Under the pieces are notes generated by a model. That model was given only the letters and a program-made list of their open reading frames with translations, made no database searches and was not told the origin of the DNA. Positions 1 through 64,000 of a stretch of 64,000 nucleotides of DNA are shown piece after piece. Each line of letters starts with the position of its first letter. Position 1 is the stretch's first letter. Location of the stretch: contig JANQPV010000022.1 of NCBI GenBank assembly GCA_028285305.1, positions 263,322 through 327,321 on the forward strand, written 5' to 3'. Position numbers and translations under genes: made by a program. The DNA comes from Alphaproteobacteria bacterium. Its GTDB lineage: Bacteria > Pseudomonadota > Alphaproteobacteria > SMXP01.

Positions 1-531
1 CCCGCCCATGACTATAAGGGCGACAGTGTGAGCACCATTGCGGAAGAGAAAGCCTATAATCCGCGATTGCAAGTTTCGTCGGTGGACGAATATGTGGATC
101 TCATGAACAATCTCAATCTGGACAATCCCAAGATGATGGATGTGGCCGTGCCGGCTAACATGAAGGTTGGGATGGCGCAGTCGCAGATCGCCGAAAAGGG
201 TTGGGCTTTGTCCGTCGAGCAGGCGCTGGAACATATTCAACGCGGTGATGCCCTGCTTGTTGATCTTCGCGAAGACAGCGAGAGGGACAAGCATGGTGTG
301 ATCAGCGGATCTTTTCATGTTCCCTATGCGGATCTGGATAAGAATCTGCACCCGAGTGGGCTTCTGCGTTCTGCTGTCTCCGGTGACAAGCGCTTGGTCT
401 TCTACTGCGCCTTTGGAGAGCGCTCGGCGATGGCTGTACAGGCGGCGCAGGACGCGGGTCTCTCGACCGCGTGTCACATTGAAGGGGGACTCGACAGCTG
501 GAAGCGAGAAGGCGCCCCAGTGGAAGGGTGA
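1..531 (+). CDS. MBL-fold metallo-hydrolase / persulfide dioxygenase (ETHE1-like) with C-terminal rhodanese domain, 5'-truncated by window edge
   Basis: Frame is open to base 1 ([23 protein letters not shown]...[19 protein letters not shown]), typical of the C-terminal end of ETHE1-like MBL domains, followed by a rhodanese domain with active-site loop FYCAFGERS. The GTG at 28 is probably internal. Confidence 0.85.
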
Positions 532-537
532 GATTCG

Positions 538-870
538 ATGAAACGACGCAGAACTCCTCAGGAAAAGAAAGCGCTAAGTTATGCGAAGGACTGCCGAAAT
601 GTCTATGGAGCAAATAACAAGGCGTCCCGAAAGAACATTCCGTTGACTAAGGCCAAAGAGCGACGACGGTTTCGAAAGCAGGCTCAACAATCCTTACACC
701 GATTGTACAGATCAGGGGATGAAGGTGCAGTTATTGAAGAAAGCTCTTTGATCCGTAACGTCTGGCGAGCTGGAGGCTGGACCAAACTTGACGACGAGCC
801 CCTTAGGGCTTTTGTAGAGCGGCAAAAACAAAACCGTTTAGGAAGGTACGGCCGCAAGAAGAGTAAGTGA
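538..870 (+). CDS. small highly basic hypothetical protein (110 aa)
   Basis: Complete ORF starting 7 bp after the preceding stop; Lys/Arg-rich; no family recognised. Confidence 0.6.
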   Translation: MKRRRTPQEKKALSYAKDCRNVYGANNKASRKNIPLTKAKERRRFRKQAQQSLHRLYRSGDEGAVIEESSLIRNVWRAGGWTKLDDEPLRAFVERQKQNRLGRYGRKKSK

Positions 871-949
871 AATTACAGGCGGCAGCTCTCCAGCGGCGAA
901 AGTGGGTTAGGCGTTAGGTGGTCACAAACGCAGGGTATTTGATTTCTTC

Positions 950-1080
950 GGCATTTCCCCGCCGAAGCGTAGCGGAGCGCGGGGATCCAGCCCAATGTAT
1001 CAATGTACTCTCATCCCCCCGCCTTAACCGAAGGCTCAGCTCTTTGATGGATCCCCGGTCAAGCCGGGGAAAGGACGGCC
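950..1080. repeat. composite intergenic palindromic element (three hairpins)
   Basis: TTTCCCCGCCGAAGCGTAGCGGAGCGCGGGGATCC, GCCTT-AACCG-AAGGC (1021-1035) and CCCCGG-TCAAG-CCGGGG (1053-1069), between convergent genes; resembles the GGATCCCCGGTCAAGCCGGGGA intergenic repeats common in alphaproteobacteria. Confidence 0.6.
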
Positions 1081-1091
1081 GAGAGTAAGGA

Positions 1092-2114
1092 TTATCCCAA
1101 CACAATCTCAGCCAACTGATTCATGTCTTCTTCCGTTTGCGGAGAAACAAGCAAGCCTGTAATGGCGCTTTCTTCCCATTTTTGGAGCCGATCTTTGATG
1201 CGTTCGATCGGACCGACGAGCGAGACCTCGTCCGCTAGTGCGTCGGGTACGGCCATTGTGGCTTCGCCTTTTTTGCCGTCGAGATAGAGATCTTGAATCT
1301 TTTTGGCTTCGGCCTCAAAGCCAAACCGGCAAATGAGTTCGTTGTGGAAGTTGCGGTCTTTGGCTCCCATGCCGCCGACATAGAGGGCGAGGACGCTTTT
1401 CACATGCATCAGACCTTTGTCGATATCGTCGGTTACATGGACCATTGTGGGGTACATGATTTCAAACTCTGGTCCGCGCTTGGCGATGGGTTCTGCGTAC
1501 ACCTCTTCCCGCCACGGAGAATAATAAAGCGGGAACCAGCCCTCACAGATTTCTGTTGCCATGGCCACGTTTTTCGGGCCTTCCGCCCCCAGATAAATTG
1601 GAATGTCGGCGCGGAGCGGGTGTGTGATGGATTTGAGAGGTTTGCCTAATCCCCAAGATCCCTTGGCGTCTTCTGGATAGGGAAGCGGATAATGCTCGCC
1701 GGGATTGGAGACGGGTTCTTTGCGCTCCAGGATTTGCTTGATGATGCTGATGTATTCCCGCGTGCGTGCCAATGGCTTGGCGAAGGGCTGGCCGTACCAA
1801 CCTTCGACCACTTGGGGGCCCGACACACCAAGCCCCAGAATGAGACGGCCTTCTGTCAGGTGATCGAGTGTGAGGGCATGCATGGCCGTTGAGGCTGGTG
1901 TCCGGGCAGCAATCTGAACGATCGAGGTCCCCAACTTGATCTTGCTGGTGTGGGCGCCCATCCAAGCTAGGGGGGTGAACGCATCGGAGCCGTAGGCTTC
2001 GGCGGTGAAAATACCCCAGTAGCCCAAACGCTCCGCTCGTTGGGCAACGTCAATGATGTTTTTCGGGGGATGTGCGCCCCAATAGCCAACGCCCATGCCT
2101 AACTTCATTGCCAT
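1092..2114 (-). CDS. LLM class (luciferase-like, F420-dependent type) oxidoreductase
   Basis: MAMKLGMGVGYWGAHPP...TAEAYGSDAFTPLAWMGA...KIKLGTSIVQ...GLGVSGPQVVEGWYGQPF; the ORF-track start (2228) is upstream of the likely ATG at 2114. Paralogous to 36867-37898. Confidence 0.9.
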   Translation of the reverse strand: MAMKLGMGVGYWGAHPPKNIIDVAQRAERLGYWGIFTAEAYGSDAFTPLAWMGAHTSKIKLGTSIVQIAARTPASTAMHALTLDHLTEGRLILGLGVSGPQVVEGWYGQPFAKPLARTREYISIIKQILERKEPVSNPGEHYPLPYPEDAKGSWGLGKPLKSITHPLRADIPIYLGAEGPKNVAMATEICEGWFPLYYSPWREEVYAEPIAKRGPEFEIMYPTMVHVTDDIDKGLMHVKSVLALYVGGMGAKDRNFHNELICRFGFEAEAKKIQDLYLDGKKGEATMAVPDALADEVSLVGPIERIKDRLQKWEESAITGLLVSPQTEEDMNQLAEIVLG

Positions 2115-2188
2115 GTTTTGTCCTTCCCGCTGTTCAAATCCTTGTTGTGGTTTTCTTCTATCTGTGGTGACGGATGATGTCCAACACG

Positions 2189-3388
2189 CTAGGTCGGTGT
2201 TTGAACCGGTACGGAGCTGGGTTTCCACGTCACCGCTGCAGTCACTAAGGCGACTGCTGCAATTCCAGCTAATACGCCAAACGCGAGCCTAAAGTTCAAT
2301 GCTGCTGTCCAGCCGGCAATCGGATAGCAGACCAACCAACATGCATGTGTAAGCGCAAAGTGAGCTGCGAACAGGTTCGGTTGCAGATTTGGTGTGCTTG
2401 CCCTTTGGATCAGGCGACCCGCCGGCGTTTGTATGACTGAACTTGCAAATCCTATGACGAACCAAAGGCCGAGAAGAAGAAAGAAGGGCGGCAGGGCAAG
2501 GCCCAAAGCTAACCCCATCACCGAGAGCGCGCCTCCGGCCAGAAGAATGTGTCTTTCGGCAACCGTCTTTAAGAGTCTCGGCAGAAGCAGCGCGGCCAAC
2601 ATCGAGCCCGCGCCAAAAGCGGCAAGGGCGATGGCGACGCTTGCTTCGGGCATGCCAAGGACATCCCTCGCGTAGACGACCGTATTGACAAGCACCATTG
2701 CGCCGCCCGCGGAAGCGGCAAGGCACAACACAAGAAGCGCTCTCAGTTCCGAGATCGATAAGTAGTATTTGATTCCTGAGGTAACAACGCCCCATCCTCG
2801 TGCGGGCGCTGAACGCCTATCAGGCAGCGGACCAGCGAATAAGATGGCGGCGCTCGATAGCAGGAGCGAGATCCCAGCCAAAACGAACAGACTGTTGAAG
2901 GACATAAAGCCGAGAAGAAGTGCGGCAAAGAGGGGACTGAGCAGATTCTCGAGGTCCACGGCGAGCCGGGTCAAGGACAACGCCTTTGTGTACTCGTTTT
3001 CGCTATGCAGGATCTCAGGGATTGTTGCCTGGAGTACGGGCGTGAACAGGGCCGCGCTCGCGCTTAGGAGGAAGATCAATACATAGATCTGCCAGATATG
3101 ATCTACAAAGAACATTGTGCCCAGAATAATTGCTCTTATGCCATTCAGTCCGCCCAGGAATGTTTGCCTGGAGAATTTGGTCACCAGCGCGCTTCCTAGT
3201 GTGCCGAAGCCGATATAGGCGACCATTTTTAGGGTGAGCGCTGTGCCTAATACGATCCCGGCTTCAGCGCCTGCGATCTTGCTGGCAAGGAGCGCAAGAG
3301 CCACTGTGGCCAAGCCGTTGCCCACCAGTCCGATTGAGTGAGCAACGAACAGATGAGCGAAGGTGCTATTGCGCAGAGGGCTGAGCAT
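2189..3388 (-). CDS. MFS transporter
   Basis: Multi-TM protein MLSPLRNSTFAHLFVAHSIGLVGNGLATVALALLA...; the likely ATG at 3388 removes a non-hydrophobic extension in the ORF track. Confidence 0.8.
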   Translation of the reverse strand: MLSPLRNSTFAHLFVAHSIGLVGNGLATVALALLASKIAGAEAGIVLGTALTLKMVAYIGFGTLGSALVTKFSRQTFLGGLNGIRAIILGTMFFVDHIWQIYVLIFLLSASAALFTPVLQATIPEILHSENEYTKALSLTRLAVDLENLLSPLFAALLLGFMSFNSLFVLAGISLLLSSAAILFAGPLPDRRSAPARGWGVVTSGIKYYLSISELRALLVLCLAASAGGAMVLVNTVVYARDVLGMPEASVAIALAAFGAGSMLAALLLPRLLKTVAERHILLAGGALSVMGLALGLALPPFFLLLGLWFVIGFASSVIQTPAGRLIQRASTPNLQPNLFAAHFALTHACWLVCYPIAGWTAALNFRLAFGVLAGIAAVALVTAAVTWKPSSVPVQTPT

Positions 3389-3402
3389 GACGCCAATACC
3401 GG

Positions 3403-4041
3403 TTACGCTTTTGTACCGATCAGGGCTTGAAGACCGGGAAAGGGGAGATCGTGGCGGTGCATTGATTTGATGCCCGCTTCTGCGAACCATTGCTCGGCTT
3501 GCGAAATGATTTGAGGTCCTGACCCGTGCATTGTTGCGCGCATGAATAGTCTGCCGAAACGGGTCCTGGCTCCTTCAAAGTCTACAATCACAAATTTGCC
3601 GCCGGTCTTCAAAATACGGATCATCTCACCGAATGCCCGGTCGCGGTCTTCAGAGAGAATGTGATGGATGGACAAACTGGCGATGATGCGGTCAGCGCTT
3701 GCATCCGGCAGGCGGAGCGCTTGCATTCCTTCGGTCAAGAATTCGATATCGAGAGCTTGGTTTTGCGCCTTTCTTCTGGCTTCTGAGACCATGCTATCGG
3801 AAGGATCAGTGGCGATGACTCGCCCTGAGGGGCTCACGATTCGTTTGGCGCGAAGAGCAAGATCCGCGGTTCCACACCCCAATTCGACAACGTACATTCC
3901 TGGCGACAAGTCAGAAAGTTCGATCGTCCTTTTGCGGACTTTGCCGATACCTCCAAACGATATGAGTTGACCGAACACGTCATAGTGAGAGGCCCAATTG
4001 ATGTGGCGCCCACGGGTGTCGCTGTCGTGCGCATGCGTCAT
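3403..4041 (-). CDS. class I SAM-dependent methyltransferase
   Basis: VVELGCGTADLALRAKRIVSPSGRVIATDPS motif I/II; ATG at 4041 overlaps the upstream gene's stop (ATGA). Confidence 0.85.
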   Translation of the reverse strand: MTHAHDSDTRGRHINWASHYDVFGQLISFGGIGKVRKRTIELSDLSPGMYVVELGCGTADLALRAKRIVSPSGRVIATDPSDSMVSEARRKAQNQALDIEFLTEGMQALRLPDASADRIIASLSIHHILSEDRDRAFGEMIRILKTGGKFVIVDFEGARTRFGRLFMRATMHGSGPQIISQAEQWFAEAGIKSMHRHDLPFPGLQALIGTKA

Positions 4042-4310
4042 CAGAGATATCTGGTGATTTCTTTGAATTCGTCGAGAGACGATTTCGTTTGAGCGTCGAT
4101 CTTGCCGAGTGAGGATTCCAAGCAATGGTCAATGTGATCTTGAATAAAGACCTTCTTCGCGTTGACGAGAGCGCCGACCACGGCCTGGAGTTGCTGTGCA
4201 ACGGACACACACGGAGATTCAGCTTCAACCATCTCGATGGTTTTGGCGAGATGGCCATGGGCCCTTTTTAAGCGTTTGAGAACTTCAGGATGGGATTGAT
4301 GGGTTGTCAT
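4041..4310 (-). CDS. metal-sensing transcriptional repressor, CsoR/RcnR/FrmR (DUF156) family
   Basis: 89 aa all-helical protein with family signature and Cys34/His59/Cys63 (HxxxC) ligands: LKRAHGHLAKTIEMVEAESPC...QDHIDHCLE. Confidence 0.9.
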   Translation of the reverse strand: MTTHQSHPEVLKRLKRAHGHLAKTIEMVEAESPCVSVAQQLQAVVGALVNAKKVFIQDHIDHCLESSLGKIDAQTKSSLDEFKEITRYL

Positions 4311-4316
4311 GTAAAG

Positions 4317-4338
4317 ATCCTATCCTGGGGGATAGGAT
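4317..4338. promoter_or_regulatory. candidate CsoR/RcnR-type operator
   Basis: Perfect 9-bp inverted repeat ATCCTATCC-TGGG-GGATAGGAT starting 7 bp upstream of the repressor start codon, with the G-tract typical of this family's operators. Confidence 0.75.
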
Positions 4339-4406
4339 AGGTCAAGGGTGGAGAGCGTCCACATTTTTCCTACCTGACTTGTGGAGCGCGGGGGTCGGGT
4401 TTATCT

Positions 4407-4805
4407 TTGTTCTATTGGGATCGCGAACGGTGGGAGATTGGTGTGCAAGACCAAATTACGACTTTTCGATTGGCCGATCTTACCTTTGGATCGCTCTTTA
4501 CGATTGCCTTTTGGGTGAATGTTTCAATCTGGCTGATCCTCTTGGTTTTGGCCCTCTTTGCTGCCGCGGAAGATCCCTCCAGCTTCAGTATGAATGGTGA
4601 AGAAGCCGAGAGCCTGACCGAAGCGTTGCCGATTATCCTCACGATATTCCCGATCATCGGCGGGTTCGCGTCGGCGTTCACTGCTTTGGTCAGTGCAGGC
4701 ATATTGACGGCCGTCGGGCCGCGGTTGCCCCTGTCGGGACTGCGGCTGAAAGAAAGTGCCCAACCGACAGATCCGTATGCAACGCATACCGGGTTAGAAC
4801 AATAG
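4407..4805 (+). CDS. small membrane protein of unknown function
   Basis: Two or three hydrophobic segments (FGSLFTIAFWVNVSIWLILLVLALFAAA; ILTIFPIIGGFASAFTALVSAGILTAV); GTG at 4443 is an alternative start. Confidence 0.65.
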   Translation: MFYWDRERWEIGVQDQITTFRLADLTFGSLFTIAFWVNVSIWLILLVLALFAAAEDPSSFSMNGEEAESLTEALPIILTIFPIIGGFASAFTALVSAGILTAVGPRLPLSGLRLKESAQPTDPYATHTGLEQ

Positions 4806-4832
4806 GTAGTTTCGATTAATGCGAAACACACT

Positions 4833-4866
4833 CTGGCCCGAAGGAAGTTAAAATGTTTCGGGCCAG
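4833..4866. terminator. candidate bidirectional terminator hairpin
   Basis: 10-bp inverted repeat CTGGCCCGAA...TTCGGGCCAG between convergent genes, followed by TTTC; right arm overlaps the 3' end of the ParE-like toxin ORF. Confidence 0.55.
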
Positions 4867-5132
4867 TTTCTTGAGCTGTGCATTACTGCGAGTATGACAA
4901 CTTGGTTGTTATCGACCGTGTAGGGAATGATAAACGGGTAGCCTGGTATAATGAGTTCTCTTGTATTCGGAACCCGTCCCGGACGTCCAAAGTTGGGGAA
5001 CTCTGCAAGCTTGGTGGTTGCGTCAAATAGAATTCCTGAGATTTTCCGAGCTGCGCCGGGGTCCTCGCTTTCGATGTAGTCTCGAACATTCTTTAGATGT
5101 CGGAAGGCTGTGTCGGTCCAGACAACCTTCAT
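4848..5132 (-). CDS. type II toxin, RelE/ParE family
   Basis: MKVVWTDTAFRHLKNVRDYIESEDPGAARKI...FPNFGRPGRVPNTRELIIPGYPFIIPYTVDNNQVVILAVMHSSRNWPE, canonical ParE/RelE pattern. Confidence 0.9.
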   Translation of the reverse strand: MKVVWTDTAFRHLKNVRDYIESEDPGAARKISGILFDATTKLAEFPNFGRPGRVPNTRELIIPGYPFIIPYTVDNNQVVILAVMHSSRNWPETF

Positions 5133-5398
5133 TTGTGAGCGTCTTTTTCATCTTCAGTGCCCCAAGATTTCAACCAGTCACCAACCGACTCGTGATCAAC
5201 TAGCCGCCCGGATTCTAGATCTTCCAGCCCTTTTTTGATCTCGCCAATCTGCCAAGCTTGATGGTTGAGGTAAGCTTCCACGGCTTGTTGAAGGTGCCAG
5301 GACTTTGAGCGAGCCGTTGCTTGGGCCAGTTTTTCCAAGCGCGAATCCGTGGTTTCGTCGGCGCGGAAGGTCAGCATTTTATCATTTGGCATAGCCAC
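5129..5398 (-). CDS. type II antitoxin, CopG/ribbon-helix-helix family
   Basis: MLTFRADETTDSRLEKLAQATARSKSWHLQQAVEAYLNHQAWQIGEIKKGLEDLESG; overlaps toxin start by 4 bp. Confidence 0.9.
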   Translation of the reverse strand: MAMPNDKMLTFRADETTDSRLEKLAQATARSKSWHLQQAVEAYLNHQAWQIGEIKKGLEDLESGRLVDHESVGDWLKSWGTEDEKDAHK

Positions 5399-5495
5399 AT
5401 CCTATTTCATACAATGTCTTACATAGCATGAAAAAGGCCCTTCGGCCAAACATGTCCTATTATCGGGGTCTCATGTTTCCCGTGGCAATACTCCA

Positions 5496-6623
5496 CTAGT
5501 TCGTGGCGGAAGCCGGGGAGACTTTCAGCACATCACCGTCGGCCTTGTCGGTCACGATGTACAAGTTTCCATCGGGGCCGGTGCGGACGTCGCGGATGCG
5601 CTCGTTCAACTCCGTGAAGAGTTCTTCTTGGCCCACTACGTTACCGTTTTCGAGATCAACACGGCGCACATGTTGTTTGGCCAGGGCAGCTACGAAGAGG
5701 TCGCCCTTCCATTCCGGGAACTGATCGCCATTGTAAAGGGCAAAGCCCGCCGGGGCGATGGACGGCGTCCACACGACGAGGGGGTTTTCCATGCCGTCTA
5801 GTTCTTTGAACGGAGAAATTCGGGCGCCGGAATAGTCGATTCCGTGGGTGGCTGCCGGCCAGCCATAGTTCTTGCCCTTTTCGATGATGTTGATTTCGTC
5901 GCCGCCTCGGGGACCGTGTTCATGCATGTAGAGGGTGCCGCTCGCCGTATCATAAACGATCCCCTGACCATTGCGATGTCCGTAGCTCCAAACGGCATCA
6001 TGGCCTTTGTCGTTGCCCACGAACGGATTATCGGACGGGATTGAGCCGTCTTCGTTGATTCGTACAATCACACCGAGCAAGTTTTCCGGACGCTGAGAAT
6101 CCTCGCGATAATCAAATCCGTCGCCGGTCGTCATTACCAATGTGCCGTCGGGGAGAAACGCCATGCGGCCCCCATAGTGCACCGGCGTGTCTTTCAGGGG
6201 CTCGACCGTGAAGATGACCTCCACGTCCGTTAAAGCTGAGTCGTCCAAAACTGCGCGGGCGATCCGTGTGGCGTTTTCGCCAGGTGTGCCGTGGGCGTAA
6301 GAAAGAAAGACGACGTTGTTGTTTTCGAAGTCCGGATGGGGGAGGGCTTCAAATAATCCGCCCTGGCCTCTGTAATAGACAGGTGGGACGCCGGCGATGG
6401 GGGTAGGGTCCAGTTCGCCGTTTCTGATGATCCGCAATTGACCGGAGAGTTCGGTGACCAACATGTCCCCGTTGGGGAGAAAAGAGAGGCTCCAGGGATA
6501 GTCGAGATCCTCGGCGACCGGCGTAATTTCATACTTTGCCGAGGGTTCTGCAAACGAAGCAATGCTTGGGGTGAGAGCCAGCGCTGCGGCAGTCATGCCG
6601 AGTTGTAGGTGTTTAAACTTCAT
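5496..6623 (-). CDS. PQQ-dependent sugar dehydrogenase (soluble GDH/aldose sugar dehydrogenase family)
   Basis: Signal peptide plus DLDYPWSLSFLPNGDMLVTE..., HYGGRMAFLPDGTLVMTTGDG, HEHGPRGGDEINIIEKGKNYGWP beta-propeller motifs. Confidence 0.9.
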   Translation of the reverse strand: MKFKHLQLGMTAAALALTPSIASFAEPSAKYEITPVAEDLDYPWSLSFLPNGDMLVTELSGQLRIIRNGELDPTPIAGVPPVYYRGQGGLFEALPHPDFENNNVVFLSYAHGTPGENATRIARAVLDDSALTDVEVIFTVEPLKDTPVHYGGRMAFLPDGTLVMTTGDGFDYREDSQRPENLLGVIVRINEDGSIPSDNPFVGNDKGHDAVWSYGHRNGQGIVYDTASGTLYMHEHGPRGGDEINIIEKGKNYGWPAATHGIDYSGARISPFKELDGMENPLVVWTPSIAPAGFALYNGDQFPEWKGDLFVAALAKQHVRRVDLENGNVVGQEELFTELNERIRDVRTGPDGNLYIVTDKADGDVLKVSPASATN

Positions 6624-6741
6624 ACCAAAAATCTCCAGAGCCTTGAACCACTGTGCCGTGTTCCGGTTCGACAGATGGTTGTTGATGTCCTAAAGTGCCT
6701 TTAGCACACACAGAGGATACGAGAAAGCGAGAGGGGGAGAA

Positions 6742-7203
6742 ATGGGGCTGCTACGGGTACCGATTGCCTTTATTGTTGCTGTATTGGTGGGAACGGCTTT
6801 AAGCGCTCTGGCGCACACTCATTTTGTGCTGATGGAGCTCGCTGATGTGGGAGTAAACGTCAGCCTCTCGGATCGCTTGAGCACACATCTTCACGATCTC
6901 ATCGCCTTTTTGCCGTCGTATGACCCGGTGGCGGGCGTGCCCAGCATGGGAATCATCATGGGTGTGGGTTTTCTCCTCGCATTCATCATCGCAGCTATTG
7001 TCATCCGATTTCTGCCCGGGCTGAGGACCATCGGGTACACATTGGCGGGCGGCGTCGCTCTGTGGGCGATGTTGTCCCTCATGCAGCAGCAGTTTGGCAC
7101 CATGCCCATCGCCGGAGCGCGAACGACGCTGGGGCTCGCTCTGCAGGTGGCGGCCGGAGCTGTCGGCGGCTTGACATTTTCCGCGCTTAGCCGAAGCGAT
7201 TGA
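6742..7203 (+). CDS. hypothetical integral membrane protein
   Basis: Four hydrophobic segments, complete ORF, RBS-like AGGGGGAG upstream. Confidence 0.6.
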   Translation: MGLLRVPIAFIVAVLVGTALSALAHTHFVLMELADVGVNVSLSDRLSTHLHDLIAFLPSYDPVAGVPSMGIIMGVGFLLAFIIAAIVIRFLPGLRTIGYTLAGGVALWAMLSLMQQQFGTMPIAGARTTLGLALQVAAGAVGGLTFSALSRSD

Positions 7204-7271
7204 TGCGTTCGGCTTGTTAGAATTGTTTCACGGCTTTAGTTTGTTAGGCAAAGAATAGAGGAGACGTCTTT

Positions 7272-8372
7272 ATGCTGCTAAGTTCACTCAAGGTTTCCCG
7301 CGCGGAATTCGAGCGGGAAACCGGATGGTCCCTCAAGGAAGAAGGGGCCTGTAAAGGTGACGTCTGCATTCCCATTCCCGATGCACAAAAGGGCGATGAG
7401 GTTGATGCGGCTGCATTAGCGGAGGCTATGGCATTGCCGCTCGTTAAGGCGGAGGGCCAGGACTTGTGGGCGCTGGGTCCTGAATCGATCGGGTCGCGGG
7501 CTTTGACCAGCGCGGAGGCGCCCGACTTTGCCCTGCCGGACTTGGATGGAAATCTCTTTCATCTGAGCAGTTTGCGAGGCGAAAAAGTTCTTCTGTATGC
7601 CTGGGCGCCCTATTGAGGTTGCTCGCGTGATCTGCCCGTGTGGCAGGCTTTAAGAAACGAATTGAAGCCCAAAGGCTTGGAGCTGGTGACTGTCGGTCTT
7701 GACGTTCTGGGTGCGGATGGCTGCCGCGACTTTATCGAAGCCGCCAAGCCTGAACATCCGTCGTTGATCGATACGCATCACTTGCTGGCGAATCTCTTTG
7801 GGGTGATCAACATTCCAAGTTCGATATGGATCGATGAAGACGGTATGATCGTGCGCCCGGCCGAAGCGGCGCCGGCGCCTCCTGGTCAAGCCGCAGCCAT
7901 GGACATGCCCGCGGAATTGCCCCAGCGGTTCATTGAGATGGGCGGCGAAGTCGTGAAGATGCAAGCCAGCCCGGACGCCTATCATGCGGCCTTGCGTGAT
8001 TGGGTCGAGAAAGGCGCGGGCAGCGAATTCGCCCATGATCCGGCAACGGTAATTGAGCGGTCCCGACCTCGCTCCGCCGACGTGGCCTTAGGCCATGCGC
8101 ATTTTGAGTTGGCCACGGCGCTCGAACAATCCGGCAATCACGCCGGTGCCATTACCCATTTCCGAGAAGCACACCGACTGGTGCCGGATAGTTGGACCTT
8201 CCGGCGGCAGGCTTGGTCCCTGGAACAGAACGAGGTGGCGGGCACGCCGTTAGAGCGTTTCTGGCAAGGCCCATCAGAGTCGAACCCCGAGGCATGGCCT
8301 TATGAAGGGGACTGGCTGTCCGACGTCCGAGAGGTGGGTCCGGAAAACTACAGCGAGGATTGGAAGCCGTAA
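7272..8372 (+). CDS. ResA/TlpA-like redoxin selenoprotein (WAPYUGC; in-frame TGA at 7614-7616 read as Sec)
   Basis: The two ORF-track pieces (7272-7616 and 7638-8372) share one frame. Read-through gives APDFALPDLDGNLFHLSSLRGEKVLLYAWAPY-U-GCSRDLPVWQALRNELKPKGLELVTVGLDVLG...NLFGVINIPSSIWIDEDG, a continuous thioredoxin fold with the TGA at the redox-motif cysteine position. Confidence 0.85.
7614..7646 (+). promoter_or_regulatory. candidate bacterial SECIS element (Sec UGA plus downstream hairpin)
   Basis: TGA (7614-7616) followed after 20 nt by the apical loop of hairpin CTGCC-CGTGT-GGCAG (7632-7646); loop has G in its second position. Confidence 0.65.
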
Positions 8373-8394
8373 AAGTTAGCGCGCTGAGCAAACT

Positions 8395-8880
8395 TCAAGC
8401 GTGCCCAACCTCGTGATAGGTTTGGAAAGGTTGCCCGCCTGTCCGGTCGACAACCTCGATCTCGGGTAGGTAAATGCTCATTCCTGCGGTCAAAAAGAGT
8501 GCGCCGATTGTATCCGCCGCGAGGCGCGCTCTGTCTTCCCCGTGGCCGCCCATGAGCCATCGCAGATGGGCATCGCGCCGAGCAAAGTCCTGTTGTTGAG
8601 CTGATGCAATCAAGGCGACGATGCTTAGTTCGTCCGTCGTCACACCGCAGCAACCGGGTTCGCCTAATGTGATCCGTCTGCCCCCTTTGGATCTGATTGA
8701 GTGGACGAGATCGTCGATGCACTCGGCGGCCCTTTCACTATCTTCTCCTAAAGCGCGTTCGAAGCCCTTCTTGAGGGCGGGGCAATCTGTGTGAGCCAGT
8801 GCGGCGGCGCGAAATCCCCAGAGGACATAGCCGGCACCAAGGCCCAACTGGGGAATTGTAAGAGAGGGTATGAATGTCAT
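8395..8880 (-). CDS. conserved-looking hypothetical protein (161 aa)
   Basis: Complete ORF with ordinary codon use; GEPGCCGVTTDELSIVALI motif; Fur-like box upstream. Confidence 0.65.
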   Translation of the reverse strand: MTFIPSLTIPQLGLGAGYVLWGFRAAALAHTDCPALKKGFERALGEDSERAAECIDDLVHSIRSKGGRRITLGEPGCCGVTTDELSIVALIASAQQQDFARRDAHLRWLMGGHGEDRARLAADTIGALFLTAGMSIYLPEIEVVDRTGGQPFQTYHEVGHA

Positions 8881-8984
8881 GCGGATGGTTTCCTTAAAAC
8901 TGTTCCGGGGTTAAGCGGTTCGGACCCGCGCTAGGCGGTGTCCCGCCCATTGCGAGCAGATCGCAGATTATCCGGCCAAATGCA

Positions 8985-9019
8985 TTTTTGCAAATGATTA
9001 TCACTTGCGTTTGCAAAAA
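8985..9019. promoter_or_regulatory. candidate iron-responsive (Fur/Irr-type) operator
   Basis: TTTTTGCAAATGATTATCACTTGCGTTTGCAAAAA: 10-bp outer inverted repeat flanking an AATGATTATCA core; core 22-mer (8988-9009) matches 18/22 with 10078-10099. Confidence 0.55.
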
Positions 9020-9240
9020 AAGTTGGTTTAAATGAGTCCTTGTGCGGTGAGAGTAGCTTGCTTCCATTCCTCCTTTCGCTGCGCGATGCACCGTTCTCAT
9101 CCCGTCTTGAGTGACAGGGTGTGGTCATCACCTGACCGACTCTAGGAATCGCAGTCGCGGGATGAGAACGGATTTTCTCCCTTACTTTCTGGCCGGGGCT
9201 CTTTTTGAGCTTCGGCCAGTTTTGTTGGCTGTGACCCAAT

Positions 9241-9948
9241 TTGGAGAACGATCCGGTCACGTGGTATGACGTGCGCATGGTGGAGACCCAATCCAAGCAG
9301 CGGGGACGGCCCTCGCGGCTCTCACAAGAGATGATCGTTCGCGTGGCTCGGACGATTTTGCAGACCGAGGGAGAGACGGTGCTCAGTATTCGCCGTATTG
9401 CGAGTGAGCTGAATTCTTCGCCCATGTCCATCTACCGCCATGTCGACGACAAAGACCATCTTATTGTGCTGGTTCTGGAGGATTTGGCTCAGGAGATCGT
9501 CAAGCCGGAATTGCCCGATGACTCAAAAGAGCGCGTTCTCGTTCTATGGCTTGCGCTTTACGACTGTCTCGCAGCGCAGCCTTGGGCGGTCGATGTGTTG
9601 GCCAAAGGAGACAAGCTTGGCCCGTCGGTCTTGTGGTTTGTCGAGCGGATCGTGCGAGCTTTTCTCGATATGGGTCTTTCTCAAGATAGAGCTATGCAAG
9701 CTTACAATGTGATTTGGAAGCTGACGGTTGGCACACTTATGGTTGATAAAGGGCAAAGAGAAGCGATCGAACTGGCCCATGATCGTATGTCCATGCCCCG
9801 GCGTGTCATTCTGGAAAACGCGGAAAACTACCCCGTCCTAACGCAAGTTGCGCAAGGGGACCCCGCTTGGGTGCAGAGACCCCGCGATTACTACCGCGAC
9901 AATATTTCCACTCTTCTGGAGGGGATTCGTACCTGGACATCACATTAG
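9241..9948 (+). CDS. TetR/AcrR family transcriptional regulator
   Basis: RGRPSRLSQEMIVRVARTILQTEGETVLSIRRIASELNSSPMSIYRHVDDKDHLI HTH; likely start ATG at 9279. Confidence 0.85.
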   Translation: MENDPVTWYDVRMVETQSKQRGRPSRLSQEMIVRVARTILQTEGETVLSIRRIASELNSSPMSIYRHVDDKDHLIVLVLEDLAQEIVKPELPDDSKERVLVLWLALYDCLAAQPWAVDVLAKGDKLGPSVLWFVERIVRAFLDMGLSQDRAMQAYNVIWKLTVGTLMVDKGQREAIELAHDRMSMPRRVILENAENYPVLTQVAQGDPAWVQRPRDYYRDNISTLLEGIRTWTSH

Positions 9949-9964
9949 TGTACGCGTATACTAA
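9945..9964. promoter_or_regulatory. candidate TetR operator palindrome
   Basis: TTAGTGTACGCGTATACTAA, 20-bp palindrome with a single mismatched pair, overlapping the TetR stop and upstream of the MMPL operon. Confidence 0.5.
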
Positions 9965-10077
9965 GTGTCGCAACGGTCGGACAGATCTCGCATAAGCCCT
10001 TATGCGACCATGGCTTTTTGGCTGGGCCAACCCCTTCAAGATAAAATCTAAATCGTCAAAACTTGGTCTTTTTGCTA

Positions 10078-10099
10078 TTGCAACTCATTCTCATTTGCG
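10078..10099. promoter_or_regulatory. candidate iron-responsive (Fur/Irr-type) operator
   Basis: TTGCAACTCATTCTCATTTGCG, 18/22 identical to 8988-9009, ends 9 bp before the MMPL start. Confidence 0.5.
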
Positions 10100-10108
10100 T
10101 TATAGGTT

Positions 10109-12481
10109 TTGAATGGGGAGGTGATCCGCGTGGAGCGAGAAAACGGAGTGGGCGGTTTTACGGCGGGTGCGACGGGTCTGCTCATTCGGCTACGCTGGAT
10201 AAGCTTGGCTTTGGTTGTGGTAATCACCGTCTTTGCCTTTAATCAGCTCGCCAATCTTCAGATTGACAACTCGAACGAAACGTTCTTTCGCCACGGCAAC
10301 GATACAAAGGTTAGGCTCGATCAGTTCAAAGAGACTTTCGGAAATGACGACTTTGTGTTCGTTCTTGTCGATGTGGACAACACGTTTGAGTCAGCAACGC
10401 TGAAACGCCTGGGCGAACTTGCCGAACTGTTGGAGTTAGAGACACCCCACCTCCTGGAAATGACATGGATCGGAAACGTGGAGTCCATCGAAGGTGTTCC
10501 CGGAGGCATTGTCATCGAGGACTTGATTCCCGATCTAGGTTTGTCACGGTCCGAGTTGAACGCGGTTGCTGAGAGAGCGACCTCAGATCCATTGTACAAA
10601 GACAGAATAGTTTCCTCCGACAAGCGGACGGCGGGAATACTCTTGGAATTCGAGAACTACCCAGAATTGGGCATTGATCCTCGGAAAGACGTACCGCCCG
10701 TTATCAACGACATTATTGCTGACTTTGCTGATCTCAACACCCACGTCGTTGGCGGACCTATCATGGATTACGAGATGGATCTGGAGACGGCGAGGGAAGC
10801 TCCGAGATGGATGAGCTTGGCGCTTGGCGCGATGGTACTCATGCTGCTCGTCACGACGCGGAGTTTCATGGGTGTTTTGGTTCCTGCCCTTACTGTCATT
10901 CTAAGCGTTATCTGGACCATGGGGATTGTTTCTCTTCTCGGTTTTACGCTCAACCTGTTTGTCATCCTTGTCCCTACGCTTTTGCTCTGCGTGGGGATCG
11001 GAGATGCGATGCATGTGGTTGCCGAGTTTCGTCAGGGCCTAAATGAAGGCCTATCCCGGCGGGAGTCACTAGTTCATACGTTGGGACTGGTAACCGGTCC
11101 GATTCTGCTGACGACCATTACCACGGCAACTGGATTTTTGGCGTTCCTTGCGACCGACTTGGTGCCTTTGCGGGAACTGGGCATTCAAGCGGCCATCGGC
11201 GTTTGGGTGGCCCTTATCCTAACGTTTTTGTTCGCCGTCCCAGTTCTTTCCATGGGTGGGGCTGGGTCGGGCAAGAGCCCGAAACGATCGGGTAAGGACA
11301 TTTTCGATCATTTCCTTGGGGCTATAACCTTCCTCACCTTGCGAGCGCCGGTGCCGATTGCGATTCTGTTTGCCGTCGGCACCGGCGCGGCTCTTTACGG
11401 GGTGAGCATTGTCGAGATTGAATCCAATACAATTCAGGACTTGCCGGAAGACTATCCCATGCGGGTCGCTTTTGAGTACGTCGACGAACAAATGGGTGGG
11501 TCTATGTCGCTGGAGTTGGTCGTCGAGACAGGCGAAGCGGACGGTATTAAGAATATCTCTGTCATGCGCGACATCGAACGACTTCAGGCCTATCTCGAGT
11601 CGCATCGGTTCGTGACACAAACCTCCAGCGTGGTTGATCAGATCAAGCAGATGCACCGCGCGGTCTATGAGAACAAAGAGGATTACTATCGGCTACCCGA
11701 AAAAAGCTCTCAGGTTGCTGAGTATCTTCTACTCTATGAAAGCGGTGGGGGCTCGCAGTTAGAAAAGTATGTCAGCTTTACTTATGATGCCGCGCGCGTG
11801 CAGGCACGCACAAAATCTCTCACGCTTGCGCAAGTCCAAGAGCTGGAGCGGGACGTGGAGAGGTTTGTTGCCGAGAACATTGAAAGCGCCGAAGTCAAGA
11901 CCACCGGGACCCTCAGTCTCATGAGCGGTCTGGGTGATCTGATTAAGGTGGGGCAGGGCCAGAGTTTTACGCTTGCATTTTTTGCCATTGCCCTCATCAT
12001 GGTCATTACACTGAGGTCGATCAAACTGGGTCTCATTGCCATGGTACCCAATGTTCTGCCGGTCTTCTTCGCGCTGGGCGCGATGGGTTGGCTGGGGTTT
12101 CAGCTCAATATGATTGGTCTCGTTCTTGCGCCAATGATTTTAGGCGTTGCGGTCGATGACACAGTCCACTTCTTTGTCCGCTATCGCCGCTACTTCGATC
12201 AGTTCGGCAGCTATGAGACCGCGTACCGCGAAACCATGCGCACGGTGGGCCGGCCGCTTCTCTTTACGACCATGGTGTTGGTCCTAGGTTTCATGGGCTT
12301 CACTTATACCGTTTTCGATGGCCCACGGAACTTTGCGATGTCTTCTGGCATCGCATTCTCCAGCGCACTCTTTGCCGAGTTCTTGTTGGCGCCCGTCCTT
12401 TTGCGCTGGTTAAAGCCCTTGGGACCCGAAACGGCTCCAAAAGAAGAAGCACCTTCACCCCTTGTGACAGCAAAAGCCTAG
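10109..12481 (+). CDS. MMPL/RND-family transporter
   Basis: 790 aa with two 6-TM repeats; sterol-sensing-like segments LLCVGIGDAMHVVAEFR and MILGVAVDDTVHFFVRYRR. Confidence 0.9.
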   Translation: MNGEVIRVERENGVGGFTAGATGLLIRLRWISLALVVVITVFAFNQLANLQIDNSNETFFRHGNDTKVRLDQFKETFGNDDFVFVLVDVDNTFESATLKRLGELAELLELETPHLLEMTWIGNVESIEGVPGGIVIEDLIPDLGLSRSELNAVAERATSDPLYKDRIVSSDKRTAGILLEFENYPELGIDPRKDVPPVINDIIADFADLNTHVVGGPIMDYEMDLETAREAPRWMSLALGAMVLMLLVTTRSFMGVLVPALTVILSVIWTMGIVSLLGFTLNLFVILVPTLLLCVGIGDAMHVVAEFRQGLNEGLSRRESLVHTLGLVTGPILLTTITTATGFLAFLATDLVPLRELGIQAAIGVWVALILTFLFAVPVLSMGGAGSGKSPKRSGKDIFDHFLGAITFLTLRAPVPIAILFAVGTGAALYGVSIVEIESNTIQDLPEDYPMRVAFEYVDEQMGGSMSLELVVETGEADGIKNISVMRDIERLQAYLESHRFVTQTSSVVDQIKQMHRAVYENKEDYYRLPEKSSQVAEYLLLYESGGGSQLEKYVSFTYDAARVQARTKSLTLAQVQELERDVERFVAENIESAEVKTTGTLSLMSGLGDLIKVGQGQSFTLAFFAIALIMVITLRSIKLGLIAMVPNVLPVFFALGAMGWLGFQLNMIGLVLAPMILGVAVDDTVHFFVRYRRYFDQFGSYETAYRETMRTVGRPLLFTTMVLVLGFMGFTYTVFDGPRNFAMSSGIAFSSALFAEFLLAPVLLRWLKPLGPETAPKEEAPSPLVTAKA

Positions 12482-12484
12482 GAG

Positions 12485-13261
12485 TTGCATATGCGCTTAA
12501 TGTTCACTGTTTTGGTTGTTTCGACGGCATTTTCATTTGGCTCCGCATACTCTCTGACGGGCCGCGACATTGCGGTAAAAATGGACGAGGTTGATACGTC
12601 GGCAGACAGTCAGCGGAACGCGACAATGGTCATCGAACGGGCTGGTCAAAAACTGGTTCGCAAGCTTAAAATGCAAGGCAAGAAGTATGGCGTGGATGAA
12701 CGGTCGCTGATTACATTCGAAGAGCCTGCCGACGTTCAAGACACCAAGTATCTGTCTTGGGTGTATGATGCGACAGATCAGGAAGACGATCTCTGGGTGT
12801 ACTTCCCGACGGATAATCTGGTCCGGCGAATCAGTGGGGGTGGTAAGAAGGGGTCGTTCATGCGTTCCGATTTTGCCAATGAAGATATTGAGCAACGCGC
12901 CGTCGATGACGATGTGCATACGTTAGTTGAAGAGACCACCATGGGGGACCGCAGCGTGTATGTTCTTGAGTCGGTCCCGATCGAGATTAAGGCTGCTGAT
13001 TCCAACTATGCCAAACGCAAGGTGTGGGTCGATGCGGAGTATTGGCTGCCTGTCAAAATCGAATATTATGATCAGAGAAAACGTCTTCTGAAGACAATGA
13101 TTCAAGGTGATATTCAGAACATCGACGGAATTTGGACGGCGACGAAACTCATCATGGAAACGCCGCGCAAAAATTCAAAAACTCTCATGCAGTATTTTGA
13201 TGTTCAGTATAATGTCGGCCTTGATGACGGAGCGTTCGAGCAAAGTGCACTCAAGAGATAG
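12485..13261 (+). CDS. outer membrane lipoprotein-sorting protein (LolA-like)
   Basis: Signal peptide, TGRDIAVKMDEVD...RNATMVIERAGQKLVRKLKM; standard partner of MMPL genes. Confidence 0.85.
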   Translation: MHMRLMFTVLVVSTAFSFGSAYSLTGRDIAVKMDEVDTSADSQRNATMVIERAGQKLVRKLKMQGKKYGVDERSLITFEEPADVQDTKYLSWVYDATDQEDDLWVYFPTDNLVRRISGGGKKGSFMRSDFANEDIEQRAVDDDVHTLVEETTMGDRSVYVLESVPIEIKAADSNYAKRKVWVDAEYWLPVKIEYYDQRKRLLKTMIQGDIQNIDGIWTATKLIMETPRKNSKTLMQYFDVQYNVGLDDGAFEQSALKR

Positions 13262-13270
13262 GGAGCTGGC

Positions 13271-14503
13271 ATGGGGCGGGGGCTTGCGCTCGGGATTGTG
13301 CTTGGGGTTGGGATGAGTCTCGCCCCTTTTGGTGCGCCCGCTCAAGAAGACCCTTTCGCGTTTGATTTGGCTGAAGAGGCGGCGCCTGAAGGGCCCTTCC
13401 GTGTCTCAGGATTCTTTGAGTCGCGGAACCAGCGGTTTCTGTCGCAAGACTCTTTTCTGTCCAATCGTCAGCGCGGTCAGTTGGAGCTGAAATTTACGTC
13501 CAATCTCTTCCGTCTCTTCGCCAGCGGCTATGGCGAGTACGATCCCGCTACGGAGGAGTATCGCAGTCCTTGGCGCGGCGAGGTGTTAGAGGCCTACGGT
13601 GTGTTCGATGGCCCGTCTACCGACGTCACGCTTGGCCGGCAACGCATTGCTTGGGGAACCGCGGACGGCCGCAGCACAATAGACCGGATCAACGCTGTCG
13701 ACTTTCGCGACCCGATCGGCAACGCGCGGACGTCTGCACGCTGGCCGTCTTGGGCCGCACGTATCGAACAATCGACGCCCTTCGGCATTTTGGAAGGGGT
13801 CTGGCTGCCAATTGGACGCGACCGCCGTTTGCCAGAAGAAGGCAGTCCGTGGGAGACGGATGCGCTCGCTAGCTTGCGAGCCGCCCAGACGATGGGTCTC
13901 CAACTCGACCTTGACAATCCCGATGTTCATGAAGGCGGTGTTCGGTTTTCTCACTACGGGGAGGGCTTTGATTGGAGTGTGGCCGTCTTCGATGGGCAAA
14001 CGGATTTTCCTCTGCCTGCCCTCCAAACCGCAGACCGGGTCGTCTTGAAGCCCGAACGGATCACCACTTGGAACGCGAGCGTGGCTGTTGGAAGAGCCAA
14101 GAGTACGTGGCGCGGGGAGGTGGCTTATACGCCCAACTTTCCGTTGGGATTGGGGCAGGTGAGTGATCTTACCCAAGCGATTGTGGGTTGGGATCGTACG
14201 TTCTTCAGCGATCTCTACGTAAATGTTCAGCTTTTTGTAGATGGCTTCAGCGATGCTGACGAAGAATGGGGCGGAACGTTCGCGGTTACGAACTCCTTCT
14301 TTGATGATGCGACGGAGGCGGGCGTACGCGGTCAACTCCTCAATGAAGGTCAGTATGCGGTGGAGACTTTCGCCGATTACGAATTCAATGACGCGATCAC
14401 AGTCACAGCCCGTGCCTTTGTGTTCGGCGGCAATACTGGTTCAGGGTTAGGCGAGTTTCGCGAAAATGACTTTGCGGAACTTTCGCTGAGGTATGCGTTT
14501 TGA
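13271..14503 (+). CDS. outer-membrane beta-barrel protein (DUF1302/alginate-export-like)
   Basis: Signal peptide, alternating beta strands, LGRQRIAWGTADGRSTIDRINAVDFRDP, C-terminal aromatic LSLRYAF. Confidence 0.75.
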   Translation: MGRGLALGIVLGVGMSLAPFGAPAQEDPFAFDLAEEAAPEGPFRVSGFFESRNQRFLSQDSFLSNRQRGQLELKFTSNLFRLFASGYGEYDPATEEYRSPWRGEVLEAYGVFDGPSTDVTLGRQRIAWGTADGRSTIDRINAVDFRDPIGNARTSARWPSWAARIEQSTPFGILEGVWLPIGRDRRLPEEGSPWETDALASLRAAQTMGLQLDLDNPDVHEGGVRFSHYGEGFDWSVAVFDGQTDFPLPALQTADRVVLKPERITTWNASVAVGRAKSTWRGEVAYTPNFPLGLGQVSDLTQAIVGWDRTFFSDLYVNVQLFVDGFSDADEEWGGTFAVTNSFFDDATEAGVRGQLLNEGQYAVETFADYEFNDAITVTARAFVFGGNTGSGLGEFRENDFAELSLRYAF

Positions 14504-14512
14504 TCTGGCCCG

Positions 14513-16570
14513 TTAAAACCTCACCCTGATCCCGCCGAAGGCGGTGCGGCCTTCGCCAGGAAAGAAGCGTTCGTTGCCGAAGGCGAAATCGGCCCGTTCG
14601 GCATAATCTGTATTCGCGACATTGTTGACCCGGGCGTAGACCGTTACATTGTCTGTCGGCGAATAAGCAGCGCGGACAACAAGTACGTTGTGTCCTTCGT
14701 AATCGTTCGTGTTCGATGCATCGGTGAAGTAATCGCCCACATGACGCCATTCGAGTTCGGCGGACACTTGCTCGCTGGGGGTGATGATAAGCCGCGCGTT
14801 GGCCAGCCATCGGGGCGCGGAGTCGACGTCATCGCCATCGCGGATGGATTCGGCGCCGTTGGCCACGGTGTTATCGAAGTTGTAGGTATGGCGAGCATAG
14901 GTGACATCGCCGGATAAGGCCAAATAGGGTTTGAGCTGAGAGAAAAGCGTTGCTTCAACGCCGGTGTGGCGAGTCTTTCCGTCCACGACGTTAAAGCCGT
15001 CCGCATCGCGAAAGAAGAAATTCCGCTTCCACATGGTGAAGGCGGCAAGAGAGAGGTTCGCGCTGCCGCGGGTCCCACGTAAGCCAGCTTCAAGGGCGTC
15101 GAGTTCTTCCGGCTCGGCCTCGGCGCCCATTTGGTTTTGCTGCACGCGGTAGAGATCGGTTGTTTGTGGTGCCCGAGTGCCTCTGGCGTACCGGGAATAG
15201 AGTGTGAGGTTGTTGTTGGCCTCATAGGAGAGGCCCAGTTTTGGGGTCGGCGTTACGAATTCGTCCGTCCGGTCTGGAATACGGATGAAACGGCCGAATG
15301 TTCCGTCATCGGTATTGTTTGTATAGTCATAGCGCGTGTAGTCGACGCGAATGCCGCTTTCGAGAACCCATTTTGGCGCAAAGCGCCACCGCACCTGGGC
15401 GTAGGGCGAAACGACATAAGACGTAACGTCGTAATCGTAGTGGACGCCCTGAACGAATGAGAAGATTGTCGGGCGGGTCTGGACTTCGGAAAGGGAGCCC
15501 TTCGTTCCTTCTATGTCGAGGCCGGCAATCACCGATAGGTTGTCGGTGTCCCAGTAATAGGTCGTAAGAAGACCACCGCTCGCGTGACTGTTCTGTTCCA
15601 GTGCTTGGCTGGGCAGGAAGTGGAGCAGGAAGTCCATGTCGGTCCATCTCGCGTAAGGAGTCAGAGCGATGGAGCCATTGGTTCCCACTTGCCGTTCAAG
15701 ACGGAGGTGTCCGCGTACGGATTTTACATCACGAAAGGCTTGAGGAAAGGCGTTTTGGCGTGAGAGGCCCCTGTCCCGAAAAGCTTCGGGGCCTTGGACA
15801 AACCCTGCCGTTTCCTGATTGAGATTCTGGTAGGACACCGCCCCGCCAACCGACCAGGTTCCCACATCCTTTACAATCTGCAATTTTGCCTTTTGCTGGT
15901 CATAACCAGAATCCGAGCGATAGCCAGCGTCATGGGCGGCGTGCACATCCAGTCTCAAGCGTGCAGCCCGGGTGCTCTTTCCGATCGGACCGGATACGAA
16001 ACCAGAACCCTTGGTCAACCAATGGGAGCCGGTGGAAATGTCGAGGCCGGCTGATTTGGAGTCCGACGGAGCTGCCGAGATGATGTTGACAAGGCCATGG
16101 ACTGCATTCGATCCGTAAAGGACGCTGCCCGGTCCTTTCACGACTTCAACGCCACCTGCGGTCTCGGTGGAAGCTTCGAATAGTCCGTTTACGTTGGCAA
16201 ATCCCGCTGCGCGCAAGGGGATGCCGTCCTCCAAGTACAAAAACGAGCCGGCGCCGGCACCGCCGGTCAGAACAGGGGAGCGGACAGCCGTGAGATGTTC
16301 TTGGCCGCTGCCGCGGTGAATATTGACGCCGGCGCTGCGGTTCAGGAGTTCGCTTGGATGGTCCGCGTTCACAATCTCGAGCTCACGCCGGTCAAATACG
16401 GCAATGCTGCCCATTACGGCCTGCTGTTCAACCGGCCGACGCTCCGCTGTTACAATGATCTGATCGATTTTGCCGACGCCGGGTTCTTGTGCGACGGACG
16501 TCTGTCCATGTAGCGCTAAGCTCGCCGCCAGCCCCAAAACAAGATTTTGGGCGCCCCCAAGTTGTTTCAT
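14513..16570 (-). CDS. TonB-dependent receptor
   Basis: TonB box-like IDQIIVTAERRP, plug domain VEVVKGPGSVLYGSNAVHGLVNIIS, C-terminal IRVRF. Confidence 0.95.
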   Translation of the reverse strand: MKQLGGAQNLVLGLAASLALHGQTSVAQEPGVGKIDQIIVTAERRPVEQQAVMGSIAVFDRRELEIVNADHPSELLNRSAGVNIHRGSGQEHLTAVRSPVLTGGAGAGSFLYLEDGIPLRAAGFANVNGLFEASTETAGGVEVVKGPGSVLYGSNAVHGLVNIISAAPSDSKSAGLDISTGSHWLTKGSGFVSGPIGKSTRAARLRLDVHAAHDAGYRSDSGYDQQKAKLQIVKDVGTWSVGGAVSYQNLNQETAGFVQGPEAFRDRGLSRQNAFPQAFRDVKSVRGHLRLERQVGTNGSIALTPYARWTDMDFLLHFLPSQALEQNSHASGGLLTTYYWDTDNLSVIAGLDIEGTKGSLSEVQTRPTIFSFVQGVHYDYDVTSYVVSPYAQVRWRFAPKWVLESGIRVDYTRYDYTNNTDDGTFGRFIRIPDRTDEFVTPTPKLGLSYEANNNLTLYSRYARGTRAPQTTDLYRVQQNQMGAEAEPEELDALEAGLRGTRGSANLSLAAFTMWKRNFFFRDADGFNVVDGKTRHTGVEATLFSQLKPYLALSGDVTYARHTYNFDNTVANGAESIRDGDDVDSAPRWLANARLIITPSEQVSAELEWRHVGDYFTDASNTNDYEGHNVLVVRAAYSPTDNVTVYARVNNVANTDYAERADFAFGNERFFPGEGRTAFGGIRVRF

Positions 16571-16865
16571 TCAGTCCCCGCTCGTCACTTTTCGCGGACC
16601 ATATCGCTCCTTTGTCGAGGAAGCAAATGCGCCGTAAACGGGGGCAGGCTGCCCATTTTTCGTTCAAAGGTTGTTCAGACAAGTTGAAGCAAATTGGTGC
16701 GGGGTATTTCACGGAATTTTGGCAGCCTGCGGATTGAATGCGCTCAATTGACCCGATCGTTCGCCTGCGGGAGTCCCACGGGCGTCATCCTATGGTTTCA
16801 GCACAAGGTGTGCGGAAGGCGCTATCCCCGTCTTCTTTGCCGTGTGTGTGCGAGTGGAGGTTGCC

Positions 16866-17870
16866 GTGAATGTTCTCGTGATTGGCGGGGCGGGCTATAT
16901 TGGCTCGCATTGCTGCAAAGCTTTGTCTCAAGCCGGATATACGCCCATCGTTTATGACAATTTGAGTAAAGGTCATGCGCATGCGGTCAAATGGGGCCCT
17001 CTTGAGGTTGGTGACACGGCGGATGGAGAGCGGCTTCATGATGTTGTTCGGCGCTATGACGTGCGCGGTGCCATTTACCTTGCCTCGTTCATAGAGGTCA
17101 GCGAGTCAGTTGTTGATTCCCTGTCTTACTACCACAACAATGTGGCCAACACCGTGTCCGTCCTGCAGCAGCTTCAATCGATTGGAGCCTTCGTCTTCTC
17201 GTCAACGGCAGCTGTCTATGGAGAACCCAAAACCATTCCTATCAAAGAGGATACGGAGCTCCATCCGATCAATCCCTATGGGTGGTCCAAGTTTATGTCC
17301 GAGCGGATCATTCAAGATCAATTTGCGTCAGGCGGTGTGCCCTATGCGATCCTTCGCTACTTTAATGCGGCCGGTGCCGACCCTTATGGTGAGATTGGTG
17401 AAGAGCACGAGCCGGAAAGTCATTTGATCCCCCGGGCGTGCTTGTCTGTCTTGAACGGGAAGTGCAGTTTTCCCGTCTATGGATCCGACTATCCGACCAG
17501 AGACGGGACAGCCATTCGGGACTATATTCATGTTACGGATCTTGCCAATGCGCATGTCCTCGCGCTCAGTCATTTGCTGGACGGTGGTCAGCCGGACATA
17601 TTCAACTTAGGCAGCGGTCAAGGATTGACGGTGCTTGAGGTGCTACAAGCACTCCGGGAAGCCTCCGGTGAAGTCCTGGATCTCCGATTTGAGGACCGGC
17701 GCCCTGGTGACCCGGCCGTTTTATTGGCGGATGCGCGCAAAGCCAAGCGGGTGCTTGGTTGGCGGCCTGCTATTACCGAACCGGAAGACATTGTGGGAAC
17801 GGCGTTTGCCTTTCTCAAGTCACGGGCCCTGCGCGATGCGCCGGTCTATCTGCGCCAATTATCCGCTTGA
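16866..17870 (+). CDS. galE: UDP-glucose 4-epimerase
   Basis: VNVLVIGGAGYIGSHCCKAL...NLSKGHAHAVKWGPL...YFNAAGADPYGEIGEEHEPESHLIP; GTG start at 16866 more likely than 16842. Confidence 0.93.
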   Translation: MNVLVIGGAGYIGSHCCKALSQAGYTPIVYDNLSKGHAHAVKWGPLEVGDTADGERLHDVVRRYDVRGAIYLASFIEVSESVVDSLSYYHNNVANTVSVLQQLQSIGAFVFSSTAAVYGEPKTIPIKEDTELHPINPYGWSKFMSERIIQDQFASGGVPYAILRYFNAAGADPYGEIGEEHEPESHLIPRACLSVLNGKCSFPVYGSDYPTRDGTAIRDYIHVTDLANAHVLALSHLLDGGQPDIFNLGSGQGLTVLEVLQALREASGEVLDLRFEDRRPGDPAVLLADARKAKRVLGWRPAITEPEDIVGTAFAFLKSRALRDAPVYLRQLSA

Positions 17871-17970
17871 TTGCTCTAAATCCGTCTCAAGATTTAGCTT
17901 TGTTTCTTTCGATATTTGGCGGTTCAGTTCACTCCGGTGAAATCTCCAAGGCCTAAGTTAGGCGTGGAAT

Positions 17971-18822
17971 GTGGAAGTGCGAACGCTCTGCGCATTGATG
18001 ATTGCGCGGAGCGGAATTGCGCTCTGCCCAAATGCCGAGTGGGCATTTCAATTTGAACGTCGAATGATGAGTGGTGAAATCATGGTGATGCCGTGCCGCG
18101 AGGTTTTGCAAGTGCGCAAGAAGGCGATTGCTGAGGGATCAGACTTTGCTTTGATCAGTACGGATCCAGGTGGCCCGCGTTTGTTTGATAACGGTGCGGA
18201 CAGACTCGCACCGCGACGGTCCATTAGCAAAAGAACCATAGATATATTTGGTGCGCTGATTGGCCTTGTCTTCTTTTGTCCTTTGATGATGATCCTTTAT
18301 GCTCTCATTCGGCTTGACGGTGGCCCCGCGCTCTATTCCCAGATGCGTGTTGGTGCCAATGGCAAACTCTTTCGGTGCTGGAAGTTTCGCAGCATGGTCA
18401 CCGATGCAGAGGCGCGATTGCAGAGACTGTTGGAGACCGATGCTGCTGCTCGCACAGAATGGGAACAAGAACAAAAGCTCAGCAATGATCCCCGCATTAC
18501 CACCCTTGGAAAGTTCATTCGGGTTACCAGTCTCGATGAATTGCCCCAATTTGTGAATGTCCTTAAGGGCGAGATGAGTTTGATTGGCCCTCGTCCGATT
18601 ATCGAGGATGAAATTAAACGGTATGGAGACTATTTCTTTCATTATCAAGCGTGCCGTCCGGGTATCACGGGAGCTTGGCAAGTCAGCGGCCGGAATGATG
18701 TGTCTTATGACGAACGAGTTCAGCTTGACAGGGACTATGCGGTACAGTGGAGCCTTGTAAGAGACATCGAGATCTTGATGAAGACTTTTGCGATCGTTGC
18801 GTTGCGCACCGGGGCTCGTTGA
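17971..18822 (+). CDS. sugar transferase (polyprenyl-phosphate hexose-1-P transferase, WbaP/ExoY-type)
   Basis: KRTIDIFGALIGLVFFCPLM...GGPALYSQMRVGANGKLFRCWKFRSM...SLDELPQFVNVLKGEMSLIGPRP...PGITGAWQVSGRNDVSYDERV. Confidence 0.93.
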   Translation: MEVRTLCALMIARSGIALCPNAEWAFQFERRMMSGEIMVMPCREVLQVRKKAIAEGSDFALISTDPGGPRLFDNGADRLAPRRSISKRTIDIFGALIGLVFFCPLMMILYALIRLDGGPALYSQMRVGANGKLFRCWKFRSMVTDAEARLQRLLETDAAARTEWEQEQKLSNDPRITTLGKFIRVTSLDELPQFVNVLKGEMSLIGPRPIIEDEIKRYGDYFFHYQACRPGITGAWQVSGRNDVSYDERVQLDRDYAVQWSLVRDIEILMKTFAIVALRTGAR

Positions 18823-18837
18823 TTTTCTTTCAGCGTT

Positions 18838-19002
18838 CTAAATAAGAACGAAAACAACCCCGCCGACAGCGAGCCATGCCGCTATGCCAAGACCAATCGC
18901 GATGTAGACTTTCTGTTGGATGGAAACTTTGCCGGCATTGTCTTCGCATTGAGGAAGTCCCTCGATGACACGGCTCGGCCGGTGGGTGTGATGATTTTCC
19001 AT
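18838..19002 (-). CDS. possible small single-TM protein (54 aa)
   Basis: My own reading below the ORF-track length cutoff: MENHHTHRPSRVIEGLPQCEDNAGKVSIQQKVYIAIGLGIAAWLAVGGVVFVLI*. Confidence 0.4.
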   Translation of the reverse strand: MENHHTHRPSRVIEGLPQCEDNAGKVSIQQKVYIAIGLGIAAWLAVGGVVFVLI

Positions 19003-19120
19003 CTTCCCAAACTTTCGTTCGCGCTGATCCAGTCCGTAGGTTCGGTGATCAAGGTTCCCAAATGGTTAAAGCGTTCCTGTCGCAAGGCTTTCTTGGATCC
19101 CATTTCGGCGGGCAAACGGC

Positions 19121-20791
19121 TCACTCGTTCGCGGACGAGCCATAAATCTCGAGAATCTTGTGGGCATGGAATTGAACTCCAAACTCGTTTACGGCCTGCA
19201 CATTGAGCGTGTAGGTGCCGGGCCCAAGATCGTCGGGAAGGTCCGCTGCGTAAAGATGGGAGGAGGGCTCGGCTTTCACCCACGGCTTCAATTCGGATTG
19301 GTTTCTCAAGAATAATTCCTGGATCGCCGGATCGGGACGAACTACTTGGTTCATTTGAATCGGAGGTTTTGCCCCGATCGAGAATTCGACCTTTGAGTTG
19401 GGGCCTCCGTCAAAGAGATTGACGAGCACTTCGGCCGCCGGCACGTCGTCCACTGACATGCGGCCATCAAACAAGTCGCCGGCGCGAAAATCCCGCAATC
19501 CCTCATGGTTGATGCCATGATAGGCCACATCGAACATAATGCGCATTTGTTCGTCCGCGGGCCGTCCGGCGGCTTTGTATCTGACCGCTAAGTCAACGCC
19601 ATCGACTTCGAGGATGTGATAGCCGTTGGGCGTGCCGTCCCGCTGAGCAGCCACCGGGATGCCGCGTTCGTCCATCGGGCCGCTCCACCAGCTCCCCGAG
19701 ACCGTCGTCAGAACGTGATGGTGAAAGGTGCCCGGCCCCGCAAAGCCATCTTCGGCGCCGAAGTAGTGATGTTCGGTCGTATGCGTATGTCCGGCAACGG
19801 AATATAAGTGCTCGCGTCCTTCAAGAAGCTTGAAAAGGTCCGTGCGATTTTGCGTGTTGCGCGCCGGATGGTCCGGCTCGCCGATATACGTTCTAAGAGG
19901 TGCATGCATGGCGAGAAAAATGAGCTTATCTTGGCTCACATAGGAAAGTTCTTTTTCCAGCCACACCAGTTGCTCTTGGGATATTCGGGCTTCATAGCCT
20001 CCGGCGCCGCGAATTTCGCCGGGGTCGCTTTCGCCGGTTCCCTTGTAGTAGATGTTGTCCAGGATAACGAACAAAGCCTCTCCGTATTCGAATGAATAAT
20101 AGGGCGGACCGAAAAGCCTGATAAAGGTGTCGAGAGAGGTTTCGTCGTTTTCGGCCAGGAAATTCAACTCGTGGTTTCCGGGCACATTGTACCACGGCAC
20201 GCCGATCTGGCTGATGATCGCGTTGTAGCGCGGGAACAGGGACAAATCGTCGAACATGATGTCCCCTAAAGTCATGCCGAACTTGGCCTCGGTTCCAATG
20301 AGTTCGGCCACGACATCGTCTCGGATGTAGTCCAATTCAGCCGAGGTCTGGGGCTGTGTGTCGGCGAATAGGATGGCTTCGAATTTCGCCGGTTCATCTA
20401 CTTTAGTAAGCGGAAAATCGATGGTGGCGGGCAGCGGTCCCGTGGGTGCGATGCCGGGATAACGGAAGTTCTTGGGCGAACCTTCAGGATGGTGAATATA
20501 AAAGAACTGTGGTATTTGATGAGCGTTGACCGGGGCGGCATAGCCGGCGGGCTTGGTAATGAAGAGCACAGCAGGCGCGGCAAGCTCAATTGCGTATTTG
20601 CCGTTTGCGTCCGTGAGAACGATTGATTTGCCATCTGAAACCCGGACGGACGACAGACCCGCCTCGCCTGTATCAAGGACGCCATTGCCGTTTGCGTCTT
20701 CGAACACGGTTCCGCTCGCGACTTCGGCCCGGGAAGCTGTCGCGAGGAGCGCACCTGCGATCAAAACGGCTGCAAAAAAACTGAAACGCAT
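19121..20791 (-). CDS. calcineurin-like metallophosphoesterase with N-terminal SdrD/Cna-B-like domain, secreted
   Basis: FADTQPQT...GDIMFDD...PWYNVPGNHELN...GHTHTTEHH metallophosphoesterase motifs; ATG at 20791 followed by a signal peptide; GTVFEDANGNGVLDTGEAGLSSVRVSDG. Confidence 0.88.
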   Translation of the reverse strand: MRFSFFAAVLIAGALLATASRAEVASGTVFEDANGNGVLDTGEAGLSSVRVSDGKSIVLTDANGKYAIELAAPAVLFITKPAGYAAPVNAHQIPQFFYIHHPEGSPKNFRYPGIAPTGPLPATIDFPLTKVDEPAKFEAILFADTQPQTSAELDYIRDDVVAELIGTEAKFGMTLGDIMFDDLSLFPRYNAIISQIGVPWYNVPGNHELNFLAENDETSLDTFIRLFGPPYYSFEYGEALFVILDNIYYKGTGESDPGEIRGAGGYEARISQEQLVWLEKELSYVSQDKLIFLAMHAPLRTYIGEPDHPARNTQNRTDLFKLLEGREHLYSVAGHTHTTEHHYFGAEDGFAGPGTFHHHVLTTVSGSWWSGPMDERGIPVAAQRDGTPNGYHILEVDGVDLAVRYKAAGRPADEQMRIMFDVAYHGINHEGLRDFRAGDLFDGRMSVDDVPAAEVLVNLFDGGPNSKVEFSIGAKPPIQMNQVVRPDPAIQELFLRNQSELKPWVKAEPSSHLYAADLPDDLGPGTYTLNVQAVNEFGVQFHAHKILEIYGSSANE

Positions 20792-20955
20792 GGAATTTCT
20801 CCTTACTTTCCAGCACCTTCCGCGATGGATGTCACAGTTCCATGACACTGGGTGCGGTGGGATGACACGGGTGCCAAATGCGCGGTCAGTGGCTTCGACC
20901 TTTGGGCTCGTTGTCCTTTAGCGCACGCGAGTGGTAGGGTCGTGTCTTTCCCAAC

Positions 20956-22269
20956 TTGACTAAGAAAGAAACACTCATGACGAAATCGCCCGAAGCCTAT
21001 ATCGCAGAAGCGGGAGAGAAAGCCTGGGAGATTGCCAACCTGCCTGCAGGGGTTGGCGAGCGCCCGATCAATAAAGTGGGCGTGATCGGGGCTGGCACCA
21101 TGGGTGGCGGCATCACCATGAATTTCGCCTCGGTCGGTATTCCCGTGACCATTGTCGAGACGAAGCAAGAGGCCCTTGACCGTGGACTTAGCGTGGTTCG
21201 CGGCAATTATCAGCGCAGTGCGGATAAGGGCCGCTTCCCGCCTGAGGAGGTGGACGCGCGCATGGACCGCATCTCCGGCAGTTTGACGACGGACGACTTG
21301 AGCGATTGCGATCTGATCATTGAGGCGGTGTTTGAGGATATGGACCTCAAGAAACAGATTTTCACCGCTCTGGACAAAATCGCAAAGTCCGGCGCGATCT
21401 TGGCGACCAATACCTCGGCGCTCAATATCGACGAGATCGCGGCCGTTACGTCGCGGCCTCAGGATGTGATCGGCCTACACTTCTTTTCGCCTGCCAACGT
21501 GATGAAGCTCCTCGAAGTGGTGCGCGCCGATCAGACGGCGGACGATGTTGTCGTGACATCCATGGCGACCGCCAAGCGGATCGGTAAGATCGTAGCGCTT
21601 GTCGGGGTTTGTCCCGGCTTTGTCGGCAACAGGATTCTCTTTTATCGACAGAACCAGTCCAATAAACTGGTCAATCAGGGGGTGATGCCGTGGGATGTGG
21701 ATGCCGCGTTTCGCGATTTTGGATTCCGCATGGGGCCGTTTCAAATGTCCGACCTGGCTGGTCTTGATATCGGCTGGAAGAAGGGTGCCAAAACTCAAAA
21801 TCCCATTCGCGATGCGCTGTGCGAGCTGGATCGGCGCGGCCAAAAGAGCGGTGCTGGATACTATGACTACGATGAAAACCGGCAGCCCACACCGTCTGAT
21901 GTCACCGCCAAAATCATCCAAGACGTGACGGGCATTGCGCCCGGGGCGTCGTCTCTGTCGGCGGATGAGATTATCGAAGCGTGCGTCTATCCCATGATCA
22001 ACGAGAGTGTGCGGATCCTGGAGGAGAATAAAGCCCAACGGCCGTCCGACATCGATGTAATTTGGATTTACGGCTATGGTTGGCCCGGGGACAAGGGCGG
22101 GCCCATGTTCTACGGCGATATGGTGGGGGCGGACAAAGTGCTCGCTAAAATGGAAGAGCTGGCCAAAGACGACCCCGCAATGGCGCCAGCGGATACGCTA
22201 AAGAAACTTGCGGCAGACGGCGGTAAGTTCGTGGACATCGATTGCGGCGGTCTGAAAACGGGTGGGTAG
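20956..22269 (+). CDS. 3-hydroxyacyl-CoA dehydrogenase
   Basis: [74 protein letters not shown]. Confidence 0.95.
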
Positions 22270-22316
22270 ATCTAGAAGCAGTCGGCGATCTCAAAATCAT
22301 CCGGGGAGACTTAGCA

Positions 22317-22814
22317 ATGAACCAAGCCAACCAGTCTGTTGTTTCTGGTGTCCGCACCACCATCATCCGGCAAGCCCTCTGGGTGATGATGATCGGACTC
22401 ATCGGAGGCTTTGGGTGGGCCTTCGCTCTCTTAGGTGAAGTGCGTTTGTCTCCCATTCCCGTTACCTTCTTTGAGTCCTTTCCTGGCGATCAAGCCCGCT
22501 GGAGGGGCGTGCATCTGGGCTGTCTGCTGAACGGAATTTTGGCGTTGGTGCTTGCTGCAAACCTGCGGTGGTTTGAGCTCTCAGCGTCCGCCGCCAAAGC
22601 TATACAGCTGGGTGTTATCATCACACTCTGGGGCAATACCGCCTTCTACATATTTGCCGTGTTTGCACAGAATCGGGGTTTGAGCCTGGGCGGCAATGTC
22701 CAGGGGCCGGGGAGTGTATTCGGGGCTCTGTCCTATCTCGGGGGCATGATTGCCGCGTTTGCGCTGATTTATGTTATCGTGCGCTTGTTGAGGACGAAGA
22801 TCCGTTCAGAATGA
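22317..22814 (+). CDS. styrene-oxide-isomerase (StyC)-like integral membrane protein
   Basis: Four TM segments; WRGVHLGCLLNGILA and WGNTAFYIFAVFAQNRGLSLGGNVQGPGSVFG resemble StyC as I recall it (WARAHSGPALNG...NVGFYFFSNFSPNRGLTFGPNQFGPGDIFG). Confidence 0.65.
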   Translation: MNQANQSVVSGVRTTIIRQALWVMMIGLIGGFGWAFALLGEVRLSPIPVTFFESFPGDQARWRGVHLGCLLNGILALVLAANLRWFELSASAAKAIQLGVIITLWGNTAFYIFAVFAQNRGLSLGGNVQGPGSVFGALSYLGGMIAAFALIYVIVRLLRTKIRSE

Positions 22815-22838
22815 CCTCTGGAGAGAGGAGGTTGAGCC

Positions 22839-23741
22839 ATGACCACTCATCCGATGGACGACATTCCAGTGCGCCGTCTCAAATTTCGTTTTGACGACGT
22901 GGACCCGTCGTGCGCGATGTGGAGTCAGTCGTCTCCGCTCTTTTCTTTGTTTTCAAATGCCTTGACCGTTCACGTTCCTTATTTTGAGCGGTATCTCATT
23001 CGGGCTCTGGGTGCCGCCAAGCGCAAACTGCCGCCTTCCAAATTGAGAGATGACGTCGAGGCGATCATCGGGCAAGAAGGGGATCATGCGAATTCGTTTA
23101 TCGCCTATAACGACTTGCTCAAGCGGCGCTATCCTGGTCTCGAAAAGCTGGAGCGCGAGTCAAGCGACGGCTTTGTCCGCCGGCTGAAGGAAGAAAACTT
23201 CAAGACACAAATCGGCTTTACGGCCGGTTATGAAACCTTTACGTTTCTGGCGGGCATGATTTTCCTAGACAATTACGACAAGTGGTTTGCGGACTCGCAC
23301 CCTGGGATCAAAGCCCTTTGGGTTTGGCATCAAGTGGAGGAAGTCGAGCATGGAGCGGTGGCTTTCGATGTCTATCAGCATTTCTTTGCCGAAGACGAGC
23401 TCTTCCGTAAGAAGATGGTTCTCGCCGCGTTCTGGCATATCGTAACTGAGACAGCCAAGGCCTACCTCCTGATGTGCAAAGCGGAGGGTTATTTTGATAA
23501 TCCGATCAAAGTGACAAAGGCGATAGCTTTCTTGCTGCGTGTGCTAGGCCAAATGATGTGGGCGAGCCGGCCGGTCCTGATCAAGACCTATCATCCCCGG
23601 CGGCATCCACTTGTCACGACACGGCAAAATCCAATCGCCGTGTCCTGGCGCCGGTTCCACAAAGCGGGCGGTGATGTCCTCGAAATCGACCGGGCTAAGA
23701 TGGAGGAGATCATGGGGATCCCGTCTCAAGCATCGCATTAG
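22839..23741 (+). CDS. predicted metal-dependent hydrolase (PF10118-like)
   Basis: IPVRRLKFRFDDVDP...IIGQEGDHANSFIAYNDLL...WVWHQVEEVEHGAVAFDVYQHF diiron/ferritin-like His/Glu pattern. Confidence 0.85.
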   Translation: MTTHPMDDIPVRRLKFRFDDVDPSCAMWSQSSPLFSLFSNALTVHVPYFERYLIRALGAAKRKLPPSKLRDDVEAIIGQEGDHANSFIAYNDLLKRRYPGLEKLERESSDGFVRRLKEENFKTQIGFTAGYETFTFLAGMIFLDNYDKWFADSHPGIKALWVWHQVEEVEHGAVAFDVYQHFFAEDELFRKKMVLAAFWHIVTETAKAYLLMCKAEGYFDNPIKVTKAIAFLLRVLGQMMWASRPVLIKTYHPRRHPLVTTRQNPIAVSWRRFHKAGGDVLEIDRAKMEEIMGIPSQASH

Positions 23742-23872
23742 CCGCCCGTCCCCTTTTCGGCTGGCCACGTGTTGGAGTAGGCTCCTGATCTGGTTTGAGG
23801 TGCAACGGGAAGAGCACAGGTGACGCCCAATGACTTGTTTGTGGGGACAACGGCAAAGGCCGGTTAAACTTC

Positions 23873-24274
23873 ATGACCAAATTCTTTACCGACCTTTCAG
23901 ATTCCGAAATCGATGAGCTGAGTTCGCTGCGAGACTGGGCGTGTGCGCAAGGGCTGCCGGACGAGCACATTATCGTGGCCGGAAAGCTTGATATTCTTCA
24001 GCGTACCATCGATAGCGGAGCGATCGGTACCGGCGCCGTTTGGAAGATGAATGCGCTCGGGGTCATGTTCGGTGATGCCCTCACCCAAGCTCTCGAAGGG
24101 CGTCTCCATTGGGTTGTGGCGGAGGACGACAAAGGGCGCACTTTTGCTCTTTCCTGGCAGCGATCCGAGGGATTAATCTTTCCTCTTGATGCTATCCGTT
24201 CGCGCCTATCAAACGGAGAACCTCTGGATGTGCACGGGCTCTATGCAGAGTATAGGGACGTGTTTCCAAAATAG
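23873..24274 (+). CDS. hypothetical protein, DUF3806-like
   Basis: Complete ORF; GAVWKMNALGVMFGDALTQALEGRLHWVVAEDDKGRTFALSW pattern. Confidence 0.6.
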   Translation: MTKFFTDLSDSEIDELSSLRDWACAQGLPDEHIIVAGKLDILQRTIDSGAIGTGAVWKMNALGVMFGDALTQALEGRLHWVVAEDDKGRTFALSWQRSEGLIFPLDAIRSRLSNGEPLDVHGLYAEYRDVFPK

Positions 24275-24451
24275 GTGGTGTTCAGCATCTGAGAGATGAT
24301 GATGTACTGACGCACAGCCGATCAAATGCATAAATCTCATTGCGATTATGTTCCCCAGATTGCTACGACTGGTGCGGTGTGAAAGCGGGCATCGGGTGGC
24401 AGGATTTAGCGCCAATGGCTGGCCGAGGAATTGAATAAAGAGGAGTATGGG

Positions 24452-25546
24452 ATGATCAAGGTCTACGGCATAAAGGTGTCTTACTTCACGGGGAAGCTGG
24501 AAGGCTATCTCCGCTACAAAGAGATCCCGTTTGAGTATTGCCCGGCGACGGCCGATTATTTTGGCAAGGTCTTGCCGGATAAGACCGGGGCGATTCAAGT
24601 TCCGGCAGTCGAGCTGGACGACGGGCGGTGGATGACGGACACGAGCCCGATCATCGATTGGTTTGAGCGGGAGTATACGGACTACCCCATTCTGCCCGGG
24701 GAGCCTGTTCAAGATTATGTGTGCCGTCTCATCGAGGATTATGCCGATGAGTGGATGTGGCGTCCGGCCATGCACTATCGCTGGAGTTATCCCGCTAGCG
24801 CCAAGCTTCTGCGGCGGCAAATTGTGGACGAGATGAACCCCAAACTGCCCATCCCGAAAGAAGTGTTCAGGCAGCGGACGGAATTTCGCCAGCTAACGAA
24901 TTTTGTGAGGAACGATGGCGTCAATTCGGATACCTGGGATCATGTGGAGCAGGGATATCTGCGTTTGCTTGAGGTGCTAAAAACCATCTTGGAGGACCGC
25001 CCATTTGTGTTTGGCGAGCGGCCAACGCTTGCGGATATTGGACTCTTCGGCCCCATGTTCCGGCATTTCGCAATGGATCCAGTGCCGGCGGTCATTATGC
25101 GGGAAACGGCGCCGTCCGTTATGGAATGGGTATACCGGTTGTGGAATGCGCGCGGATCCAAGTTGGGGGATGGTCGCTTACTGGACGGCATTCCTGACGA
25201 CCTTCTTCCTTTGTTGAAAGAAATCGGCGAAACCCATTTGGAAAATCTGTGTGCGAATGCTGTTGCGTGGGAGCACAAATTGCCGACTTTCGGCCCGCTC
25301 ATCCAGGGTGTCCAGTATAGGAATGTCCCGACTTCCCGGTACCGGGTTTGGTGTTTGGAACAGCTTCAGGAACGGTTTGTAGCGGTTGAAGGAGAGGCAA
25401 AGGAAGAATTGACCGCGCTCCTGAAGAGCCAAAAATGCCTGGAGCCACTCACACGCATTGAGACGCCAAACAGCGGCTACGACCCCAATCATGAAGTGCC
25501 CTTTGGCCGATCCATCAAGGTCTACGAAAATCTCAAGGTGGGTTAG
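24452..25546 (+). CDS. glutathione S-transferase family protein
   Basis: MIKVYGIKVSYFTGKLEGYLRYKEIPFEY...VPAVELDDGRWMTDTSPIIDWFE thioredoxin-like GST N-domain; helical C-domain. Confidence 0.85.
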   Translation: MIKVYGIKVSYFTGKLEGYLRYKEIPFEYCPATADYFGKVLPDKTGAIQVPAVELDDGRWMTDTSPIIDWFEREYTDYPILPGEPVQDYVCRLIEDYADEWMWRPAMHYRWSYPASAKLLRRQIVDEMNPKLPIPKEVFRQRTEFRQLTNFVRNDGVNSDTWDHVEQGYLRLLEVLKTILEDRPFVFGERPTLADIGLFGPMFRHFAMDPVPAVIMRETAPSVMEWVYRLWNARGSKLGDGRLLDGIPDDLLPLLKEIGETHLENLCANAVAWEHKLPTFGPLIQGVQYRNVPTSRYRVWCLEQLQERFVAVEGEAKEELTALLKSQKCLEPLTRIETPNSGYDPNHEVPFGRSIKVYENLKVG

Positions 25547-25561
25547 TTCGGCCGATGGGAC

Positions 25562-27856
25562 TTATCCGTATTGAGAATAATAGTCTCCGTAGTAGGATGA
25601 ATAGAATGTATCGTCGCCATAAGCGATGACGCGGCCGCGCTTCACATTGACCAGGTTCATCACCCCGCCTGTGATCGGTGTACCACCGGATTCGAGTTTC
25701 TTTACTGCATTTGCAACGGCTCCTCGGGGTGTTTTCTCCCACTGGACCACGAAGGCGATGGCATCCATATGGGTTGCCAGCAGCGCGGAGTCGACGATGG
25801 GTAAGATGGGCGCAGAGTCAACCACGATGAAATCGTAGGACTGGCGCGCCTGGAGGAGCAAATCCTCAATGGATTCCGCTTTCAACATATCTGAAGAGCG
25901 GGAGACCTTTGTCCCGCCGGCGAGGATGGACAAATTGTACTTGTCGTGGCGGTAGACGGCCTCATCGAATGTGCAGGATTTGCAGAGGACTTCGGCAAAG
26001 CCATTGGTTTTTTCTCGCGCCAGTCCGAGGCGTTTCACGATGGCCGGTTTGCGCAAGTCGGCATCAATAAGCAAAGTGTTGAGACCCGACTCCGCGGCCG
26101 AAATCGCCAGACAGATCGATGTGGTGGTCTTGCCTTCGTTGGGAAAGGCGGAAGAGACCAGAACCGTTTGCGGAGGTGCGGCCGGATTTGAGAAAATCAA
26201 GTTGGATCGCAGGAGCCGGAAGGATTCTGCGAAGGCGGAGTCCGGCTGGTCTACGAGATAGCGGTGGATGCGGGTCTTGCGCCAGGTCTTGCCGCTGCGC
26301 TTGCGGATCTGCTGATCCTTCAGCATAGGAATGGAGGCCAGCGTTTTGATCCCTGCGGTAGAGTGAAGCTGACTGCTGGTGATTATTCCCTCGTCTAAAG
26401 CTTCCAATACGAAAGCCAGCACAAAGGCAAGGGCAGTGGAGCCGACGAGGGCGACCATGAGGATGAGTTTGAGTTGCGGCTCGCTTGGTGAGTCCGGCAC
26501 CGTGGCCGTCGAGATCTTTCGGCCAATGGCTTCGAGAGAGCCTGACTCGGCGGCAACGATCGACTTCTTAGACCCTTCAAGTAGGCTTTCGTACAGGGTG
26601 CGATTGGCGTGAGTTTCGCGTTCCAGTTCGTTCAGTTCAATCTTTGCCGTGCTGCTCAGGACCGCCTCTCTGTCGAGTGCATCAAGGCTCTTTTCCAAAG
26701 ACAGCACCCTTGAGCTCGCGACTTTGACTTCGTTCTCCAGGCTCGTCACGATGCGGCCAATTTCCTGATGGATCTGTGTCTTCAAAACTCTGATCTCAGC
26801 CTGCAGATTGACCATCGTTGGATGGCGGAACCCCAGCTGAGGCATCAGTTCCCCGCGCTTACGGATCAGCTCGGCTTGCTGCTCGCGCAGAGCTTCGACG
26901 GTGGGTGAGGCAAGAACTTCACTAAGGCTGCCAAGATCGTTCCCTTGCTCGAGAATGTCGGCGACGATGGCGTGCCGCGCTTCCTTTTCGGCGAACGCTG
27001 CTTTCGCCAGGATCAGTTTTTCGGTCAAGTCTGACCGTTGCTTGTCCGTCAGCGTTAGACCCGATACGTCGTGAATATCGTTCTCGGTCCGATAGGCTTC
27101 AATCGCGATTTCTCCACGTGACACGGCGTTGCGGAGATCGGCAAGCTGACGATCCAGGAACTGATTTGTCTTATTCAGCGCGTTCATGCGCCATTCGAAA
27201 TCATCCAACAGGTACATGTCGACCATAGCGTTGGCGATGGCGGCCGCGCGAGCTGGCGATTCCGATACGGCGGATATGGCGACAATGTATGTGAGGCCTT
27301 GCCGTCTAATCTTCGTCGCATTGGTCAAGTTACTTATAATCGGTGTAAGGAGCTCTTCCTCCGTTAAATCTTCGGCGCTTTTCCTTGAACGTCCGGTTAG
27401 GGTTTTGATCAGCGTGATCGGATTGAGAAAACGAAAGACGCTCTGGTTTTCCGGTTCGTGAAACGGGTTGAACTCGGCGGTCTCTCTCAAGTTCAACGTG
27501 TCGATCACGCGCATGGACAGCGCTTTTGACTTCATGATGCCGACTTGACTGTCCACAAAGGCTGACTCGGCGATTTGGCTCGAGTCGAACGCGTCGATTT
27601 GGACGAGATTTTGATTGGGTGGATTGATCAGGACTTCGGACGTTGCCGTGTATTTCTTCGGAAGGTTCAATCCCACGATTGCAGCCAAGAGCGTGATGGC
27701 GCCAATCGTTGCGGCCATCGAGAGCTTTCGGCGAAAGACGATGGTCCACAATTTTCGAAAGTCGATCTGCTCTCTTTCTCCTTCCGGTGCCTCGAAATGC
27801 TGATCGAGCGGCATTCCTGAAAGCATGTTCTGGTCGATGGCGGGCCGAATGTTCAT
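25562..27856 (-). CDS. polysaccharide co-polymerase / tyrosine autokinase (Wzc/ExoP-like)
   Basis: Wzz domain, VLVSSAFPNEGKTTTSICLAISAAESGLNTLLIDADLRKP Walker motifs, Tyr-rich tail DDTFYSSYYGDYYSQYG. Confidence 0.95.
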   Translation of the reverse strand: MNIRPAIDQNMLSGMPLDQHFEAPEGEREQIDFRKLWTIVFRRKLSMAATIGAITLLAAIVGLNLPKKYTATSEVLINPPNQNLVQIDAFDSSQIAESAFVDSQVGIMKSKALSMRVIDTLNLRETAEFNPFHEPENQSVFRFLNPITLIKTLTGRSRKSAEDLTEEELLTPIISNLTNATKIRRQGLTYIVAISAVSESPARAAAIANAMVDMYLLDDFEWRMNALNKTNQFLDRQLADLRNAVSRGEIAIEAYRTENDIHDVSGLTLTDKQRSDLTEKLILAKAAFAEKEARHAIVADILEQGNDLGSLSEVLASPTVEALREQQAELIRKRGELMPQLGFRHPTMVNLQAEIRVLKTQIHQEIGRIVTSLENEVKVASSRVLSLEKSLDALDREAVLSSTAKIELNELERETHANRTLYESLLEGSKKSIVAAESGSLEAIGRKISTATVPDSPSEPQLKLILMVALVGSTALAFVLAFVLEALDEGIITSSQLHSTAGIKTLASIPMLKDQQIRKRSGKTWRKTRIHRYLVDQPDSAFAESFRLLRSNLIFSNPAAPPQTVLVSSAFPNEGKTTTSICLAISAAESGLNTLLIDADLRKPAIVKRLGLAREKTNGFAEVLCKSCTFDEAVYRHDKYNLSILAGGTKVSRSSDMLKAESIEDLLLQARQSYDFIVVDSAPILPIVDSALLATHMDAIAFVVQWEKTPRGAVANAVKKLESGGTPITGGVMNLVNVKRGRVIAYGDDTFYSSYYGDYYSQYG

Positions 27857-28117
27857 TTTTCTTTTTTTCTAGGCTGGTGACCACCCCGCGGCCACATGAG
27901 ATTGCAAGAGACAGAGCATGGGGGCGAATGATCGCCCCAAGGCCTTTATTCCTGATTTGTCTTGTCATTCGGAAAAAGCTTTGTGCCGGGATTGATTAAA
28001 AACTAGCTCAATTCAAACCGCTGCAATCGAGTTGGATGGTCCGGGACGGTCCGGCGCTTCGTCAATTTGATGCATATTTTTCGCGCTTTCAAAACGCTCT
28101 TTTAGATCGTTTGAGGC

Positions 28118-28993
28118 ATGTTTTCCCTCTGTTGCGAGTGGGCCGCCGCATGTGAGCCGAAGTGCTTCATGCGGGCCTTCGCGATGCACCGGCCTCACCC
28201 ACAAGCCGTCTTAACCGGAGGGATCATGCTTCGAGAACTTGTTATGAGTACGCGCGCGCCGAGATACTTTGTGGACAAAGTCTCTTTCAAAACCACGGCG
28301 TCCAAATCTCAATTGGAAAGTCTGAAAGACAAGCACAAAGGCAAGCCCATGCTTGTGGTGGGAAACGGGCCGAGCTTGAACAAGACTCCGCTTAATGATT
28401 TTCAACATGTTCCGTCAATCGGGATGAACAAGATCGATCTGTTGTTTTCCCGCGTTACCTGGCGGCCCGACCTCATCCTGTGCGTCAATAATTTGGTCGT
28501 TAAGCAGCACCGTGAACAGTTTGTGGAGAGCGATATTCCGGTCTTTGTAAGTTGGAAAGCGCGCTGGTTTCTACCGCAGCACGCCAAGAACGTTTCTTAT
28601 TTTCTGAACGATCTCGGCGATGATTTTTCGGAAGATATTGTCGAGCGGGTCGGCTCCGGCGGCACCGTCACCTATGCAGCTCTTCAGTTTGCCTACTATA
28701 TGGGTGCGAACCCGGTGATATTGTTTGGTGTGGATCACTCCTTCAAGGCCGAAGGCAAACAGAACGCCATTGCGAAACGTGAAGGCGATGACGTCAATCA
28801 CTTTGATCCGAACTACTTTAAGGCAGGGTCTTTTTGGGGCCTTCCCAATCTTGATCTCAGCGAGCTGGCCTATCAGAAATCGCGAGACGCGTTCGAGGCC
28901 GATGGGCGGGAGGTGCTTGATGCAACGATCGAGGGCCAACTGGACATCTTTAAGAAGATTGATCTCGATACGGCGCGCCGTTTGACGGCATGA
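28118..28993 (+). CDS. DUF115 / 6-hydroxymethylpterin diphosphokinase MptE-like glycan-associated protein
   Basis: KGKPMLVVGNGPSLNKTPLNDF...GMNKIDLLF...GSGGTVTYAALQFAYYMGANPVILFGVDHSF; the start is probably internal (e.g. 28226 or 28244). Confidence 0.8.
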   Translation: MFSLCCEWAAACEPKCFMRAFAMHRPHPQAVLTGGIMLRELVMSTRAPRYFVDKVSFKTTASKSQLESLKDKHKGKPMLVVGNGPSLNKTPLNDFQHVPSIGMNKIDLLFSRVTWRPDLILCVNNLVVKQHREQFVESDIPVFVSWKARWFLPQHAKNVSYFLNDLGDDFSEDIVERVGSGGTVTYAALQFAYYMGANPVILFGVDHSFKAEGKQNAIAKREGDDVNHFDPNYFKAGSFWGLPNLDLSELAYQKSRDAFEADGREVLDATIEGQLDIFKKIDLDTARRLTA

Positions 28994-30411
28994 TTTACGA
29001 GTTTCTCCTCCCTCTTGTTCCATTGCTCCTGCTTTCGTTGGGAGCGGTACGGCGGCAGCATGCGCTGAGTCCTGTCCGCATGTTCCTTTACGGCTGGCTC
29101 ATGACGCTGGGCTGCGTTGCCAGCTATATGGTTCAGTTCGAAACAAAGATTCACACGCAGACGTTTTTGATTTTGGTCTTTAGTCAATTGGCGTTCCTGG
29201 CAGGGGTGCTTTTAGCTATTCGGTCGGAAAGGCCCGCTACGGTCAACCCAGACAGGGCCTTCGCCGAAAACCAAGCGTTTCAAATTATGATCGCGCTGAC
29301 GATCGCTCTATCCTTGATTGGCGTACTGCATGTTGTGCGCGACCTTTCGACCGGCCACGGCCGCGCCCTCCTGCTCCATGGGCTCAGCCCCGGATTGAAA
29401 GAAATTCGCGATTCCAGTTGGAGCAGTTTCTACCGCGGGGAGACGGAAGTCTCGCCGATCCGTTCCATTGGGATTACGTGTTGCTTGCTTGTTTCGGCGC
29501 TCACACCCTATTTCCTGAGAAAGAGATATTGGCTGTGTTTGCCGTTTGCAGGTCTTGCCATTCTCTCCGTCTTTGCAGAGTCCTTCCTGCAGGCGGAGCG
29601 GTTTTCGCTGGGACTTTTGATGCTGATTCTGTTTGTCAGCGCGGCGCTTTCCGCGCCCTCTGGGACCGTCTCGCGCATCATCACCTTGCCTCGGGTTGTG
29701 GTCGGCGGCTTGTTGGGATTCTACCTCTTCATTTTCTTTCCCGTACAGAGGAACCCGGACTTGCCGGGTACGGTCGAGCGCAATCTGGGTTGGGCGGCGG
29801 ATGCAAGTTTCCCGCCTTGGGTCCATGCGGTCAGCCGGATGGAAGGCATGGAGTGGTTCAAGATCTTTGCCTACTCCACCAGCTATTTTTCGAAGGCCGT
29901 CGACAAGCTCAATTATTTTGTCCTGAACTCTGATTTTGACCGTTGGTACGCGATGGGGCTGTATAATGTTCCGCTGATCAGTCAGATCCAGGGAGCGGTC
30001 AGCGACGCACCGTCTGGTTGGCTACAAATTCGTTTGCGTATCTCCGAGCTGATGATGGCGGAGGGCTGGTCGCGCAATCCGTGGTGTACCGGTGTCCGTG
30101 ATCTCGCCATCGACTTCGGTTATATCGGCGCATTGATCGTGCTCGTGGCTCTCGGCTATCTGGCGCAAGGCGTCTTTCTTTGCGCGCAACGCACACGCAA
30201 TCCCTTCATTCTGTCGGCGGGGGCCTATGCGTCGGCCGCAGCACTTATCTTTTCGTTTATCTCGCCGTTCCAGATTAGAATGTTGGGGAACGGACTGTGG
30301 TTTCTGGCAGGGATTGGTTTAGGGATTTGGATCTTGATGCAACTCACCCGCCCGGTGCCGGCCTCTCCCGTTCCCACAAAGTCAATATCTCCGGGCCTAC
30401 AGGCCCGATAG
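28990..30411 (+). CDS. O-antigen/polysaccharide polymerase (Wzy-like)
   Basis: Polytopic membrane protein overlapping the upstream stop by 4 bp; large periplasmic loop; genomic context. Confidence 0.7.
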   Translation: MIYEFLLPLVPLLLLSLGAVRRQHALSPVRMFLYGWLMTLGCVASYMVQFETKIHTQTFLILVFSQLAFLAGVLLAIRSERPATVNPDRAFAENQAFQIMIALTIALSLIGVLHVVRDLSTGHGRALLLHGLSPGLKEIRDSSWSSFYRGETEVSPIRSIGITCCLLVSALTPYFLRKRYWLCLPFAGLAILSVFAESFLQAERFSLGLLMLILFVSAALSAPSGTVSRIITLPRVVVGGLLGFYLFIFFPVQRNPDLPGTVERNLGWAADASFPPWVHAVSRMEGMEWFKIFAYSTSYFSKAVDKLNYFVLNSDFDRWYAMGLYNVPLISQIQGAVSDAPSGWLQIRLRISELMMAEGWSRNPWCTGVRDLAIDFGYIGALIVLVALGYLAQGVFLCAQRTRNPFILSAGAYASAAALIFSFISPFQIRMLGNGLWFLAGIGLGIWILMQLTRPVPASPVPTKSISPGLQAR

Positions 30412-31905
30412 GAAATCGGCCGTTAGAAAACTCAAGAGGACTGCTGCACCCAATAGGATGATCGGTAAGACGAGCGTGACTGCGTCCCGCTGTGGCCATT
30501 CGAAAGAAAGCGTGGTTGCGGTGAGTGCGCGGGAGTAAGGAATATAGAACATACACAGCGCAATCAGTTGTGCCGCAGGGAACGCATAGATGCCCCAAAG
30601 GGGAAACAAGAGCCATAAGAGCAGCAACAAGAGGCCGGCATTGACGGTGTCGACGATGTGCCATTTGATGTCGTTGGTCGTCGTGTAATAGTGCAAATGC
30701 AAAGCGCCGTAGCGGAAGGCGAAATTTGCGGCGGCCATGGCTGCCCATAACGTGACGGGCACGAACTGCGCATCAGGTGACGCCAGCTTAAGGAGTATGG
30801 GCACGACCACGCCAACGCCTCCAATTCCCAGGGCAAAGACGCACAAAGACAGAAGCATCGACTCCGTACCGATCTTTGTTTGCTCGCGGAGATTTCCCTC
30901 TGCACGGAGCGCGGATAGTTTCGGAACCATGCTGAAGAACGGGGCCATCGACAGTTGATTGATGATTCCGATGGTGTTGAGTGCCAAAAGGTAGGCTGCG
31001 GTGATTTTCGCTTCCCCGATCTGGGCGAATATGAGGCCCGTACCGTAAACGGAGGCGAGCGAAGCGAAAATGCCGATCCATGCCTTGCCGGCTCTGGGTA
31101 AGACCGATGTCCCGACCTTGGACGATAAAATCTTTGTCCACGAGTCTGTTCGTTTGGCTTGTCCGTTTTTGGCGGCGTAGTAGTGTAAGGCCACAACGTA
31201 GGCGATTAGCGGGGCCTGGAAGATCAGCATGGAGATGGCAAGCGACTTCGTTGCGCTCATGGCGAAAAAGACGAGTACGCCGGAGGCAAACCAGGACAGA
31301 GTCTCCAAGCGTTTAACCAGTACGATCTTGTCCAGGCCAATCAAGAACGCGACATAGACCTGGGAGTAAAGACGGACAGCAGCTCCCAGTACGAAGAACG
31401 CCCAAGCCCAGTAGGCATCGGGCGTGCCCCCTGCTTTTTCGGCTGGAGTCCAGATGATTGCTGTTCCCAGCGACGCGGCGGCAACCAGCCAAATGACCGT
31501 CAAGAGACCCATTACCGCGCGAAGGTTGGCTGTGATTTCGTTAATCAGAGGCCAGTTTGGCACGGCCTCAGTTTGCGAAGGCGCCTTTCCAGTTGTTTCG
31601 AAGATGGTTCCGAGTTCGGATGCGCCGGTCCGGGCAAATGCGAGAATCCGGATATAGATTGAGGGCAGTGTTCCGTAGAACAAAGCCAGCATGGATTGGA
31701 AGGTGGTGAACACGAACCAAAGTGCGACTTCGGCGCTGCTGAAGTAGGTAAAGAGGAACGGCACCGGCACTAAGAAAGCAAGCGCACGCGCCATGACCGC
31801 AGCCATGTTCATGATGCTGGGGGAATTCCACGCATAACCTACGGAGAAGCTTATCGGCCGTCTGAAAAATGCTCGTTGTCCGGTGGAAAGATTTAAGAGG
31901 GTCAT
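30397..31905 (-). CDS. lipopolysaccharide/polysaccharide flippase (Wzx-like, MATE/MOP superfamily)
   Basis: 12-14 TM, 502 aa, glycan context; 15-bp convergent overlap with the previous gene. Confidence 0.75.
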   Translation of the reverse strand: MTLLNLSTGQRAFFRRPISFSVGYAWNSPSIMNMAAVMARALAFLVPVPFLFTYFSSAEVALWFVFTTFQSMLALFYGTLPSIYIRILAFARTGASELGTIFETTGKAPSQTEAVPNWPLINEITANLRAVMGLLTVIWLVAAASLGTAIIWTPAEKAGGTPDAYWAWAFFVLGAAVRLYSQVYVAFLIGLDKIVLVKRLETLSWFASGVLVFFAMSATKSLAISMLIFQAPLIAYVVALHYYAAKNGQAKRTDSWTKILSSKVGTSVLPRAGKAWIGIFASLASVYGTGLIFAQIGEAKITAAYLLALNTIGIINQLSMAPFFSMVPKLSALRAEGNLREQTKIGTESMLLSLCVFALGIGGVGVVVPILLKLASPDAQFVPVTLWAAMAAANFAFRYGALHLHYYTTTNDIKWHIVDTVNAGLLLLLLWLLFPLWGIYAFPAAQLIALCMFYIPYSRALTATTLSFEWPQRDAVTLVLPIILLGAAVLLSFLTADFLSGL

Positions 31906-31924
31906 GACTTAGATCCCTTGAAAC

Positions 31925-32758
31925 TCAGTCATACCCAAGGCTCTGATTTAGAGCGCCCGCATGGTCTTCAAAGATGCGCTGCAGTGTTGGCGTAAATACA
32001 TCTTGCCAAGAACCGCACTCAATCGGCGAAGCTGCATTTCTCAGGGCGGCTTGCGCGTTTTCCTGCAACTGCGCCTTATCGACCGGCACATCGGTTCGAG
32101 AGGCGAAGTAATTAATCATTCTTGAGATCGTTGTGGCTTGCTGAGCTCCCGCCAATTCTTCGTACTTGATCGCGCAAACCTCAGGCTTATCGATCCAACC
32201 ATTGTAGGCGGCAAATCGTTTGTCGATGCTATGAAACGGCAGCCTGACGAATGGGTCGTCCGCCCCTTGGATACAAGTGCGCACTCGATCTTCAGGGGGC
32301 AGAGCGCTCAATAAGGAATGCAGTCGGTGTGTTCTTGGGAAATTGAGCAGTTCTTCCAGTTCGCAAACGATGAGGTCGCGAAGATCGCGGTAGATGAAGA
32401 AGTGGCAGGCGCCCATTTCGATCAGGGCTGAATGCCGATCCTTCTTGTACTCCATATGCGCACGAACGATTTCCCCGGGGGCAATTTTTTTTATCAATGA
32501 AATGTGGTTCTTGTCCGAAAGCCGGCGAGGGGGAGTCGGCCGTATTGAGGTGATACATGTGCCGTAGTACCTCGTGCCGGGGAAAGCACCAAGGATACAC
32601 TGAAGCACGCGTGCGCCGGAATTCGGAAATGCGTTGGCCAACAACGGGGGATACGTCCCATAGTCGCTGTTTGTCGCACCTTTTCGGTCCCAGTAACGCT
32701 GTGCGACTTGTACTGAGATCCCGCCTGCAATGTCTGTCCATTTTCGCCATGAGGGCAT
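31925..32758 (-). CDS. sulfotransferase-domain protein
   Basis: 5'-PSB-like NAFPNSGARVLQCILGAFP, HFFIYRDLRDLIVCELEELL, CAIKYEELAG. Confidence 0.75.
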   Translation of the reverse strand: MPSWRKWTDIAGGISVQVAQRYWDRKGATNSDYGTYPPLLANAFPNSGARVLQCILGAFPGTRYYGTCITSIRPTPPRRLSDKNHISLIKKIAPGEIVRAHMEYKKDRHSALIEMGACHFFIYRDLRDLIVCELEELLNFPRTHRLHSLLSALPPEDRVRTCIQGADDPFVRLPFHSIDKRFAAYNGWIDKPEVCAIKYEELAGAQQATTISRMINYFASRTDVPVDKAQLQENAQAALRNAASPIECGSWQDVFTPTLQRIFEDHAGALNQSLGYD

Positions 32759-34045
32759 TTACGCAGCTGCTTTTCTGTCGTCTGGTTGCTCTCGGCGCTC
32801 CGGGGTGATCTGACTGAGTGGATTCATACCCAAGAGCTTCAAGTAGGCGTTAAGTACGGCTTGGCGACTGGCGTGGCCGACGACAAACTGGCGGCCATTG
32901 CGCCCGAGAGTCGCTCGCTGGTTTGGGTCCGTGAGAAGCATTTGAACCGCATCACACAACCGGGATGCATTGTTCGGAGGTACACAGATAAAAGCCTTCG
33001 ACTGTTCCATCAATTGCCACAAAGGAGATCCATTTTCTGCCGTGGCGATGAACGGGCGGCCGACTGCCATAATGGAAAAGACCTTACTGGGTACGGCGAA
33101 GTCGCCTCCTTCGGGCAGCTGAGGAACCAAATGGATATCGCCTGACACCAGACTCTCGCGAATTTTGTGGCGATCCGCGAAGGGCTCCATTCTCGCATTG
33201 GTCAGGTTCTTTTGTTGAAGTTGCGATCTGAGGGATTCGGCCTGATTACCGGTCCCCTTGATGATAAGGGGCACATCCATGTGCCTGTTTTTGAGTTCCG
33301 CAGCAAGTGCCACCAACTGCTCAATCCCTTGTTTGCGGCCGATATTGCCGCTGTACATAAGGGCGGGACCGGAGGCCGTGTTTTCTCCGCTTGGGAACAA
33401 TTCGTCCGTATCGACGTGGGGTGGGACCACCGCGATCGGGGTCGTAACGCCTATGCCCTGCAGGTAGGATTTCATAGCCTCTGAGAGAACAACAACGCTG
33501 TCGACCCGGTTGAATGTCCAAGCCTCCAATTTCTTCATTATGATGATTAGGAATTTCGCTTTGGGGCTCATTTTCAGACTGGTCGCGAACCCGGACGGGA
33601 TGTCGTGAACGATGGCGATGTGCATGCCGCCGCGTTTCTTGAGGGCGAGCGCTGCGGTGACGGTCAGGATCGACGGACACAACGAAATGAGGCGATCTTG
33701 TTTGGCGGTTCGTCCCGTGAGTGCCCTTGTCAGAATCGCAAGCGCGAAGCGCGCTTCGGGCACCAGACGGGCCAGAAGACTGCCGTCTTTTATGCCGGAC
33801 GTCGGCAACCGCCTAACATGAACCCCGCGCTCAACGGTCTTGTCCCGCTGACCGTTCGCGTAGTCGTCCCAAACGTGGGGTAGAGGGTAGCTCGGGCGAA
33901 CGGTGAGAACATCCACGGCGAGATCGGCTTCGGCGAAGGCTTCGGCCATATCTTTGAGGACCGGGGCGCTGCCGTTGGGCTCGGGGCTGTAATGGCGCGT
34001 GACGAAGAGAATGTCAGGCTTTCTGATTCGCGATGTGCCGTGCAT
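32759..34045 (-). CDS. glycosyltransferase family 4 (WcaI-like)
   Basis: ILFVTRHYSPEPNGSAPVLKDMAEAF...MYSGNIGRKQGIEQLVALA...VPSKVFSIMAVGRPFIA. Confidence 0.9.
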   Translation of the reverse strand: MHGTSRIRKPDILFVTRHYSPEPNGSAPVLKDMAEAFAEADLAVDVLTVRPSYPLPHVWDDYANGQRDKTVERGVHVRRLPTSGIKDGSLLARLVPEARFALAILTRALTGRTAKQDRLISLCPSILTVTAALALKKRGGMHIAIVHDIPSGFATSLKMSPKAKFLIIIMKKLEAWTFNRVDSVVVLSEAMKSYLQGIGVTTPIAVVPPHVDTDELFPSGENTASGPALMYSGNIGRKQGIEQLVALAAELKNRHMDVPLIIKGTGNQAESLRSQLQQKNLTNARMEPFADRHKIRESLVSGDIHLVPQLPEGGDFAVPSKVFSIMAVGRPFIATAENGSPLWQLMEQSKAFICVPPNNASRLCDAVQMLLTDPNQRATLGRNGRQFVVGHASRQAVLNAYLKLLGMNPLSQITPERREQPDDRKAAA

Positions 34046-34169
34046 GTCTCTCCCCGGGTGATGCGGTAGATCCTGTCGGGGCGAGACGTGCGTGCGCCTT
34101 TAGCGGGCAACCCGCGCCAACGCCTAGTTTCTCGCGTAATCGCGCTAATTTGCGTTCAATTCCGGCTTC

Positions 34170-35090
34170 TTGATTTGTTTCAAATTCGAGTTCGATTTGC
34201 TTCGATTTGAGGGAAAAGTGGTGCCTTCATTCTGGGATTTGACGCTCTGTGCGGGGCGATGTATTGGACTGGCCAGTGACCGTTTCGGCGGTCTATTGCG
34301 CTTGCGCCATCGTTGTCCGACTGGGATTGCCTTTTCTGTGACCGACACTTCCCCCGACCTGACCGTTGTTGTTCCCGTTTTCAACGAGGCAGGCAGCATT
34401 GAAAACGTCATCGCGGAGGTCTTGGACGTGATCGGTGGCAAGCACCGGCTTGAGCTTATCGTCGTTGATGACGGGAGTAATGATGGTACGGCGAGCGTGA
34501 TCGATTCACTTGCGGAGGGGGAGCCGCGACTGCGGGCGCTTCATCACTTTAAGCGCTCCGGTAAGAGCGCGGCCTTGCGATCCGGAATTGTGGCGGCTCG
34601 GTCTCTTTGGATCGCCACTATGGACGGTGATGGGCAAGACGATCCGCAAAGTGTACTCGACATGGTGGACGCAGTTGATCTCAAACGTATCGATGCCGTC
34701 GGCCTTGTGGCGGGTATCCGTCAGAATCGGAACGATGGCGCAAGCCGCAAATGGGCGTCACGCTTTGCCAATGGTCTGCGTCAGAGGCTGCTCAGAGATG
34801 ATTGTCCGGATACGGCCTGTGGTCTAAAAGTCATCCCGCGCGACGTGTTTTTGGCCTTGCCGTTTTTTGATGCTCTGCACCGGTATTTACCGGCGCTGGT
34901 TAAGCACCTGGGGTTTGAAACCCGCCATGTCGCCGTGGTCAATCGACCACGATCCTCTGGTACTTCAAAATACAGCAATTTGGGCCGTGCGGCTGCAGGC
35001 GTTGTCGACCTGATGGGCGTGGCTTGGTTGATGCGGCGAACGTCCGTACCCGAAAAGACTGTCGTTTTGACGACGGCATCGGCGGACTAG
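34170..35090 (+). CDS. glycosyltransferase family 2 (DPM1-like)
   Basis: DLTVVVPVFNEAGSIENVIAEVL...LIVVDDGSNDGTASVID...MDGDGQDDPQSVLDMV; likely start GTG about 34338. Confidence 0.88.
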   Translation: MICFKFEFDLLRFEGKVVPSFWDLTLCAGRCIGLASDRFGGLLRLRHRCPTGIAFSVTDTSPDLTVVVPVFNEAGSIENVIAEVLDVIGGKHRLELIVVDDGSNDGTASVIDSLAEGEPRLRALHHFKRSGKSAALRSGIVAARSLWIATMDGDGQDDPQSVLDMVDAVDLKRIDAVGLVAGIRQNRNDGASRKWASRFANGLRQRLLRDDCPDTACGLKVIPRDVFLALPFFDALHRYLPALVKHLGFETRHVAVVNRPRSSGTSKYSNLGRAAAGVVDLMGVAWLMRRTSVPEKTVVLTTASAD

Positions 35091-35095
35091 CCCAG

Positions 35096-36799
35096 ATGGA
35101 AAATGCGCTCGATCAGCTCTTGCGGGGGCCGCGATGGCACGGTGTGCCGCAGCGTGCCTGGTGGGCTCTGGTCCTCATTTCCTTGTGTTTGTTATTGCCC
35201 GGACAATGCACGGTACCGGTTATGGACCGGGACGAAGCCCGGTATGCGCAAGCATCCAAACAGATGCTCGAAACCGGCGATTTCGTCGATATCCGATTTC
35301 AAGACGAGGTGCGGTATGTGAAACCGGTGGGAACCTACTGGCTTCAGGCCCTCAGTGCGGCTGCGGCAGGTGGTTCGGATGCGGATATTTGGGCTTACCG
35401 AGTGCCGTCTTGGCTTGGCGCTTTGGCTGCGATTTTGCTGGTGGCATGGTTCGGCGCCCGTCTCTATGGTCCACGGACCGGCTTCGTAGCGGCCTTACTC
35501 TTGGCGCTGTGTCTGGGCGTTGCCGTTGAGGCGCGAACGGCGAAAACAGATGCGCTCTTATTGGCCTCTACAACGATGGCGCAGCTTGCCCTCTTTTACA
35601 TTCTGCTCCCGCGATCGGCTGAGCCAAAATTTGCGTTCTGGGGGGCGCCGGCCGTCTTCTGGGCGGCTATCGGTCTGGGTGTCATCATCAAAGGGCCAAT
35701 CGGGCCGATGGTCTCAGCGGCGACGATTGCAGCCTTCAGCCTGTGGACGCGGGATCTGTCTTGGTTCAAACGTCTGCGTATTTTTCCCGGTGTTCTCCTT
35801 GCCTTTGCGATTGCGGTGCCGTGGCTTGCTGCGATCACGGTCAAGACCAACGGGGGGTTCTTGCAGGAATCCATGGGTCACGCGTTTGCCGGCAAGATCG
35901 CCCAGAGTGACGATTCTCATGGTGGGCCCTTCGGCTATCACACGCTCCTGCTGCCGGTGACGTTCTGGCCGGGCGCCCTGTTTCTGGGTTTTGGGGGGCT
36001 CTACGCCTGGCGGAATCGTAAGGATGAGATTGTTCAGTTCCTCCTGTGCTGGATTCTGCCGACTTGGCTCATCTTTGAGCTGACGGTTACGAAACTGCCC
36101 CATTACACCTTACCGGTCTTTCCGGCGATCGCGCTTCTGGTGGCGCGCAGTTTGGATCTGCGCGGCGAATTTGCCGGGGAAGGGACCGCGCGCGTGTTCT
36201 ATTGGGTCTTCGGATTGCTGTTCGTCTTGGTCACAGGCGTGCTGGCGCTGGTGGCCGGAGGAGCGGACTACTATCTCAATCAGTCGGTGGGTGAGCTGAG
36301 CATCGTCTCGGCCATTGCCGGGCTTGCGGTTTTGTTGGTCGGCCTTTGGGCGCTCTTCTCGAGGGAAGCTAGCCGTGTCCTTTGGCTGACGGCGGGCGTT
36401 GTCTTTTTCTATTTGGCGACCTTTCATCTGGCGATTCCGAGTGTCGACCGGTTCTGGATGACCCAAGTCGCGTCGGAGGCATTGGAGCGCATAGAGGGGT
36501 GTGCGGAGCTTCACGTGGCGACGGCAGGATATAGAGAGCCTAGTTCTGTTTTTGCATTCGGGACCTCCACGCTCCTCGGGACCGGCAGTTCAGCCGCCAC
36601 ATTTCTTGGCTCTCATGCCGACTGCGGCGTGGCTCTAGTGGCTGACGGGAGTGCGGACGAGTTTGGTGGAGCTGTATCAACTGCTGGGTTCGCCGCTCAG
36701 GCCCTCGGGTCTGTCGAAGGCTACAACTACGTGAAAGGTGATCCGCTTCGGCTGACGATCTATGTTCACGCTGATGGTAAGCTATCGGCGGTTCGTTAA
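35096..36799 (+). CDS. glycosyltransferase family 39 (ArnT-like)
   Basis: VMDRDEARYAQASKQMLETGDFVDIRFQDEVRYVKPVGTYWLQA and polytopic architecture; ATG at 35096. Confidence 0.9.
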   Translation: MENALDQLLRGPRWHGVPQRAWWALVLISLCLLLPGQCTVPVMDRDEARYAQASKQMLETGDFVDIRFQDEVRYVKPVGTYWLQALSAAAAGGSDADIWAYRVPSWLGALAAILLVAWFGARLYGPRTGFVAALLLALCLGVAVEARTAKTDALLLASTTMAQLALFYILLPRSAEPKFAFWGAPAVFWAAIGLGVIIKGPIGPMVSAATIAAFSLWTRDLSWFKRLRIFPGVLLAFAIAVPWLAAITVKTNGGFLQESMGHAFAGKIAQSDDSHGGPFGYHTLLLPVTFWPGALFLGFGGLYAWRNRKDEIVQFLLCWILPTWLIFELTVTKLPHYTLPVFPAIALLVARSLDLRGEFAGEGTARVFYWVFGLLFVLVTGVLALVAGGADYYLNQSVGELSIVSAIAGLAVLLVGLWALFSREASRVLWLTAGVVFFYLATFHLAIPSVDRFWMTQVASEALERIEGCAELHVATAGYREPSSVFAFGTSTLLGTGSSAATFLGSHADCGVALVADGSADEFGGAVSTAGFAAQALGSVEGYNYVKGDPLRLTIYVHADGKLSAVR

Positions 36800-36866
36800 G
36801 GTGGTTGCTGCGTTAAAACTGCCGACTGTAGATGTTGCAAATTCCATCCGCCCGCTTGTCAGTAGG

Positions 36867-37898
36867 TCAATAATTTAGCCGGGCAATGTCCGCCATGGTC
36901 TCTAACCCCAGTTCATCCGACCACACGGTGAGGGCCGTGATGCCGGAATCCTCCCAGGCACGGTAGCGCTTCTTGATGCGCTCTTTGTCGCCAACAAGGG
37001 CGCCTTCGTCGACGAACTCGTCCGGAACCGCGGCGATGGCTTCGTCTTTGCGCTTGGCGAGGTAGAGCTCCTGGATGCGGGCGGCGGCGTCGCCGTACCC
37101 GCGGCGGATCATCATCTCGTTGTGAAAGTTCTTGGACTTGTGGCCCATGCCGCCCACGTAGAGGGCGATGTTGGGTTTGAGGCGATCAAGAGCGCCTTTC
37201 ACGTCGCTCGTCACATGCACATTGGCCATGGCCTGAATGTCGAACTGGTCGCGGGTTTTGCCTGCGCGTTTTAGGCCCTCTTCGATCCAAGGTTCATAAA
37301 GCTTGGCCGTTTCGGGTACGAATCCAAGAGGCAGCCACCCGTCGGCGATTTCGGCGGTGAGCTTCACCGTCGCTTCCATGCCGGTGCCGAGATAGATCGG
37401 AATGTTGGGGTTCATATGTAAAATGGACTGGAGCGGCTTGCCGATGCCCATGGCGCCTTCGCCGGTATAGGGCAGGGAGATCTCTTCGCCGTCATGGGAG
37501 ACCGGGCCCTCGCGCGCCCAGATCTTTTTCATGATGGTCACATAGTCTTTGATCCGATGATAAGGCCGGCCCCAGGGCTGTCCGTACCAGCCCTCGACGA
37601 TTTGAGGGCCTGAAACGCCGATGCCGCAGATGACGCGCCCCTCGCCGGCGAGCGCATCGAGGGTGGCCATGGACATGGCGGCGTTGGCGGGGGTGCGGCC
37701 GGCAAGCTGGATGATTGCGGTGCCGAGTTTGATTTTCTCCGTACAAGCAGCGAGATAGGCCAAGGGCGTGATCGCGTCAGAGCCATAGGCCTCGGCCGTC
37801 CAGACCGTCTCATAACCCAGCTTTTCCGCCTTTTGGACCAATTCCACCGGCAGCTTCATGTGCGCTCCCGAGTATCCCAGCATCAATCCCAGTTTCAT
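36867..37898 (-). CDS. LLM class (luciferase-like, F420-dependent type) oxidoreductase
   Basis: MKLGLMLGYSGAHMKLPVELVQKAEKLGYETVWTAEAYGSDAITPLAYLAACTEKIKLGTAIIQ; paralogue of 1092-2114. Confidence 0.92.
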   Translation of the reverse strand: MKLGLMLGYSGAHMKLPVELVQKAEKLGYETVWTAEAYGSDAITPLAYLAACTEKIKLGTAIIQLAGRTPANAAMSMATLDALAGEGRVICGIGVSGPQIVEGWYGQPWGRPYHRIKDYVTIMKKIWAREGPVSHDGEEISLPYTGEGAMGIGKPLQSILHMNPNIPIYLGTGMEATVKLTAEIADGWLPLGFVPETAKLYEPWIEEGLKRAGKTRDQFDIQAMANVHVTSDVKGALDRLKPNIALYVGGMGHKSKNFHNEMMIRRGYGDAAARIQELYLAKRKDEAIAAVPDEFVDEGALVGDKERIKKRYRAWEDSGITALTVWSDELGLETMADIARLNY

Positions 37899-38051
37899 GG
37901 CGCGTCTCCCTCTTTTATCTGTCTCTTAGACAAGTCTTCGCGCGGTGGGAGAGAGGTTGCAAGAGGATTGAATCTGTCTCGCCGATATTGTTTGATCACC
38001 GGAACACTTCTAGGGACCGAATTTCGGGTTCCACACTGAGAGAGCTGACCC

Positions 38052-38792
38052 ATGTTGATAGATCTCGTTCGACGCTTCGGGCTCTTCTCGCGAATGGTGG
38101 CGATCTTGACCTTCTCAATTCTGGCGAATGGGTGCTCACCGTCGAGTAAGCATCTCCGGCTAGACCCCTTGTCCAATTTCGAACAAGCTAGGGTGGGCAT
38201 CAATGATATTCTGAGCTTCCTTCAGTCTCGGCCTTTGGACCAGCTATGGAGAATAGTCGAGTCGGATGGCGATTCGTTTAGTGGAATTCGCATTATCGTT
38301 TTTAAAGGATTTGACTCGGCCCAAATGGTGGAGCTGTTCTTTGACGCTGGGAGAGATCTCACAGACGCCGCGATTGTCGCGAGATCCAACGAGACCGATT
38401 GGGACAAGTATCCCTATGATGATGATGGTGTAACTATTAGCCGGAGTGTTGTCAGTTCCCACTATTTCGATCTTTCAGAGCAACAATACACCCAACTCGT
38501 CAACCAAGCGCTCAGTATGGGACTTAAAGACTTATCTTCAATGGGTACGGAACAAGAAAACGCGGAACTGAGGCTAATATGTACGCATGCAACGGTCTAT
38601 GCAATTGAAGCGGTCATTGAGGATGAATTGTTCGCAATAGTTCGTTCGGATTGTGACGTGGATGTTGAACCGGTTCTCACGCTCGCAAGTCGACTACTTC
38701 ATACAGTCATAGAGATTGATCCGACGGTTTCGGAGCATACTCAATTTATGCAGGGGCGATTGGAGTACGGGCTGCTTTTGCGTGAAGAATGA
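38052..38792 (+). CDS. hypothetical lipoprotein
   Basis: Signal with lipobox-like ILANGC; no recognised domain. Confidence 0.6.
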   Translation: MLIDLVRRFGLFSRMVAILTFSILANGCSPSSKHLRLDPLSNFEQARVGINDILSFLQSRPLDQLWRIVESDGDSFSGIRIIVFKGFDSAQMVELFFDAGRDLTDAAIVARSNETDWDKYPYDDDGVTISRSVVSSHYFDLSEQQYTQLVNQALSMGLKDLSSMGTEQENAELRLICTHATVYAIEAVIEDELFAIVRSDCDVDVEPVLTLASRLLHTVIEIDPTVSEHTQFMQGRLEYGLLLREE

Positions 38793-38876
38793 ACTTATCG
38801 AGATATGCTGGTTGATTCTTGTTTGTGTGCCTCTAAAACTGAATGCTTTTGAACATCGACTTTGCCCTGGTAGGTA

Positions 38877-39278
38877 GTGCGTATGGAGATTAATGTGGGC
38901 TACAAGTTGCCTTTTCCCGTTGCTGATGTCTATGAGGCTTGGGTCGCTTCGGACACCGTCATTCCCCCAGCGACGAAGATGGAGATCGACCCCGTGGTGG
39001 GCGGTCACTATCGATTAATCATGGAGACGGAGACGTTCAGGACAAAGAATGAAGGCCGGTTTTCGATTGTCGAGCCACCCCATCATGTCAGATATAGCTG
39101 GCAATGGGAGGGCGACGACGAGATCACCGAGGTCGATGTCCGGTTCGAGGCGCAAGGGGGCGGAACGGCTGTTCGCATTCATCATTTCGGCTTTTTGCGC
39201 GAGAGGAGCCTCAATTCGCACAAGACTGGTTGGGAGTCCTACATTTCTGGATTGAAAGAGCACTTATCCAAGCGGTAG
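38877..39278 (+). CDS. SRPBCC/AHSA1-type START-like protein
   Basis: FPVADVYEAWVASDTVIPPATKMEIDPVVGGHYRLIMETE...HHVRYSWQWEGDDEITEVDVRFEAQGGGTAVRIHHFGF. Confidence 0.85.
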   Translation: MRMEINVGYKLPFPVADVYEAWVASDTVIPPATKMEIDPVVGGHYRLIMETETFRTKNEGRFSIVEPPHHVRYSWQWEGDDEITEVDVRFEAQGGGTAVRIHHFGFLRERSLNSHKTGWESYISGLKEHLSKR

Positions 39279-39383
39279 TTGCAATGTCGCTTCCGTTGTT
39301 GGAGAAGGCTAAGCCTGACACATTATCACACTTGGGTAGGTCTGTTGGGCCTGAGCCAAGTGCACTGCGAGGAGAAAGATCGA

Positions 39384-39761
39384 ATGCTTGGATACACAAC
39401 GATTGGCGTGAGCGACATGGCGCGCGCGGAAGAATTCTACAACGCATTACTTGCCGAAGTCGGCGCAAAGCAGCTCTTTGGCATGGACCGGATCAAGTTC
39501 TACGGAACGGGACCGGATGCCGCCATGCTCGCTATTTGTATTCCGTATGATGAAAAGGAACAGCATCGGGGCAATGGCTGGATGATCGCAATCCCCGGCG
39601 GATCGAAGGAAGGTGTCGACAAGCTCTATGCCAAGGCGTTGGAGCTTGGCGCCAGCGACGAGGGCGCCCCGGGTGACCGGGTGCCGGACGTGTTTTACGG
39701 CGCCTATGTGCGCGATCTGGACGGGAACAAGATCTGCTTCATGGACATGAAGATGGGGTAG
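39384..39761 (+). CDS. VOC (glyoxalase/bleomycin resistance) family protein
   Basis: MLGYTTIGVSDMARAEEFYNALLAEVGAKQLFG...YVRDLDGNKICFMDM; ORF-track start at 39279 is too long. Confidence 0.88.
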   Translation: MLGYTTIGVSDMARAEEFYNALLAEVGAKQLFGMDRIKFYGTGPDAAMLAICIPYDEKEQHRGNGWMIAIPGGSKEGVDKLYAKALELGASDEGAPGDRVPDVFYGAYVRDLDGNKICFMDMKMG

Positions 39762-39789
39762 CGCGCACTAAACCCCGCAAGTTGGGCGC

Positions 39790-40170
39790 CTAAGCGCCCA
39801 ACATTTGCACCACATCCACCAAGACACCACCGGGAATGCGGCAAATGAAATGGCGCTGGCCCCAGGCTTCATCCGTTAGGGGATGAACTACGTCAAGTGT
39901 GTCTTTCTTGTCGGCCCAGACGGCGGCAACGTCGTCTGCGTCCATCGTCACGAACAATCCGCCGGCCGGTTTTTGGTCCGTCTGCGGGACGCTTTCGTGA
40001 TCGAATCGAACGAAGCCCACCTGTCGTCCGCTCGAAGTGTCAGCCAGATGGACGTACCAATCTTCCTCAAAGACCGGCTCCAGGCTGGCCAAATCACGCA
40101 AGGCGGCAGCGGATGCCTTTGGGTTTTCCACAGCGACGACAGGATAGAGGGCAGAGAAAGGGCTGGACAT
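39790..40170 (-). CDS. VOC/glyoxalase-like protein
   Basis: FSALYPVVAVENPKASAAALRDLASLEPVFEEDWYVHL...GQRHFICRIPGGVLVDVVQ. Confidence 0.8.
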   Translation of the reverse strand: MSSPFSALYPVVAVENPKASAAALRDLASLEPVFEEDWYVHLADTSSGRQVGFVRFDHESVPQTDQKPAGGLFVTMDADDVAAVWADKKDTLDVVHPLTDEAWGQRHFICRIPGGVLVDVVQMLGA

Positions 40171-40205
40171 GAGCGTATTCCTTATGCAATGGGTTGATAT
40201 CTTAT

Positions 40206-40226
40206 ATACGTACAGGCTGCATGTAT
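40206..40226. promoter_or_regulatory. candidate TetR operator
   Basis: ATACGTACAGGCTGCATGTAT, 21-bp palindrome (8 of 10 pairs), overlapping the start codon of the TetR gene and upstream of the divergent VOC gene. Confidence 0.65.
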
Positions 40227-40836
40227 GTCAAAGAAAAATTTGAAAGTTGAAGCCGGTGAGAAAACACGCGCCCATTTAGTGGCGGCTGCCCGGAGGCTGT
40301 TTGCCAATGGTTATGAGAGCGTCGGGACTCCGGATATTGTTGCTGAGGCGGGTGTAACGCGGGGTGCCCTTTATCATCACTTTCGCAACAAAGAGGCTTT
40401 GTTTTACGCGGTGGTGGAAGAAGTTGCAGCCGATGTGGAGAAGCGTATCGACGCGGCGGCTGATGCTGCGGAGGATCTGCCCGGCTCCATCGTGGCGGGT
40501 AGCCACGCCTTCTTGAGCGTCTTTCAAGACGATGAAGTCCGGCAGGTTTTTCTTGTTGATGCCCTATCGGTTCTGGGCTGGAGCACGTGGCGGGAAATTG
40601 ATGCCCGACACGGTCTTGGCAGTCTTAAGGACGGTCTGCGCGCGTGTGCGGAGCAAGGGTATCTGAGTGCGGACGACGTTGAGACCACGGCCCACCTTAT
40701 TTCCGGCGCGCTGAATGAAGCCGTGTTTTTGCTTTGCGACCGGCCTAGCGATGCAGCCCTCCAAACGCGAGTCTTCGCGCGGACGGAGCAAGTGGTGCGG
40801 GCGTTGCTGACAAAAGACCACGTACTAACAGTTTAG
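40225..40836 (+). CDS. TetR/AcrR family transcriptional regulator
   Basis: TRAHLVAAARRLFANGYESVGTPDIVAEAGVTRGALYHHFRNKEALFYAVVEEVA. Confidence 0.93.
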   Translation: MSKKNLKVEAGEKTRAHLVAAARRLFANGYESVGTPDIVAEAGVTRGALYHHFRNKEALFYAVVEEVAADVEKRIDAAADAAEDLPGSIVAGSHAFLSVFQDDEVRQVFLVDALSVLGWSTWREIDARHGLGSLKDGLRACAEQGYLSADDVETTAHLISGALNEAVFLLCDRPSDAALQTRVFARTEQVVRALLTKDHVLTV

Positions 40837-41423
40837 TCCAGTTTCCTCCGGCAACCAGCCAGTTGCCTTGAATACCGATTAGCGATGGCTTGGGTGCGGC
40901 TGGCGGCTTGGCGGACGTGCCTCTTCTTCTTGCCGTTATACGAGCCGTTGCGGTAACCGGCGGGCCCTTCATGATAGGCCAGATAGTGGCGGTAGGTGTC
41001 GGTTTGTTCGATGCCTAAGCGCCTGGAATTTTCGCGGATGTACCAGGCAACGAAGTCGGTTGAGTCTTTAAAGCTGTCCCGGTCGGCGCCGCCCCGGCCG
41101 CTGGCCCGTTGGTACGCCGCCCAGGTGCCGTCGACGGCTTGGGAATAGCCATAGGCCGACGTGGGGCGGACGGTGGGGATCAGCCACAAAAAGCGCTTGC
41201 GCGGCGGGCGGGCGTCCGCATCAAAGCTGCTTTCCACTTTGATGAACGCCAGTTGCATATGGATGGGCGTTCCCCAGCGCTTTTCGGACTTTTTGGATGC
41301 TTTGTACCAGGAGCGCTTTTCGTCAAAGATATGACAAATGTTGGCTGGATTCTCAGGCGGCGAAGAGCAACTCGACACAATAATTGTGCTGATCAAAACG
41401 AGCAAAATCTGACACGTGCGCAT
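40833..41423 (-). CDS. lytic transglycosylase (SLT-like) lipoprotein
   Basis: Lipobox ISTIIVSSC, AFIKVESSFDADARPP...SAYGYSQAVDGTWAAYQR...YLAYHEGPAGYRNGSY. Confidence 0.85.
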   Translation of the reverse strand: MRTCQILLVLISTIIVSSCSSPPENPANICHIFDEKRSWYKASKKSEKRWGTPIHMQLAFIKVESSFDADARPPRKRFLWLIPTVRPTSAYGYSQAVDGTWAAYQRASGRGGADRDSFKDSTDFVAWYIRENSRRLGIEQTDTYRHYLAYHEGPAGYRNGSYNGKKKRHVRQAASRTQAIANRYSRQLAGCRRKLD

Positions 41424-41525
41424 GGTATTTCATTCCTTAGCCGTCTACCCGCGTCTTGTTCCCTCATAAAGTTGATTTTTGGTGACTTTTTGACCGGCCG
41501 CCCGCGAATCAGTACCTAATGCTTC

Positions 41526-42752
41526 ATGAGTAGTCTTGTGCCGGAGAAAATCGCGACAGCGCCGTCGCTCGACGCGCTGTTCAATTCAAGCGCCTCTTCG
41601 CTCCAGTTTGGCGACTATGTGCGGATATTGGGCCTCGAAAATCCCGGGGACGGCGGGGGCGGCAACTTCGTCAAAATCGATCCCGGCTCAGCCTCTCCGC
41701 ACGCGACCTATGCGGCCAGCGAGGATGGTAAATCCATCCTTAAGCTGAAGGACGGCAGCGGCGTATTCGTGCGGGAAGAGCTACTCAACGACAATGTGGT
41801 TGAGCCGCGCTGGTACGGCATCATCGACCGGTCCCGGGTCGTGAATTCGAAAACTCGTCCGGTGCGCGAGCGCAATTGGCGGGCCATCTGGGCAGCGTCT
41901 CGTTTTTCGCAAGCGTTTGGAGCCGGGCGCGGCTTTCCTGTTCAACTGGAGTTGCCGGCGGGCAAGATTGAGGTCACCCCCCACAAACCCATCGCAATCG
42001 ACAAAGCGGCGGGTGGAGCCGAAGGAACGGTTATCTCCGGCAAGGGCGCCCACGAGAACGGAACCTGGCTCCTTGTCTATGGCGGTATTGCGAGCGATCT
42101 CATTGATATCATCAGTACCAACCAGGTTGAAATACGGGACTTCAAGATGACCAGCATGGCGCCGAATATGCTGCAAAGCTTTGTGCGTATGCGGGCAGGC
42201 GACTGGTTTGACCGGGATGGTAAAACCGCACTCGGCAATGGTCTCGACAAGTGTGTGGGCGGTCACATTCACGACCTTGTTTGTCAAACGTCTGATTCCG
42301 ATTATGCGCCGAGCGTTGCGGCGATCTGGCTCTACGGGGTTGGCGGTGCCGTGGTCGAACGCTGCAATATCGGCAATCAGGCAACTATGGAGCGGGCCAT
42401 GAAACTGGGCGCGGACAGCCGCCACGGTAAGCCGGCTCATCGGCAGTTGCCGAAGGGCATGGTGGATGCCACGCGGATCGATGCGTGCAATCTCTACCAA
42501 GGCTCTCTGTACATTGAAAAAGCGTCCGGATGCGCCATTACTCGCACCGAATTCATCAGTGCGGCCAATCAAGATCTTTGGTCCCATATCAAGGTTGAAG
42601 GACAGAAAGAGGTTAAGAACCTGACCATTCGCAGCAATCAATTCTGGTCCGATATGATCAAACGGGGTCCGGAGATCTTCGAAGTGGTGGATAGCGCAAT
42701 TGTCCCTGCGTTTGAGGGGGTGGATTGCGCGGGCAACCGTGTTCACCGGTGA
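41526..42752 (+). CDS. right-handed parallel beta-helix / pectate-lyase-like protein
   Basis: FGDYVRILGLENPGDGGGGNFVKIDPGS and repeated beta-helix-like turns (VVERCNIGN, IDACNLYQGSLYIEKASGCAITRTEFISA, LTIRSNQFWSD). Confidence 0.7.
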   Translation: MSSLVPEKIATAPSLDALFNSSASSLQFGDYVRILGLENPGDGGGGNFVKIDPGSASPHATYAASEDGKSILKLKDGSGVFVREELLNDNVVEPRWYGIIDRSRVVNSKTRPVRERNWRAIWAASRFSQAFGAGRGFPVQLELPAGKIEVTPHKPIAIDKAAGGAEGTVISGKGAHENGTWLLVYGGIASDLIDIISTNQVEIRDFKMTSMAPNMLQSFVRMRAGDWFDRDGKTALGNGLDKCVGGHIHDLVCQTSDSDYAPSVAAIWLYGVGGAVVERCNIGNQATMERAMKLGADSRHGKPAHRQLPKGMVDATRIDACNLYQGSLYIEKASGCAITRTEFISAANQDLWSHIKVEGQKEVKNLTIRSNQFWSDMIKRGPEIFEVVDSAIVPAFEGVDCAGNRVHR

Positions 42753-42839
42753 AGTGATCGCGGCAGACGGATTCGCGGGCGACTTTCCTCTCGTCCCGCG
42801 TTAGAGTGGTCGCTCGACCGATTGAACAGAGTGTTTTCC

Positions 42840-43301
42840 ATGTGCAGATTTCTCTTTTTCCTCACTTCAGCTTTGCTGGCGTGCTTGGCCAGCGCATCCG
42901 CCCAGGACGCCGATACCTTCGCAATTCAGATTGGGCAGGCCTGGACATTCGATGCGGCGGAGGAACAACAGAGTGCACGGATGATCATCGGTAAGATTGA
43001 AGAGCATGAAAGCTTCGGGTCCATTGTACATGTCAGTCTGGTCAATGTGTCCACAAAGCACCCGGAAACGGGCGATCAAACGTTCTTGTCCATCATGCAT
43101 ATGCCGTTTACTCAGGAAGCTGTGGAGTATTCCGCCCGCAAACTGGATGGAGATTCGGATCCGCCGCCCCAATTCACGGATGCGTTGGCCTATTGGTCGC
43201 GCGTAAAGGGGGGAGTGTGGACGATTTCGGTGGGCACGGCCCTAACCGAAGTGCTGCTCGCCGCGGAGGCGGGAGATCCGAGCGCGATCAATGTGCGCTA
43301 G
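42840..43301 (+). CDS. hypothetical secreted protein
   Basis: Signal peptide MCRFLFFLTSALLACLASASAQ. Confidence 0.6.
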   Translation: MCRFLFFLTSALLACLASASAQDADTFAIQIGQAWTFDAAEEQQSARMIIGKIEEHESFGSIVHVSLVNVSTKHPETGDQTFLSIMHMPFTQEAVEYSARKLDGDSDPPPQFTDALAYWSRVKGGVWTISVGTALTEVLLAAEAGDPSAINVR

Positions 43302-43305
43302 TTGC

Positions 43306-44232
43306 CTAATTGACAACTTTGAAATCGTATCCGATGTGACGATCGGGTGTTCGTGAGATCGACTGACCCGTTTCATCTAGAGCGCGTACGCCATACCTGT
43401 AGTAATGATCCGTCTTCAGTGTAATTCCCAAATCAGAAACGTAGGCTCGATTTTCTTTCAGTTTTGGGCTTTGGTGGAAGTCGATAAGGCGCGTTTGACC
43501 GAACCTGTACGGATCGGACTTTTCCACAATTTCGATTTGATACCCATCTGCATCTGAGTGGCTGTGCCAGCGGAGAACGATTTCTTCTGTGCTGGAAAAT
43601 TCTCGTTGAGTCGTCTGCTTCCTTACCGCAGTGACGAATTCGAAAGGAGGTCCCGGACCGTCGCTCTTTTCGGATACTGTGATAGTGCCGATATGGAAGT
43701 TGATCTGAGGGAAGTCGATCATCCCCGCTAGCAATGCATTTGCAGAAGTGTTGTCTATTTCATATCCTAGGATCTCATAATCTCCATAAGGAACGTGTGC
43801 TTGGTATTCTCCATCCTTACTTGTAATGAGCCAATCGCTCCAAGCCGTCCGGGTAAGTGCTAGCCGGAGTTTCAGACCTTCAACAGGTTGTCCGTTTGCT
43901 GTGGCTCTCCCGGCAATTCTACCAGGTCCCTCCATAATGATGCGCTTGGAAGTGCTGTATGTAATTGCTCCACTGTGGGCGGAGCGGCTACCGAGGTAGT
44001 GGTCGTTGGAATGAGGATGCGGGCCGTTCTCTACCGAACTAGTTTCGGCGGGTTCTATCACTTGCTCCGAAGGTTCGAAGTGCTCCAGAGTTTGTTGGGT
44101 CATCTGATGTACTGCCACGGGCAGAGCGAATATGAACCAGACGAACAAAATTGCACAAAACGCGAGCGCAAATCCCGACCCGAAAACCGCGCCACTGATG
44201 AATTTCCGAAACACAGATGCGCTTCCTCTCAA
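43306..44232 (-). CDS. hypothetical membrane-anchored protein with carboxypeptidase-regulatory/Fn3-like segments
   Basis: N-terminal TM FGSGFALAFCAILFVWFIFALPV; GPGRIAGRATANGQPVEGLKLRLALT; Fn3-like VLRWHSHSDADGYQIEIVE. Confidence 0.6.
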   Translation of the reverse strand: MRGSASVFRKFISGAVFGSGFALAFCAILFVWFIFALPVAVHQMTQQTLEHFEPSEQVIEPAETSSVENGPHPHSNDHYLGSRSAHSGAITYSTSKRIIMEGPGRIAGRATANGQPVEGLKLRLALTRTAWSDWLITSKDGEYQAHVPYGDYEILGYEIDNTSANALLAGMIDFPQINFHIGTITVSEKSDGPGPPFEFVTAVRKQTTQREFSSTEEIVLRWHSHSDADGYQIEIVEKSDPYRFGQTRLIDFHQSPKLKENRAYVSDLGITLKTDHYYRYGVRALDETGQSISRTPDRHIGYDFKVVN

Positions 44233-44334
44233 TCCCTAGTGGGATGATACAATCTAAAGTATAGAAAGGAAATAGGGAACGCTGAGGGTTTAGCTTGGTG
44301 AGAGCGATAAGGGAAGTGTCTCGCCCAATGGAAT

Positions 44335-45279
44335 TCAAGCAGCGTTGGACTTAGATGGTACGACGTTCAGTCCCTTTTTGAGGTTCTCTGCTGCCTCTTG
44401 CTCCATCAGAGCGCGGGTTTCTTGAGCATAAGAGCCCATATGGTTGGACAGCACGATGTTGTCCAGGTGGGTCAGCGGACCCTCGTAGGGTTCGTCAGAA
44501 AAAACATCGAGGGCGGCCCCGGCGATACGGCCCTGGTGGAGGGCGTCATAGAGGGCGTTCTCATCAATGAGGCCGCCCCGCGATGTGTTCACGACGATGG
44601 CTGACGGTTTAAGGTTGGCAATACGCTCCGCATTTAGCAAATTCTCCGTTTGCTCTGTTCGCGGAACATGGAGAGAGATAATATCGGAGTTAGATAGGAG
44701 AGTTGTCAGGTCCGTCAGCGGGTAAGAGGATTGAGATGCGTCCAGCATGGGATCGCATATATGCGGCTTGGAACCGAACGCAGCAGCGAGGTCCGCCACG
44801 CGGCGGCCGATGCGTCCGCCGCCGATGAGTCCCAGTGACTTGCCGGATAAGAGGTTGCCCATGAAGGGCTTCCAATCGCCTGACCGGATCGTGCGGTCGG
44901 CGCGGGGAACGTGGCGCAGTGCTGAGAGGATCAGAGTGATCGTCAATTCTGCGACGGCTTGGGAGGGGGCTCCGGGCGTATTGAAGACTTCGATGCCAAG
45001 TTCTTTGGCTGCTTCCAAGTCGACACTGTCGAGACCGGTTCCGCAGCGGGAAATCACCTTTAGTGTATCCGCCGTTTCTAGAACCGTTCTGGTCAGAGGT
45101 TCCACACCGGCGATCATGCCGACCGGCTGATGCTCCTTGATCAAGGCGAGGACTTCTTCCTCCGCCAAACGGCGACCATAAGGATTGGCAATGAGCGTAT
45201 GGCCTGCTTTCGATACGTCACGCAGCGCTTCGCTGGATTCGATGTTGAAACTCGACGTAGTGATTAGAATTTTACCCAT
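44335..45279 (-). CDS. D-isomer specific 2-hydroxyacid dehydrogenase (phosphoglycerate dehydrogenase-like)
   Basis: SGKSLGLIGGGRIGRRVADLAAAFG...ISLHVPRTEQTENLLNAERIANLKPSAIVVNTSRGGLIDENALYDAL. Confidence 0.92.
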   Translation of the reverse strand: MGKILITTSSFNIESSEALRDVSKAGHTLIANPYGRRLAEEEVLALIKEHQPVGMIAGVEPLTRTVLETADTLKVISRCGTGLDSVDLEAAKELGIEVFNTPGAPSQAVAELTITLILSALRHVPRADRTIRSGDWKPFMGNLLSGKSLGLIGGGRIGRRVADLAAAFGSKPHICDPMLDASQSSYPLTDLTTLLSNSDIISLHVPRTEQTENLLNAERIANLKPSAIVVNTSRGGLIDENALYDALHQGRIAGAALDVFSDEPYEGPLTHLDNIVLSNHMGSYAQETRALMEQEAAENLKKGLNVVPSKSNAA

Positions 45280-45413
45280 CGCTTCAAACCCCTGCTGTCA
45301 GACCATATGCGCAAAAAGATCCTTCCAATTTGGTGAAGAAATAGAGCGCATTTGAATCGCTGTTTCTGGATCTTCTTGGCGCTTTGTGTGCGGAGGTTTG
45401 GTATCAGGTCCAT

Positions 45414-46103
45414 ATGATTTCACTTCACAGATTTAAGACGCCTGAAGATGCTTCTCGTTACTGCGCAGAGATAGCAGAGCAAGCGCTCTGTGAGGGCCTT
45501 GAGATGCGCGGTACGGCCAGTTTGTTCCTTTCAGGCGGTGGCACACCGCGAACCTATGTGCCTTGCGTGTTCTTGCTGGACTTACCGTGGCCCCAAGTCC
45601 GCATCTACCAAGTGGACGAGCGGTTAGGTAGCCTTGGCGGTCCGGCATCAAATGCGGGGATGTTGAAGCCGCTCCTTAAGGGAACGCCAGCTGAATGTGC
45701 CCAAACGAATTGGCTGGAAAACCAGTCGGACGCCAACTCAAGTGCTGTTTATGCGGCCGATCTTAAGGTGACTGGAGATTCTTTCGATTTGGTCTTTTTG
45801 GGAATGGGGGAAGACGGTCATATCGCCTCCTTGTTTCCTAACGCGCAAGGAGAACAGCCGAATTCGGAGGAGCACCCGTGGTGGGTCAAAAGGCCTTGTC
45901 CGCCGTTGCCCCATCCCCAATATGAGCGCTTGACCCTTTCACCCGGAGCACTAAAGCGAGCGCAAAAGATCTGTATCGTGATTTCGGGCCGCGACAAACT
46001 CTGTCTGTGGCGAGACGTGATGCGCGACGGGCGGATTACGTCCGACTATCCGGTGTCAATTCTAAACGATTGCAAGGACGTGACAGCGATTTGGTTTCCG
46101 TGA
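45414..46103 (+). CDS. 6-phosphogluconolactonase / NagB-like protein
   Basis: LFLSGGGTPRTYVPCVFLLDLPWPQVRIYQVDERLGSLGGPASNAGML...FDLVFLGMGEDGHIASLFP. Confidence 0.88.
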   Translation: MISLHRFKTPEDASRYCAEIAEQALCEGLEMRGTASLFLSGGGTPRTYVPCVFLLDLPWPQVRIYQVDERLGSLGGPASNAGMLKPLLKGTPAECAQTNWLENQSDANSSAVYAADLKVTGDSFDLVFLGMGEDGHIASLFPNAQGEQPNSEEHPWWVKRPCPPLPHPQYERLTLSPGALKRAQKICIVISGRDKLCLWRDVMRDGRITSDYPVSILNDCKDVTAIWFP

Positions 46104-46263
46104 TGATGGCTCCACCTGCTTTGGCGCAAAGTGTCTGAGAATTTAAAGAGAAATGTAACGGGCGATCTCACGGTTTGTCCATTTCTGGGGCGTAGGTCTG
46201 AGGCTCGAGTGGTTGACCGTTTCTGCCTCAAGAGCGGTCCTGTCCTTGTACAATAGGAAATCT

Positions 46264-47169
46264 ATGGGAACCATATCTGAAGGCGCCACAGTCTTGGTGA
46301 CAGGTGGAAGCGGATTTGTCGGCAGCCATGTGGCCGATGCGCTTACGGAGCACGGCTTCAATGTTCGCGTGCTTGACCGGCGAGAGTCGCCCTATGTGCG
46401 GGATGGACAAACCATGCTCGTTGGCGATCTAAGAAACGAAGACTTTTTAAGAGAAGCGGTGTCCGGCTGCGAAGCTGTGTTCCACTTTGCCGGAATTGCC
46501 GATATCGGTGAGGCAAACGCTGTTCCTTGCTTGACAGCGGAAGTCAACGTTCTTGGAACGGTTAATATGATTTCGGCTTGTGTCCAGGCTAAAGTCAAGC
46601 GTTTCGTCTTTGCGAGTACCGTCTATGTGTACTCCAACGAAGGCGGTTTCTATCGGGCAAGTAAGCAGGCTTGCGAAAGCTTCATCGAGACATTCAGTGA
46701 GCAGACGGGAATCGATTACACGGTTCTTAGGTTCGGCACGCTCTATGGCCGCCGGGCCGGGATGACAAATCGCATTTACGCAATGATCCATCAGGCGCTT
46801 GCAAATGGGTGCATCCAGCATCCGGGCAATGGTCAGGCGCGCCGGGAATTCATTCACGTGCGCGATGCGGCTGCACTGAGTGTAAAAGTGCTGGGTTCGG
46901 ACTATGCCAACAAACACTACGTCCTGACGGGTCAAGAGCGGTTCTGCATTGCCGAGGCGGCGGAAATGATCCGGGAAATGTTGCCGGGTCAGATTGAGGT
47001 CGATTTTGCCGACTCAGAACCGGAGGGCCACTACGAGCTGACGCCTTACGCGTTTGCCCCTCGGATTGGGCACAAGCTCGTTCCTAACGATTTTGTCGAT
47101 TTTGGGCAAGGTCTGCTCGATTGTATTCACGAGCAGTATGTTCCCGAAGATATGGCCGAGGCTGTGTGA
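46264..47169 (+). CDS. NAD-dependent epimerase/dehydratase
   Basis: VLVTGGSGFVGSHVADALTEHGFNVRVLDRRE...YRASKQACESFIE; ATG at 46264. Confidence 0.92.
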   Translation: MGTISEGATVLVTGGSGFVGSHVADALTEHGFNVRVLDRRESPYVRDGQTMLVGDLRNEDFLREAVSGCEAVFHFAGIADIGEANAVPCLTAEVNVLGTVNMISACVQAKVKRFVFASTVYVYSNEGGFYRASKQACESFIETFSEQTGIDYTVLRFGTLYGRRAGMTNRIYAMIHQALANGCIQHPGNGQARREFIHVRDAAALSVKVLGSDYANKHYVLTGQERFCIAEAAEMIREMLPGQIEVDFADSEPEGHYELTPYAFAPRIGHKLVPNDFVDFGQGLLDCIHEQYVPEDMAEAV

Positions 47170-47858
47170 TGCTGGCTCACTCTTGGGATGATATCGCGAA
47201 CCCAGACCTCCCGTACGATGCAATCTTCTTTGATTTCGACGGCGTTCTGGTCGATTCCGTAGATGTGAAAACACGTGCCTTTTGTGAGCTGTATGCGGAC
47301 TATGGGCCCGATATTCAAGATACGGTCATCGCTCACCATCTTAAGAATGGTGGGATCTCACGGTTTGACAAGATCCGTTTCTTTGAGACCGAGGTACTCG
47401 GTCATTCGCTAACGGAAGAGCAGCTCACCGAGCTTTGTGAACGCTTTGCCGATATCGTAAAGAAACAAGTGATCGAAGCGCTTGAGATTCCAGGTGCTCA
47501 GCGCATGTTGGAAAGCCTCGCGGGTATCTGCCCCCTTTTTGTTGTCTCGGGGACGCCTCAAGGAGAGCTTGAGGAAATTGTGCACGCGCGGCAGTGGTCG
47601 CCCTTCTTCCACGAACTCCGCGGATCTCCGAAGCCCAAAGACCACCACTTGATTGAGCTCCTGGAGGCCTACTCGCTCTCGGCCCGGCAGTGCCTCATGG
47701 TCGGCGATGCGGAAACGGACCGAAAGGCGGCCTCGCTCACTGGCGTTTCGTTTGTCGGTGTTCGTGGACGAGACGGCCAGCATCCGTTCCCTAAGGATGT
47801 ATCCATCGTCAACGATATGGAAGATTTTCTTGAGCGTAACTGGGAGGCTGCTCTATGA
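47169..47858 (+). CDS. HAD-superfamily hydrolase (phosphatase)
   Basis: AIFFDFDGVLVDSVDVKTRAFCELY...LFVVSGTPQ...CLMVGDAETDRKAA; ATG overlaps upstream TGA (TGATG). Confidence 0.92.
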   Translation: MLAHSWDDIANPDLPYDAIFFDFDGVLVDSVDVKTRAFCELYADYGPDIQDTVIAHHLKNGGISRFDKIRFFETEVLGHSLTEEQLTELCERFADIVKKQVIEALEIPGAQRMLESLAGICPLFVVSGTPQGELEEIVHARQWSPFFHELRGSPKPKDHHLIELLEAYSLSARQCLMVGDAETDRKAASLTGVSFVGVRGRDGQHPFPKDVSIVNDMEDFLERNWEAAL

Positions 47859-48631
47859 CCGTTTGGACTCTCAAGGAGCGGCTCGCCAGCGGCGAAACCA
47901 CCATTGGATCCTGGCTGAGCTTCGGCTCACCGCTTTTGGCAGAGATGATGGCCAAATCCGGATTTGATTGGCTCGTCATCGACATGGAACACGGCACGTC
48001 GTCCGTTACTGAACTTGTTCACTTGTGTCAGGTTGTCGGGCTCTGCGGTGTTCCTCCGCTTGTGCGCGTTGGTGAAAACGATCCGCGTCTCATCAAGCAA
48101 GCCATGGATGCAGGGGCGGCCGGTATCGTTGTGCCGATGGTCAACTCCGTCTCCGATGCGGAGGCGGCGCGCGATTCGCTCTATTATCCGCCTGTTGGAA
48201 CGCGTGGGGTTGGCCTAACGCGCGCCCACGCCTTTGGGCTTGGGTTTGATAAGTACAAAGATGATTCGGGTAAGCACTCCACTTTAATTGTTCAAATAGA
48301 GCACTTTGAAGCCGTCGACGCTCTCGACCAAATTCTCGCTGTGGAAGGTGTAGATGGATTCATCGTGGGCCCCTACGATATGTCGGGATCTATTGGTAAG
48401 CCAGGCCAATTTGATGATCCGGACGTCAAAGCGCTGCTCAATCGGGCGAGTGAATTTGTCACGACGTCAGAAAAGCCGGGGGGCTATCATATTGTGCATT
48501 CGGATCACCGGATGCTGAAGCAGCGCTTGGCGGAAGGGTGCCGGTTTCTGGCCTATGGGACCGAAATGGTGTTTCTGGCCGAAAAACTCCGTGACGAAAT
48601 GGAATTTGTTTCCAGCGCGAAAGGGGGATGA
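47855..48631 (+). CDS. HpcH/HpaI family pyruvate-dependent class II aldolase
   Basis: TIGSWLSFGSPLLAEMMAKSGFDWLVIDMEHGTSS...LVRVGENDPRLIKQAMDAGAAGIVVPMVNS...GTRGVGLTRAHAFG; ATGA overlap with HAD gene. Confidence 0.92.
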   Translation: MTVWTLKERLASGETTIGSWLSFGSPLLAEMMAKSGFDWLVIDMEHGTSSVTELVHLCQVVGLCGVPPLVRVGENDPRLIKQAMDAGAAGIVVPMVNSVSDAEAARDSLYYPPVGTRGVGLTRAHAFGLGFDKYKDDSGKHSTLIVQIEHFEAVDALDQILAVEGVDGFIVGPYDMSGSIGKPGQFDDPDVKALLNRASEFVTTSEKPGGYHIVHSDHRMLKQRLAEGCRFLAYGTEMVFLAEKLRDEMEFVSSAKGG

Positions 48632-48635
48632 TGTC

Positions 48636-49346
48636 ATGACTGTGCTTGCCATGATTTCGATGAAAGGCCACTCGGCCCGTGTGCCAGGGAAAAATCTGCG
48701 GGAAATGGCCGGCCGGCCGCTCTACCAATGGATCTTGCGGTCGCTTATGGATTCGGGCCGTGTTGACGAGATTATCGTCGAAACGGATAGTGATGAGATT
48801 GAAGACAGTGTACGATCCTTTTGTGATCTTACGGTCTTGCGGCGTCCGCGGGAGCTGTGCGGAGATCAGGTGCCGATGAACAACCTCATTGGTTATACGC
48901 TGTCTCAAACCGATGCTGACGTCTTTCTCCAAACGCATGCCACCAACCCCCTCTTGAAATCGGAAACAATCGATGATGCGATTGAGACGTTTCTTGAACA
49001 TCGACGCGATCACGACAGCCTGTTTAGTGTGACCGAGTGGAAGACGCGCCTGTTCTGCCGCGACGGTCAAGCGTTCAATCATGATCCGAATGAACTGATC
49101 CCGACACAAGATCTAGAGCCCGTGTTTGAGGAGAATTCGAACCTCTACATTTTCACGCGCGCGAGTTTTGAGAAGCGTCATCACCGGATTGGTGAAACGC
49201 CCTTTCTCTATGTCATGGACAGGCTTGAGGCCGTTGATATTGATGAAGAGTGCGACTTTGAGCTGGCCGAGTTCCTGATGAACAAACGGATTCAGGAACC
49301 GGTCCTGGATGAGGGGCTAAAAGTTGTTCGATCTTTGTGCAGATAA
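48636..49346 (+). CDS. acylneuraminate cytidylyltransferase family (CMP-sugar synthetase)
   Basis: MTVLAMISMKGHSARVPGKNLREMAGRPLYQWILRSLMDSGRVDEIIVETDSDEI; starts 4 bp after the aldolase stop. Confidence 0.9.
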   Translation: MTVLAMISMKGHSARVPGKNLREMAGRPLYQWILRSLMDSGRVDEIIVETDSDEIEDSVRSFCDLTVLRRPRELCGDQVPMNNLIGYTLSQTDADVFLQTHATNPLLKSETIDDAIETFLEHRRDHDSLFSVTEWKTRLFCRDGQAFNHDPNELIPTQDLEPVFEENSNLYIFTRASFEKRHHRIGETPFLYVMDRLEAVDIDEECDFELAEFLMNKRIQEPVLDEGLKVVRSLCR

Positions 49347-50389
49347 TATCGCAACCGCTTTGTTAGTGTCTTGCAACGATTCCATCCCTGCCAGATGTCA
49401 TCAACGCTTCTAAATATCTGGAAAGCCAGAACCTTTCGAAGTGATTGAGGTGCTGCCTCGTTGTCGTTGAGCCACCGTGGATAAGCACAGTGCAGAACGC
49501 CGAAGGAACGGAAGCGCAATGCTTTCCTCAAGGCTTTGTCAATCTCGTCATTAGGGGGACGTTTCTTAAAAGCAATAATGTTTCCCCAGTTTTCAGATGA
49601 AAGCTCGCAGGGATGCTCCTTCAGGCATCGCCAGTCGTGGGATTGTCCGTACTCGATAACCGGGTGAAATTCGCTCAGAAAAACGGAATAGCCCTGGCCG
49701 GCGAGTTTGGTGATCAAGTCGATTGTCGTATATCCAAGCTTCTGAGACTTTCGGTCTTCGTATTCCAACATTATGACGTCTGGGGACCAAAGGGAGAGAT
49801 CGAACCCCTCGAGGACATCCATTTCATGGCCTTCAACGTCCACTTTGAGAAAGCCGATTTCACCAAAACTTTGCTCCGTAAGCGCAGTGTTTAAGGTAAC
49901 TGTTTCAACCTTTTGTGCAGCGACGTGAGAGGCGTGGAAGGGATTGAGGCTGCTGATTCCTGTGCTTACTTCTGAAGTGTAGAATTCGAGCTCTTGTCCG
50001 TCTTCGCGGTAAGCCGCCTTGCAGCTAACCTCAAGCTGGGCGTGTTTGCCAAATGTTAGCTCGATGAGTTTGCGATTGGTGCTGTCGGGTTCGAAGGCCA
50101 GGACACGCCATCCTTGGTTCAAGAATCTGGCAAAGCTTGTTCCGTGATGGGCGCCCACGTCGACCATCGACTTCTTGGTTTCGCCTTTTTTGATGAGTTC
50201 CCAAATGAACCGGATTTCGTCGAGAGATGCTTTCGCTTTGCGCGGATAGGACGTGCTTGACGCGGGTCTCGGCTTGGTATCGCTTGCTTGCATTGGTACG
50301 GCTTGTTCTTGCGGCGCTCTGTCGGCGCATTCGTGGTCACGATAGCGCGAAAACATTAAAATTCGTAAATCTGTCGGGATCGTTTTCAC
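49292..50389 (-). CDS. FkbM family methyltransferase
   Basis: KSMVDVGAHHGTSFARFLNQGWRVLAFEPDSTNRKLIELTFGKHAQLEVSCKAAYREDG...IGFLKVDVEGHEMDVLEGF. Confidence 0.9.
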   Translation of the reverse strand: MKTIPTDLRILMFSRYRDHECADRAPQEQAVPMQASDTKPRPASSTSYPRKAKASLDEIRFIWELIKKGETKKSMVDVGAHHGTSFARFLNQGWRVLAFEPDSTNRKLIELTFGKHAQLEVSCKAAYREDGQELEFYTSEVSTGISSLNPFHASHVAAQKVETVTLNTALTEQSFGEIGFLKVDVEGHEMDVLEGFDLSLWSPDVIMLEYEDRKSQKLGYTTIDLITKLAGQGYSVFLSEFHPVIEYGQSHDWRCLKEHPCELSSENWGNIIAFKKRPPNDEIDKALRKALRFRSFGVLHCAYPRWLNDNEAAPQSLRKVLAFQIFRSVDDIWQGWNRCKTLTKRLRYYLHKDRTTFSPSSRTGS

Positions 50390-50421
50390 CCCCTCTTAAG
50401 ATGCTTAGCGAGCGGTGAATT

Positions 50422-51009
50422 CTACGGTTCGCGTCCTGGGTTGGAGCCCGGCTGGGTGTAGTCGGATTGACGATTCCGGAGGACGGATGAAATCGTCTCC
50501 AAGATCAGTTTGAGATCCCCCCAAAACGTCTGCTGCCGGACATACTCCCCGTCTAATCTGGCTAGTTTGACCGGATTTGACATGTCCACGCCGCGAACTT
50601 GCGCCAGTCCGGTGACGCCCGGTCTCACGGTGTAAACATTCTCAGTGGTGCGCGCCTCAATCAATTCGACTTGCGAGGGCAGGCAGGGCCTTGGGCCCAC
50701 GAGGCTCATGTCGCCTACCAACACATTGATCAGTTGAGGCAGTTCGTCAAGCCTGGTTTTGCGCAGAAAGCTGCCGACCGGCGTGACGGACGTCGCGCCG
50801 ATCTCATGGGTCGGTTTGTGCCCCGTCCCTGTGTACATCGTGCGAAGTTTGATGCACACGAACGATTTCTTGCCCCGTCCAACTCGCTCTTGTTTGAAGA
50901 GAGCGGGTCCAGGGCTTTCCGTGCGTATGATGAAGCCCAATACCAATATCAATGGGAATGCCACGAGAAGCCCAGGCGCCGAAAGAGCGATATCCAAAAT
51001 TCTTTTCAT
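50422..51009 (-). CDS. sugar transferase (initiating glycosyltransferase)
   Basis: MKRILDIALSAPGLLVAFPLILVLGFIIRTESPGPALFKQERVGRGKKSFVCIKLRTM...TRLDELPQLINVLVGDMSLVGPRP; upstream ORF extension unlikely. Confidence 0.9.
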   Translation of the reverse strand: MKRILDIALSAPGLLVAFPLILVLGFIIRTESPGPALFKQERVGRGKKSFVCIKLRTMYTGTGHKPTHEIGATSVTPVGSFLRKTRLDELPQLINVLVGDMSLVGPRPCLPSQVELIEARTTENVYTVRPGVTGLAQVRGVDMSNPVKLARLDGEYVRQQTFWGDLKLILETISSVLRNRQSDYTQPGSNPGREP

Positions 51010-51151
51010 TGGTCGCACCTTGACAGTTCGTTCTTGTGCGCTGCATCCGGTTGCATTGATCCGAGAATTGAAATAGCAAATTTTTTCGCGGAACGGAATG
51101 TTGACAACCAGCGCGTTTGTGCGGGGAAGATGAATGAACTGTTCTTCGTGA

Positions 51152-52456
51152 ATGCGCGGCATCACCACTCTGGAAATCCAGCACTTGCGAACTTCAATCC
51201 AATCTATGTGGCCCCGCCAGCTCCCCGATATGGCGCAGATCGGCGGAGTCTTTCTAGTCTTGGGTCCTTTTTTCGCCCTGGCGGGAAACTCTGCCTCAGA
51301 CATTTGGCTTAGCTTAGTTGCGATTTCTTTTCTGGCCTACTCTGCGGTGAAGCGTGACTGGTCGTGGGCGAGTGCTATCTGGTTTCGCGTTGCATTTCTG
51401 TTCTGGGTCTGGTTATTGGTCGCCTCGATATTCTCTGACTGGCCCCAAAACAGCTTGAACGCGGCCGCCCCGTGGATCCGTTTTCCGGTCTTTGCGGCCG
51501 GGTTCGCCTATTGGCTTTGCGCCTTTCCTAAACTGCGCGATATGACGATGAAGGCGGCATTTGTAGCGCTTTCTATTATGCTGCTTGCGCTGCTGTTTGA
51601 GCGGCTGAGAGATCCAACGGCACTTCGATTGTACGGCACGCTGGGTCAACACCCAAAGGCGGGCTGGTACCTCCTGGGTATCGGAATGCCGGTGTTATTT
51701 TGGGTCTTGCATCGCGCGCGGACCCAACCAAACGATTATCGCTGGGCACTTCCGTTTGCGGTGTTTGTGCTGCTTTCGATGGTGAGCACGGGCGAGGTCT
51801 TTTCCACGCTGCTCCTATTTGCGGCGACCGCGCTGTTTTTGGTCATGCTCCGCGTGCCGTCCTTGATACTCTTGCTGAGCATATCTTTTTGTGTGCTGAT
51901 GTTTGTTGCATTGTACTTCATCAGTGATGATCTGTTTGTGCGGTTTACTTCCAACGCGCTGACTCGTCTACCGTGGCTTCCATCGAGCGATTACTATTTG
52001 CCCTGGATGGGCGGTATTCAAATGGGGATTGACAATTGGTTGACCGGAGTAGGGCCGGACAATTATGACCCGTACTGCAGAGCCCTGGCCGTTGAGGGCG
52101 GACCTGCCGCCGACCGAATGCCGCCGTTCACCGTCGAAACGTGTCCCACGCACCCTCACAACCTTTATATTCAGGCGTTTGCGGAAGCGGGGATTTTGGG
52201 GCTTGTCTTGTTTGGGGCGCTTGCGGCAAATCTTCTAAAACGGACTTGGCATCCAAGCGGCTGGCAAAAGATTGAGTTCGGCGCGATCGCGTCGTTCGTC
52301 ATAATGGTTGCGGCGTTTTGGCCAATCTCGACCTATTCCGAGGCATTTGGTCAGCATAAGAATTTTTTTACTTGGTACCTGATCGGTTGGGCGCTCGGAT
52401 TGCAGCACCTTTCGGCGGTTGGAGCAAAGTCCAACAGTCACGCTCCCCAAACGTAG
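51152..52456 (+). CDS. O-antigen ligase family protein (WaaL/Wzy-like)
   Basis: Polytopic; LTGVGPDNYDPYC...TCPTHPHNLYIQAFAEAGILGLVLFGAL; the true start may be ATG about 51227. Confidence 0.88.
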   Translation: MRGITTLEIQHLRTSIQSMWPRQLPDMAQIGGVFLVLGPFFALAGNSASDIWLSLVAISFLAYSAVKRDWSWASAIWFRVAFLFWVWLLVASIFSDWPQNSLNAAAPWIRFPVFAAGFAYWLCAFPKLRDMTMKAAFVALSIMLLALLFERLRDPTALRLYGTLGQHPKAGWYLLGIGMPVLFWVLHRARTQPNDYRWALPFAVFVLLSMVSTGEVFSTLLLFAATALFLVMLRVPSLILLLSISFCVLMFVALYFISDDLFVRFTSNALTRLPWLPSSDYYLPWMGGIQMGIDNWLTGVGPDNYDPYCRALAVEGGPAADRMPPFTVETCPTHPHNLYIQAFAEAGILGLVLFGALAANLLKRTWHPSGWQKIEFGAIASFVIMVAAFWPISTYSEAFGQHKNFFTWYLIGWALGLQHLSAVGAKSNSHAPQT

Positions 52457-52505
52457 ATCACCAATGAGCTTTGAAGAGTCGCGGGCGTTGATTTCGATCG
52501 CTTCG

Positions 52506-53351
52506 CTATTTCTTGTACGCAATACATACATGATATGGCGGCGAATTTGAAAACGTAATTCTCTCAAACCCCGCTTTAGCCAACATGTCCGTGATTTCAC
52601 TTTTGCTGTATCTTTTTTCGAGCCTAGTGCCGAACCGATCTAAAGCATCCGTTCTCATGAAGTAGAGCGACTTATTTCGATAATCCGATAGCGGAATGTT
52701 TTCAACGGAATGTCCAGCCATTTCCACAGTCCTCGCAAACCGTGCGAAAGGCCAATACACTGTAATCGCGATTAAGAAGGTCAGAATCCTTTTTGTCTGA
52801 AACGGCAATTTGCTGACTACAGAACGCACCGCGTCTGAAACATGCCAAAATGCTCGAAACCAGTAAGGGCGGCCACCCAAGTCGTAGTACAGGTAAAGCA
52901 AAAACGGTGCGCCCGATTTAAGAATGGCGGCGCACTTGTTCAGGCCGCCTTGGGTGTCCGGAATGTGGTGAAGCACTCCGAGACAGTATCCAAAGTCCTG
53001 TGATTCCTCACCAAGTGAGATTTCATTCACGGATTCTTCAAAAAACTGCACGTTTTCACATGATTCCAAATTCGTGCGAGCAACGTTCAACGCCTTCTTG
53101 CTTGGCTCCACGCAATTCAACTTGCCCACTCGAGGAGCCATTTCCCGCGCCCATCGTCCGCTTCCGCATCCCATGTCAAATCCTTCGCTGTCCGAGCCAA
53201 CACGTTCAAATGGAAAGATGTCGAAATACTGCTGAAACGCGTGCTTTCGCTCTTCGGGAGTCAATTTGTTTTGTGTGTACGTCGACCATTCTTCGCCGAA
53301 GTCGTCGATCACGGTCTGTTCAAGCCTGTTCACACGGTTCTCCCGGCACAT
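52506..53351 (-). CDS. class I SAM-dependent methyltransferase
   Basis: GFDMGCGSGRWAREMAPRVGKLNCVEPS...DFGYCLGVLHHIPDTQGGLNKCAAILKSGAPFLLYLYYD. Confidence 0.88.
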   Translation of the reverse strand: MCRENRVNRLEQTVIDDFGEEWSTYTQNKLTPEERKHAFQQYFDIFPFERVGSDSEGFDMGCGSGRWAREMAPRVGKLNCVEPSKKALNVARTNLESCENVQFFEESVNEISLGEESQDFGYCLGVLHHIPDTQGGLNKCAAILKSGAPFLLYLYYDLGGRPYWFRAFWHVSDAVRSVVSKLPFQTKRILTFLIAITVYWPFARFARTVEMAGHSVENIPLSDYRNKSLYFMRTDALDRFGTRLEKRYSKSEITDMLAKAGFERITFSNSPPYHVCIAYKK

Positions 53352-53746
53352 TGATATTCAGGAACAAATAAGGCCAGCGCGTCTTTGCTCGCCGAGAATA
53401 GTCTTGAAAGAGAGACAAAACAAATCTCACGTTAAGGGGTCGGCTCCAACGGCGGTTTCGCTGCCACGATGCTTTGATTTCGTTCTTACAGGGTTCTTAG
53501 ACAGAGTGAACGGCGTGTGTGCATCGCCACCGTCAATCGATGGTCGCAACTGTCGATTGTTGTTCAAATTGGTTGGGCTCGCCGCAAAGTCGCCATGTGC
53601 TATCCGCTATCTTTGGACATTGAGTGCCGGAAGACTTGATGTTGATCCGTTTGAGAACACAAAACGCAGAACCTGTTGAGGATCCTCGAATCCTGGAGCA
53701 ATAATACCTTTCCAATCGATACGCTTATCCATTAGTGAAGCTGTAA

Positions 53747-56113
53747 ATGTCCTTGACTGCCAAATACGATACCGCTGAGTCTGCAATGGCAACATCATTG
53801 AAACGCATTGCCAAGGCAGGCGGTTGGATTGCTCGCCTTGTGATCAAGCAGAGCAAGGTCTTGGTGAGTTTGGCATTGTCCGCCGCTATCTTGATCTATC
53901 TGTTTTTGAATTACGATCTCGCCTCCATTGCGGGCTCATCAGCTGGCTTTTCGCTCGCCAACATGTTGGTGGTGCTCAGTTTGCTGGTCTTTACCGTCGT
54001 CTTCAGTTGCCTTCGTTTTTCGTTGGTCCTATCCGACTTCGGGGCCTCGGTCTCGGTGCCGTATTCGTTCAAAGCCGCACTTTACAGTACGATATCAGGT
54101 CTGTTCTTCTTTCAGTTTGTTGGACAGACCGTTACGCGGGGCGTGTTAATGGAACGGCTTGGTATTCCCGCCTCGTCCGTTGTCGTCATGGCTCTTTATG
54201 AGCGATTTGTCGTTTTTGCCGCGCTCCTTTTGGCTGCGCTGGCGGGGGCTTTCGTTTTGTTCGGCGGTATCAGCGTTAGCTATTCTGGTGGTGGCGCCTA
54301 TTTTGTCCGGTTGCTGACGAGTTTGTTCCTGACGTCATCACTTATCATTCTCGTACTGTACAGAAAACCGGTTCTGAGTTTCGTGAGAAGTGTCGAGCCC
54401 GTTGCCGTATTTCTCAAATATGCTCGGCTGACTGCCATGACGGCGGTAACGAATGGTGTGATGATCATCTGCTACGTTCTCATTGCAAAGTCGATTATCC
54501 CCGATGTGGGTCTGTTGGAACTTGCGGCTGCATCGGCGATCGTCAGTTTTGCGGCGGCGCTTCCCATCAGCTTTTCTGGATGGGGTATCCGAGAGCTGAG
54601 TGCAGTTTATGTGTTCGGTACGCTGGGGGTTGCCGCGGAGCAAGCTTTGGCAGTTTCCATCGCGATCGGCGTGCTATCGATGCTCGCCCTGATCATCACT
54701 ATGGTTTCGGCGAATTTGCTCAACCGTGATCAACCTTTGAAACAAGCACAAATGCTCTCGGAATCGCGTATCCAGTTTCTCCACAAAATTGGCGACGCTT
54801 TAATCATCGTGGTTCCGGTGTGTATTTCGGTCTTGGTTTTGTATCAAGTTCGAGTGCCGCTAGGGGAGTCTGAGATAAACGTGAACTTAGCAGATCCACT
54901 GGTGATCATTGGCGCGTTTATGTTCGTGTACAGCGTTTACGTGTCCAAGAGACTCACGGTTGATTGGTATGTGCCCCACCTTCCTTTTCTCGTGCTGTGT
55001 TGTACGGGCATGGTGCTCTTGGGATATGTCAACGGCTACTTGTCGTTTGGTTCAAACTCATGGGCGCTCACCAATCGCGTATTCGGATGGTTCGTATTGC
55101 TGGGGTATGCTTTGTCAGGCGCACTTATGGCGGCTCACTGCGTTCGACAGAGCGGCGCCGTGCGCGGTACGGACAAAAGTCTCATTACTTACGCTAGATT
55201 GATTGTGGTTGCTTCGGCTTCTATCGCGCTGTTCGATCTCTCGGCCAGGTTTGCGCGAAATATCGGTTTTGAACTCGACTATGAACTGTTTCCTCCGGCC
55301 ATTCCCGGATTCTCAAACAATCCGAATGCGTTTGTATTTGCGATTTGCATCGCTCTTGCTTTGAGTTTTGCGGCGTTTGGGCGCGATGGGCTCAAAGGTT
55401 CGCGTGAACAGTGGATTTGGTGTTTGGCGACGGCTGTGCTCGTGGCCGCTGTACCGTTCACCGCTTCGCGCACCGGGATGGTCATCGTTGCGGCGCTGAT
55501 TTTGAGTTCGGTCTTTTTGCGCTTCGTTCAGTTGCGTTGGGTCGGGTCGGTCGTGGTCACCGGTGCCGGGCTCTATCTGTTTTTCGCTTTTGGACCTGAG
55601 ATTTTTTTCGGACTGTCTCAGTTTCTGATTGCCTTCTCGTCTCAAGCGTTGAACGTGGAAATAGCTCATCTGGAGAGAGTTCCGACGGTTCCCTACATCA
55701 ATGCGGTGTCTTCAAACGAGGAGCGGCTTCAATCCCTCCTTTTGGGAATAGACTTATGGAGACAGAATCTCCTCTTTGGAACCGGATTAGGCGCTTCCGC
55801 GAACGAGGGAGTTCTCAATTCGGCTGGCAAACCTCTTCTCATTCACAATGGCTATCTGTGGATACTGGCTGAGCTTGGGCTTTTTGGTGCACTTGCTTTT
55901 GCCGCCATGTTTGGAAGCATTGTTTTGAAGCTCGTGTCTGACATGAGAACTGGGCGTTTTGATTCCAAAGTTATAGCGCTTTGCCTACTTCTTCTTGTTT
56001 TTGCGCTCGCAAATCTGCCGCATGAAATGATGTATCAGCGAATCTTTTGGTTCATCTTGGGAGCTTTGCTCGTTGTTGCCCCTGTTCGAGGCAACGAAGA
56101 GGCGCGCAGATAA
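53747..56113 (+). CDS. fusion: lysylphosphatidylglycerol-synthase-TM/flippase-like domain plus O-antigen ligase/polymerase domain
   Basis: N-terminal half GLFFFQFVGQTVTRGVLMERLGIPASSVVVMALYERFVVF...ALPISFSGWGIRELSAVYVFG (UPF0104/LPG-synthase TM); C-terminal half FPPAIPGFSNNPNAFVF...ASRTGMVIV...FGTGLGASANEGVLNSAGKPLLIHNGYLWILAELGLFG (WaaL/Wzy). Confidence 0.8.
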   Translation: MSLTAKYDTAESAMATSLKRIAKAGGWIARLVIKQSKVLVSLALSAAILIYLFLNYDLASIAGSSAGFSLANMLVVLSLLVFTVVFSCLRFSLVLSDFGASVSVPYSFKAALYSTISGLFFFQFVGQTVTRGVLMERLGIPASSVVVMALYERFVVFAALLLAALAGAFVLFGGISVSYSGGGAYFVRLLTSLFLTSSLIILVLYRKPVLSFVRSVEPVAVFLKYARLTAMTAVTNGVMIICYVLIAKSIIPDVGLLELAAASAIVSFAAALPISFSGWGIRELSAVYVFGTLGVAAEQALAVSIAIGVLSMLALIITMVSANLLNRDQPLKQAQMLSESRIQFLHKIGDALIIVVPVCISVLVLYQVRVPLGESEINVNLADPLVIIGAFMFVYSVYVSKRLTVDWYVPHLPFLVLCCTGMVLLGYVNGYLSFGSNSWALTNRVFGWFVLLGYALSGALMAAHCVRQSGAVRGTDKSLITYARLIVVASASIALFDLSARFARNIGFELDYELFPPAIPGFSNNPNAFVFAICIALALSFAAFGRDGLKGSREQWIWCLATAVLVAAVPFTASRTGMVIVAALILSSVFLRFVQLRWVGSVVVTGAGLYLFFAFGPEIFFGLSQFLIAFSSQALNVEIAHLERVPTVPYINAVSSNEERLQSLLLGIDLWRQNLLFGTGLGASANEGVLNSAGKPLLIHNGYLWILAELGLFGALAFAAMFGSIVLKLVSDMRTGRFDSKVIALCLLLLVFALANLPHEMMYQRIFWFILGALLVVAPVRGNEEARR

Positions 56114-56115
56114 AT

Positions 56116-56154
56116 TCAATCTGTGAATTTCAACTCGTGAAATTCACAGATTGA
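56116..56154. terminator. 17-bp perfect inverted repeat just after the stop codon (terminator-like or operator-like)
   Basis: TCAATCTGTGAATTTCA-ACTCG-TGAAATTCACAGATTGA; no T-tract follows. Confidence 0.5.
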
Positions 56155-56357
56155 CTTGCTCAGTTGGCTTTAATATACCTCTTTTGATTTGTCTGCTTTT
56201 GCCAGCATTTCAGCGTTTCTTGAACGAATTCGCATTTTCCTCTGCAGGACTGGTTTCTGTTAGAGTGCGGTAGCCATGAGCGGCCAATTCTTTAAAGGCA
56301 ATTGCATTGTTCACGTATAAGCCGGTCGCCGTGTCAGCGTAACGTTCTGATATAGTC

Positions 56358-57641
56358 GTGTCTCTCCGCAAAATATCTGTCGTTGGATTGGGCTATGTCG
56401 GTTTGCCGGTCGCGGTCTCTTTTGCCTCCAATGGTTTTGAGGTCGTAGGATTTGATGTTGATGTTCAGCGGATTGAGGAGTTGTCCTCTGGGTATGACAG
56501 GACTGGGGAATTGGATGATGGACGTCTTGCGCAAGCGAAGCTGAAATTTACAGCGGACGCGTCTTCCCTTCGAGCAGCTGATTTCCATATCATCACGGTG
56601 CCAACGCCGATCACCGAACAGAAGCAACCTGACCTGAGATGTTTGGCATCAGCCTCTGTGACCGTGGGGCGCGCGCTCAGGCCAGGGGACATTGTCGTCT
56701 ACGAATCGACCGTTTATCCCGGAGCGACCGAAAGCCACTGTATCCCAATTCTCGAAGGTGAAAGTGGTCTTGCTTTTGGCCGCGACTTTACAGTCGGGTA
56801 TTCGCCCGAACGCATCAATCCGGGAGACAAGGATCACCGCTTTGAAACCATCGTGAAAGTCGTTTCCGGATCCGATGAAGCGACTTTGAATGTTGTTGCC
56901 GACGTCTATGGTTCGGTCGTACGTGCGGGAATTTATCGTGCGCCCTCTATCAAAGTAGCGGAGGCTGCCAAAGTGATCGAAAACACGCAACGCGACCTGA
57001 ATATCGCTTTGATCAATGAACTTGCTCTCATCTTTGACCGCATGGATATTCGCACAAAAGACGTACTGGAGGCGGCTAAGACCAAGTGGAACTTCTTGCC
57101 GTTTGAGCCTGGACTGGTGGGTGGCCACTGCATTGGCGTCGACCCCTATTACCTTACCGCAAAGGCGGATGCGCTGGGCTATCGTTCCGAAGTCATTTTG
57201 GCTGGCCGGCGGATCAATGACGGTGTGGCCAAGCACATAGCCAACAAAGTCGTGAAATATCTGGCCAGCCACTGTGATTCGCTTCGCGATGCCCGCGTGG
57301 CGCTCTTTGGCCTAACCTTTAAAGCCGATGTGCCCGATCTGAGAAATAGTAAGTCGGCGGATATTATTTCGGAACTGGGCGAGTACGGTATTCGTTCTCA
57401 GGTTCATGATCCGCTGGCGGACGGTGCGCAAGCAAGAATGGAATATGGTTTGGAGATTGCGGATTTTGAAGGGATCCGAGATTTGGATGTTCTGATTCTA
57501 TCCGTTCCGCATGCTGCCTATTTGAATGCTGTTCAAGAGAATGTGTTCGACCGCCTCCGTGACGGCGGGCTCTTGGTCGATGTAAAATCGGTTTTCGATC
57601 CGGCTTCGCTGCCGGACTCCATCCAATATTGGAGTCTCTAA
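56358..57641 (+). CDS. tviB: nucleotide-sugar dehydrogenase (VipA/TviB/WbpA-like UDP-GlcNAc/GalNAc dehydrogenase)
   Basis: ISVVGLGYVGLPVAVSFASNGFEVVGFDVDVQRIEEL...SGYDRTGELDD...YSPERINPGDKDH...LVGGHCIGVDPYYLTAKA; GTG start. Confidence 0.92.
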   Translation: MSLRKISVVGLGYVGLPVAVSFASNGFEVVGFDVDVQRIEELSSGYDRTGELDDGRLAQAKLKFTADASSLRAADFHIITVPTPITEQKQPDLRCLASASVTVGRALRPGDIVVYESTVYPGATESHCIPILEGESGLAFGRDFTVGYSPERINPGDKDHRFETIVKVVSGSDEATLNVVADVYGSVVRAGIYRAPSIKVAEAAKVIENTQRDLNIALINELALIFDRMDIRTKDVLEAAKTKWNFLPFEPGLVGGHCIGVDPYYLTAKADALGYRSEVILAGRRINDGVAKHIANKVVKYLASHCDSLRDARVALFGLTFKADVPDLRNSKSADIISELGEYGIRSQVHDPLADGAQARMEYGLEIADFEGIRDLDVLILSVPHAAYLNAVQENVFDRLRDGGLLVDVKSVFDPASLPDSIQYWSL

Positions 57642-57649
57642 CTCCCAAA

Positions 57650-58369
57650 ATGCCCCAAACTGTCTTCATCCAAGCGCGGACGTCTTCCCGGCGTTTGCCT
57701 AACAAAGTTGTTACAAGCATTCAGGGTCGGCCCTTGCTGGGTTACCTCATCGAGCGGCTACAGCAGTGCCGTCTTGTTCATCGGCTCGTCATTACCACCT
57801 CTGTCGAGCCCGAAGATGATGCGGTCGCCGCGTTGGCGAAGGATTTGTCCGTCTGCGTATTTCGTGGTTCTCTCGACGATGTTGCCGGACGGATGCTGGC
57901 TGCGGCCCAGGCGTATTCTCTTGCTTCATTCGTCCGAATAAGCGGAGACAGCCCGTTGATGGACGCCGAGCTTGTTGACCGGGCGATCGACTTGTTCGAG
58001 AGCGTCGATGCGGATCTCGTGACAAACACCTTTCCCAGATCCTTTCCCAAAGGAATGTCCGTAGAGGTTATCGGTACGTCCGTTTTGGAGCGCGTGTTGG
58101 GGGCGACCGACGATCCTCAAGATTTGGAGCATGTGACACGCTACATCTATGCTCATCCAGACGACTTTCGCATCCAAAACTTCTCTTGTGATCAAGCGAT
58201 TGATGGGCTTCAACTATCCGTCGATACGCCCGCCGATCTTGAGCAATTCTCCCGCGTATTAGGCCTTATGACAAAACCGCATACAGAGTATAAACTCGAA
58301 GATGTTGTTGCGTTGCTGGGTCGGGAAAGTGATGCGCCAGTATTGTCCGATGGGACTCGTACGCGTTGA
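57650..58369 (+). CDS. SpsF-like cytidylyltransferase family protein
   Basis: MPQTVFIQARTSSRRLPNKVVTSIQGRPLLGYLIERLQQCRLVHRLVITTSVEPEDDAV. Confidence 0.88.
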   Translation: MPQTVFIQARTSSRRLPNKVVTSIQGRPLLGYLIERLQQCRLVHRLVITTSVEPEDDAVAALAKDLSVCVFRGSLDDVAGRMLAAAQAYSLASFVRISGDSPLMDAELVDRAIDLFESVDADLVTNTFPRSFPKGMSVEVIGTSVLERVLGATDDPQDLEHVTRYIYAHPDDFRIQNFSCDQAIDGLQLSVDTPADLEQFSRVLGLMTKPHTEYKLEDVVALLGRESDAPVLSDGTRTR

Positions 58370-58412
58370 TGTCTCATATGACATCCAAGAACGAAACTAG
58401 GATGGTAGCCAC

Positions 58413-59564
58413 ATGACGCGATCTATTCCCTTTGGAAGACCCATGATTGGGCAGGAGGAAAAGGACGCTGTGATGAACGTGCTCTCGGGACCGATCCTTG
58501 TGCATGGACCGCAGGCGAAGCAATTTGAGGCCGACTTTGCGGCCTACACGGATGCGCAAGAAGCAATAACCGTGTCCTCATGCACGGCCGGCATGCATCT
58601 CGTTTGGTTCACCTTGGGGATGGGGCCTGGCGACGAGATTATCGTCCCGGCCGAAACGCATGTCGCAACAGCTCATGCTGTGGAACTCGTCGGTGCAACG
58701 CCAGTTTTTGTGGATGCGTGCCGCGCCACTGGCAACATTGATCTGGGTGCGGTGGAAAATGCGATCACATCTCGAACCCGAGCAATATGCGTGGTTCATT
58801 ACTTGGGCATGCCTGTGGATATGTCGCGAGTTATGCCGCTTGCGGAAAAGCACAACTTGTTTGTTTTGGAAGATTGCGCTTTGGCCGTGGGAACAAGACT
58901 AAAGGACGTTCATGCGGGCCTGTTAGGGCACGCGGGAGTCTTTTCCTTTTACCCCGTCAAACATATGACCACCGCCGAAGGTGGAATGATCATCACCAAT
59001 GACTCGGATCTGGCGGGAAAACTTCGATTGCGCAAGGCTTTCGGCGTCAACAGTACGCATAGCGAACGCAAAGTTCCTGGAGTCTATGATGTCGTGGCGC
59101 TCGGGTACAATTACCGGATGAACGAAATTCAGGCGGCGATCGGCGTGTCGCAGTTAAAGAAAGTTGATCAATTTCTTGAGGCGCGAAAACGAAACTATTC
59201 TGCCTTGGAAGAAGGCTTGCGCGGAGTGCCGCGGACTCATCGTCTGACATCGTCTCACGGCCCGTTCGTCAGCAGCCATTACTGTTACTCGCTGCTTCTA
59301 GATGAGGAGTTAGGGGAGTGTCGGTCTGAGATTGTCGGACAGTTGAATGCAAAGGGCGTGGGGACGAGCGTGCACTACCCGCAGCCCGTTCCACGGATGT
59401 CATATTACAAAGAGAAATATGGATGGACTGAAGGTTCCTATCCCAACGCGGCGTGGTTAAGTGATTGTTCAATCGCCCTGCCTGTAGGGCCGCACGTTGA
59501 TCTGGACGATGTTGCTTATATTGCCGGAACCCTATCGGAAACGCTGCAGGAGTTTGTGGGCTGA
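58413..59564 (+). CDS. DegT/DnrJ/EryC1/StrS PLP-dependent aminotransferase
   Basis: IPFGRPMIGQEEKDAVMNVLSGPILVHGPQAKQFE...VLEDCALAVGT...FSFYPVKHMTTAEGGMIITND (PLP Lys). Confidence 0.93.
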   Translation: MTRSIPFGRPMIGQEEKDAVMNVLSGPILVHGPQAKQFEADFAAYTDAQEAITVSSCTAGMHLVWFTLGMGPGDEIIVPAETHVATAHAVELVGATPVFVDACRATGNIDLGAVENAITSRTRAICVVHYLGMPVDMSRVMPLAEKHNLFVLEDCALAVGTRLKDVHAGLLGHAGVFSFYPVKHMTTAEGGMIITNDSDLAGKLRLRKAFGVNSTHSERKVPGVYDVVALGYNYRMNEIQAAIGVSQLKKVDQFLEARKRNYSALEEGLRGVPRTHRLTSSHGPFVSSHYCYSLLLDEELGECRSEIVGQLNAKGVGTSVHYPQPVPRMSYYKEKYGWTEGSYPNAAWLSDCSIALPVGPHVDLDDVAYIAGTLSETLQEFVG

Positions 59565-60604
59565 TGATTGATTTGACTGGCAAACGAATTGCGCTCGTCG
59601 GTGGTGCCGGATTCATTGGGCACAATCTGGCGCTCAAGCTAAGAGAGCATGGTGCAGATGTTCACGTCATCGATAGCCTGCAAGTGAACAATTTGGGTGC
59701 CTTTTCAAATTCGACGGATGATCCAAACAAGGTTCTCTATCTGGGTCTGATCAATGAGCGCTTGAGGCTGCTTCGGGAAGCGGGCGTGCCTTTGCATGTT
59801 GTTGAGGCGCGAGATTATCACCTTCTGTCTTCTACGCTTGCTCAGATCGAGCCGGAAACTATTGTGCAACTTGCTGCCATTGCCCACGCCAACCGTGCGA
59901 ATAAGGATCCCTTTAGCACGTTCGACCATAGTTTCCGCACGTTGGAAAACGCACTTGACATTGCGCGCAGCTTTCACTGTCACTTCGTCTACTTCTCATC
60001 ATCAATGGTCTATGGAAATTTTGATGGAGAAGCTGTCTCGGAAGATAGGCATTGCGAACCGTTGGGAATCTATGGCGCCTTGAAGTTCAGTGGGGAGAAA
60101 CTGGTTATCGCGTACAATCAAGTATTTGATCTTCCGTATACGATTGTGCGACCATCTGCCCTCTACGGCGAACGCTGCGTGAGTCGGCGTGTTGGCCAGG
60201 CGTTCATCGAAAACGCCCTTCGGGGTATACCTTTGACGATAAATGGCGACGGTGAAGAAGGGCTGGATTTCACGTATGTCGGTGATCTGGTTCAAGGGTT
60301 GGCGCGCGTGATTGGCCTTCCTGAATCACATAACGAGGTATTCAATCTCACTTTCGGTGGGGCACGCTCGCTTAATCATATGGCGTCGATCGTCCAAGAG
60401 CATTTTCCTGGGTTGGAGGTTCATCATCAACCTCGAGATGGTCTGATGCCAGAGCGCGGCACTTTGTCGGTTGAAAAGGCGAAGAGACTGTTGGGGTACG
60501 CGCCGGCCTTTCCCCTTGAGAAGGGCTTCGTTGAATACATAAACTGGTACAAAGATATGGCCGAGCGCCATCCTGAGCTGTTCGAACGGACCGCCAAAGC
60601 ATAA
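59564..60604 (+). CDS. NAD-dependent epimerase/dehydratase
   Basis: KRIALVGGAGFIGHNLALKLREHGADVHVIDSL...VYFSSSMVYGNFDG...YGALKFSGEKL. Confidence 0.92.
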   Translation: MIDLTGKRIALVGGAGFIGHNLALKLREHGADVHVIDSLQVNNLGAFSNSTDDPNKVLYLGLINERLRLLREAGVPLHVVEARDYHLLSSTLAQIEPETIVQLAAIAHANRANKDPFSTFDHSFRTLENALDIARSFHCHFVYFSSSMVYGNFDGEAVSEDRHCEPLGIYGALKFSGEKLVIAYNQVFDLPYTIVRPSALYGERCVSRRVGQAFIENALRGIPLTINGDGEEGLDFTYVGDLVQGLARVIGLPESHNEVFNLTFGGARSLNHMASIVQEHFPGLEVHHQPRDGLMPERGTLSVEKAKRLLGYAPAFPLEKGFVEYINWYKDMAERHPELFERTAKA

Positions 60605-60628
60605 GCGATCGTTCGCGAACGAATTTCG

Positions 60629-61369
60629 ATGCGGACTGTCATTCTGACTACGGACACGTTGCACCATACGTACTTTGTTGAGCACGTATCGCAGTCGTTC
60701 GACCTGTCGGCGGTTCTTGTTGAGGCGCGCCCCGCCGCTGTTCCTCCGTTTGAAACGGGCCATTCGTTTGAGACGGAAAGAGATGACTATGAACGTTCAA
60801 AATGGTTTGTCGGGCGGCAGGGCGTATTGCCGGAAGTCGCAGACATTACTTCTTTTTCCTCGCTGAATGACGATGACGCGGTCTCTTGTTTGAAGTCGTT
60901 ACGGCCGGACGTCGTGGTGGTGTTTGGCACCGGCCGCTTGAAAGCTCCCATTATTGGGGTGTGTCCAGATGGATTCGTCAATCTTCATGGGGGAGATCCG
61001 GAACACTATCGTGGCTTGGACTCACACCTATGGGCAATTTATCATAAGGACTTTTCCGGACTTCAGACGACCCTTCACCGGGTTGCGTTGGAGTTGGATG
61101 ACGGCGAAATTTTGGAGCGGATGAGCCTGCCGGTGCGGCCCGGCATGCCGCTGAGCGAGTTAAGAAGCGTGAATACCGACGTTTGCGTGAAGTTGGTATT
61201 GAATGCTCTGGAGGCGTTTCAAGCGCGAGGCCAATTCACCAGCAGGGCGCAGACACAGATTGGTCGCTATTACTCCTTTATGCCATCGGTGCTAAAAGAA
61301 ATTTGTGTCAAGAATTTCAACAAGTATTCGCAGAGTTTACATGCATCGCCCGTTGCGTCAGCGGGATAG
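60629..61369 (+). CDS. formyltransferase family protein
   Basis: LRPDVVVVFGTGRLKAPIIGVCPDGFVNLHGGDPEHYRGLDSHLWAIYHKDFSGLQTTLHRVALELDDGEIL (HGG-x-PxxYRG-like formyltransferase core). Confidence 0.85.
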   Translation: MRTVILTTDTLHHTYFVEHVSQSFDLSAVLVEARPAAVPPFETGHSFETERDDYERSKWFVGRQGVLPEVADITSFSSLNDDDAVSCLKSLRPDVVVVFGTGRLKAPIIGVCPDGFVNLHGGDPEHYRGLDSHLWAIYHKDFSGLQTTLHRVALELDDGEILERMSLPVRPGMPLSELRSVNTDVCVKLVLNALEAFQARGQFTSRAQTQIGRYYSFMPSVLKEICVKNFNKYSQSLHASPVASAG

Positions 61370-61375
61370 TTTCGT

Positions 61376-62281
61376 ATGTCTGTGCCGCCTTTCAGTGAAC
61401 GACTAATAGAGGACGGGGTTGCGATTTTCCTGTTTCACGGTGTGACCGATCGCCATGAGCACAAGATACGTAATTATACCCGCAAGCACATTGATCAGAA
61501 TCGCTTCATCGAAATCCTGCGGGATTTGCGGACGGTTGGAACACCTGTATCCATGGAGGAATTGGTCGCTGCCGAGCGGGGCGATCAGGCTTTGCCACCC
61601 AAGTCCTTTGCGATCACTTTCGATGATGGATTCCAGAACAACTATACGATTGCGGCGCCGATACTCTCCGATTACGGAGTTCCAGCGACGTTTTACCTGA
61701 CCAGCGGCTTTATCGGCACGAATGTCATGTCGTGGATCGATAGAATCGAGTTTGCCTTCGAGCTGAATTCAAGCGCCGAATTGTCTTTGCCTTGGGGGCA
61801 AAGGGCGTACCGGAATTATGAAGAGGCACAACTGCTGTTGGATGAAATTCGTAAAACAGTAAAATCGGACGACACTATTGATGAGCACGAACTTGCGACG
61901 ACCGTTCAAGAGCAGATGAATTTGGAGCCTACCGTTTCAAGTCTGGACAAACTGGATGTGAAGCTTACTTGGGACGAAGCAAGAGCGCTGAATGGCGATG
62001 ATCTTTTCATTGTGGGAGGGCATTCGCACACACATGCCATATTGAGTTTTCTTGATGCGGAAGGGCTCGATGCGGAGCTTAAAACCAGCAAAGACCTGCT
62101 TGGGCAACACGGGATCGGAGTACGGCACTACTCTTATCCTGAGGGTCTGTCGAACTGCTATTCGCCGCAAGTCATTGACGCCTTGAAGGACCTCGGCGTT
62201 GTGTGTTGTCCGACGGCCATTGATGGTGTGAATTCCCCGCCACTCAGTCTGTTCCACTTGCGCCGGATTATGGCGACCTAG
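61376..62281 (+). CDS. polysaccharide deacetylase (NodB-type) protein
   Basis: VAIFLFHGVTDRHEHK...KSFAITFDDGFQNNYTIAAPILSDYGVPATFYLTSGFIG...GGHSHTHAILSFL. Confidence 0.92.
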   Translation: MSVPPFSERLIEDGVAIFLFHGVTDRHEHKIRNYTRKHIDQNRFIEILRDLRTVGTPVSMEELVAAERGDQALPPKSFAITFDDGFQNNYTIAAPILSDYGVPATFYLTSGFIGTNVMSWIDRIEFAFELNSSAELSLPWGQRAYRNYEEAQLLLDEIRKTVKSDDTIDEHELATTVQEQMNLEPTVSSLDKLDVKLTWDEARALNGDDLFIVGGHSHTHAILSFLDAEGLDAELKTSKDLLGQHGIGVRHYSYPEGLSNCYSPQVIDALKDLGVVCCPTAIDGVNSPPLSLFHLRRIMAT

Positions 62282-62310
62282 TACCTTTAGCTCAGGAGCA
62301 TTGTTCGAAG

Positions 62311-63324
62311 ATGCAGCTGTTTGAGAAAAATACCGAAACCGATACGGTCATCGTCGCGGAAATCGGCGTCAATCATGAAGGTGATCTAGATAAGGCGCTT
62401 GAGCTGATCGAACTTGCGGCAAAAGCGGGAGCAGATGCCGTCAAGTTTCAGACCTATACGCCTTCGCGATATGCCTGTGCGAACGATGCCGAACGGCTGG
62501 CCCGAACTGGGAAGTTTGCTCTCGATATGTCGGACTGGGTTGTCCTGAAGGAAAAGGCCAGCTCACTGAATATCGGCTTTTTCTCCACTCCGCTGTCTGA
62601 GGATGTGGTGTCGGACCTTGATCCATTGTGTCCGGTTTTCAAGATTGCGAGTGGCGACATAACTTTTGAACCGGTCGTTCGAGCTGCTGCAGCGACGGGC
62701 AAGCCGCTTTTGGTCTCAACGGGTTGCGCCACGCTTGAGGAAATAGATGCTGCCGTACGATGGGTGCAAGAGGAAGCAAAAGATGCGCCGCTTCAGGACA
62801 GGCTGGCATTGCTGCATTGCGTGGCGGCTTATCCAACGGCGATCGAGGAGGCAAACGTTCGCAGCATTCCATTCTTGGCTGAGCGTTACGGCGTTACCGT
62901 TGGATACTCAAATCATGTGATTGGAATGGAGGCTTGTTTGGCGGCGATCGCACTCGGGGCTCCGATCATTGAAGTGCACTTCACGGATCAAAAGGAAGGG
63001 CGAAGTTTTCGAGATCATGAATTGTCTATGGACTTCGGGGATTTGAAGCGATTGGTCGAGACCGCGCCCCTTATTCGGCACGCACTCGGTGATTTTGGCA
63101 AGTTCGTTCAGCCCGGCGAAGAAGGCACGCGCCTCCTTATTCGCAAAGGCGTGGTTGCTGCTCAGGATCTGAATGAAGGAGACATCTTGTCGGAAGATAA
63201 CTTGATGTATGCCAGGCCTGCTACCGAGTTTGCATCCAGCGAGATTGGTGCGCTTATGGGGCGCAAGTTGACCGCTTCAGTGAAGATGGGTGAACTCATT
63301 CCACGGGCCGCCGTCAGCCCCTAA
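62311..63324 (+). CDS. N-acetylneuraminate synthase family protein (NeuB-like, with SAF domain)
   Basis: VIVAEIGVNHEGDLDKALELIELAAKAGADAVKFQTYTPSRYA...FKIASGDITFEPVVRAAAATGKPLLVSTGCA...GYSNHVIGMEACLAAIALGAPIIEVHFT; C-terminal SAF RKGVVAAQDLNEGDILSEDNLMYARP. Confidence 0.93.
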   Translation: MQLFEKNTETDTVIVAEIGVNHEGDLDKALELIELAAKAGADAVKFQTYTPSRYACANDAERLARTGKFALDMSDWVVLKEKASSLNIGFFSTPLSEDVVSDLDPLCPVFKIASGDITFEPVVRAAAATGKPLLVSTGCATLEEIDAAVRWVQEEAKDAPLQDRLALLHCVAAYPTAIEEANVRSIPFLAERYGVTVGYSNHVIGMEACLAAIALGAPIIEVHFTDQKEGRSFRDHELSMDFGDLKRLVETAPLIRHALGDFGKFVQPGEEGTRLLIRKGVVAAQDLNEGDILSEDNLMYARPATEFASSEIGALMGRKLTASVKMGELIPRAAVSP

Positions 63325-63338
63325 GTGGGTTTCGAAAT

Positions 63339-64000
63339 CTGATTCATCTCGGCGTTATAGGATTGGGTGTCGGCGAACGGTTGGCGCATGCCGCCGCGAG
63401 TCATCGTGCCTGTCGCATCAAGACGATTTGCGATTTTGATCACGATAAGCTGTCCGATGTTTCCTCACGATTGCCTGAAGCGCAAACGACAGAACGTGCG
63501 CATGAGGTCTTGGAAGACGACGAGCTTGATGCGGTCATCATTGCCTCTTGGGACAATTATCATTTTGAGCAAACGAAATCTGCATTGCTTGCCGGCAAGC
63601 ATGTGTTCGTGGAGAAACCTTTTGTCGTTCACGAAGACGAGGCGCGCGAAATCAGATCCATACTGAATGCGCGCCCGTCCCAAGTCTTCGCTTCTAATCT
63701 TGTCCTGCGCACGACGCCGCGATTTCGAGATCTCAGGAACCGCATTATCCAAGGGGAAATGGGGGAACTGTTTCATCTCAGCGGCGACTATGAATATGGA
63801 CGCCTTCAAAAGATCACGGAGGGTTGGCGCGGCCAGCTCTCGTTCTATTCAGCCGTTCACGGCGGCGGCGTGCATATTGCGGACCTTTTGATGTGGCTGT
63901 CTCAGTCGCGCATCAGCGAAGTGAGCGCGTATGGCAATGCGATCGCCAGCGCCGGATCCTCGTTCAAGAATTTTGATATGATCATTGCTTCACTTCGTTT
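63339..64000 (+). CDS. Gfo/Idh/MocA family oxidoreductase, 3'-truncated by window edge
   Basis: Not in the ORF track (runs off the edge). My translation from 63339: (L)IHLGVIGLGVGERLAHAAASHRACRIKTICDFDHDKLSDVSSRLPEAQTTERAHEVLEDDELDAVIIASWDNYHFEQTKSALLAGKHVFVEKPFVVHEDEAREI... Confidence 0.88.
   Translation, partial: MIHLGVIGLGVGERLAHAAASHRACRIKTICDFDHDKLSDVSSRLPEAQTTERAHEVLEDDELDAVIIASWDNYHFEQTKSALLAGKHVFVEKPFVVHEDEAREIRSILNARPSQVFASNLVLRTTPRFRDLRNRIIQGEMGELFHLSGDYEYGRLQKITEGWRGQLSFYSAVHGGGVHIADLLMWLSQSRISEVSAYGNAIASAGSSFKNFDMIIASLR

Follow-up and report, generated by a model that had tools for sequence, protein, structure and literature searches.

An in-frame TGA in a ResA-like WAxxUGC gene of an alphaproteobacterial genome is very probably read as selenocysteine

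In the 64,000-nucleotide stretch of alphaproteobacterial DNA analysed here (the window), mechanical ORF calling yields two open reading frames, 7272-7616 and 7638-8372, which raises the question of whether they are the remains of a damaged gene, two neighbouring genes, or a single gene in which a stop codon is translated. An earlier note on this DNA had favoured the last of these, a selenoprotein mis-split by ORF calling, and the ORF list and the read-through translation confirm the arrangement on which that proposal was built: both ORFs lie in one frame of 366 codons on the forward strand, and the TGA at 7614-7616 is its sole interruption. A purine-rich GAGGAG is found ~10 bases upstream of the ATG, and the residue at position 115 of the read-through protein, here taken as selenocysteine (Sec, U), appears in the context LLYAWAPYUGCSRDLPVWQ. 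Considering all the evidence given below, we are highly confident, on sequence grounds, that this is one intact and functional selenoprotein gene for a thioredoxin-like enzyme, and that its internal TGA specifies the selenocysteine of the active site (Table 1). Software that treats every TGA as a stop sees a pair of broken genes at this place and so misses a real enzyme.

Table 1. Features assigned to the locus, in window coordinates, and the evidence behind each assignment.
Feature	Position	Strand	Evidence
Very probable complete selenoprotein gene, 366 aa, ATG to TAA (8370-8372)	7272-8372	+	Translation with TGA as U; NF041054 match; end-to-end alignment of homologues
N-terminal module, residues 1-80, invariant TGW...C27-x4-C32-x-P, predicted beta hairpin	7272-7511	+	Alignment; model
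ResA/TlpA-like thioredoxin-fold domain, ~residues 81-196	7512-7859	+	Pfam AhpC-TSA and Redoxin; PDB sequence and fold matches to ResA
TGA as predicted Sec codon, U115 of WAPYUGC; Cys117 as partner	7614-7616	+	TGA/TAG/TGC column in 56 distinct homologous genes
Putative bacterial SECIS hairpin, U-CUGCC-CGUGU-GGCAG-G	7631-7647	+	Conservation of pairs; pairing probability
C-terminal helical region with one TPR-like helix pair, ~residues 255-318	8034-8225	+	Pfam TPR_2/TPR_14 near cut-off; model helices

A frame split in this way is weak evidence and not significant by itself, since a script count over both strands of the 64-kb window returns about 30 TGA codons with 70 or more open codons on either side. 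Most of these are probably chance occurrences. The frame studied here rises above chance because homology extends to both sides of its TGA: identity to the homologue L026 is 52% upstream and 65% downstream, and the NCBIfam model NF041054 (WAxxUGC_long, 'ResA-like WAxxUGC motif-containing protein') covers both parts, residues 1-364 aligning with positions 1-352 of the 354 in the model at 500.3 bits (cut-off 300). Given this score, the full-length coverage and the WAPYUGC motif with its TGA, the gene is a well-supported additional member of a catalogued selenoprotein family, with the same motif and the same domain order and no essential difference, and it does not represent a novel kind of protein; the caution of the earlier note that WAxxUGC ResA-like proteins are not new is thus borne out. 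That the locus might hold two independent genes, with GTG 7638 as the start codon of the second, is the plain output of ORF calling, but it is extremely improbable, as homologues have both halves together and a start at this GTG, which is Val123 of the read-through protein and lies within the putative SECIS loop, would lose U115-G-C117 and the beginning of the active-site helix.

Homologues were fetched from genome collections, and for each the codon at column 115 was taken straight from the DNA. After removal of four doubly fetched loci (L009, L013, L041 and L069), 56 distinct genes were left, with TGA in 41, TAG in three and TGC in the other 12, the column otherwise being Cys and never Trp. 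Termination of all homologues at this codon, which the earlier note had listed as contrary to its proposal, is thus not what is seen; they carry TGA, a TAG matched by a CUA anticodon, or TGC, in such a way that the alignment displays either a Sec codon or Cys at this place. TGA is kept across Actinomycetota, Chloroflexota and Gammaproteobacteria, and each of the 85 listed matches above the NF041054 cut-off in one actinobacterial order, that of L032, contains exactly one TGA. This conservation already largely refutes the view of the TGA as a nonsense change, or a sequencing error, in what was once the Cys codon of an ordinary redoxin. Although TGC homologues exist and a single base change leads from TGC to TGA, the nearest independent homologues have the same TGA, conservation is no lower downstream of it than upstream, and the Sec machinery of the genome and the TAG/CUA switch of the homologues add to the case, so we regard a pseudogene as very improbable. 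A misread TGC or TGT is similarly unlikely, because the TGA and the hairpin that follows it are common to independent genomes.

The genome contains the machinery for selenocysteine insertion, for which the earlier note had recommended a search. A tRNA-Sec with UCA anticodon (C73:131130-131220, 78 bits), selA (C73:132481-133833, 587 bits), selB (C73:133878-135734, 311 bits) and a selD-like ORF adjoining the tRNA-Sec (L001:1802-2776, assigned from sequence features of its translation) cluster on contig C73. Together with the TGA, TAG and TGC homologues, these genes support the selenoprotein interpretation. Decoding itself would follow from the matching of codon and anticodon, the machinery being recognized by sequence. 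In the three genes with TAG (L038, L039 and L040), the tRNA-Sec of the corresponding genome has in all three cases a CUA anticodon (L097, L095 and L093, respectively); it was the tRNA-Sec covariance model that detected these tRNAs, at 65-67 bits, while ARAGORN labels them Pyl from the anticodon. All ten of the other TGA genomes tested show UCA. Among the genomes tested that have the TGC form, no tRNA-Sec scores above threshold in G583, and the anticodon in G408, G422 and G436 is UCA, which makes their TGC an ordinary Cys codon. The anticodon hence changes in step with the codon, a pattern difficult to account for if column 115 were not decoded by tRNA-Sec. In addition, L029 (TGA, UCA) groups among L038-L040 in the tree, indicating that the codon switched within that clade. 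UAG-encoded selenocysteine with tRNA-Sec(CUA) has been published in Geodermatophilaceae, including a redoxin-type (AhpC) example (PMC5330540), and L038-L040 resemble this system in codon and anticodon; the window gene differs from it in using ordinary TGA with UCA.

These data also bear on whether the TGA could be read otherwise, by near-cognate Trp or by general TGA recoding. General recoding is established for some genomes, but in the window TGA serves as an ordinary stop, for example in the DUF1302 gene at 13271-14503 (end ...LRYAF-TGA), column 115 is never Trp, and the genome has a dedicated tRNA-Sec, making such a reading exceedingly improbable. The pseudogene, the two genes and general recoding were accordingly rejected, given the TGA of homologues, conservation of both halves, normal TGA stops and tRNA-Sec.

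Two further TGA-containing redoxin genes were observed in this genome. One, adjoining the tRNA-Sec and the selD-like ORF on contig C73 (L001:663-1451, minus strand), is a TGA-interrupted redoxin of a second kind with the motif FYRGHWUPYC and a membrane-like N-terminus, and resembles ResA and SelL-related families only weakly, under every NCBIfam cut-off. The other is a divergent paralogue on contig C51 (L010:1366-2508, plus strand; C51:174590) with TGA in a WSSWUGC motif, 232 bits to NF041054 (below the cut-off of 300) and a position in the tree next to L034, on long branches.

Shortly downstream of the UGA the RNA is predicted to form a hairpin with a G in its apical loop, as is characteristic of bacterial SECIS elements. 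Its stem (7631-7636/7642-7647) starts 17 nt after the U of UGA and encloses the loop CGUGU (7637-7641), the pairing probability of the window's own stem being 0.99. The five core pairs are complete in 44 of the 45 rows with a Sec codon, or 43 of 44 genes when each is counted once, versus two of 12 Cys-codon genes, and the median of the mean pairing probability is 0.99 for Sec forms versus 0.05 for Cys forms; the P values of this contrast ignore relatedness, and phylogeny accounts for part of the contrast itself, the majority of Cys forms being short and only distantly related. A G occupies loop position 25 in every Sec-codon homologue. At the residue encoded across the loop, all Sec forms have Val or Gly (GTN/GGN) and the Cys forms, without exception, Ala, Leu or Ser, as though the RNA constrained the protein, and the only two Cys forms within the main clade, L031 and L035, have both lost the Val/Gly. 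An Rfam search gave no match to the hairpin. With its TGA/TAG/TGC switch, an anticodon that follows the codon and a hairpin that decays with Cys, the family amounts to an exceptionally clear natural experiment on how selenocysteine is decoded.

Regarding the kind of enzyme encoded, Pfam places AhpC-TSA/Redoxin at residues 81-195 and a TPR-like repeat at 276-313, and an AlphaFold2 model built with 44 homologues (mean pLDDT 95.2, pTM 0.93) finds its best Foldseek matches among ResA structures (2f9s, E 3e-11), superposing on 2f9s with an rmsd of 1.8 Å over 118 columns at 25% identity. In the alignment to ResA-type proteins, U115 falls on the first CxxC cysteine and Cys117 on the second, with one spacer residue fewer. 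The thioredoxin fold is thus common to this protein and the ResA/TlpA/StoA thiol-disulfide oxidoreductases, which differ from it in having CxxC instead of UGC and in lacking the additional N-terminal CX4C and C-terminal helical modules; moreover, the window protein shows no evident signal peptide or anchor, and it is not a ResA proper, scoring 63 bits with the NCBIfam ResA model (cut-off 170) and having no CxxC. No signal-like hydrophobic stretch is seen at the N-terminus of the translation, which suggests that the protein is probably cytosolic, unlike ResA/TlpA. The former assignment to the TlpA/ResA type therefore holds for the fold, but probably not for location and cellular role. The N- and C-terminal extensions that had been pointed out are likewise present, but they are not stray, as they belong to the catalogued full-length NF041054.

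Within the collection of papers searched, none has the word WAxxUGC, and those read give no established function for the NF041054 family. The closest published entries are a Global Ocean Sampling marine survey that classed UGC-containing genes as 'Prx-like (UGC-containing)' (PMC2398784) and the category 'UGC-containing TlpA disulfide reductase family protein' of a 2026 review (PMC13188914); both share with the window protein the UGC motif in an AhpC-TSA/TlpA-like domain, but are defined by the redoxin domain only, and may or may not include the long form NF041054. The class given by the marine survey, together with the Pfam AhpC-TSA and Redoxin matches, would fit a selenoprotein that works as a peroxidase of the peroxiredoxin type rather than as a disulfide oxidoreductase. 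Nonetheless, after its own family the best fold, PDB and NCBIfam neighbours are ResA/TlpA and not Prx, and the WAxxUGC layout, with a second Cys nearby, is Trx-like, so peroxidase activity appears unlikely, albeit worth bearing in mind.

The most likely role of the product is that of a selenenylsulfide redoxin in the cytosol. SelB with Sec-tRNA(UCA) would bind the putative hairpin downstream of UGA 7614 and insert Sec at residue 115, giving a Sec115-Gly-Cys117 active site in which Sec would replace the first, attacking Cys of CxxC. The selenolate might then attack a disulfide or peroxide, and Cys117 would resolve the intermediate to a selenenylsulfide with Sec115, to be re-reduced by a cellular thiol donor or by the Cys27/Cys32 pair. 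This pair, which the N-terminal module may supply as a second redox centre, is invariant in every aligned homologue containing the segment, and the module has no Pfam match, no PDB sequence relative (best E 0.05) and, when compared alone with PDB folds by Foldseek, nothing below E 0.75. It could tentatively be seen as a previously undescribed relay domain that re-reduces the Sec115-Cys117 selenenylsulfide in the same protein, which, if true, would make this a self-contained two-centre selenoredoxin. A shorter Cys-codon branch from actinobacterial genomes (L042-L051) keeps the N-terminal CX4C with a CGC active site, indicating that the module is independent of selenium use.

In the tree, the window gene joins two gammaproteobacterial sequences (100/98 for the three) inside a large set dominated by Actinomycetota. 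Within its own phylum, among 399 sampled genomes, a strong match is found only in this genome and in one other (289 bits, below the cut-off), and the window genome differs in this from its sampled relatives, the four in its own family showing no NF041054 match above the cut-off. In the order of L032's genome, by comparison, 68 of 397 are above it. The simplest reading is that the gene probably arrived by lateral transfer, most of its kin being Actinomycetota. No relative appeared in the plasmid and viral collections searched, and comparison of the window with seven homologous loci shows no conserved gene neighbour; the neighbourhood thus suggests no operon-based function and points to no pathway. 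Elsewhere in the window, where Rfam finds no tRNA at gathering score, ARAGORN calls a tRNA-Phe at 57439-57510 on the forward strand, which is probably a false call.
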